Below are positions 1 through 36,177 of a stretch of 36,177 nt of DNA, in pieces. The notes below the pieces were generated by a model that saw only the letters and a list, made by a program, of their open reading frames with translations, was not told where the DNA came from and made no database searches. The position numbers were made by a program, and so were the translations under genes. Positions within the stretch are counted from its first letter, which is position 1. Every line of letters begins with the position of its first letter. Source of the DNA: Thermoplasmata archaeon (GTDB lineage Archaea; Thermoplasmatota; Thermoplasmata; Thermoplasmatales; ARK-15); assembly GCA_023261755.1 (NCBI GenBank), contig JAGDXS010000030.1, positions 1 through 36,177 of the forward strand, written 5' to 3'.

Positions 1-61
1 GCGGATTGCCAATGTTCTTGTTTCATTATGATTATAATATAAAATAATTGCATTCGAAGTT

Positions 62-106
62 ATCGGCTCTGTATCCTACCTTTGAAAAGGTGGGGATTAG
101 AGCCGA
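62..106. repeat. Strong hairpin, possible IS200/IS605-type right end
   Basis: Bases 63-70 pair with 99-106. An inner helix pairs 73-77 with 93-97, and 78-82 pairs with 87-91 across a four-base loop, with one bulged G. The GC-rich imperfect hairpin stands out in AT-rich surroundings. Its CCTACCTTT...AAGGTGGGG core resembles the right-end hairpins of IS200/IS605 (TnpB-type) elements, which also form the 3' part of the guide RNA. No transposase gene lies in the window; if one exists it is to the left. A transcription terminator or a structured small RNA are alternatives. The hairpin is certain; its meaning is a guess. Confidence 0.4.
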
Positions 107-169
107 ATTTGTTCCTAAAATGAAATCATAAAAATAAAAATTTTAATAGTTCATAATAATGAACTATCT

Positions 170-1423
170 ATGTATTATGATATTTTGAATCAATTAGATA
201 ATGTAATAAAAATCAATGAGCACGTATCAAAAAATATAGAGGTAACAAAATATCTTTTAAAGTATCCAAAAAACCCAGTATATTTTAAAGATCTTGATGG
301 TTATGAAGCCACAGGAAACATATGGGCGGAAAGAAAAAATATCTCAAAGGTACTTAATAATGCTGATATATTGCAAACACTTCTCTATGCAATAAATAAT
401 CCTGAAAATTATGAAGTTTTAGATTATAATCCTTTTAATCAAACAAATGATTTTTCTTTAAAGAGTTTGCCTATTCCAAAGTATTTTGAAAAAGATGGAT
501 CTAATTATATAACAAGTGGTATAGTATTCTCAGAAAAGGATGGGAAAAAAAATGTTTCATTTCATCGTATGATGGTTATCGATGAAAAAAGAGTGGCTAT
601 TAGGCTTGTTCCAAGAGATCTTTACAAGATGTATAAAGATTCAATTGAGCAGGGCAATGAGTTAAAAATATCTATGGTTATAGGAGCGTTTCCAACATTT
701 TTAATTTCTGCGGCAACTTCCGTTGATTTCAGTATTGATGAATCAAAAATAGCATCTGCAATTAGGTTGAAAACAATGGGAGAAAGAGAAAAAATGGTAA
801 GATTAACAAATAACATAAATGTACCTTTGGAAAGTGAATATATTTTTGAAGGAAAAATTACCAATGATCTATACCCTGTGGAAGGACCATTTTTAGATAT
901 AACAAGAACATATGATATTAAAGAAAATCAGCCAATTGTAGTATTTGAAAAAATGTACAAGAATAAAAGACCCATATTTCATCTTCTACTTTCAGGAGGT
1001 TATGAACATTTTAATTTAATGGGTATGCCAAGGGAACCTACAATTTACCAGGAGATTAAAAAAATGGGAATAGAAGTATTAGATGTTAAACTAACATATG
1101 GTGGATGTTCATGGTTGCATGGAATTGTAAAAATTAAGAAAAATAATGAAAATGATGGAAAAAAGGCTATTGAAGGTGCATTTCAAGGTCATAAAAGTTT
1201 AAAACATGTGGTGATTGTTGACGAAGATATTAATATAAATGATTTAGAAGATGTGGAATGGTCAATAGCAACGAGATTTCAAGGCGATAGAGATATGATA
1301 ATAAAAAAGGAAAGAGGAAGTTCATTAGATCCAAGCAGATATGACAATGATATAACAACAAAAATTGGTATAGATGCAACAATAAAAGGAAATGAAAAAG
1401 AAAAATTCAAAAAAGAATTCTAA
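170..1423 (+). CDS. UbiD-family decarboxylase, archaeal AMPD-like type
   Basis: This is a UbiD-family (prenylated-FMN) decarboxylase of 417 residues, close to the usual archaeal length. Family blocks visible are EGPFLDITRTYD in the middle, MGMPREPTIYQE, then GGCSWLHGIVKI, HVVIVDEDI, WSIATRFQGDRD and SSLDPSRYDNDITTKIGIDAT near the C-terminus. These C-terminal blocks are the ones I associate with the archaeal subgroup that includes trans-anhydromevalonate 5-phosphate decarboxylase of the modified mevalonate (isoprenoid) pathway. A role in quinone biosynthesis is the main alternative. It would need prenyl-FMN made by a UbiX elsewhere. The first in-frame ATG follows an AT-rich stretch with no Shine-Dalgarno sequence, so the mRNA may be leaderless or nearly so. 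The family is sure; the substrate is not. Confidence 0.9.
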   Translation: MYYDILNQLDNVIKINEHVSKNIEVTKYLLKYPKNPVYFKDLDGYEATGNIWAERKNISKVLNNADILQTLLYAINNPENYEVLDYNPFNQTNDFSLKSLPIPKYFEKDGSNYITSGIVFSEKDGKKNVSFHRMMVIDEKRVAIRLVPRDLYKMYKDSIEQGNELKISMVIGAFPTFLISAATSVDFSIDESKIASAIRLKTMGEREKMVRLTNNINVPLESEYIFEGKITNDLYPVEGPFLDITRTYDIKENQPIVVFEKMYKNKRPIFHLLLSGGYEHFNLMGMPREPTIYQEIKKMGIEVLDVKLTYGGCSWLHGIVKIKKNNENDGKKAIEGAFQGHKSLKHVVIVDEDININDLEDVEWSIATRFQGDRDMIIKKERGSSLDPSRYDNDITTKIGIDATIKGNEKEKFKKEF

Positions 1424-1467
1424 AATACATTTTAAAAGTTAGAAAATATCTAAAAGAAAGGAGAAAC

Positions 1468-1476
1468 TTAATATAG
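1468..1476 (+). promoter_or_regulatory. Putative TATA box for the TFB gene
   Basis: The stretch GAAACTTAATATA fits an archaeal BRE/TATA pair. Its centre is about 45 bases before the chosen TFB start, leaving a short 5' leader that carries the AGGTGG Shine-Dalgarno sequence. Confidence 0.45.
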
Positions 1477-1516
1477 TTATTTTTATCTAGAATAATACCA
1501 AATTTAGGTGGTTCTG

Positions 1517-2449
1517 ATGAGTAAAAAACTTGATGAGGACCAGGTTATTAAATGTCCAGAATGTGGATCAACACATTTTATAATAGATTATGAAAGAGGA
1601 GAAATGATTTGTCAAAACTGTGGTTTTGTTATTGAGGATTCATATATTGACCAAGGCCCAGAATGGAGAGCCTTTGATAGTGAACAGGAAGAGAAAAGAG
1701 CTAGAACAGGAGCACCAATGACTTATTTAAGCCATGACAAGGGTTTAGCTACAGAAATTTCATGGTCAAATAAAGACTCATATGGAAAAAGGATTCCACA
1801 CAGAAACAGGGCTCAAATTTACAGGGTAAGGAAATGGCATCAGAGAATAAGGGTGAGCAATTCCGCTGAGAGAAATCTTTCAATAGCACTACAGGAATTA
1901 AATACAATCGCAAGTAAAATGGGCCTTCCAAAGGATATAAGAGAAACGGCAGCAGTAATATATAGAAAAGCCGTGGAAAAAAATCTTATAAGGGGTAGAA
2001 GTATTGAAAGCATTGTTTCGGCGAGCATATACGCGGCATGCAGACAGGTAAATCTCCCAAGGACATTGGATGAAGTAGCAAAAAGTGCAGAATTGAGTAA
2101 GAAAAAAATTGGAAGATCTTATAGACATTTAACAAAAGAATTAAAATTGAATTTAAAGCCCACATACCCAACATCATATATTGTGCAATTTTGCAATAAA
2201 CTAAACTTGGATAAATCCGTTCAGGAGGAAGCAGAAAATATAATTAGGCGTGCTGGAGAACTGGGAGTAATTTCAGGTAAAGGACCTACAGGCATTGCAG
2301 CTGCAGCAATATACATTGCATCAACACTTAAGGATCAGGTAAGAACACAGAAAGAAATTGCAGATGTTGCTGGTGTAACAGAAGTAACAATAAGAAATAG
2401 GTATAAGGAAATTTCAAAGTTGCTCAATATTAACATGGATGGAGATTAA
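1517..2449 (+). CDS. tfb: Transcription initiation factor IIB (TFB)
   Basis: TFB recruits RNA polymerase to the TBP-TATA complex. The N-terminus holds a zinc ribbon (CPEC at residues 13-16, CQNC at 32-35 from this start). It is followed by a B-reader/linker segment (EWRAF...RARTGAPMT) and two cyclin-like repeats, the second ending in the helix-turn-helix [20 protein letters not shown]. At 310 residues it is normal length. An in-frame GTG lies nine bases upstream (1508), but the ATG at 1517 is preferred because AGGTGG at 1506-1511 lies five bases before it. Gaps separate it from the UbiD and aminotransferase genes, so it is probably its own transcription unit. Many archaea have several TFBs; whether this is the only one cannot be told here. 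Confidence 0.97.
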
Positions 2450-2572
2450 ATATTTTATTTTAAAAAATTTAATATTTATATAATTTTCTATTTTTCTTGA
2501 TTTGAAATAAAAAGAAATGAAAAGATTTTAAACTTGAAAAATTTTTTATCTATAGTTGTATTATAGTAAAAC

Positions 2573-3886
2573 ATGATAACACCAAAAAATGTTCATGAAA
2601 TATTGGGAAAAAGAATTTTGACTGACGGCTATGATATGGTTCTTGACATGGAGAAGAGCCAAGGTGCTTGGCTATATGATTCTAGATTCGACAAAAAATA
2701 TTTGGATTTTTTCGGTTTTTTTGCCACATCTGCTGTTGGAATGAACCATCCTAAATTTTTTGAGACAGAATTCTTAAAAAAATTGGAAAGAGCAGCAATA
2801 AACAAACCTACGAATTCTGATATATACACAGTTGAAATGGCAGAATTTGTTGAGACACTTTCCAGAATAGCTACACCCGATTACATGAAATATTTCTTCT
2901 TTATAGAGGGTGGAGCTTTAGCTGTAGAAAATGCCTTAAAAACAGCATTTGATTGGAAAGTAAGGAAGAATTTCAAAAAAGGCTATAAGGAAGAAAAAGG
3001 TTATAAAGTAATACATTTGAGGGAAGCTTTCCATGGAAGATCTGGATACACATTATCATTAACAAATACATTCGATCCAAGAAAAACTCAATATTTTCCA
3101 AAATTTAACTGGCCGAGGATAACAAATCCGAAGATCACATTTCCTCTATCAGGTGAGAATATAAAGAAAGTAGAAGAGCTTGAAAAGAAAAGTTTAGATG
3201 AAATGGAAAAAGCCATAAAGGAAAATCCCGATGATATAGCAGCATTTATAATTGAACCAATCCAGGGAGAAGGTGGAGACAACCATTTCAGGAAAGAATA
3301 TTTTAAGGAAGTTGAAAAAATTACAAAGAAAAATGAAATTATGTTCATAGTTGATGAAGTTCAGAGTGGTATGGGAATTACAGGAAAATGGTGGGCACAT
3401 CAGCATTTTGATGTTAAACCTGATATAATTGCCTTCGGAAAGAAAATGCATGTGTGCGGTATAATGGTAGGGCCAAGAATAGATGAAATTGAGGACAATG
3501 TTTTCAAAGTATCAAGCAGAATTAATTCCACATGGGGTGGAAATCTAGCAGACATGGTAGCAGGTAAGAAGATACTTGAAATAATGGATGAAGAAAAGTT
3601 AGTTGATAACGCTGCAAAGATGGGAGAAATTTTTGTTAAGGGTCTTTTAGAGCTTCAGGAGAAGTACACTGTGATGAACAATGCAAGAGGAAGAGGTTTG
3701 ATGGACGCATTTGACCTTAAGGATACTAAAACAAGGGATGTTATGTTTGAACTTCTATACAAGAATGGTTTACTTGCATTAAAGACGGGAGAAAAAGGAA
3801 TAAGGTTCAGGCCACCGTTGGTTGTCGGAAATACAGAAGTTACTGAAGCTTTAAACAGAATAGAAAAATCTTTGAAAGAACTTTAA
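2573..3886 (+). CDS. lat: L-lysine 6-aminotransferase (class III PLP aminotransferase)
   Basis: A fold-type I PLP enzyme that should move the epsilon-amino group of L-lysine to 2-oxoglutarate, giving a semialdehyde that cyclises to piperideine-6-carboxylate. Visible features are EGGALAVENALKTAFDWK, the AFHGRSGYTLSLTNT block with DPRKTQYFPKFNWPRI, the PLP-ring aspartate in VDEVQSGMG, and FGKKMHVCG, whose lysine (residue 290) should form the Schiff base. The FGKK-x-x-VCG context is that of lysine 6-transaminases rather than of GABA or ornithine transaminases. Length (437) fits the family. An AT-rich promoter with TTTTTTAT about 27 bases before the ATG suggests a leaderless mRNA. A racemase gene follows 10 bases downstream, so both enzymes probably serve one pathway. 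Another omega-amino donor cannot be excluded. Confidence 0.88.
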   Translation: MITPKNVHEILGKRILTDGYDMVLDMEKSQGAWLYDSRFDKKYLDFFGFFATSAVGMNHPKFFETEFLKKLERAAINKPTNSDIYTVEMAEFVETLSRIATPDYMKYFFFIEGGALAVENALKTAFDWKVRKNFKKGYKEEKGYKVIHLREAFHGRSGYTLSLTNTFDPRKTQYFPKFNWPRITNPKITFPLSGENIKKVEELEKKSLDEMEKAIKENPDDIAAFIIEPIQGEGGDNHFRKEYFKEVEKITKKNEIMFIVDEVQSGMGITGKWWAHQHFDVKPDIIAFGKKMHVCGIMVGPRIDEIEDNVFKVSSRINSTWGGNLADMVAGKKILEIMDEEKLVDNAAKMGEIFVKGLLELQEKYTVMNNARGRGLMDAFDLKDTKTRDVMFELLYKNGLLALKTGEKGIRFRPPLVVGNTEVTEALNRIEKSLKEL

Positions 3887-3896
3887 TAATTTTTTT

Positions 3897-4952
3897 ATGA
3901 ACCCAAAACTTTTTATTTTTTTAAATAAAATTGAAGAAAATGCAAGGAAATTAAAACATTTGTTATCAAGGGAAGGAATAGATATTCTTGGAATTACAAA
4001 GGTAATGCTTGGAAATCCAAAGTATGCAGAAATTTTAATTAAATCTGGAATTACAAATATAGGAGATTCAAGAATTCAGAATATAACGAAAATGAAAAAA
4101 TATGGTATAGATGCAAAATTTTTTCAAATAAGGGCACCACAGATTTCCGAGGTTGAATACACAGTTAAATATGCCGATGCTGCATTTGTTACAGAGATTG
4201 AAACTGTTAAAGCTTTATCCTATTATTCAAAAAAATTAGAAAGGAAATTCGGATATTTGGTAATGGTTGAAATGGGAGATCTTAGGGAGGGTGTAATGCC
4301 TGAAGATCTTCTTCAATTTGTTAATGAATCCATGAAATATGGCATTGAATTCCTTGGCATAGGAACAAACTTGGGATGTTACGGAGGAGTAATTCCAACA
4401 AGGGAAAAAATTGATGAACTCGTTCAATTAAAGGATTTACTTGAGGATCATGGAATAAGTTCAAAAATAGTTTCTGGGGGAGCAACAGACACATTGCAAC
4501 TATTTGAAAAAAAAGAGCTAAAAGGAATAAATCAACTTAGGTTAGGTGAATCAATAGTACTTGGAAGGGATACCACAGGTAATAGAGAAATCGAATATTT
4601 GAATAGGGATACAGTAATCCTAGAAGCAGAAATCATAGAAATAAAAAATAAACCATCTAAGCCATATGGAAAAATAGGTCATGATGCTTTTGGTCATGTG
4701 CCTGAGATTCCAGACATAGGCATAAGAAGAAGGGCGATAATAGCCTTAGGAAAACAGGATGTGGAATTGGAATCTCTCATTCCCTTGGATAATAAAATTA
4801 AAATTTTAGGAGGAAGCGGAGACCATGTTATTCTTGATATCACAGACAGCGAAGAAAATTACAAAGTTGGATCTGTTATTAAATTTAATGTATTATATCC
4901 AGCATTGTTAAAGCTTATGACCTCACCCTTTGTGCAGAAGAAATTTTTATAA
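3897..4952 (+). CDS. Alanine/ornithine racemase-family PLP enzyme
   Basis: A fold-type III PLP enzyme (alanine racemase N-terminal barrel) of 351 residues. The PLP lysine is expected at K35 in GITKVMLGNP. Further family blocks are the VEMGDLREGVMPEDL strand, LGIGTNLGCYGG, VSGGATDTLQL and the substrate-side LRLGESIVLGRDT. These match the broad ornithine/amino-acid racemase group rather than the biosynthetic alanine racemase. It starts 10 bases after the lysine aminotransferase stop with no recognisable Shine-Dalgarno sequence, so the two are probably co-transcribed. Together they could interconvert D- and L-lysine or ornithine before or after omega-transamination, which is inference from gene order. 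Its last six bases overlap the convergent gene at 4947. Confidence 0.82.
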   Translation: MNPKLFIFLNKIEENARKLKHLLSREGIDILGITKVMLGNPKYAEILIKSGITNIGDSRIQNITKMKKYGIDAKFFQIRAPQISEVEYTVKYADAAFVTEIETVKALSYYSKKLERKFGYLVMVEMGDLREGVMPEDLLQFVNESMKYGIEFLGIGTNLGCYGGVIPTREKIDELVQLKDLLEDHGISSKIVSGGATDTLQLFEKKELKGINQLRLGESIVLGRDTTGNREIEYLNRDTVILEAEIIEIKNKPSKPYGKIGHDAFGHVPEIPDIGIRRRAIIALGKQDVELESLIPLDNKIKILGGSGDHVILDITDSEENYKVGSVIKFNVLYPALLKLMTSPFVQKKFL

Positions 4953-5876
4953 ATCGTAAACATGGCCAGGAATTCTTGGGAAAATCTGTACATTTCCTAT
5001 ATGGTCAACATTTGTAACCCACTTTAACAGCCTTTCAATGCCTATACCTGCTCCTGCACATTTTTTTATTTTTCCAGATTTTGCAAGATTCAAAATAACT
5101 TTGAAATTTTCTTCTTTAAGACCATCCCTTGATATCTTTTCTAACATTTTTGAATATTTGAATTCCCTTTTAGCACCGGACAGAACTTCACCAAGAGCGG
5201 GAAGATAAAGATCGTAGTTGTCCCATTTTCCTGTGTTAAAATCTTGATAATCATAGAATTCCCTAGGTATGTTTACCACCCAAACTGGTTCATTTAAATC
5301 TAAAACATTTTTTTCCCAATCTTGTCCAAATTCTTCCCTTAATTTTTCAGAATCAAAAATTTTCCAGGGTGGATTAATTAAATTCTCTAAATTACTGGGC
5401 AAATGATCATAATTTTCAGCAAAAACCTTTTTTAATTTATAAAAAATGGATTCAACAAATTTAATCACATCCGCAGATTCTGCATCCCTTATTTCAAAAT
5501 CAAGCTGTGTAAATTCGTAGGCATGGATACCAGTGAAAGCTCTTTCCCTCTTTTCAATTCTCACATTTGGAGAATATGTAAATAGTTTTTCATAAAGTAA
5601 TGAGCAAGCGACGATTTTATGCACTATCATGCTCTGTGTTACTTTTACATTTGAACCATAAATTTCCGCTTCAAGTCTTTTTTCAATTGATGCACCTGGA
5701 TCTGGCCACAATGGATCCGTGGACTTGGAAAATATTACTGGCATTATCCACTGATAGCCATTTTTTATGAATTCATCAGTTAAAAATTTCAGTAAAAATG
5801 TTCCCATTGAGCCTATCATTCTTTTTCTTTCTATTTCCGAATCGCTTAAATTATATATTGGTTTAGGCAGTTCCAT
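4947..5876 (-). CDS. Archaeal asparagine synthetase-related protein (AsnRS/AspRS catalytic core)
   Basis: This 309-residue protein is a class II aminoacyl-tRNA synthetase core without the N-terminal OB anticodon-binding domain. Motif 2-like YEFTQLDFEIRD and the motif 3 glycine/arginine run GAGIGIERLLKWV are clear. TQSMIVHKI and LGEVLSGAKREF supply further active-site blocks. Length and architecture fit the archaeal asparagine synthetase-related family, known from Pyrococcus, which makes asparagine from aspartate and ammonia. By that reading it acts in amino-acid synthesis and not on tRNA. It is transcribed divergently from an Lrp/AsnC regulator, and a palindrome overlaps its likely TATA box. 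The substrate is inferred from the family, not proved by the motifs. Confidence 0.85.
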   Translation of the reverse strand: MELPKPIYNLSDSEIERKRMIGSMGTFLLKFLTDEFIKNGYQWIMPVIFSKSTDPLWPDPGASIEKRLEAEIYGSNVKVTQSMIVHKIVACSLLYEKLFTYSPNVRIEKRERAFTGIHAYEFTQLDFEIRDAESADVIKFVESIFYKLKKVFAENYDHLPSNLENLINPPWKIFDSEKLREEFGQDWEKNVLDLNEPVWVVNIPREFYDYQDFNTGKWDNYDLYLPALGEVLSGAKREFKYSKMLEKISRDGLKEENFKVILNLAKSGKIKKCAGAGIGIERLLKWVTNVDHIGNVQIFPRIPGHVYDL

Positions 5877-5901
5877 ATATGTCTGTAAAACTTTGTAATT
5901 A

Positions 5902-5917
5902 TTAACATTTATGTTAA
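5902..5917. promoter_or_regulatory. Perfect palindrome TTAACAT-TT-ATGTTAA, candidate operator
   Basis: A 7-2-7 perfect inverted repeat lies in the divergent promoter between the asparagine-synthetase-like gene and the Lrp/AsnC gene. On the minus strand a TATA-like TTAATAAT (5898-5905) sits about 26 bases before the ATG of the synthetase-like gene, so a protein bound here would cover that TATA box. A dimeric Lrp-type regulator is the natural candidate. Confidence 0.5.
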
Positions 5918-5955
5918 AATTGTAAAATTTTTGTCTAATTTTTTTAAAATAATTG

Positions 5956-5975
5956 ACAAATTTTAAACAATTTGT
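5956..5975. promoter_or_regulatory. Perfect inverted repeat ACAAATT-6-AATTTGT, candidate operator
   Basis: Seven-base arms flank TTAAAC. It lies 56 bases (centre to centre) from the palindrome at 5902-5917, on the regulator side. The TTTTAAAC in its middle could be the TATA element of the Lrp/AsnC gene, which would make this an autoregulatory site. The arms differ in sequence from the first palindrome, so the two may bind with different affinity or bind different proteins. Confidence 0.5.
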
Positions 5976-6026
5976 TTGATTAAAAGAATAGAAAAGATTA
6001 AAATGATGTATATATATAATAAAACT

Positions 6027-6497
6027 ATGGATCTTGATAAAAAGGATATAGCAATATTGAAAGTGCTATCGAGCAATGGAAGAGCACAGGTAAGTGAAGT
6101 TTCTAAAATAACCAATATACCAAGGATCACTGTTTATAACAGAATTCAAAAGTTATTGAAGGATGGAATAATTAAAAAAATAATTCCAATACTTAATTAC
6201 AAAATGCTAGGTCTTTCTGTAACTGCTTTTATATTAATTTCTTTTTCACCAAATTTTAAACTTTCTCAGAGAACTGTTGCAAAGAAAATTTCAGCTATGA
6301 AAAATGTGGAGGAAGTTCATATAATAGCAGGAGAATGGGATCTATTGGTTAAAGTGAGAGGCAAAACTGTTGAAGATGTAGGATCCTATGTTGTTGATCA
6401 ATTAAGAAATGTTGAAGGTGTTGAAAAAACAATGACAATTGTTGCATTTGATACTGTTCTTGATGAACCATTGAGTATTGAGGGAATAAAATTATGA
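6027..6497 (+). CDS. Lrp/AsnC family transcriptional regulator
   Basis: A DNA-binding regulator of the feast/famine type. The N-terminal winged helix is visible (DKKDIAILKVLSSNGR, VSEVSKITNIPRITVYNRIQKLLKDGII), followed by an AsnC ligand/oligomerisation domain (VEEVHIIAGEWDLLVKVRG, VEGVEKTMTIVAF). In-frame starts exist upstream (TTG 5976, ATG 6003 and 6006). The ATG at 6027 is chosen because MDLDKKD is the usual beginning of the family and gives 156 residues. The promoter side carries two perfect palindromes shared with the divergent asparagine-synthetase-like gene. It overlaps the HAD phosphatase gene by four bases (ATGA), so the two are translationally coupled. The probable ligand is an amino acid, with asparagine or serine suggested by the neighbours. 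Confidence 0.93.
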   Translation: MDLDKKDIAILKVLSSNGRAQVSEVSKITNIPRITVYNRIQKLLKDGIIKKIIPILNYKMLGLSVTAFILISFSPNFKLSQRTVAKKISAMKNVEEVHIIAGEWDLLVKVRGKTVEDVGSYVVDQLRNVEGVEKTMTIVAFDTVLDEPLSIEGIKL

Positions 6498-7162
6498 TCA
6501 AGCTTGTTGTTTTCGATATGGATGGTGTTTTAACCGATTGCAAGAGTAGTTGGTATTTTGTGCATAGATATTTTAATACAGATAATATTGAAAATATTAG
6601 ATTATTTAATGAAGGTAAGATAGATTATCCTACTTTTATATACAAGGATGTAATGCTTTGGAAAAACAAAGATCCTTTTCTTAGTATTGAAAAGCTTAAA
6701 GAAATTTATTCTAAAATGCCTTTAATGAATGGTGCAGAGGAAACAGTTGAAATGCTTAAAAAAAATGGAAAAAAAATAGCTATTATAACAGGTGGTCTTG
6801 ATATTCTTGCTGAAATTGTTTCAAAAAGACTCGGCATTGAAATTTATTATGCTAACGGCCTTGAAGTTGATGAAAATGGCATTATAACCGGAAGGCCAAA
6901 AATGGTTGTAAATCCATATAGGAAAGATATTGCTTTGTTGAACCTTCTTGAGAATCTTAAAATAAGTAAGAGAGAGACTGTTGCCATAGGTGACGGTGAG
7001 GTTGATGTACCAATGTTCCGTCTTGTGGAAAAAAGCATAGCTTTTGATCCACTAGATGAATCAGTTGAAAAAAATGCAAAAATAGTAATAAAGAAAAAGG
7101 ATTTAAGAGAAATACTTCCCTATGTTTTAAGTACCGATCCAGAATCTTCAAGTAATTTATAA
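6494..7162 (+). CDS. HAD-family phosphatase, phosphoserine phosphatase-like
   Basis: All four HAD motifs are present in 222 residues. DMDGVLTD near residues 8-15 holds the nucleophile and acid/base aspartates, and ITGG is motif II. A lysine in NPYRKDIALLNLL may serve as motif III, and GDGEVDVPMF is motif IV. The cap insertion after motif I and the spacing resemble SerB-type (subfamily IB) phosphatases, so hydrolysis of phosphoserine to serine is the first guess. Other small phosphomonoesters remain possible. The start overlaps the Lrp/AsnC stop by four bases. The last 43 bases overlap the 3' end of the convergent MoeA fusion gene. Confidence 0.83.
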   Translation: MIKLVVFDMDGVLTDCKSSWYFVHRYFNTDNIENIRLFNEGKIDYPTFIYKDVMLWKNKDPFLSIEKLKEIYSKMPLMNGAEETVEMLKKNGKKIAIITGGLDILAEIVSKRLGIEIYYANGLEVDENGIITGRPKMVVNPYRKDIALLNLLENLKISKRETVAIGDGEVDVPMFRLVEKSIAFDPLDESVEKNAKIVIKKKDLREILPYVLSTDPESSSNL

Positions 7163-9078
7163 CCTGGAAATTTTTTTCTTATTATTTCTGCTGTTTCATT
7201 TGATTTAAGTAAATTTATTATTTCTTTAACTTCATTTTTATCCAATGAATCTTTTTTTACAAGTAAATCATAAATTTCAAAACCAATAGGTATGAAGTCA
7301 AGGCCATATAGTTCTGCATAAAATTTTAAGCTTATCCCGGCATCTGCTCTTCCCTGCGATACCGCAGATGCAACAGATGAATGAGTTTTACCTTCAAAAT
7401 GGTATCCCTTTATATTCTTAATAACGTATTCAAAATCAATTCCAATTTTTTCTGCCTCCTTTTCCAGAAGTATGTCAAGAAGTGTTCTAGTACCTGAACC
7501 TTTTACCCTATTTATTATGGTAACATCATCTCTTAGAAAATCTTTAACAGAATTTATATTCTTTGGATTTCCTTTTTTTAATAAAATTCCTTGTTCCCTG
7601 CCATAACCTCTGATAATAACAGCTTTATCATTTAATCCAAATTTTTCAATAAAAGGTAAATTGTATTTTCCAGTTTTTTCATCCAGAAGGTGTGTGCCAG
7701 CCATATCAGCTTCTCCATTCTTTACGGCATACCAACCTGCAGTTGATCCTACCCTTATATACTTTACATTTCTTATATTTGATATTAAATTTTCAAGCAA
7801 AGGGCAGTGGCTACCTATAATTGTTAAATTAGGAATGTTTATTGCATTACCTAACAAATAAATCTCAATATCCTCATTTTCATCTACATAATTTACATTT
7901 TCAGGTATTTTCATAATTCCATCTGCGTAGAGCATTGATGTTATAGAACCTGAATTTCCATATATTGGGTATGCTTTTAATTCATCCTTTATTTTAATTA
8001 TATTTACAGGAATAAATTCAACTACATTCTTATTCGAATTTACTCTTACAGAGAGCTTTGCCCTTATTTTATTTTCATCATCTTGAATTCCAGATAATTT
8101 CATTAAAATAGGTTTTACAAGGTATTGATATGCAATTATTCCTGACATTGGAAATCCTGGAAGCCCTATTAACAATTTTTTCCCTGAAACTGCTACAATA
8201 GTTGGTTTTCCAGGCTTGATTTTCAGGCCATGAACTATTAGCTTTCCAATATCTCCATAAACTCTATAAATCAAGTCACCAATGCCTGCTGAAGTGCTTC
8301 CTGAAGTAATTACTACATCATTTTCATCCATTGCCATTTCTACAATGTCTTTTATCTCATCATAGTTATCTTTTACTATACCATAAAATCTAGGTTTTAG
8401 ACCAATTTCCATAAGATAAGAAAAAATTGTATGTGAATTTGAATCATAGATCATACCTGGTTTGAGAGATTTTCCGATATATTCAACTTCATCACCAGTT
8501 GAAATTATACCAACACTTAATCTCTTGTAAACAGGTATTTTCTCATAACCAAGGGATGCCATAATGGCAATATCAAGTGGTGAAATTTTTTTACCTTTTC
8601 TTAAAGTAGTATCACCTACCATTACATCTGATCCTGCATTTGATATATTTTCACCCGTGGAAATAGATCTGTATATTTTTATTTCATCTTCAATTCTTTT
8701 GGTATATTCCACCATAACAACAGCAGTAGCACCTCTAGGTATAGGCGCACCAGTTGCAATCTCAACACATGTTCCTTTTGTAATAGATATCTCAGGTATT
8801 TTACCTACAACGGATTTACCTATTATTTTCAATGATACAGGATTATCCTCATCCGCACCAATTAAATCCTCGTGGTTAACTGCATAGCCATCAACTTCAG
8901 ATCTATCAAATGGAGGTGAATCAACCTTTGCATATATTTCATCCGCAAGAATTCTTCCTAGGGAATCATCTATATCAATATATTCTATTTCTGAAGGTGT
9001 TAATTTTCCATATTCTTTTTCAATAATTTTTAAGGCTTCTTCAATTGATAATAATTCATGAAATATTTTTTGCATCAT
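7120..9078 (-). CDS. MoeA molybdopterin molybdenumtransferase fused to periplasmic-binding-like domain
   Basis: The first 400 or so residues are a full MoeA. It has an N-terminal domain with SPPFDRSEVDGYAV and TGAPIPRGATAVVMVEYT. A MoCF domain follows with STGDEV, GSTSAGIGDLIY and IKPGKPT...IGLPGFPMSG, then a beta-rich C-terminal domain. Residues from about 420 to 640 form a PBP-like domain (VGSTAGWYAVKNGEADMAGTH, INRVKGSGTRTLLDILL, HSSVASAVSQGRADAGI), as in archaeal MoeA/LysR-substrate-domain fusions. MoeA inserts molybdate or tungstate into adenylylated molybdopterin, and the added domain may bind the oxyanion or sense the cofactor. GAGGTGA lies just upstream of tandem ATGs (9078, 9075). 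The gene overlaps the end of the second moeA by 23 bases, showing an operon. Confidence 0.93.
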   Translation of the reverse strand: MMQKIFHELLSIEEALKIIEKEYGKLTPSEIEYIDIDDSLGRILADEIYAKVDSPPFDRSEVDGYAVNHEDLIGADEDNPVSLKIIGKSVVGKIPEISITKGTCVEIATGAPIPRGATAVVMVEYTKRIEDEIKIYRSISTGENISNAGSDVMVGDTTLRKGKKISPLDIAIMASLGYEKIPVYKRLSVGIISTGDEVEYIGKSLKPGMIYDSNSHTIFSYLMEIGLKPRFYGIVKDNYDEIKDIVEMAMDENDVVITSGSTSAGIGDLIYRVYGDIGKLIVHGLKIKPGKPTIVAVSGKKLLIGLPGFPMSGIIAYQYLVKPILMKLSGIQDDENKIRAKLSVRVNSNKNVVEFIPVNIIKIKDELKAYPIYGNSGSITSMLYADGIMKIPENVNYVDENEDIEIYLLGNAINIPNLTIIGSHCPLLENLISNIRNVKYIRVGSTAGWYAVKNGEADMAGTHLLDEKTGKYNLPFIEKFGLNDKAVIIRGYGREQGILLKKGNPKNINSVKDFLRDDVTIINRVKGSGTRTLLDILLEKEAEKIGIDFEYVIKNIKGYHFEGKTHSSVASAVSQGRADAGISLKFYAELYGLDFIPIGFEIYDLLVKKDSLDKNEVKEIINLLKSNETAEIIRKKFPGYKLLEDSGSVLKT

Positions 9079-10336
9079 TATTCACCTCTTCAATAGGTTG
9101 TGTTATTTCTACATTTACAATTGAATTTTCATCATATCCTTCTGAATTTTCATTTATAACCATAATTCCATTTGCTCTTGTTAAAGTTGAGAGTATGCCT
9201 GAACCTGTTAATCTCAATGGTTCTATCAAATAATCGTTGTCCTTTTTTATTATTCTAACCCTCACAAAGGATCTAATACCTGGAGGGTTGGGGAATCTTT
9301 TTGTTAATTTTCCTTTTATCTCTGGTACAGGATTTAAAACTGTTCCATAAAAAATTTTAAGAAATTCCCTAAAAAATAAATTGAATGAGATGTAGGCTGC
9401 CACAGGAAAACCTGAAATCATTATTATTGGGATTTTGCCATCGAAGGCAATTCCTGTGGTTCTAGCTGGCCTCATTGCTATTCCATGAACTACAATTCCA
9501 GGTTTAGCAATACTTTCAACAGCATCTGGAACAAGGTCATAATTTCCAAGGCTTGTACCGCCAGTTATAACTACCAAATCAGAAATTTGAATTGCAATTC
9601 TTAATTTTTCTTTTATTTCATTCAGATCGTCTTTAACTATACCTAGATCTATTGGTTCAGCATAATTTTCTTTTAATGCTGAAATTATCATCGGTCTCGT
9701 TGAGTCTATTATTCCATCTTTTTCATCGCCTATATTTTTTAATTCTGATCCAGTGGAAATAACAGACACCCTTGCTTTCTTAAAAACTTTCAATTTATCA
9801 ACACCACATGAAACAAGTGCACCTATATGGAATGGTCTTATTAATGTTCCTTTTTTTATGACAATGTCTCCCTTGGAAAAATCCTCACCTTTTCTTGATA
9901 CATTCTGATATTTGAAGCACTGTTTCAACACCAATAATTTATCACCATTTCTTGAACAATCCTCTGCCATTACAACGCAATCTGATCCATTTGGCAATTT
10001 ACCTCCAGTATAAATTTCAATTGCCTGATCTTTTTCAATTACAATAGATGATTTTTCGCCAGCGCTTATTTTTCCAACAATAGAAATTTCTATGGGATTT
10101 GAAGGTGAAGCACCTGAAACATCAATAGACCTGACAGCATAACCATCAACTACGCTTCTATCCTCTGCGGGTAGGTCAAAATTTGAAAGTACATTTTCAA
10201 ATGAAAACCTGTTCAATGAATCTGTCACGTTTACAATTTCATATTCCTTAGATTCCTGTATTCTAGTTTTGAATTCTTTCAGTGCTTCTTCAACTGAATA
10301 GTATTTTTTGAACCCTAACATCTTTTTTCTGTTCAT
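9056..10336 (-). CDS. moeA: Molybdopterin molybdenumtransferase MoeA
   Basis: A 426-residue MoeA without an extra domain. The blocks DLPAEDRSVVDGYAV, YTGGKLPNGSDCVVMAED, STGSEL, ITGGTSLGNYDLVPDAVES and MRPARTTG...MISGFPVAAYI give the usual domain order. It is the first gene of a two-gene operon with the MoeA-PBP fusion. Paired MoeA paralogues are common in archaea, and one idea is that they handle molybdenum and tungsten separately. This is unproven here. A second in-frame ATG lies five codons in (10321), so the exact start is uncertain. The product would serve enzymes such as the molybdopterin oxidoreductase encoded at 33724-35562. Confidence 0.93.
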   Translation of the reverse strand: MNRKKMLGFKKYYSVEEALKEFKTRIQESKEYEIVNVTDSLNRFSFENVLSNFDLPAEDRSVVDGYAVRSIDVSGASPSNPIEISIVGKISAGEKSSIVIEKDQAIEIYTGGKLPNGSDCVVMAEDCSRNGDKLLVLKQCFKYQNVSRKGEDFSKGDIVIKKGTLIRPFHIGALVSCGVDKLKVFKKARVSVISTGSELKNIGDEKDGIIDSTRPMIISALKENYAEPIDLGIVKDDLNEIKEKLRIAIQISDLVVITGGTSLGNYDLVPDAVESIAKPGIVVHGIAMRPARTTGIAFDGKIPIIMISGFPVAAYISFNLFFREFLKIFYGTVLNPVPEIKGKLTKRFPNPPGIRSFVRVRIIKKDNDYLIEPLRLTGSGILSTLTRANGIMVINENSEGYDENSIVNVEITQPIEEVNNDAKNIS

Positions 10337-10438
10337 TAATTTAAGAAAGACATCTTTTATTAAATTATTTTCTTAATTGTTATGAAAGCATTTCAATTAA
10401 ATAATTTTATTTAAAATAATGGTAAAAGCAAGAGATAA

Positions 10439-10473
10439 TTTTTTATACAAGATTAATATCCAACACAATTGTG
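10439..10473 (+). promoter_or_regulatory. Candidate promoter and CACAATTGTG palindrome before the DUF1611 unit
   Basis: TTTTTTATA at 10439-10447 looks like a TATA box. The perfect 10-base palindrome CACAATTGTG at 10464-10473 lies where transcription would be expected to start, so it could be an operator. The site is in the divergent region between moeA and the DUF1611 unit. Otherwise I see nothing in 10337-10498. Confidence 0.35.
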
Positions 10474-10498
10474 ATATTCTTGGAGATGGTGAGAAAGA

Positions 10499-10594
10499 AT
10501 GGAAGATGATGACGACGGCCATCCACCTAAATGTTTGAATAAGTTGGCATTTTTGAATTTGCATGTATCCATTTTTTGCAGGGTGTTTCCATGA
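10499..10594 (+). CDS. Candidate small ORF (31 codons) coupled to the DUF1611 gene
   Basis: This ATG-started ORF encodes 31 residues beginning MEDDDDGHPPKC, with an acidic head and a hydrophobic, aromatic tail that contains a second cysteine. A good Shine-Dalgarno sequence (GGTGA, 10488-10492) lies six bases before the ATG. The stop codon overlaps the ATG of the DUF1611 gene by four bases (ATGA), the same coupling used by known gene pairs here (ksgA, rqcH, HAD). It could be a small protein or a leader peptide that controls translation of the next gene. I do not recognise it; with 31 codons it may also be chance. Confidence 0.4.
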   Translation: MEDDDDGHPPKCLNKLAFLNLHVSIFCRVFP

Positions 10595-11688
10595 CTCTAC
10601 CAAGGGCGATAATTCTCGCTGAAGGTGTTTATGGATCTACGAATGGAAAAACGGCGCATGGCCTTGTTAGATATTCAAAGAGGTATGAAATCGTAGGTGT
10701 CATAGATTCAGAATTTGCAGGAATGGATGCTGGATATGTTCTAGATGGAAAGGTAAGGAACATACCAGTTTTTTCCACAGTAGAAGAAACATTGTATTTA
10801 AAACCAGAGATTCTCATAGTTGGTGCAGCTACAGATGGTGGGTATTTACCTAAAAATTACAGGCCATACATAACAAAGGCCATACTTAATGGTATGAGCA
10901 TAGTTTCAGGGTTGCATGAATTTTTAAGTGATGATCCAGAATTTTCATCACTTGCAAATATAATGGGAGTAAACATAACCGATGTTAGAAAAATGTTCTT
11001 GAAAAAACAGGAATTTTTCACTGGTGAAATAGAGAATGTTAAGGCAATCAAAGTAGCAGTTCTTGGTACAGACAGTGCCATAGGAAAAAGAACAACAACT
11101 ATCATGCTTACCGAAGCCCTAAAGGATATGGGTTACAGTGCCATATTCGTTGGGACAGGGCAAACGGGCTGGATGCAGGGTGCAGAATACTGTGCCTTAA
11201 TTGATGCAATGATAAACGATTTTGTAGCCGGTGGCATAGAAAGTGAAGTGGTAAGAGCATGGAAAGACCATCACCCAGATTTCATATTAATAGAAGGTCA
11301 GGGGGGAATTCTTCATCCAGCGTATCCAGGTGGTTTTGAAATCATAGCAGCTGCAAGGCCTGAAGCAATAGTGCTTCAGCACGCACCAAAGCGCCTTTAT
11401 TATGATGGGTTTGAAAAATACCCAATTCCAGATGTGAAAAAATTCATGGACATAATTGAGATTCTTTCAGGACACCCCATAGTAGGAATAACATTGAATA
11501 CAGAACATATGTCAGAATTTGAGATACCTTATTACATTCAAGATTATGAGGAAAGATATAGGGTTCCAGTGGATGCACCTCTATATTCTGGTGTTTCTAA
11601 AATAGCAAGGGCCATTCTGGACATGAAGGAATCCCAGGTGGAAATTCAGGAAAAGAAGGAAACTGTAATTGCAAGAGGGGGCTATTGA
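10591..11688 (+). CDS. DUF1611 family P-loop protein (DgcN-like)
   Basis: A protein of 365 residues from this start, with an N-terminal Rossmann-like domain (AIILAEGVYGSTNGKTAHGLVRYS, VLDGKVRNIPVFSTVEET) and a C-terminal P-loop domain. GTDSAIGKRTTT at about residues 159-170 is the phosphate loop of the dethiobiotin-synthetase-like type, and GQTGWMQGA, LIEGQGGILHPAYPG and LQHAPKR follow. DUF1611 includes bacterial DgcN, reported to N-acetylate D-glutamate beside an enolase-type epimerase (DgcA). No DgcA-like gene is present here; a PP-loop protein follows instead. The ATG at 10591 is chosen over the in-frame TTG at 10576 because AGGGTG (10580-10585) precedes it by five bases. The function here is unproven. 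Confidence 0.82.
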   Translation: MTLPRAIILAEGVYGSTNGKTAHGLVRYSKRYEIVGVIDSEFAGMDAGYVLDGKVRNIPVFSTVEETLYLKPEILIVGAATDGGYLPKNYRPYITKAILNGMSIVSGLHEFLSDDPEFSSLANIMGVNITDVRKMFLKKQEFFTGEIENVKAIKVAVLGTDSAIGKRTTTIMLTEALKDMGYSAIFVGTGQTGWMQGAEYCALIDAMINDFVAGGIESEVVRAWKDHHPDFILIEGQGGILHPAYPGGFEIIAAARPEAIVLQHAPKRLYYDGFEKYPIPDVKKFMDIIEILSGHPIVGITLNTEHMSEFEIPYYIQDYEERYRVPVDAPLYSGVSKIARAILDMKESQVEIQEKKETVIARGGY

Positions 11689-13123
11689 AACCTTGAATTT
11701 GATAAGCTTTTATAGAATAGATGTAAGTGATCCTGTAGTAGAAGAAAAAAAAGTAAGCGCTGAAGTCACCTTGGACGGTGAGAAAAAATTCAAACTTATT
11801 TTTTCTTATCAAGAAAGTATAGATGATATTCCAAATATACAAAACCTAGCTAGATTAATGGCGGTAATGCCCCTTGTCAATTACGGTCTTTTCACTGAAA
11901 ACATATTTTTAGATTTTCCATTAAGCAATGAAGATATTAAATACATAAAAGACAACATGGACATAATATCAAGAGACATATTTGTTAACAAAATATGCAG
12001 GAGGCGGGCAGATTTCATTAAAAAAGAGTATATCCCAAATGAAAATGAAATGGTTCCGGAGAATGCAAAAACACGGGCTGTAATACATACAAAAGGCACA
12101 TCAAATGAAAAATTTAATATTCAAGCAGATAAAAATAAATGTACAATTCTTTCATCAGGAGGAAAAGAAAGTTTGCTTACATACGGTCTTTTGAATGAAC
12201 TGGGTTTCAAAGTTTTTCCAATATTTTTTAATGAATCTGGTGGTCATTGGAGAACGGCCCTACCAGCTTACAAGTCCTTTTCAAAAAATGACAAAAATAC
12301 AAAGAAGGTCTGGTCAAATATAGATAGATTTTATCTTTTTATGCTTGATAATTTGAAGATCATAAGAAGTGATCATAGAAAAATTAAATCTGATACTTAT
12401 CCAATAAGGCTTTTTATATTCGGACCATACATATTTTCAATGCTACCATTGATAGTGAAACATTCAATAGGGAATATACTCCTAGGAAGTGAATATGACG
12501 ATCCAAGGGCCAATTACTATTTTAATGGCATAAAACATTATTTTGGTATATATGACCAAAGTGTTGATTTTGATGTTTACAATACTGATTACTTCAAATC
12601 AAAGGGCTTAGATATAAGGCAGTGGAGTATTGTAAGACCTATTACAGGCCTGATTGTTGAAAGGATTCTTACGCAGAGATACCCTGAACTTTATAAATTG
12701 CAGAGATCATGTCATTCCTGCCATTTTGAAAAGGGTGAAATAGTGCCTTGTGGAACTTGTACAAAATGTTTGGGTGTAATGTCATTTATTATAGCAAATG
12801 GTGCAGATCCAAGGATAGCAAATTACAAGGAAGAGCATATAAAAAGCTTGGCTGATAATTTAAAGAAGACAACATTGCGCCTTGATCCTGATGAAAGAGA
12901 ACATACGTTCTATTTGCTTAGTAAAAAGGGAATAGATATTGAAGGAAAAGAACATCCACATGTGGAAATGCTACATTTTGATGATAGAAATTCACCCATA
13001 GATCATATTCAGGGCAATTTTAAAAAGGTATTTGATATTTATAAAAATTATGTAAAGGGTGCTGTTATCTTAAAAGGAAATGAATTTGTTCCCTTCAATG
13101 ATTTCTTCTCGAAGATACAATGA
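11669..13123 (+). CDS. Large QueC-like PP-loop ATP pyrophosphatase protein, function unknown
   Basis: Numbered from TTG 11669, a PP-loop SSGGKES lies at residues 162-168, the signature of enzymes that adenylate a carboxyl or base with release of pyrophosphate. A cysteine cluster at C348, C351, C361, C364 and C367 has the spacing and PCGTCTKC ending of the zinc site in QueC. At 484 residues it is twice QueC length, with about 150 residues before the PP-loop and 110 after the cysteines, so it is not ordinary preQ0 synthase. MurL, an ATP-dependent glutamate epimerase, is a speculative analogue given the DUF1611 partner. The start is uncertain: only TTG codons (11669, 11693, 11699) are near, overlapping or touching the DUF1611 stop. 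The 3' end overlaps the convergent transporter gene by 29 bases. Confidence 0.72.
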   Translation: MQEGAIETLNLISFYRIDVSDPVVEEKKVSAEVTLDGEKKFKLIFSYQESIDDIPNIQNLARLMAVMPLVNYGLFTENIFLDFPLSNEDIKYIKDNMDIISRDIFVNKICRRRADFIKKEYIPNENEMVPENAKTRAVIHTKGTSNEKFNIQADKNKCTILSSGGKESLLTYGLLNELGFKVFPIFFNESGGHWRTALPAYKSFSKNDKNTKKVWSNIDRFYLFMLDNLKIIRSDHRKIKSDTYPIRLFIFGPYIFSMLPLIVKHSIGNILLGSEYDDPRANYYFNGIKHYFGIYDQSVDFDVYNTDYFKSKGLDIRQWSIVRPITGLIVERILTQRYPELYKLQRSCHSCHFEKGEIVPCGTCTKCLGVMSFIIANGADPRIANYKEEHIKSLADNLKKTTLRLDPDEREHTFYLLSKKGIDIEGKEHPHVEMLHFDDRNSPIDHIQGNFKKVFDIYKNYVKGAVILKGNEFVPFNDFFSKIQ

Positions 13124-13943
13124 TCATCGCTGAAATCATTAATATTCCACCTAATATTTGTAAAATTCCCATTGTTTCATGAAGTAATAATATTGAAAAC
13201 AACACACCAAAAACAGGTTCCAGGGCAAATACCATGGATGCTGTAGCAGAATCAAGGCCCTTTTGGCCAAAGTTTTGAAGCAATAATGCTATAGCAGTTG
13301 CAAAAATTGAAAGATATATTATTGAAAATATTACATCATTATTCCATGATACGGAATATCCTGAAAAAGGAAGGAAAATTAAACCCAATGGAACTACCAT
13401 CAAAATTTGATAAAATGTTAATACCAATGGATCATATTTTTTAGAATATTTATCCACTAGAACAACTTGAAATGAATAAGAAATAGCAGAAAAGAAAGTA
13501 AGTATATCACCTATATTCACAACTGTTATCAATATACCAGTGATGAGGAACAGACCTATAAGAGCTAAAATGAGTGAAATAATTACCTTTTTATCTAAAG
13601 GTTCTTTCAGCATGAAAAATGCTAAAATTGGCGATATAATTATATAAAGACCAGTTATAAGAGTTGAATGCATAGCTGAAGTGAAGACAATTCCCACAAT
13701 CTGGAAATAATATCCAAAATAAAGAAACACACCTATAAAAAGGCCGCTCAATACAGATCCAATTGAAGATGAAACAATTCTTTTAAAAAATATAGCAAAA
13801 AGGATAGCAGAAGCAATTGCAAACCTAATTAAAGTTAATAGAACTGGTGAAATTGATACAACTGCAATTTTCATTATTGGGAATGTTACTCCCCAAAGCA
13901 ATGTAGCGATAATGATCAATGAAATATACTTCGCTTTTTCCAT
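13095..13943 (-). CDS. EamA/DMT-family membrane transporter
   Basis: A 282-residue integral membrane protein with about ten hydrophobic helices in two repeats. The N-terminal repeat begins with LLWGVTFPIMKIAV, typical of EamA (drug/metabolite transporter) proteins. The second repeat carries LLLQNFGQKGLDSATASMVFALEPVFGVLFS, the conserved end of the family. The substrate cannot be read from sequence; amino acids, metabolites or drugs are possible. The start is placed at ATG 13943 because the in-frame codon just before it is a TTG. It lies 24 bases downstream of the ksgA stop and may be the last gene of that operon. Confidence 0.88.
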   Translation of the reverse strand: MEKAKYISLIIIATLLWGVTFPIMKIAVVSISPVLLTLIRFAIASAILFAIFFKRIVSSSIGSVLSGLFIGVFLYFGYYFQIVGIVFTSAMHSTLITGLYIIISPILAFFMLKEPLDKKVIISLILALIGLFLITGILITVVNIGDILTFFSAISYSFQVVLVDKYSKKYDPLVLTFYQILMVVPLGLIFLPFSGYSVSWNNDVIFSIIYLSIFATAIALLLQNFGQKGLDSATASMVFALEPVFGVLFSILLLHETMGILQILGGILMISAMIIVSSRRNH

Positions 13944-13967
13944 CAAGGATGCATTTTAAAAGCATTA

Positions 13968-14720
13968 TTATTCTTTTCGGTCAAAATATTTATTTTCGTA
14001 AAGAAAATCAGAAAGTATTCCAAATTCTTCAGGTGTGAGTTCTTCTGGTCTGCGATCTTCAAAGGGAATATTATGCATTTTTAAAATATTTCTAATCTTT
14101 TTTCTTCTCTGAGAGAATAGTTCTTTTACAATATCAAAGAAAGCTTTTTCACTTTTTACTGAAAATTTTTTTCTTGGCAAGATTTTGACTAATGCTGAAT
14201 CAACATCCGGTACAGGATTGAAGCATGATCTTGGCACATTCCTTATTATTTCAGCATCAGCAAAATAGTACATGTTTACAGAAAGCCTTGAATAATCTTT
14301 ATTACCTGGCTTGGCTACAAGCCTTTTTGCAAATTCCTTTTGATACATTATTATTCCCATCTTAAAATCATAGTTCAATAACTTGAAGGTAAGGGGTGAA
14401 GAAATGTTGTAAGGAATGTTTGAAACAATTTTATCAAATTTTGGAAAATCAATTTTAAGTGCATCTGCATTTATGACCTTTAGCTTGCCTTTTTCAATTT
14501 CATCGTTCAAAATTGTGGAAAGGAGATCATAATATTCTTTTGATTTTTCTATTGATATTACTTTAGCTCCTCTTGACAACAATTCCTTTGTTAGATTGCC
14601 CGGGCCTGGGCCTATTTCTAAAATTATTTCTCCATCCTGAATTTCAGCATTTTCTGCTATTATTCTTAGAATATTCTTATCTTTAAGAAATACCTGGCCT
14701 AGCCTTTTTTTCTGCATCAT
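13968..14720 (-). CDS. ksgA: 16S rRNA N6,N6-dimethyladenosine methyltransferase KsgA/Dim1
   Basis: This enzyme dimethylates the two adjacent adenosines in the 3'-terminal helix (helix 45) of 16S rRNA late in small-subunit assembly, using S-adenosylmethionine. Visible motifs are GQVFLKDKNIL, the SAM-binding EIGPGPGNLT, the adenine-site NADAL and the catalytic NIPYNISSPL. The C-terminal helical domain contains LFSQRRKKIRNIL. At 250 residues it is of usual archaeal length. Its ATG overlaps the stop of the DUF655 gene by four bases (ATGA). It is the downstream part of the euryarchaeal cluster pus10-rpl21e-rpo4-DUF655-ksgA. Confidence 0.97.
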   Translation of the reverse strand: MMQKKRLGQVFLKDKNILRIIAENAEIQDGEIILEIGPGPGNLTKELLSRGAKVISIEKSKEYYDLLSTILNDEIEKGKLKVINADALKIDFPKFDKIVSNIPYNISSPLTFKLLNYDFKMGIIMYQKEFAKRLVAKPGNKDYSRLSVNMYYFADAEIIRNVPRSCFNPVPDVDSALVKILPRKKFSVKSEKAFFDIVKELFSQRRKKIRNILKMHNIPFEDRRPEELTPEEFGILSDFLYENKYFDRKE

Positions 14721-15265
14721 TTTGCAACGAATATTTTGTACTTTATATCTCTATTCTGCAGCTCTTCAATTATTCTTGCAACAATTAACTTTTCAGGTGG
14801 ATGTGTTAGTTTGACCCTTTCAACTATGTCCTGGAAACTCTTGAATGGTCCCTTTTTTCTTTCATCTATTATGGACCACATTGTTTTCTTTCCTAAACCT
14901 GGTAGGAGTTCAAGCATATGAAGCCTTGTTGTAATTGGAGATGCATTGTTGAAAAAATCAACAAATTTTTTCTCCTGCTTTTTTACTATTTCCTCAAGAA
15001 CATATGGTAGCTCATTTTGCGCAGCATGTGTAAGCTCATCATATGTAATCCTTCTTTTCACATGCTCTATTTTAACCCTTTTATCCAAGTCCTTGCCTAT
15101 GTAAACCCTTTCACCTATTGTTAAAGTTATATTTATTTTTGGTATGAGCTCAAAAAGCTTGAATTCTGTTTCTCCCACTGCCAGGGCAAGAGGTACCCTT
15201 TTAAAACTTTTATCATCTGCCCTTCCCTGGGGTAAATAATCAATAATGAAGGCATAATCTTCCAT
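14717..15265 (-). CDS. DUF655 family archaeal protein with helix-hairpin-helix
   Basis: A 182-residue archaeal protein of the DUF655 family. The N-terminal half, beginning EDYAFIIDYLPQGRAD, is beta-rich and OB-like (LTIGERVYIGKD). The C-terminal half has a helix-hairpin-helix, LHMLELLPGLGKKTMWSIIDERKKGPFKSFQDI, suited to nucleic-acid binding. Its fixed place between RNA polymerase subunit Rpo4 and KsgA suggests a role in RNA or ribosome biology, but the function is not established. GGGGGA lies about six bases before the ATG. It is coupled to ksgA by an ATGA overlap. Confidence 0.92.
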   Translation of the reverse strand: MEDYAFIIDYLPQGRADDKSFKRVPLALAVGETEFKLFELIPKINITLTIGERVYIGKDLDKRVKIEHVKRRITYDELTHAAQNELPYVLEEIVKKQEKKFVDFFNNASPITTRLHMLELLPGLGKKTMWSIIDERKKGPFKSFQDIVERVKLTHPPEKLIVARIIEELQNRDIKYKIFVAK

Positions 15266-15278
15266 AAAAAGATCCCCC

Positions 15279-15605
15279 TTATGCCTCTTCCTTTTTTGGC
15301 CAGAGAATTTCTAGTATTTTTTGAATATCTTCGGGGGTAGGGACAATCTTATCCTTAAGGAAAATAGATCTTACTTCATCCGGTGTCCTTGGCATTATAT
15401 CAAGGATTTTGACAGCATATTTTTCATTTACTATTTCAAGTTTCATCAATTTATCCTTTAACTTTTTAACATTCTGAACTTTTATTTTGGAAAATTCTTC
15501 AGCATGTTTCAGAGTATTTTTTTGCAAGTCTGTAAGCTCCCTTTCCTTAGAAATTTCTTCCAGGAGCTCACGCACTTCGGCTAGAGTTACATATTTCTTG
15601 TTCAT
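15279..15605 (-). CDS. rpo4: DNA-directed RNA polymerase subunit Rpo4 (RpoF/Rpb4)
   Basis: Rpo4 pairs with Rpo7 to form the stalk of archaeal RNA polymerase, which helps open-complex formation and binds RNA. The 108-residue sequence is mostly helical with the HRDC-like C-terminal part typical of Rpb4: LDIMPRTPDEVRSIFLKDK and then PTPEDIQKILEIL. Its position directly after rpl21e and before DUF655 is a conserved euryarchaeal order and supports the call. A GAGGA Shine-Dalgarno sequence lies just before the ATG, and the gap to rpl21e is only seven bases. Confidence 0.95.
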   Translation of the reverse strand: MNKKYVTLAEVRELLEEISKERELTDLQKNTLKHAEEFSKIKVQNVKKLKDKLMKLEIVNEKYAVKILDIMPRTPDEVRSIFLKDKIVPTPEDIQKILEILWPKKEEA

Positions 15606-15612
15606 TTTTTCC

Positions 15613-15903
15613 TCATAATTTTTTTATGTGCACTGGAGAAGCTATTATCTTCTTGTGCACAGAACCTACCTTAAGGTCAATAACATATGAATCACCCTGC
15701 ATGCCCAAAACAGTTCCAACGAGTCCTTGAAACCTGTGATGAGGCATACCATTGTGTTGCGATGGATCAATATCTATTACTACCTTTTCACCTTCATCAA
15801 AAGACCTTAGAAAATGCGTAATCGGGGGCATACCCTTCTCTCTTACACTCTTCATCAATTTCATTCCCGAACGCGCTCTGGGTCCATGCGACATCTTGGA
15901 CAT
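15613..15903 (-). CDS. rpl21e: 50S ribosomal protein L21e
   Basis: A 96-residue large-subunit protein found only in archaea and eukaryotes. Diagnostic segments are the basic N-terminus (SHGPRARSG), KGMPPITHFLRSFDEGEKVVIDIDPS, HNGMPHHRFQGLVGTVLG and the C-terminal KVGSVHKKIIASPVHIKKL, forming an SH3-like barrel. A GAGGA Shine-Dalgarno sequence lies six bases before the ATG and runs into the pus10 stop region, so translation is probably coupled to pus10. A second ATG three codons in is possible but less well placed. Confidence 0.97.
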   Translation of the reverse strand: MSKMSHGPRARSGMKLMKSVREKGMPPITHFLRSFDEGEKVVIDIDPSQHNGMPHHRFQGLVGTVLGMQGDSYVIDLKVGSVHKKIIASPVHIKKL

Positions 15904-15905
15904 AT

Positions 15906-17072
15906 TTATTCCTCCGAATCAAGTATTTTAACTACATCAAGTCTTTCTATTTTTATTTTTTGGTCCAATACCTCAGATATGCTTGGTCTCGTTCTACCTT
16001 CATCGCCATGTGCAAATTCTTTTATATATGTGCCAGGATCAGCCATTATTTCAAGTTCTATAATTTTACCATTTTTTGATATTACATCAATTGAATATAC
16101 CTTTTTTTCTCTTTGAATGTCTGATCTCTTTCCTAGAACACGCAAAGGAGTCCTTTGATATATAACTTTTCCTTCAAGTGATTTTAATTTACTCTTTACC
16201 AATTCGATAGGCAAATCATTTTCTAGCTCAATACAAAGCCTGTAAATTTTCTTTCCTGTTTTTTCTTTAATTCTCTTCATTTCATCCCTATTAGAATATC
16301 TCAAATCAAGAACTTCAATCCTATTTTCAGATTTTGTATTTATTTCATATTCAATATTCCTTAAATCAATATTCCTTTTTTTGGGCTTGCTTATCTCTAG
16401 AATGAAAGGTCTCCCATTTCCTAGCATAAGAACATCAACATCTTCCCTTCCGGATCCATGAAGATAATAGTTGCTGCCATCAAAATATTTTACTGCTACT
16501 TCACCTATATATTCTTCAACACTCTTTCCCTCTTTTTCATGGATCCACCTAGTTTGTGGAATTCCTCTTTCGAGTTTTTTGTATCTCCCATATATGAATA
16601 TGGGCTTTGGAATTATTTCTGCGTATTCATACTCTGTATCAAATATAATTGAAATATCTGGATTTTCAAAGGAAACATCCTTTCCTAGTTTTTCAGAAAC
16701 CCTTTTTCCTATTTCTCTGCTTAATTCATTTTTTATTGTTTCACCATTTTTTCCATATTTTTCAATCAATTCCTTGTCCTTTGATTCTATTTCAAAATCT
16801 ACCCTCGTTCCCAAAAGGAATGTGTTGAATTCGTAATCTTTAACTGAATTTATAATGATAGATACAAATTTATCTATATTATTGAAAATATTATTGCATA
16901 TAATGCAATCCATATTTTTTATTTCATTATAGCTTAAATTTTCATTCATAGCATATATTATTCTTATAGCCTTGCCTCTCTCTTCGTTTGTCAATCCATG
17001 GCCAAGGTTTGCGTAAATCCTGCCCAGGCAATGATCACAAAGGTTGTTAATTTCATCGGGAATTTTAAGCAT
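15906..17072 (-). CDS. pus10: tRNA pseudouridine(54/55) synthase Pus10
   Basis: Pus10 makes pseudouridine 54 and 55 in the T-loop of archaeal tRNAs. The N-terminal region has two CxxC pairs (CDHC near residue 12, CIIC near 56) that should bind zinc, followed by a THUMP-like region. The catalytic core includes HGSGREDVDVLMLGNGRPFILEI, holding the active-site aspartate, and later YQRTPLRVLGKRSD and YIKEFAHGDEGRTRPS. At 388 residues it is normal length. It is the first gene of the cluster with rpl21e, rpo4, DUF655 and ksgA. A minus-strand AT-rich box about 12-25 bases upstream fits a nearly leaderless transcript. Confidence 0.96.
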   Translation of the reverse strand: MLKIPDEINNLCDHCLGRIYANLGHGLTNEERGKAIRIIYAMNENLSYNEIKNMDCIICNNIFNNIDKFVSIIINSVKDYEFNTFLLGTRVDFEIESKDKELIEKYGKNGETIKNELSREIGKRVSEKLGKDVSFENPDISIIFDTEYEYAEIIPKPIFIYGRYKKLERGIPQTRWIHEKEGKSVEEYIGEVAVKYFDGSNYYLHGSGREDVDVLMLGNGRPFILEISKPKKRNIDLRNIEYEINTKSENRIEVLDLRYSNRDEMKRIKEKTGKKIYRLCIELENDLPIELVKSKLKSLEGKVIYQRTPLRVLGKRSDIQREKKVYSIDVISKNGKIIELEIMADPGTYIKEFAHGDEGRTRPSISEVLDQKIKIERLDVVKILDSEE

Positions 17073-17144
17073 AATTTTGTAATTAATTAATCATATTAAA
17101 AACATGGGGATTAATTTAATTTCCCAGAAGATCATGTAAAAATT

Positions 17145-17693
17145 ATGGAATTGAGTACAGAAATTTATTCTTACGGTACATTGAACATCATGAAATACGA
17201 GGAAAATTTCCCCTGGGAAAAAATAATCGTAGATGCGATGAGATATGGATTATCTGTATACCTTATATTCGGAAACTATGTGAATATGAATTTAAGGCTG
17301 GTGCATACAACACTTAAAAGGCTTAAAATGAATGAAAATATAACAATAAGAAGAGGTTTTACATACTATCAGCTCCTTGAAATTGTTCTAGAAATTAATT
17401 CCTATTATGACATCATAATATTTTTCCATGATCCCATATCATTTAGAGACCTATCTTCAGATGAAAAATTTACATTGTCTCAAGCAGTGATGCTTAATCT
17501 CTTTAAATACGCTGAAATGTTCGATTCAATTACTGTATTTGCTCACACAGAATCTTTTAATTTTAAATATACAGTTAAAAGAATTGAGGTAAATCCTGTT
17601 AGAAAAGGTTGGAAGATAACATCAAATGGTAAAGAGTTATTTATTTATTATGATCCATTACAGGTTCCGCTTGATTATTTTATGGAGGTATGA
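17145..17693 (+). CDS. RecA-like protein without Walker A (PolB2-associated)
   Basis: A 182-residue protein I read as a degenerate RecA/RadA-fold member. NITIRRGFTYYQLLEIV (about 65-81) resembles RadA NIYVARAFNSDHQ..LL. YDIIIFFHDP (88-97) sits where the Walker B strand should be, and KRIEVNPVRKGWKIT (145-159) resembles the RadA C-terminal strands. There is no GxxxxGK(T/S): the strand where it would follow reads VYLIFGNYV (38-46), so ATP binding is probably lost. It starts a tight cassette: the 79-residue gene begins three bases after its stop and a PolB2-like polymerase follows. A non-ATPase RecA-like partner of a polymerase recalls ImuA in bacterial mutasomes. The fold assignment is inference by eye. 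Confidence 0.6.
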   Translation: MELSTEIYSYGTLNIMKYEENFPWEKIIVDAMRYGLSVYLIFGNYVNMNLRLVHTTLKRLKMNENITIRRGFTYYQLLEIVLEINSYYDIIIFFHDPISFRDLSSDEKFTLSQAVMLNLFKYAEMFDSITVFAHTESFNFKYTVKRIEVNPVRKGWKITSNGKELFIYYDPLQVPLDYFMEV

Positions 17694-17696
17694 ATA

Positions 17697-17936
17697 ATGG
17701 GAAGGAATGTTTCATCAATGCGTGAAGAAATAAATCGAATTCTTGAAAGATGGAAATCATATGAGAGAGCAATGAAAGAAAGTGATAAAATTGCTATGGA
17801 AAAGATAATTGAAAAAGTAAAAAGGCATTCTGGAGAAGCAATGTACGCTTTGGACGACCCTCTCGAAGCTGTTATTTTATCAATTCTTGTTGAAATGCAG
17901 AAGGAGATAGAGGCAATAAAAAATGGTACTAATTGA
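17697..17936 (+). CDS. Small helical protein of the PolB2 cassette
   Basis: A 79-residue, highly charged and almost wholly helical protein (IEKVKRHSGEAMYALDDPLEAVILSILVEMQKEIEAI) with no cysteines and no recognisable DNA-binding motif. It sits between the RecA-like gene, whose stop is three bases before its ATG, and the polymerase gene, which overlaps its end by 14 bases. Tight packing suggests a stoichiometric partner, perhaps a bridge between the other two products. GGAGG upstream (17685-17689, inside the previous gene) gives a plausible ribosome binding site. I recognise no named family. Confidence 0.75.
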   Translation: MGRNVSSMREEINRILERWKSYERAMKESDKIAMEKIIEKVKRHSGEAMYALDDPLEAVILSILVEMQKEIEAIKNGTN

Positions 17937-19905
17937 TATTGATGTTGGGCAAAGGGTAACTTTATATTACAAAGAAAATGATAAAATAAAATATAAAACA
18001 GATGAATTTATCCCTGAAATTCTCCTTTTTGGAAATGAAGAACAGTTAGAATCACTTTACAATGAAAATATTCCGAATGTTATTTATGTTAAAAGCAAGA
18101 AGATAAATACGGTGAGTGAAGTTCTTGATGGTACAGCTATAGGCGTAAAACCATCATATTTTTTCCAGATCGCATCATTTCTCAACAAGTATTTTAATTA
18201 TTATAGTGTAAAAATGTTTAACGTTGATATTAGACTAAGTGTAAGATACATGGCTGAAAAATCAATATTTCCATTTATGGATAACAAGGAAAGATTTTCT
18301 GTACCCGATATTTCTGGAATTAAAATATTATATATTGAAAATAAAAATAATTATTTAAAAATTCAAAATAATGAAATTTATATCTATAATTATATGAAAA
18401 TAGAAGATCAAATTTTAGAGATTGATCCAGATATTATAATATTTCCTGGTGCAGATGAGATAATTTTAAAAATTTATGAAAAGGCAAGGAGAGATGGAAA
18501 ATACTTTAATTTAGGAAGACAAAAAGGATGGATTGAATTGAAATCCAGGGAATATTTTTCATACGGAAGGGAATTTTACAAAGAAAAAGCATTGATACCT
18601 AAAGGTAGAATATTGATAGACCCGGATTCAAGTTTCATATTTAGGGAAGGAGGATTGGAAGGTGTTATTATGACATCACGCGTATCATCTTTGCCTGCAT
18701 CTTACGCAGCCAGGGCAACTCCTGGAACTCTTGTATCAACACTTGAGGTATATGAAGCTCTGAGAAAAGGTATTGCTGTACCATACCATAAATATGAATC
18801 AGAAAGGGAGAAAACTATAGAACAATTGATAAAAGCTGACAGGGGAGGAATAGTTTATCAGCCAAGGCCAGGTATTTACTGGAATGTTAAGGAGTTTGAT
18901 TACACATCAATGTATCCTTCAATAATTGTGAGAAAGAATCTATCCATAGAAACTGTGAATAAAAATTGCACAAAATATGAAATTGTACCTGAAATTAATT
19001 ATACCATTTGTAAAGACAAACCAGGTTTTTTATCATCAGCACTTAAACCTTTGCTTGAACTAAGAATTAAAATGAAAAAGATGAAAAAATTTGAAAATAG
19101 ATATACAGGCATTGATAATGCTTTAAAATGGATGCTCGTAACATCATTTGGCTATACTGGATACAGGAATGCAAAATTTGGGTCAATTGAAATTCATGAA
19201 GCAATAAACGCTTATGCGAGAGAATATTTGCTCAAAGCCAAGGAAATACTTGAAAAGAATGGGTTTGAAATAATACATGGAATTGTCGATTCCTTATGGG
19301 TAGCAGGCAAAGGAAATGCTGAAAATATTGTTAATGAAATTAATGAAATCACAGGTCTTGATATGGATTTTTCTGGAGATTATTTTTGGATGAAAATAAT
19401 TCCAGAAAAGAGTGAAATTTCAATCGGTGCTCCTGGTAAATATATTGCACTTTCAGAAAATGGTGATTTTAAGGTAAGGGGGATAATGCTAAGGAGAGGA
19501 GATGTTCCTGACATAATAAAGGATTTTCAGAATGATGCATTAAAAATTTTAAATGAATTGAAAAGTGAAGATAATCTAGAAAAAATTAGAATTTCCTTAA
19601 AGAATATTTTCCTTAGCTACAAAGAAAAAATAGAAAGAAGGTCAGTTGAAAAAGAAAAATTCCTGATTGAAAAAAGGGTGAATAAATATCCATGGGAATA
19701 TAGTTTGAAAACAGCTGAATACATTCTTCTTGAAAATTTTTATGAAAAAGGTGAAATAAAGCATCCAGGTGAAAAGATAAGATATATGGTTTATTCAATT
19801 GATCCAATAAGGGCTGTGGAAGACTCAAGGATAAAAAATTTTGATTATTCAGTTCAATTCTATTTAAAATATCTAAGGGAAGCTTATAATGAAATACTGC
19901 CTTAA
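17923..19905 (+). CDS. Family B DNA polymerase of PolB2 type with altered motifs
   Basis: A 660-residue B-family polymerase, shorter than replicative PolB (about 770-900). Motif A is FDYTSMYPSII (aspartate D326), and motif B is KWMLVTSFGYTGYRNAKFG from K402. Motif C reads HGIVDSLW instead of YxDTDS, so the first aspartate is isoleucine while the second, metal-binding one is kept (D456). The exonuclease region is degenerate: Exo I shows LYIEN without the usual DIE, and the Exo II region DPDIIIFPGADEI (from D168) lacks the asparagine/aspartate pair. This fits archaeal PolB2 (Dpo2), shown in Sulfolobus to be a damage-induced, error-prone polymerase. A lesion-bypass role without proofreading is likely. 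GTG and TTG alternatives exist, but the ATG at 17923 overlaps the 79-residue gene neatly. Confidence 0.88.
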   Translation: MVLIDIDVGQRVTLYYKENDKIKYKTDEFIPEILLFGNEEQLESLYNENIPNVIYVKSKKINTVSEVLDGTAIGVKPSYFFQIASFLNKYFNYYSVKMFNVDIRLSVRYMAEKSIFPFMDNKERFSVPDISGIKILYIENKNNYLKIQNNEIYIYNYMKIEDQILEIDPDIIIFPGADEIILKIYEKARRDGKYFNLGRQKGWIELKSREYFSYGREFYKEKALIPKGRILIDPDSSFIFREGGLEGVIMTSRVSSLPASYAARATPGTLVSTLEVYEALRKGIAVPYHKYESEREKTIEQLIKADRGGIVYQPRPGIYWNVKEFDYTSMYPSIIVRKNLSIETVNKNCTKYEIVPEINYTICKDKPGFLSSALKPLLELRIKMKKMKKFENRYTGIDNALKWMLVTSFGYTGYRNAKFGSIEIHEAINAYAREYLLKAKEILEKNGFEIIHGIVDSLWVAGKGNAENIVNEINEITGLDMDFSGDYFWMKIIPEKSEISIGAPGKYIALSENGDFKVRGIMLRRGDVPDIIKDFQNDALKILNELKSEDNLEKIRISLKNIFLSYKEKIERRSVEKEKFLIEKRVNKYPWEYSLKTAEYILLENFYEKGEIKHPGEKIRYMVYSIDPIRAVEDSRIKNFDYSVQFYLKYLREAYNEILP

Positions 19906-19951
19906 ATATAAAAAAATGGAAAAATACTTTAATTTATAATAAATACAAATT

Positions 19952-21103
19952 ATGATAAAAATGCAATATGAGGATGAAATTATAGATTTGTCAAAAAAGA
20001 TTTATCAATATGCTGAGCTAGGAAGTGAGGAATATAAATCTTCTAGCTTGATAGCAGAATCACTAAGATTGCATGGCTTTAAGATAATTTTTCCATATAT
20101 GAATATGGAAACAGCTTTCAGAGCTGAGTGGGGAAAAGGAGAACCAGCTGTCGGTATTCTTGCTGAATATGACGCTTTGCCAAATGGCCATTCCTGTGGC
20201 CATAATCTTATAGCTGCCTGGGCTTTTGGTACAGCAATTAATCTTAAAGATTCAATAAAAAAAGGTAGGATAGTTGTTTTTGGCACTCCTGCTGAAGAGG
20301 GTATTGGAAAATATGCTGGTAGTAAAGCAATAATGGCAAAGGCAGGCGCCTTTAAGGACATTGATTTTGTAGTTGGAATGCACCCTGATGATTCATGGAA
20401 CGTTGGAGCAAAGGCACTAGCAGATATTACAATATTGGCTGTATTCAATGGTAAGGCATCCCATATGGCAGATTCACCTGAAAAGGGAGTAAATGCACTT
20501 GATGCTGCTGTGACTGCCTATGTTGGTATAAATAATTTAAGAAGCTGGATAAAGAATGATAAACATGCTGTCATAGGCATGGTGTTTAGGGAATGTGGGA
20601 ATGCAACTAATGTTGTTCCAGAGAAGGCATCATTGGAAATAGATTTAAGGTCTAGTTCAGGCGAATTTCTTCAATTGCTTTTGGAAAAGGTAAAAAATTT
20701 GCTTAAAAATGTGGCTTCTGCCTTTGGCGCAAATATTGAAATAAAAGAAATTACACCTTTATATGAAAATTATAAATCAAATAGAATTATAAATAAAGTT
20801 CTTGAAGAATCTCTAAATCAATTCGGTATTTCGCCTAAAAACTTGGATTTAATAAATTCTGTAGGATCAGGGAGCACGGATGAAGCAAATGTAAGTAAAG
20901 TAGTTCCCACAGGTCATCTGGATATAAAAATAGGTTTTCCAGGTATTGCAGGTCATTCGGATGATTTCAGGATTGCTGCAAATCCTGTAAATGCAAAAGA
21001 ATCTTTGATAATTTCAATTGAAGCCACTGTGAATGCAATTAAAAAAATCATGGAAAATGAAAATATTCTAAAAGAAATTAAAAAGGAATTTAATCAACCA
21101 TGA
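19952..21103 (+). CDS. M20-family metallo-amidohydrolase (M20D-like)
   Basis: A zinc/cobalt amidohydrolase of the M20 family, 383 residues. Metal-site blocks are AEYDALPNGHSCGHN (residues 72-85), TPAEEGIGKYAG with the catalytic glutamate, GMHPDD, and the late GIAGHSDDF. The insert domain GKASHMADSPEKGVNALDAAV is the dimerisation lid. The closest group is the AbgB/aminoacylase-1-like amidohydrolases, which cleave N-acyl or aminobenzoyl-glutamate-type amides. The exact substrate cannot be told. Start could be ATG 19952 or 19961; a TATA-like TTTATAATA at 19933-19941 suggests a leaderless start near the second. Ten bases of its 3' end overlap gltX. Confidence 0.88.
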   Translation: MIKMQYEDEIIDLSKKIYQYAELGSEEYKSSSLIAESLRLHGFKIIFPYMNMETAFRAEWGKGEPAVGILAEYDALPNGHSCGHNLIAAWAFGTAINLKDSIKKGRIVVFGTPAEEGIGKYAGSKAIMAKAGAFKDIDFVVGMHPDDSWNVGAKALADITILAVFNGKASHMADSPEKGVNALDAAVTAYVGINNLRSWIKNDKHAVIGMVFRECGNATNVVPEKASLEIDLRSSSGEFLQLLLEKVKNLLKNVASAFGANIEIKEITPLYENYKSNRIINKVLEESLNQFGISPKNLDLINSVGSGSTDEANVSKVVPTGHLDIKIGFPGIAGHSDDFRIAANPVNAKESLIISIEATVNAIKKIMENENILKEIKKEFNQP

Positions 21104-22758
21104 GCATAGTATCCATTCACAAAATCTGATACAAAAACATTAACAAAACCAAATCTTTCGAATTGGACTAGCTCATTTTTTATTTTAAGTATTTTAGGCT
21201 CTGCAAGGCCATTTACAATGTTGCCATCAGGCATTTCAACAATGCATTTTACTGAATTTTCAGGTACCCAATGTATGATCTTCAATTTTTTAACGAGGCT
21301 TAAATCATTGTTTAAAAATTTTAAGCTATTGTTTTCAAATTCAAAATTTCCTAGATCTTTTAATCTTATCATTTCATTATTTTTTAAATTATTATAATCT
21401 GAATCTGAAATATATATATTGAAATTCTTTCCAAGTTGGTACTCCCTAAATCCAAGTTCCTGATGGCTAGGATGTAGAGGTGCTTTTGATTTAAGCTCAA
21501 TATCGCTTGAAACGCTTAATTTATTGGGATTCCATACGAAAAAGTATCTTTTTGTTCTTCCATCCACTATTGTTCTATTATATGAATACAGATTTTCCCA
21601 AGAAAAAATTATGTCAACATCCTTAATTCCTGCATCAACCCAATATTTCCTTATCGCCTGTGGATCGATACCCCTTTTCTTTATTGCAAGAAGTGTTCCT
21701 AATCTTACATCATCCCAACCTTTGAATGTACCATCCCTTATTCCCTTTTTTATTATGGATGTTTTTAAAATGGATCCTTCAATTTTCACCTTTCCATAAT
21801 GAATGTACACAGGTTTTTTCCAATTAAAATAGTCAAATATGTAAATCTGCCTGTAAGTATTGTTAAGATGATCCTTTCCTCTTAGTACATGTGTAAGACC
21901 AAGCTCATGATCATCTATTGCAACTGAAAAATTCATCAATGGGTACACAATATATTTTTGACCTATTCTTGGATGTATTGCTTTTCTTATTATCCTGAAT
22001 GCAGCCCAATCCCTAATGGCAGGATTCGGATGGTTTAAATCTGTCTTTACAACATATACCGCTTCCCTATCATCATATTTTCCGGAAAGCATATTATCCC
22101 ATCTTTCAAGATGAATTGATGCATCTGCATCCCTATCGGGGCAGGGTTTCCTTGCTATTTTCAATTTTCTCCATTCTTTTTCATCACATAATGTTATGTA
22201 TGCTTTCCCCATTTCAATGAGATTTTTTGCATATTTATAATAAAGATCAAACCTGTCCGATTGAATTACTATTTCATGAATTTTAACTTCAAGATAATTA
22301 AGATCATCTTTAATCATATCATAAGCATAATTTTCAACATTGAGAGGATTAGTATCCTCTATCCTAAGAATTAATCTACCACCATATCTCTTTACATATT
22401 CATCATTCAATATTGCCATCCTTGAATGTCCTATATGCAAAGGTCCAGAAGGTGAAGGCGCAAGCCTCATCACTACCTCGCCTTTCACATCAGGAAGATC
22501 GGGTAATGCTTTCTTTTCAACCACTTTTTTCTTCTCCAATGCTTCTGGAAAAATCTCAATAAGCTCAGATTTTTGCCTTTCCTGGTCCATATTATTTACT
22601 TCTTCAACAATCTTTTTTATAATGGGTATTAAATCCTTTATAGAATTTTTTAATGATGGATTGGATGCAAGTATTTTACCCAAAACACTCTTTTCATCAG
22701 CCTTGCCTCCATGTTCAACTGCGTTCTGTAGAGCGTATTTTCTAATTTCATTTTCCAT
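21094..22758 (-). CDS. gltX: Glutamyl-tRNA synthetase (archaeal, GlnRS-like class)
   Basis: Charges tRNA-Glu and, in archaea, usually also tRNA-Gln for later amidation. The Rossmann HIGH motif is seen in MRLAPSPSGPLHIGHSRMAILN, followed by the class I RIEDTNP. The KMSKS counterpart is SILKTSIIKKGI, in the archaeal style. The C-terminal half is the beta-barrel anticodon domain of GlnRS type, not the helical bacterial one. About 100 helical residues precede HIGH, as in other archaeal GluRS. The chosen ATG has GGTGA five bases before it; a GTG four codons upstream is less likely. The gene overlaps the upstream Nog1-like GTPase gene by 11 bases. Confidence 0.96.
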   Translation of the reverse strand: MENEIRKYALQNAVEHGGKADEKSVLGKILASNPSLKNSIKDLIPIIKKIVEEVNNMDQERQKSELIEIFPEALEKKKVVEKKALPDLPDVKGEVVMRLAPSPSGPLHIGHSRMAILNDEYVKRYGGRLILRIEDTNPLNVENYAYDMIKDDLNYLEVKIHEIVIQSDRFDLYYKYAKNLIEMGKAYITLCDEKEWRKLKIARKPCPDRDADASIHLERWDNMLSGKYDDREAVYVVKTDLNHPNPAIRDWAAFRIIRKAIHPRIGQKYIVYPLMNFSVAIDDHELGLTHVLRGKDHLNNTYRQIYIFDYFNWKKPVYIHYGKVKIEGSILKTSIIKKGIRDGTFKGWDDVRLGTLLAIKKRGIDPQAIRKYWVDAGIKDVDIIFSWENLYSYNRTIVDGRTKRYFFVWNPNKLSVSSDIELKSKAPLHPSHQELGFREYQLGKNFNIYISDSDYNNLKNNEMIRLKDLGNFEFENNSLKFLNNDLSLVKKLKIIHWVPENSVKCIVEMPDGNIVNGLAEPKILKIKNELVQFERFGFVNVFVSDFVNGYYAHG

Positions 22759-23722
22759 CGGAATCACCAATTATTTTTTCTATTCTGCTTAATAATTCAT
22801 TTAGATTTATTTTTTCCTTTGCGGAAATTTTTATTCTAGATGAATCAGATTTAAAAATATCTACCTTGTTTTCTATGTCTAGAATATTAGATTGAAAGTT
22901 ATTTTTTATATCTTCCAGTAGAGAAATCTGTTTTTTCATCGGATATCCGCAAGTTTCGCTTGGGTCAAGCACAAATATTATTATGTCTGCAAGATGCTTT
23001 ATAGCAAGTATCGCCTGTTTTTCCATATCATTCCTTTCATTGAATGGTCTGTCAAGCAATCCAGGCGTATCTATTATCTGAACTTTAATATGACCAAAAT
23101 ATCTGTGACCAATAAGTATGCCTTTTGTGGTAAAAGGGTATGGTGCTATTTCAGGCTTTGCTGATGAAATTGATTTCACAAGCTCAGATTTTCCCACATT
23201 TGGAAATCCTGCCACCACTATTGTAAAAAGTTCAGGATCCACATCAGGAACATTTATTAACTTCGATCTTGCAATTTTTAAATAATCAAGATCCTTGTTT
23301 ATTCCATCAATAAAGGATGAGAACCTACCGAAGTATGAATTCATTATTTTAGAAAAATCATCCATTTCCCTTGTTTTTTCAAGATCTTTGATTGTTTTTG
23401 TAGTCAATTTTACAATACTGTCCCTGCACCATTTAATTGATCCAAGTGCCATTTTATATTTGTCCCTGTCAACTAGTATTTCAACAAGCTCCTTGTGAAA
23501 TGGATCAAGATCACTTAAATTCGGAAATTTTTTTAAGTATGAATCTAAAGTTTCCTTTGCACTTTTTTCCATAGATTTCAATTTATTTATATCCCAGTTT
23601 CTAAACATGGCTACTTTGTCTGGGTGCTTTGCCATGGAAATTTTCTTTGATCTCCTAAAACTCTTGTCTATTATTTCCTTTGAAGACAGGACCTGGGGTA
23701 TCTTTGAAAAAATGTAATTCAC
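22748..23722 (-). CDS. Nog1-like GTPase
   Basis: A 324-residue Obg/Nog1-class GTPase. A helical N-terminal domain of about 160 residues contains FRNWDINKLKSMEKSAKETLDSYLKKFPNLSDLDPFHKELVEILVDRDKYK, the Nog1 N-domain pattern. The G domain has G1 GFPNVGKSE, the G2 region PYPFTTKGI, G3 DTPGLLDRP, G4 ENKVD and G5 ISAKEKINL. Nog1 acts in large-subunit ribosome assembly in eukaryotes, and a similar role is presumed in archaea. It overlaps gltX, and the small 81-residue gene lies 12 bases upstream, so all are probably one operon headed by the winged-helix gene. Confidence 0.9.
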   Translation of the reverse strand: MNYIFSKIPQVLSSKEIIDKSFRRSKKISMAKHPDKVAMFRNWDINKLKSMEKSAKETLDSYLKKFPNLSDLDPFHKELVEILVDRDKYKMALGSIKWCRDSIVKLTTKTIKDLEKTREMDDFSKIMNSYFGRFSSFIDGINKDLDYLKIARSKLINVPDVDPELFTIVVAGFPNVGKSELVKSISSAKPEIAPYPFTTKGILIGHRYFGHIKVQIIDTPGLLDRPFNERNDMEKQAILAIKHLADIIIFVLDPSETCGYPMKKQISLLEDIKNNFQSNILDIENKVDIFKSDSSRIKISAKEKINLNELLSRIEKIIGDSDGK

Positions 23723-23734
23723 TTTTCCTTCCTC

Positions 23735-23980
23735 TTATTTAAAGTACGAGGGTATCTCTTCCCTCTTTTCATTCACTTTTGCCAATTCTATTATATCTAT
23801 TGCGCTAATTGAATTTACAGGTATTATTCTATATTTACCTTCAACCTCTTCCGTTTCAATGACCATCGCTGATTCCTCTCCAAGGTTAATAAAACCTGCA
23901 AATTTTCCTTGCGTTATACTTATTTTTTCGTGATCACCTATTATATACACTTTACAAACAGTACCCATTGTTAAATCCAT
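23735..23980 (-). CDS. Small beta-rich protein, function unknown
   Basis: An 81-residue protein with alternating hydrophobic strands (TVCKVYIIGDHEKISITQGKFAGFI, SAMVIET, KYRIIPVNSISAIDII) ending in a short charged helix. The pattern suggests a small SH3- or Sm-like barrel, which is inference. I recognise no named family. The ATG at 23980 overlaps the stop of the winged-helix gene (TAATG), and GGGGTGA stands a few bases before it, so the two are translationally coupled. A second ATG at 23968 is possible. Its setting with a regulator, a Nog1-like GTPase and gltX points towards translation or RNA. Confidence 0.78.
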   Translation of the reverse strand: MDLTMGTVCKVYIIGDHEKISITQGKFAGFINLGEESAMVIETEEVEGKYRIIPVNSISAIDIIELAKVNEKREEIPSYFK

Positions 23981-24417
23981 TATTTTTTCACCCCTAACAT
24001 TTTTTCAATATTTTCTATCCTTTTTCTATAATGTTCCATAGCAATTTTTACATTTGCTTCAACAAAATTCCATGATGATGATAGGCTCCCATATCTAAGC
24101 CTGTATTTTTTCAGTTTACCATCTAGTTCCTCTTCAAGAATATCAAGGCTCTTCAATCTATTTAGATGCCTGTAAAGTGTGGGTCTGGTTGTTTCAAGCA
24201 TACCCATCAATTCCTCAGGGGTCCATGATCTATCAGATCTAAGAAGAAAGCATTCCTTGAATAATCTGTACGGTACACTTTTTTTAATATTTTCAAGATC
24301 ATTTATATCCTTAATTTCAGGCAAATAACCTATGCTGGAAAGAAAATCAGCTAACTCTGCATCTGGATCACTTTCCATTCCGCCTGTTCCCTTAAGCTTT
24401 ATCTGTATTTCAAACAT
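23980..24417 (-). CDS. Winged-helix transcriptional regulator
   Basis: A 145-residue protein with a winged helix at about residues 50-110 (VPYRLFKECFLLRSDRSWTPEELMGMLETTRPTLYRHLNRLKSLDILEEE) and a charged C-terminal helix (AMEHYRKRIENIEKML) that could dimerise. The first 25 residues are a short beta-like stretch. The ArsR/MarR-like winged helix is clear from the recognition helix TRPTLYRHLNRLK; the ligand is unknown. It heads the operon with the 81-residue gene, the Nog1-like GTPase and gltX. It is divergent from mptA across 71 bases, where the two promoters must overlap, so it may control both directions. Confidence 0.85.
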   Translation of the reverse strand: MFEIQIKLKGTGGMESDPDAELADFLSSIGYLPEIKDINDLENIKKSVPYRLFKECFLLRSDRSWTPEELMGMLETTRPTLYRHLNRLKSLDILEEELDGKLKKYRLRYGSLSSSWNFVEANVKIAMEHYRKRIENIEKMLGVKK

Positions 24418-24460
24418 ATATTTACCTGTTTTCTTTAAGTGAATCTGTTTTAAATACTTT

Positions 24461-24468
24461 TTTATATG
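24461..24468 (+). promoter_or_regulatory. Putative TATA box for mptA
   Basis: TTTATATG is centred about 25 bases before the mptA ATG and no Shine-Dalgarno sequence lies between, fitting a leaderless mRNA. The same 71-base gap holds a minus-strand TATTTAAA for the winged-helix gene and two CTGTTTT direct repeats 19 bases apart (24426 and 24445), possible regulator sites. Confidence 0.45.
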
Positions 24469-24488
24469 GAAAATAATTCCTTGTAATC

Positions 24489-25388
24489 ATGTTAGGAAAT
24501 GAAAAGCTTCCGGATATACAGGCAGAAAAACCACAATCAAATTATAAGTTAACTAGAGTGGGAGTAACAAACGTTGTTAAGCAGATAGTTGTTAAAAGAC
24601 CAAATAAAACTGTTTTTTTAACACCTACTATAAATCTTTTTGTGGATTTGCCTGCCACAAAAAAAGGTTCTGATATGTCAAGAAATATTGAAATCATTGA
24701 AGAAATAGTAGAAAAAAGTACCATGGCACCATGTTCAGGTATTGAGGAACTTGCTGAAAATATTGTGAAGCTGCTGATTAAAAAGCATACATATGCAAGT
24801 TACGCTGAAATTGAAATGCATGCAGATTATTTTCTTGAGAGAGAAAATCCTTCAGGAAAGAGGAGCCAGGAAAGATATGTATTATTTTCAAGGGCAATAA
24901 TGGATCATGGAACAATTAGAAAAATGCTGGGTGTTAAAGTGACGGGGATTACGGTCTGTCCATGCGCCATGGAAACTGTTAGATCAGTATTAAAGGATAA
25001 ATATCCTGATTATGCAAAGTTCTTGAATGAAATACCGGTGGTTTCACATAACCAGAGGAATAATACAACAATAATGGTGGAAGTTCCAGAAGGCTATAGC
25101 ATAGAGGCAAATGATCTTATTGAAATAGCTGAGAATGCAATGTCCAGCCCAACCTATGAAATATTGAAAAGAAAGGATGAGGAGGAGGTAGTGTACAGAG
25201 CACACACGAATCCAAAGTTTGTGGAGGATGTTGTAAGGGATGTTTTAAAGCAAATTTCAAAGAAATATTCAAACTTTCCAAAAGATACGCTAATTACTGT
25301 AAGATCTGAAAGTGAAGAGAGCATCCATAAACACAATGCATTTGCCGAAAGGATAAGCACCCTTGGAGAAATTCTCAATAACGAATAA
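24489..25388 (+). CDS. mptA: GTP cyclohydrolase MptA/FolE2 family
   Basis: A metal-dependent GTP cyclohydrolase of the MptA/FolE2 (type IB) family, 299 residues. It opens GTP to give a dihydroneopterin product for tetrahydromethanopterin or folate-type cofactors, and may also feed deazaguanine (archaeosine) synthesis. Key blocks are DLPATKKGSDMSRNIEIIEE, APCSGIEELAENIV, YAEIEMHADYFLERENPSGKRSQE, GITVCPCAMETVRSV and the SEESIHKHNAFAER end. The VCPCA cysteine and the nearby histidines and glutamates form the metal site in the family. The ATG lies about 25 bases after a TATA-like TTTATATG. Confidence 0.94.
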   Translation: MLGNEKLPDIQAEKPQSNYKLTRVGVTNVVKQIVVKRPNKTVFLTPTINLFVDLPATKKGSDMSRNIEIIEEIVEKSTMAPCSGIEELAENIVKLLIKKHTYASYAEIEMHADYFLERENPSGKRSQERYVLFSRAIMDHGTIRKMLGVKVTGITVCPCAMETVRSVLKDKYPDYAKFLNEIPVVSHNQRNNTTIMVEVPEGYSIEANDLIEIAENAMSSPTYEILKRKDEEEVVYRAHTNPKFVEDVVRDVLKQISKKYSNFPKDTLITVRSESEESIHKHNAFAERISTLGEILNNE

Positions 25389-25396
25389 TCGATTAT

Positions 25397-25404
25397 TTTA
25401 TATA
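25397..25404 (+). promoter_or_regulatory. Putative TATA box for the top6B operon
   Basis: TTTATATA is centred 26-27 bases before the ATG at 25427, the spacing expected for a leaderless archaeal transcript. It lies in the 38-base gap after mptA. Confidence 0.5.
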
Positions 25405-25426
25405 ATTGAAATTTTTCTTTTTTTCC

Positions 25427-27358
25427 ATGGATATTGCTGAGGATCTTGCTAAAAAGCAAAAGGAAATATCGATTGCTGAATTTTTTGAAAAAAATAAGCA
25501 GATCCTTGGCTTTGACTCGCCACAGAAGGCCCTGGTAATGGCGGTTAAGGAGGCAGTGGACAATTCTCTAGATGCATGTGAGGATGCAAGAATATTACCC
25601 GAGATTTATGTTACAATAGAAAGGGTAGAAAAGGATGAATATAAATTAACAGTTGAAGATAATGGTCCAGGAATTGTGAGGCGTGAGGTACCTAAGGTGT
25701 TCGGTCAATTTCTTTATGGATCCAGATTTCATGCTGTACGTCAAACAAGGGGGCAGCAGGGTATAGGTATATCTGCAGTAGTTCTCTATGGGCAGCTTAC
25801 AACGGGTAAACCTGTTAAAATAGAAACAAAAATAGCATCTGAAGATGTTGGTTACGTTTTTGAGATTTTAATTGATACTATAAAAAATAGAGCAAATGTT
25901 CTAAGGGAAGAACCTGCTATATTGAATAAAAAGAGTGGTGTAAAAATTGAAGTTAATCTTAAAGCTAAATATGTAAAGGGAAAGCAGAGTGTAATTGATT
26001 ATTTGCAGAATACAGCTATTGTTAATCCGCATGCAACTATAATTTTTAATGATCCAGATGGTCTTAAAATTAAATATGAAAGGGTATGGGATCAGCCGAT
26101 AGAGCCACCTAAGGAAACTAAGCCACACCCCTTAGGCGTTGAAATAGGAGAAATAATGAAAATTGCATCTTTAACAAATGCAAAAAAAATATCCACATTC
26201 CTAACTGGGGAATTCAGCAGAATAAGCAATAATCTAGCCATGGAAATTTGTAAAATATCTGGAATAGATTCTGAAAAGGATCCAAAAAAATTAACATTGA
26301 ATGAAATTAAAGCTTTAAAGGATGCTTTTACAAAGGTAAAAATACTTCCACCATCATCCGAATCATTAAGTCCCATAGGTGATACTCTTATAAAGAAAGG
26401 GTTGAAAAATGTTCTAGGGGAACTTAGGCCAAGTTTTTACTCAATCCCTGTTACAAGGAATCCATCAGTCTATTCAGGAAATCCATTTGTTGTTGAAGTA
26501 GGTTTGGTATATGGAGGTAACATACCACAGGATGAACCTGTAAAAATATTAAGATTTGCAAACAGAGTGCCTTTACTATATCAGGCAGGATCTTGTGCAT
26601 TAACAAGGGCAGTAGAAAGCATTGACTGGAGAAAATATGGTCTTGAACAGAGAGGAGGCCAAGGAATTCCCGTTGGGCCGATGATCATTCTTATACATAT
26701 AGGATCCACAAGGGTGCCTTATACATCAGAAGCAAAGGAGGCAATTGCTGAAATACCTGAAATAATGAATGAACTTGACCTTGCACTTAAGGAATCTGCA
26801 AGACAAATTAGAACATTTTTAATCAAGAAGGAAGTAAAGACGAAGCTAACTGAAAAATTCTTCCTTGTCCAGAAAATTCTTCCAAAAATTGCTGAAAAAA
26901 GCTCTATAATTTTGCAGAAGCCTGTACCAAAGCTTGAACCTGTAATTACGAAAATTATGAATGTTGTCTGGATAGATGAAAAAATAGAACAAAATAAGGG
27001 AAGTGCAAAGATAAAGGTATCTGTATCAAATTTCACCCCTGAAAAAAAATCTTTTAAATTGTATGGGGACATATCTGAGGGCAAAATAGAAGTTAAATCA
27101 ATTAAACCATTCGGTAATTATGATGAAAAAAATGATTACATATTATGGGAAATAAATGACCTTGAACCATTAAAAGAAATAAATCTGGAATTTACTGTTT
27201 ATGATCTAAAGTCAGAATATGGAGAATCTGTATATTATATTGAAGGAATAAACCCTGTTTATGTTGTGGGCGCTGAACCACTCCCAGGTGATTGGAACAT
27301 CGAAGCACTTAGATCCATAATTGAAGAAGAGGAGGAAGAAGAGAATGGAGAAGAATAG
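25427..27358 (+). CDS. top6B: DNA topoisomerase VI subunit B
   Basis: The ATPase subunit of type IIB topoisomerase. The GHKL fold is clear: the N box [21 protein letters not shown]1 VEDNGPGI, then [31 protein letters not shown] and [11 protein letters not shown]. Next come a helix-two-turn-helix region ([20 protein letters not shown]) and the transducer domain with the switch lysine in [13 protein letters not shown]. The C-terminal 130 residues form an Ig-like domain. The acidic tail [10 protein letters not shown] overlaps the start of subunit A. Length is 643 residues. ATG 25427 is used rather than the in-frame TTG at 25406 because a TATA box lies 26 bases before it. Confidence 0.97.
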
Positions 27359-28436
27359 ATATGAGCTTGCACTTGAATCATTAAAAGATATTGTAAAAAA
27401 TATATACGAGCAGATGGAAATGGGTGAAATACCATCTATGGAATTGCCTGCAAGGAATAAGTATAATATTAAACTCGATCTTAAATCCGGTGTCTGGAAA
27501 TATGGTGATTCAAAAATAACAAGGACAGCAAAGAAAATAGATGGTGCATATACACTTTTAAGAACAATGTACATGATGGATTTTATCAGGGAGATGGTTG
27601 AAGAAAATAAATCATCTACTTTGAGGGAATTATACTATATTTCTGAAGGATGGGATCTTGCAAAATTCCATACACAGGATGAATCAAATAAGCTTGCAGA
27701 GGATCTTGAAATAATTACAAAATTTCTTAGAGAAGATTTTAAGCTCAGGCCTGAGGAGGATGGTGCTACAGTAATAGGAAACATCACATTCGAAGAAATA
27801 AATAGAAAAGGAAATCCGCAGAGGATTAATTGCAGGGATGATGTTGGCGATGCTGGATACGCAATCCCTTACAATGTTGAAAAAGAGAAGCTGAAAATCA
27901 TAGATTACGACGCTGATTTTGTACTCGCAATTGAAACTGGTGGTATGTTTGATAGATTGGTAGAAAATGGGTATGATGAAAAGGCTAGATCAATTCTTGT
28001 CCATTTAAAAGGGCAACCAGCGAGGAGCACAAGGCGTCTCCTAAAAAGACTAAACGAAGAACTTAATTTACCAATACTAGTTTTTACTGATGGTGATCCA
28101 TGGTCTTTCAGAATTTATGCAAGCGTTGCCTATGGTGCCATAAAGACTGCGCATTTATCAGAATATCTGGCGACACCAACAGCTGAATTCATTGGAATTA
28201 CAGCAAGCGATATAGTCAACTATGATTTGCCTACGGACAAATTAAATGATAAGGATATTCAGGCATTGAATGCTGAGCTCACTGACCCCAGGTTTAATAC
28301 GCAGTTCTGGAAAAATGAAATTGAACTTATGCTTAAACTAGGTAGAAAGGCTGAACAGCAGGCACTAGCAAAATATGGTTTGAATTATGTTACAGATGTT
28401 TACCTTCCAGAAAAGGTATCGGAGCTAGGAATATGA
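27345..28436 (+). CDS. top6A: DNA topoisomerase VI subunit A (Spo11-like)
   Basis: The DNA-cleaving subunit, homologous to eukaryotic Spo11. The winged-helix/CAP domain carries [13 protein letters not shown], whose tyrosine pair at residues 97-98 includes the one that attacks DNA. The Toprim domain has the glutamate in [11 protein letters not shown] and the acidic [12 protein letters not shown]. The end ([19 protein letters not shown]) is usual for the family. The ATG at 27345 is preferred to the in-frame TTG at 27321 because GGAGG (27331-27335) lies nine bases before it. It overlaps subunit B by 14 bases, and its stop overlaps the ATG of rqcH by four. Confidence 0.97.
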
Positions 28437-30202
28437 AGCCAGTTTTGACAAGTCCTGACATACATGCTTGGATATTGGCAAACGGCAATTATTTAAAGGG
28501 AGCTTATGTTAAAAAAACAAATTCAAAGGATGATTCTTTAATTTTAAAATTACATAAAAAGGAGGAAGGTAACAGAGATCTTGTTTTAGATCCTTCAGGA
28601 TGGATATATTTTATGGATATTGAAGGAGAACTATCCCAGATGGCTAAATATTTCAGGCAGGAATTGGATAACCTTAGAATAGAAAAGATAGAGCAGTTAA
28701 ATTTTGATAGAATCATAAGAATAGATTTTTCATTTGAGAAATCATTAATCTTGGAAATGTTTGGTGGAGGCAATATAATATTCTTAAAAAATAATGTTAT
28801 AGATTTTGCATTAAAGTACAGGGAATGGAAATCAAAATCAAATGAGGACAAGACAAGATCAATAAAAAAGGGTGAAATTTATAAATCTCCACAGCCTCCA
28901 ATAAACCCTTTTTCAATGGACATTGATACATTTAAAAAATTAATGAATCAGAATGAACAAGTAGTTAAAATTTTAGCATTGAAACTTAATCTCAGCCATT
29001 ACGCTGAATATATCTGTAATATTACAGGTATTGAAAAATCATCCCAGGGCAATAAAATACCCGATGAAAAGTTGAATGAAATTTTTTTAAAAATCAAGGA
29101 ATTTTTGAATTCAATAAACGGGAAGGGTTATCTGTGCAATGGAGAACTAAGATGTATTAATATAAACAATTGTGATGAATTTGAAAACATAAACGATGCC
29201 ATAATGAAAATAGCATTTAAAGAAGAAAATGAAACAGAGGAGGATAGAATTCTCAGGGAACAGATGAAAACACTTGAAGAATATTCCAAAATAATGGATG
29301 AATACAAAAAAATTGGTGATGAAATTCTAATGCACTTAAATGAATATAATGAAGTTATAGAAAAAATTAAAAAAAGGCAGAATCCACCAGAAATGGTATC
29401 TCTTAAGGAAACAGAAGCAGTAATAAAATTGCCCAATTCAGATATGGAAATTAAATTTAACATAACAAAAAAGCCAAGTGAAATGGCGCAATATTATTAT
29501 GAATATTCAAAGAAATTGTCAAAGAAAATAGAAGGCATCCAAAAGGTAATTGGAAAAAAGAAGAAGGTTGAAAAGAAAAAGGAAACATTACAGAGAAAAA
29601 GGTTTTGGTTTGAAAAGTTTAGATGGTTCATTTCTTCAGAAAATGCGTTGGTAATAGCTGGAAGGGATGCAAAAACAAACGAGGAAGTGGTGAAAAAATA
29701 TATGGGAGAGAGGGATTATTATGTTCATGCAGACATTCATGGAGCACCAAGCGTTGTTGTTAAGAATTCAAACATAACCGAAAAAACGCTCATTGAAGCT
29801 GGAATATTTGGTCTTGCTTATTCAAAGGCCTGGAATGCTGGATATTCAGCTGGAGATGCATACTGGGTAACATTTTCACAGGTTAGCAAAATGGCTGAAA
29901 GTGGAGAATATGTACCGAGGGGTGCGTGGATAATAAGGGGAAAAAGAAATTATATTAGAAATTTGCCAATAAGGATTGCCATGGGATTTATAAAATATGA
30001 GAACACAGATATATTAATGGCTGGCCCTGTTGATGCTGTTTCTTCAAAGACGAATAATTATGTTGTAATTATTCCTAGTGAATCATCAAAAACAGACTTG
30101 GCTAAAAAGTTGTCTGAGAAATTCAATTACCCTGTGGATGAAATAATGAAACTTTTGCCTCCGGGTCCTGGTGAGATTGCTGATGAAAAACAATCACAAT
30201 GA
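28433..30202 (+). CDS. rqcH: NFACT protein, Rqc2/RqcH homologue
   Basis: A ribosome-associated quality-control factor that binds obstructed large subunits and, in studied homologues, recruits tRNA-Ala to add C-terminal tails to stalled chains. The order is NFACT-N (1 to about 170) with an aspartate-arginine pair at D92-R93 in [10 protein letters not shown], matching the tRNA-binding DR motif. Helix-hairpin-helix and long coiled-coil segments follow (about 170-385). NFACT-R comes next from about 392 ([42 protein letters not shown]), then a short tail. At 589 residues it is of expected length. The ATG overlaps the top6A stop by four bases, an unexpected partnership. Confidence 0.93.
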
Positions 30203-30980
30203 AATACCGGTGAGTATTGTAATCACAGTAAAGAACGAAGAAAAGCACATAAGGGAGCTACTTGAATCAATAAAGGATCAGGAAGGTCCATTTGAAGTTA
30301 TTGTTGTAGATGCAGAAAGTAAAGACAGGACTTTGGAAATTTTAAACTCCTATAAAAATACTTTAGATATTAAAATTATTATAAAAAAATGTACTAGGGG
30401 CGAAGGAAGGAACATTGGGGTGAATAATTCAAAATATGAATATATTCTTTTCACCGACGGTGATGCAATCCTTGAAAAGAACTGGGTAAGTGAAATGAGA
30501 AAATCTTTCAGAGATGGTTATGATTTTGTTGCAGGAAAAACCATAACAATTGGAAAAGAAAAATATTCAAATTTTGATAGAGTAGAAATATTTTACAAAA
30601 ACATAGATGTAACATATCCTTCATGCAATCTTGCGTACAAGAAAAAGTTATTCAATGATCTAGGAGGTTTTGATGAAAGATTCATTACAGCCGAAGATAT
30701 TGATTTGAACTATAGGGCAGTTGACATGGGTGCGAAATTTCATTACAACGAGAATGCTATTGTATACAATAGATCAAGAGAAGATATTTTATCATTCATA
30801 AAACAGGCTTTCTGGAATGGCTATGGAAGAAAACAGCTTACAATGAAGCACGGAAGTCTATGGAAAAACTATTCAATTAATAATTTAACGTCCAGGAGGC
30901 AGATTTCCACTTACGGGATAATAAGGCTTATCTTCGCCCTATCGGGATATTTATATGCTAAAATAACATACAGGCTTTAA
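30183..30980 (+). CDS. Family 2 glycosyltransferase
   Basis: A GT-A fold glycosyltransferase of 265 residues. IVITVKNEEKHIRELLESI and VIVVDAESKDRT are the nucleotide-sugar blocks, FTDGDA is the DxD metal site, and FITAEDIDLNYRA is the acceptor-side ED motif with the catalytic base. A C-terminal helix (LIFALSGYLYAKI) may touch the membrane. It probably acts on the cytoplasmic face, in N-glycan or glycolipid assembly; donor and acceptor are unknown. ATG 30183 is chosen (GGTGA eight bases upstream) over GTG 30171. It overlaps the end of rqcH by 20 bases and is followed one base later by a second GT2 gene. Confidence 0.88.
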   Translation: MKNNHNEIPVSIVITVKNEEKHIRELLESIKDQEGPFEVIVVDAESKDRTLEILNSYKNTLDIKIIIKKCTRGEGRNIGVNNSKYEYILFTDGDAILEKNWVSEMRKSFRDGYDFVAGKTITIGKEKYSNFDRVEIFYKNIDVTYPSCNLAYKKKLFNDLGGFDERFITAEDIDLNYRAVDMGAKFHYNENAIVYNRSREDILSFIKQAFWNGYGRKQLTMKHGSLWKNYSINNLTSRRQISTYGIIRLIFALSGYLYAKITYRL

Positions 30981-30981
30981 A

Positions 30982-31668
30982 ATGTCAGATCCGATGATCA
31001 CAATATTAATTCCTACAATGAATGAAGAGCAGTCAATAGGCAAGGTGATTGAAAGAATAAAAAGTTCTGTTAAGCATACATACGAAATTGTTTTAATAGA
31101 TAATAGCAGGGATAAAACCCCAGAAATAGCAAGATCCATGGGTGCAAATGTAATAACTGAGAAAAGGAAAGGTTATGGAAGAGCATACAAAACTGGATTT
31201 AAAAATGTTAAGGGTGAAATAGTTGTTACATTAGATGGAGATAATACATATCCACCAGAGGTTATAGATGAATATGTAGATTATCTCATTAAGAATGATT
31301 TAGATTTCATTTCATGCGAGAGATTAACCTTGCTCCCTAAAAACTCCATGAGCACAGCACATAAGATAGGAAATTTTGTTTTAAACATAGCATTTTTATC
31401 CCTTTTCTTCATAAAATTAAAAGATTCACAAAGCGGTATGTGGATTTTTAAATCAAAGATTATTCCATATTTGGACGTTTGTTCAAATGGCATGGCATTT
31501 TCAGAGGAACTGAAAATGGAAGCATGGTCAAAATTTAAGGCTAAGGAACTTCCTATAAAATATGGTTTGAGGGAAGGTGAAAAAAAACTTCAAACATTTA
31601 AGGATGGCATCAAGAATCTTTTGTATCTAATAGAAAGAAGATTCAAAAAATGCAAAGGTATCGATTAA
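30982..31668 (+). CDS. Family 2 glycosyltransferase, dolichol-phosphate sugar synthase-like
   Basis: A 228-residue GT2 enzyme resembling soluble Dpm1-type dolichyl-phosphate mannosyl/glucosyl transferases. TILIPTMNEEQSIGKVIERI, IVLIDNSRDKTPEIA, KGYGRAYKTGF and VVTLDGDNTYPPEVI (metal site) are clear. DSQSGMWIF marks the acceptor part. There is no C-terminal membrane domain. It probably loads a sugar onto a polyprenyl phosphate for surface glycosylation. It begins one base after the stop of the previous glycosyltransferase, and the pair likely works in one glycan pathway. Confidence 0.88.
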   Translation: MSDPMITILIPTMNEEQSIGKVIERIKSSVKHTYEIVLIDNSRDKTPEIARSMGANVITEKRKGYGRAYKTGFKNVKGEIVVTLDGDNTYPPEVIDEYVDYLIKNDLDFISCERLTLLPKNSMSTAHKIGNFVLNIAFLSLFFIKLKDSQSGMWIFKSKIIPYLDVCSNGMAFSEELKMEAWSKFKAKELPIKYGLREGEKKLQTFKDGIKNLLYLIERRFKKCKGID

Positions 31669-31698
31669 TTTATTTCCCTTTTCAACATTACCATAATT

Positions 31699-33171
31699 AT
31701 GAGGGCAATTGTTTCCGTTTCGGATAGAAGAAACATTAATGTTTTGGTAAAAGAGCTTATTGATATGAATGCAGAAATTTATGCAACTTCAGGAACATTG
31801 AATTATCTCATTACAAATAATTTGAAAGTAAAAAGCATTGAAGAATTAACAAATTTCCCTGAAATTCTTTCTGGAAGAGTTAAGACACTCCACCCCAATG
31901 TTTTTGGCGGAATACTTGCCAGGTCAGACCAATTGAAAGAAATTGAAAAATTGAAAATTAAAAAAATAGATCTTGTAGTTGTAAACTTATATCCATTTGA
32001 ACAAACTGATAAAATAGAAGAAAAATTAATTGAAAATATTGATATAGGAGGAGTATCATTGATTCGGGCTGCTGCAAAAAATTTTGAATCTGTCGCTGTT
32101 GTAACTGATCCTGATGATTATTCCATAATCATTGAAAATTTAAAAGAAAAAAATGAAATACCTATTGAAATAAGAAAAGAACTTGCATTGAAAGCTTTTT
32201 ATTACACTGCCAGATACGATTCAATAATATACAGAACACTATGGGAACTTTATAAGAATCTTCCATATGGTAATATTATTTTCCATGGAAAAGGAGCTGA
32301 AGATCTCAGGTATGGTGAAAATCCCCAAAATATTGCCAAATTTTATTCAGATTCAAAGCCATGGGAATACATCCAGGGAAAAGAAATATCTTATAACAAC
32401 ATTCTAGATATGGATTCAGCATGGAAAACTGTTTTTGAATTTGAAAATCCTGCAGTTGCTATAATTAAGCATACAAATCCGTGTGGTGTTGCAGAATCTG
32501 AGAATCTTGTTGAAGCATATAAAAAGGCTCTTGAATCCGATCCCATGTCAGCATACGGTGGCATTGTTGCTGTTAACAGAAAAGTTGATATCGACCTCGC
32601 AAGGGAATTAAAAGGTAATTTTTATGAACTTTTAGCCGCACCAGATTTTTCTGTGGAAGCAATAGAATTTTTTAAAAAGAATAAGAAAAATATGAGGGTA
32701 ATTAAAATTCGGAATATTCAGGATAATTATGAAATTCGAACGGCAGCAGGTGGTTTTCTTTACCAGAAATTTGGCAAAGAGGAAATAAAATTTAATACAG
32801 TTACAAAAAAAGAACCAACCCTGGATGAAATGAATGATCTTAAATTTGCCTGGAAGGTTGTTAAACATGTGAAAAGCAATGCCATAGTTCTTGCAAAAAA
32901 TCATGCAACAGTTGGAATAGGTGCAGGCCAGATGAGCAGGGTAGATTCTGTCAAAATTTCAATTATGAAATCCAATGGAAAATCTGTTGGTTCAGTCCTT
33001 GCATCTGATGCATTTTTCCCATTCCCAGATGATGTGGAAGAAGCAGCAAAGGGAGGAATTAAAGCAATAATCCAGCCTGGAGGATCAAAAAGAGATCAGG
33101 AAGTAATAGATATGGCAAATAGGTATGGAATTGCCATGGTATTTACAGGTGTAAGGGTATTCAGACATTAG
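31699..33171 (+). CDS. purH: Bifunctional AICAR transformylase/IMP cyclohydrolase PurH
   Basis: Catalyses the last two steps of IMP synthesis: formylation of AICAR with 10-formyl-tetrahydrofolate and ring closure. The N-terminal MGS-like cyclohydrolase domain (RAIVSVSDRRNINVLVKEL, ATSGTLNYL, GRVKTLHPNVFGGILARSD) is joined to the transformylase domain (DLRYGENPQN, AIIKHTNPCGVA, SAYGGIVAVNR, AFFPFPDDVEEAAKGGI, IQPGGSKRDQEVI). At 490 residues it is slightly shorter than bacterial PurH (about 510-530). Many archaea use the unrelated PurP and PurO for these steps, so a full bacterial-type fusion points to possible transfer. The class II aldolase ORF follows directly. Confidence 0.96.
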   Translation: MRAIVSVSDRRNINVLVKELIDMNAEIYATSGTLNYLITNNLKVKSIEELTNFPEILSGRVKTLHPNVFGGILARSDQLKEIEKLKIKKIDLVVVNLYPFEQTDKIEEKLIENIDIGGVSLIRAAAKNFESVAVVTDPDDYSIIIENLKEKNEIPIEIRKELALKAFYYTARYDSIIYRTLWELYKNLPYGNIIFHGKGAEDLRYGENPQNIAKFYSDSKPWEYIQGKEISYNNILDMDSAWKTVFEFENPAVAIIKHTNPCGVAESENLVEAYKKALESDPMSAYGGIVAVNRKVDIDLARELKGNFYELLAAPDFSVEAIEFFKKNKKNMRVIKIRNIQDNYEIRTAAGGFLYQKFGKEEIKFNTVTKKEPTLDEMNDLKFAWKVVKHVKSNAIVLAKNHATVGIGAGQMSRVDSVKISIMKSNGKSVGSVLASDAFFPFPDDVEEAAKGGIKAIIQPGGSKRDQEVIDMANRYGIAMVFTGVRVFRH

Positions 33172-33180
33172 GTGTTTTTT

Positions 33181-33753
33181 ATGGATTCCATAGATGAAAT
33201 GATATTAATTGGGAAAAAGCTTGAATCTCTAGGTCTAATAGAATCATCCCACAGCGGGAACATCAGTGTCAGGAACGGCAATAAATTTCTCATTAAAAAA
33301 CATGGAAAAATGATGGGATCCCTTAATAGGGATGATATAATAGAACTTGATTTTAATGATGAAAAAGGTTATGAAATAGCATCAAGTGAAGTATATGCGC
33401 ATAGAAGCATATATTTAAATACAGATGCAAAAGCTATTATTCATGCACATACACCATATGCAATCACACTTTCAATGTTTTTTGAAAAAATATTCCCTGT
33501 TGATGCAGAAGGCAAATATTATCTTGAATACATCCCTGTAATAATATCAGAAGATCCTGTTGCATCAAAGGACATAGCTGAAAAACTTGGATCAACCTTA
33601 AAGGATCATTATGTTGCTATTGTAAGAGGTCATGGTACATTCTCCAGAGGTAAAGATCTCAATGAGGCTTTAAAATACCTTACGATATGCGAAAGCGTTT
33701 CGCATTTAAAATATCTTTATGATCTATGGAATTCTAATGTTCACATATGTTGA
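33181..33753 (+). CDS. Class II aldolase/adducin family protein
   Basis: A 190-residue zinc aldolase-like protein. Conserved features are SSHSGNISVRNGNKFLIKKHGKMMG, the catalytic glutamate in ASSEVYAHRSIY, the zinc histidines in IIHAHTPYAI, and the later RGHGTFSRGK with the third histidine. L-fuculose-phosphate aldolase is the standard comparison. In archaea such enzymes also act in deoxy-sugar or methylthioribulose-type salvage, so the substrate is open. ATG 33181 is used because AGGTG six bases before it overlaps the purH stop; the in-frame GTG at 33172 is less likely. Thirty bases of its end overlap the convergent oxidoreductase gene. Confidence 0.88.
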   Translation: MDSIDEMILIGKKLESLGLIESSHSGNISVRNGNKFLIKKHGKMMGSLNRDDIIELDFNDEKGYEIASSEVYAHRSIYLNTDAKAIIHAHTPYAITLSMFFEKIFPVDAEGKYYLEYIPVIISEDPVASKDIAEKLGSTLKDHYVAIVRGHGTFSRGKDLNEALKYLTICESVSHLKYLYDLWNSNVHIC

Positions 33754-35562
33754 ATTAAGTGCCGTACCATTTCCGTAATCTTTTTGAACATCATCCGAAA
33801 CAATGAAATTTACATTCCACCCGTTTATTGATGGCCATGATCCTTTATAAATCAATAATACACCTTCTGGAACTGAATCTGTTAAAATGACCTTAGTTTT
33901 AATTGATCCGTACTCATTTTCAAGAATTATTTCATCACCACTTTTTATAGAATATGATTCAGCATCTTTTACATTCATTCTTAACGCGGTATCGAATTCG
34001 TAGAGATTATTAAACTGGCTCGTTATTCCCTGAATGTGCGTAAGGCTCAATAACCTGAATTTTTTCTCCTCAAGTTTAAAATTTTTTAATTCTTGAATGA
34101 ATTCATCCATGTTTATTTTGAAATCATTAACCTGCCTTTCAATTTTTGCAAATCCTTTTTTGTATAATTCATTAGAATCAATTCCCAAATCACTTATGAT
34201 TCTATTTATTATTTCATTTTCAGTTTCAAAAAGAAATTTATCTTTCAAATTCATCTTATATGCAAGCTTTACAAATAAATCGTGGTTGGAAATAGCAAAT
34301 CCTGGAGGATCGAATATTTTTTGGTTAATATTAATATAATCATGGTAATATGAATCTACAATATCATTATATTCAAAAAATGAGGCTGCAGGAATAACAA
34401 TATCTGCAAATCTGGCAGTATCAGTCAAAAATAGATCATGAACAACAATAAAAATATCCCTTTCCATAAGAATTTTCCTTAGAAGATTTTGATTCGGCAG
34501 TGAAACGAGTGGATTTGTATTATAAATAAAAAGCATTTTTATATCCAATTTTTCAAGCTCACGCGCTAAATTGGCTTGATTTACAACTTTTCTATGATCA
34601 TTTTTTCCTCTTAGATAATCAAAATCTATTTTGTGCTTTGCATCATAAATGAAGTTTCCTGGTTTATTTAATGTAATTAGAACTGTTTCTATTGCTTTTA
34701 TGAACAATCCACCGTATCTTGATCTCTGAAATCCATATCCCATATGTATTATTGGATTTTTTGCCTGCAACAAATCATCAGCAAGCTCTTTAATCTCATT
34801 CTCATTAATATTTGTCAACTCAGATGTTTTCTTTAGATCATAATCCATGATTACATTTTCCAGTTTTTTTATTTTTAATCCATTTTTTGAAAAATGATTC
34901 AATATGCCCAGAACAAGGTAAACATCACTTTCAATTTTTAGTTTTATGTGCCTGTCAGCTCCCTTTGCAGATTCTGTTTTCAAAGGATCAACTACATAAA
35001 TTTTAGCTTTTGAATTCTTTGCCATGGCCCAGCCATGGACGTTTGTCCAAGCCGGGTTTATACCCCAATAAACAATTAAATCTGAATCTTTAATTTTTTC
35101 AGGATCAATTCCGGTGGAGGTACCTATTAAATCATTTAGTGCCAGGCCGCCAGATTCATCGCACATTGAATGTTTTAGTTTCAATGTCCCCAAATAATTA
35201 AAAAATCTCTGCGGAAAATTGTATGATATTAAAGATCTGTTTCCTGCATATTCTACAGGCAGAATATGATCAGGCCCATATTCCTTAAGAATAAAGTTTA
35301 TTTTATCAGATATTATATTCAAAGCTTGATCGAGATCAATTTCTTTGAAATTTCCATCTCCTCTTTTTCCTTTCCTAATGAGAGGTACTTTTAATCTTTT
35401 TTCCGATAGGTGCGCTGGAACGAAATATTTTGATTTTAAGCAAAGAAAGCCAGAGGTGATTGGATGTTCTTTATTACCTGATATTTTTATTTTTTCATTC
35501 ACTCTTGTTATAATTGCGCAAGAATCGAAACAATCCTTTGGGCAAGCAGAGAAATAATCCAT
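33724..35562 (-). CDS. Molybdopterin-dependent oxidoreductase (DMSO reductase family)
   Basis: A 612-residue catalytic subunit of the Mo/W-bisMGD family. The N-terminus has a 4Fe-4S site, ACPKDCFDSC (C7, C11, C15) with a fourth cysteine in GFLCLKSK. Cofactor-binding blocks are IVYWGINPAWTNVHG, IYVVDPLKTESAKGADRHIKL, MLFIYNTNPLVSLPNQ and VVHDLFLTDTARFADIVIPAASFFEY. The C-terminal dinucleotide domain is seen in LRMNVKDAESYSIKSGDEI. MCDESGG, where family members carry the residue that ligates the metal, offers a cysteine. No signal peptide is visible, so a cytoplasmic enzyme is likely. No small-subunit gene adjoins it. Substrate is unknown (formate dehydrogenase-like or another oxotransferase). 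Confidence 0.9.
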   Translation of the reverse strand: MDYFSACPKDCFDSCAIITRVNEKIKISGNKEHPITSGFLCLKSKYFVPAHLSEKRLKVPLIRKGKRGDGNFKEIDLDQALNIISDKINFILKEYGPDHILPVEYAGNRSLISYNFPQRFFNYLGTLKLKHSMCDESGGLALNDLIGTSTGIDPEKIKDSDLIVYWGINPAWTNVHGWAMAKNSKAKIYVVDPLKTESAKGADRHIKLKIESDVYLVLGILNHFSKNGLKIKKLENVIMDYDLKKTSELTNINENEIKELADDLLQAKNPIIHMGYGFQRSRYGGLFIKAIETVLITLNKPGNFIYDAKHKIDFDYLRGKNDHRKVVNQANLARELEKLDIKMLFIYNTNPLVSLPNQNLLRKILMERDIFIVVHDLFLTDTARFADIVIPAASFFEYNDIVDSYYHDYININQKIFDPPGFAISNHDLFVKLAYKMNLKDKFLFETENEIINRIISDLGIDSNELYKKGFAKIERQVNDFKINMDEFIQELKNFKLEEKKFRLLSLTHIQGITSQFNNLYEFDTALRMNVKDAESYSIKSGDEIILENEYGSIKTKVILTDSVPEGVLLIYKGSWPSINGWNVNFIVSDDVQKDYGNGTALNSTYVNIRIP

Positions 35563-35645
35563 AAAATTTGCAAATATTGGAAACTTAATAATATTTTCTA
35601 AAAAATTACAAAAAAAATAATAATAAGAAAAAATTAAGATCTAGA

Positions 35646-35993
35646 GTGGATCTTAAATATATTGTAAAAAAGTTAAAAAATTCTGAAGGAAATTATTTGA
35701 TTAAAATTAAAACAAAGAAAGGACCAATTGAATTGGAAAATGAACTATATGAATTATTTAAGAATTTAGGAATTAAAAATATAATAAGCCATTGGTCACC
35801 TTATTCAAGATCTGGTCTAATTGAAATTCTTTGCAATAATTTGAACATTTACATTGAATGGTATGCATTCAAAGACGAATCCGTAATTCTATTTAAAAAA
35901 ATTGATAATTATGATGTAAGTGCTTTTGATGAATATCTTTCATCATTAGGCATTGAAAATTATGTACTTAGATTAATGAGAATGGAATTTTGA
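35646..35993 (+). CDS. Hypothetical protein, 115 residues
   Basis: A small alpha/beta protein with no recognisable family. It has a lysine-rich start (DLKYIVKKLKNSEGNYLIKIKTKKG), a middle with aromatic residues (HWSPYSRSGLIEILCNNLNIYIEWYAF) and a helical end. No signal peptide or membrane segment is seen. The only start near the beginning is GTG 35646, without a clear Shine-Dalgarno sequence, and no other in-frame ATG exists until the last few codons. AT-rich sequence on both sides would allow its own promoter. Codon use and composition match its neighbours, so it is probably a real gene. Confidence 0.65.
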   Translation: MDLKYIVKKLKNSEGNYLIKIKTKKGPIELENELYELFKNLGIKNIISHWSPYSRSGLIEILCNNLNIYIEWYAFKDESVILFKKIDNYDVSAFDEYLSSLGIENYVLRLMRMEF

Positions 35994-36061
35994 TTATAAT
36001 ATATATATTTTTTATATTTAATTAAAAAATTCAATAATTTACGAAATTATGTACCAAAACA

Positions 36062-36068
36062 TTTATAA
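36062..36068 (+). promoter_or_regulatory. Putative TATA box for the right-edge gene
   Basis: AAAACATTTATAA fits a BRE/TATA pair. Its centre is 44 bases before the ATG at 36109, giving a leader of about 18 bases that contains the GAGGT Shine-Dalgarno sequence (36097-36101). The 115 bases before the gene are otherwise plain AT-rich sequence. Confidence 0.5.
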
Positions 36069-36108
36069 GTGCGTTTTTGTATTAATAAATGCATAAGAGG
36101 TAGATCTT

Positions 36109-36177
36109 ATGGAAAAAAAGAGTTTATATGCCATAGTGGCAGTAATTGTAGTGATAGTGATAATCATAGCAGCAGCC
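36109..36177 (+). CDS. Partial gene: N-terminus of an exported or membrane-anchored protein
   Basis: Only the first 23 codons are in the window; the gene runs off the right edge. They read MEKKSLYAIV followed by an unbroken valine/isoleucine/alanine stretch, so this is a signal peptide or N-terminal membrane anchor. Such starts are common on archaeal solute-binding proteins and surface proteins. GAGGT lies seven bases before the ATG with a good TATA box upstream, which supports a well expressed gene. The function cannot be told. Confidence 0.75.
   Translation, partial: MEKKSLYAIVAVIVVIVIIIAAA

Follow-up and report, generated by a model that had tools for sequence, protein, structure and literature searches.

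The window, i.e. the whole stretch of 36,177 nucleotides that was analysed, comes from an A+T-rich archaeal genome of 1.22 Mb (G000, contig C20) whose named relatives are Thermoplasmata/Thermoplasmatales. Two of its genes are arranged head-to-head. The gene on the minus strand (4947-5876) encodes an archaeal asparagine synthetase A of the AS-AR type (AS), a protein of 309 amino acids that belongs to the DPLWPDP subtype. It passes the NCBIfam equivalog NF005054 'asparagine synthetase A' (353.9 bits, cut-off 309) and aligns over almost its full length with the solved Pyrococcus enzymes 1nnh and 3p8t (E about 1e-75), the P. abyssi AS-AR (3p8t, 7e-75) being of the same enzyme family. The protein consists of a class II catalytic core (PF00152, residues 73-301) and lacks an anticodon-binding domain for tRNA. 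Judging from these similarities, the protein is predicted to make asparagine from aspartate and ammonia.

The gene on the plus strand (lrp, 6027-6497) encodes an Lrp/AsnC-family regulator of 156 amino acids, counted from ATG 6027, which the alignment with the relatives in two congeners indicates as the likely start. An N-terminal HTH domain (PF13412) and a C-terminal AsnC/RAM ligand domain (PF01037) were both found above their cut-offs, and the tree and the alignment place the protein in an AS-linked archaeal clade marked by an SQR insertion and a GEWDLL motif. It fails the AsnC equivalog model PRK11179 (60.6 bits, cut-off 227) and also the LysM model NF040947 (78.2 bits, cut-off 180), although the latter is its best NCBIfam match. 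The closest solved structure by sequence is PH1519/FL11 (E 6e-22). Gene models and strands thus bear out the original prediction of an AsnC-type regulator divergent from an archaeal asparagine synthetase; the shared promoter, given there as roughly 100 bases, measures 150 bp (5877-6026). An Rfam search of the window gave no match.

The lrp stop codon is overlapped (ATGA) by a HAD-IB phosphoserine-phosphatase-like (SerB-like) gene (6494-7162, plus strand; TIGR01491, 182 bits, above the cut-off), which is likely co-transcribed with lrp in this genus. Among the loci compared, it occupies the same place only in G001 and G002. Just downstream of AS there are genes for an L-lysine 6-transaminase (LAT) and then for an ornithine-racemase-like (Orr-like) protein (2573-4952 together). 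The Orr-like product scores 390.8 bits against a cut-off of 480, and the two genes possibly represent a lysine pathway. The LAT, Orr-like and HAD neighbours are kept in the genus and in almost no other locus compared. Farther along, a gene of 652 codons on the minus strand (7120-9078) appears, by eye, to encode a fusion of a MoeA-type and a periplasmic-binding-like domain; a second MoeA-like gene (9056-10336) comes after it, and this arrangement, also judged by eye, is conserved in the genus.

The conservation of the pair was investigated by searching each protein against 100 relatives in the order. AS is head-to-head with an Lrp ortholog in 69 out of 82 cases, with 133-267 bp between the matches. 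Four more AS genes are tail-to-tail with Lrp (one genus), and the remaining nine have another location or lie at the end of a contig. In the tail-to-tail loci (L101-L104; family f4, g10) the adjacency outlasts a flip of orientation. The co-occurrence of AS and regulator is close to complete (80/1/1/19; Fisher 2e-18, a value that ignores kinship, its true weight being lower). The regulator is present and AS absent in G028, where the regulator sits at a contig end, and at least four separate lineages (G003, G005, G008 and part of family f4) are without both genes.

The divergent pair also recurs in other classes of the phylum (sample of 390 genomes). Among named genomes, which include archaea and Bacteroidota, a divergent Lrp accompanies the AS-family gene in 46 out of 60 loci (L170-L229), the groups concerned being Bathyarchaeota, Nitrososphaerota, Micrarchaeota, Aenigmatarchaeota, Diapherotrites, Methanofastidiosia, Thermoplasmata and Bacteroidota. 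In a single Desulfurococcales locus the Lrp follows AS immediately, on the same strand. A divergent Lrp was found in none of 19 loci of related non-AS synthetases (L231-L249). In Thermococcus and Methanodesulfokora the two genes are apart in the genome, i.e. thermococcal AS loci, unlike the window, have no adjacent Lrp and the regulator ortholog is located elsewhere. These orphan orthologs of the AS-linked regulator lie at L255 1495-1953 and L251 1510-1947. Adjacency by itself is no proof of regulation, and the separation of the genes in some lineages could be taken to mean that the two genes are neighbours as a relic of an old gene order, or by hitchhiking, and share no regulation. We consider this extremely unlikely, since the adjacency persists though the enzyme subtype and the regulator lineage vary, the two genes are absent jointly, and the operator grid between them is fixed.

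This grid emerged from a palindromic motif search of 56 non-redundant intergenic regions, which returned de novo a 15-bp box, TAGACATWATGTCTA, with a log-likelihood of 165 as compared to 27 in shuffles. Across the order the boxes keep to two fixed positions separated by 41 bp, about 53 and 94 bp ahead of the AS start codon. Box pairs spaced by 39-43 bp were seen 19 times with 0.4 expected, and the density of sites in AS-52..54 and AS-92..95 is about 4-5 per position versus 0.12 per position elsewhere. A box is present at -52 to -54 in 15 out of 43 members and at -92 to -95 in 14 out of 43; a few members have a third one at -32/-33. Where the AS start can be assigned, a strong site is missing from both grid positions in about half of the members of the order, and most loci outside the order are without a match to the box model. 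The grid is considered to be anchored on AS because the spacing between box and regulator start is variable. The outer box of many relatives is found 38 bp before the lrp start, near the lrp BRE/TATA.

Before members of the window's genus were scored, the box matrix (PWM) was re-estimated without that genus. The genus-free matrix finds TTAACAAAATGTTAA in G001 (P 0.005) and TTATCAAAATGTAAA in G002 (P 0.025). In the window it points to a predicted operator O1, TAAACAATTTGTTTG, at 5964-5978 (9.6 bits, P 0.03). The centre of O1 (5971) is 95 bp upstream of the AS start, i.e. in the canonical AS-92..95 position, and 56 bp upstream of the lrp start. The other grid position, AS-54, holds a predicted operator half-site, O2 (TAAAATTTTTGTCTA, 5923-5937). 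It is a strong half-site, TTTGTCTAA, centred at 5930 and thus exactly 41 bp from O1, and its right half scores 8.0 bits (P 0.0025). Both congeners have a full box at AS-54.

The anchoring of the boxes on AS also bears on the suggestion that the regulator mainly controls another process, e.g. lysine or serine metabolism, and that its contact with AS is incidental. Such a role would agree with the LAT, the Orr-like racemase and the SerB-like HAD phosphatase that flank the pair in this genus. Lysine and glutamine bind to other Lrp members (FL11 and ST1022, respectively), and it is FL11 (PH1519), the lysine-binding protein, that is the closest solved relative. Nevertheless, among the loci compared these neighbours are found in the genus only, whereas the AS-Lrp adjacency spans phyla, and the box positions follow the AS start. 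We therefore regard a main role of the regulator in another process as very unlikely.

The original prediction had described two perfect palindromes in the promoter. Palindrome 1 (TTAACATTTATGTTAA, 5902-5917; TTAACAT-TT-ATGTTAA) has its centre 33.5 bp upstream of the AS start, and palindrome 2 (5956-5975) reads ACAAATT-TTAAAC-AATTTGT. The 7-nt arms are perfect in both, but the elements as a whole are not, as the arms are separated by spacers of 2 and 6. Judged alone, the palindromes are at chance level: the intergenic region is 86% A+T, and among its dinucleotide shuffles 27% contain at least one repeat with 7-nt arms and a spacer of at most 2, while 14% contain two 7-nt-arm repeats with a spacer of at most 6 (P 0.27 and 0.14 in the window). 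The same is true in most relatives. The comparison of intergenic regions showed that neither palindrome is kept as such in the two congeners. Both of them fall on or beside the order-wide grid, however. Palindrome 1, a possible third site, matches the position of the occasional third sites at AS-32/33 in L062 and L078; palindrome 2 is a composite that partially overlaps O1, its centre being about 5 bp off that of the box. In other words, the operators differ from the palindromes that had been drawn, and the original prediction pointed to the right DNA but missed the middle site (5923-5937).

Each palindrome had also been said to overlap a likely TATA element. Palindrome 1 does lie on a TATA-like stretch that we read from the sequence as part of the putative AS promoter (TAATTATTAA, or TTAATAATTA on the minus strand; 5896-5905), 20-29 bp upstream of the AS start, assuming a leaderless transcript. 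Palindrome 2 is off the lrp promoter, whose BRE/TATA-like element AATAGAAAAGNTTAAAA = AATAGAAAAGATTAAAA (5987-6003, plus strand) is kept in the two congeners at an equal distance to the lrp ATG.

We consider it reasonably probable that the pair is a self-contained control circuit of asparagine synthesis, in which the regulator activates AS and asparagine or a close metabolite is the off-signal. The computed part of this circuit consists of the two genes, the way they are paired and occur together, and the box at its constant spacing; we infer the binding of the regulator to the box, the sign of the regulation, the effector and the leaderless transcription. The archaeal Lrp of the window, which belongs to the SQR/GEWDLL clade, would bind the 15-bp boxes as dimers or higher oligomers, and the bound boxes, about 54 and 95 bp upstream of a leaderless AS start, would be on one face of the shared promoter. 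From the -54 box, just upstream of the AS BRE/TATA, it would activate AS by aiding TBP/TFB, in a manner like that of Ptr2 and LysM, while at the outer box the oligomer may be stabilised or the DNA wrapped. The same binding may limit the regulator's own transcription. Asparagine, or a close metabolite (aspartate, glutamine), would bind the ligand domain and switch the activation off. Put simply, the regulator is probably a local activator of AS that senses asparagine. Points that weigh against this circuit are the separated genes of Thermococcus and Methanodesulfokora, the half-site in place of a full box at -54 in the window, the order members that lack a strong site, and the poor fit of the box model to most loci beyond the order.

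Archaeal Lrp dimers are reported to bind imperfect repeats of 13-17 bp in helical phase, and in activating archaeal Lrps a dimer just upstream of the BRE, at a tightly constrained position, recruits TBP (review, PMC2995911). If bound by the regulator, the predicted grid would be like the sites of Ptr2, LysM and Ss-LrpB (PMC2995911) in the dyads of 13-17 bp, their helical phase and the constrained one just upstream of the BRE. It differs in spacing, which is about four turns (41 bp) in the window's order as compared to the two or three turns reported for archaeal activating Lrps, and the targets of Ptr2, LysM and Ss-LrpB differ from that of the window regulator. Activation of AS is preferred here because the constant -53 position of the box, counted from a presumably leaderless start, agrees with that in the activating archaeal Lrps; E. 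coli AsnC acts on asnA in this way.

The opposite sign was also considered, namely that asparagine is a co-repressor with which the regulator, at high asparagine levels, shuts down AS and its own gene by covering the TATA region. The overlap of palindrome 1 with the AS TATA-like stretch would suit such a repressor, as would the third sites at AS-32/33 in L062 and L078 and the outer box that in many relatives is located 38 bp from the lrp start, near the lrp BRE/TATA. However, sites over the TATA are rare (2 out of 43), and the conserved box at -53, upstream of the BRE, is in the position reported for activators (PMC2995911). We find repression rather unlikely on this account, and activation remains our preferred reading.

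A perfect box, TAAACAAAATGTTAA, was found in the window genome 54 bp upstream of an aspartate-aminotransferase-like gene (L110 1501-1515; G000:C10:16575-16589), and the congener ortholog (L284) has a weaker box, AAGACAAAGTGTTTA, at -51. The best model for this gene is NF041091, with a score below the cut-off. On sequence grounds it is a second candidate target of the regulator, and if it is a target, it would supply aspartate to AS. In G082, TTGACATATTGTCAA is located about 69 bp upstream of an apparent homoserine dehydrogenase gene of the aspartate family (L119 1501-1515); the AS and Lrp homologs of this genome are unlinked. A wider regulon based on perfect boxes in the relatives was rejected, as the matches were scattered and mostly intragenic or without a common target. 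A one-mismatch box pattern in the genus likewise was no more frequent than its reversed control in two out of three genomes (43 versus 61, 41 versus 53, 20 versus 13).

According to Kolling and Lother (1985), as cited in PMC4177876, E. coli AsnC is an autogenously regulated activator of asnA. The E. coli locus is like the window in that an Lrp/AsnC-family regulator is head-to-head with an asparagine synthetase, with a gap of 151 bp. The original prediction had drawn this analogy, which is well supported by the pair being kept far beyond the genus, by the co-occurrence of the genes and by the conserved Lrp-type operator between them. The parts differ. AsnA belongs to PF03590/TIGR00669, unlike the AS-AR of the window, AsnC is without the SQR insertion and groups apart from the window regulator, and the asnC-asnA intergenic region has no match to the archaeal box (P 0.97). 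To call the enzymes unrelated was nevertheless too strong, since AS-AR and AsnA, which are separate families, have the class II aaRS motif-3 region in common, where they give a local match.

The archaeal partner regulators share, in the alignment, the GEWDLL motif and the insertion of three residues that carries SQR, both of which are missing from FL11, PH0140, ST1022, E. coli Lrp and AsnC; Pyrococcus FL11 (PH1519) also falls outside the AS-linked clade. The tree, in which five Bacteroidota Lrps were placed, groups the Bacteroidota partner regulators with E. coli AsnC (98-100) and the window regulator within the archaeal clade. Bacteroidota partners score 177 and 151 bits with the AsnC model (cut-off 227). 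The Bacteroidota AS, on the other hand, falls among the archaeal AS-AR. An archaeal-type AS-AR divergent from an Lrp was seen in the Bacteroidota loci L211, L212, L213, L216, L220, L221 and L229. Because the Bacteroidota combine AsnC-type partners with an archaeal-type AS, there are two enzyme families with AsnC and two regulator lineages with AS-AR. In Hymenobacteraceae, AsnA was found beside AsnC in none of 30 loci; where AS-AR is missing beside the AsnC homolog, an apparent bacterial aspartyl-tRNA synthetase is in its place (L302, L308, L315).

The original prediction had read the likeness to E. coli as convergent evolution. The three-residue insertion does separate the regulator lineages, but a single clade of archaeal partners and AsnC/Bacteroidota regulators was not rejected (AU p 0.51), therefore one ancient origin or two are both possible. 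We tentatively suggest, at somewhat less than even confidence, that the head-to-head circuit was assembled more than once, as SQR-type Lrp/AS-AR in archaea, AsnC/AsnA in E. coli and AsnC/AS-AR in Bacteroidota, enzyme and regulator having been swapped independently of each other and the divergent arrangement retained or formed anew. Nearer to the window, the AS of its genus is of the DPLWPDP (Pyrococcus/Bathyarchaeota-like) subtype, while DPLNHP is the type of almost every other paired AS in the order. As a single clade of the genus AS with the AS of the order was rejected (AU 2e-4), the enzyme or the whole module was exchanged in this genus, and the Lrp tree fits both whole-module transfer and replacement of the enzyme alone (AU 0.78 and 0.40).

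To our knowledge, no transcriptional regulator of asparagine synthesis has been described in archaea, and a search of the open-access literature gave no report of one. The recurrence of the pairing, together with the matching control sites, suggests an old, previously undescribed asparagine switch like that of E. coli. We read it as a circuit that works like AsnC/asnA, with a different Lrp lineage in archaea. The regulator clade, the target, the operator sequence and the promoter geometry are predicted together, which makes the proposal testable with one protein and one DNA of 150 bp. Moreover, AsnC/AsnA, AsnC/AS-AR and archaeal Lrp/AS-AR would offer a testable case of selection rebuilding the same circuit from different parts.
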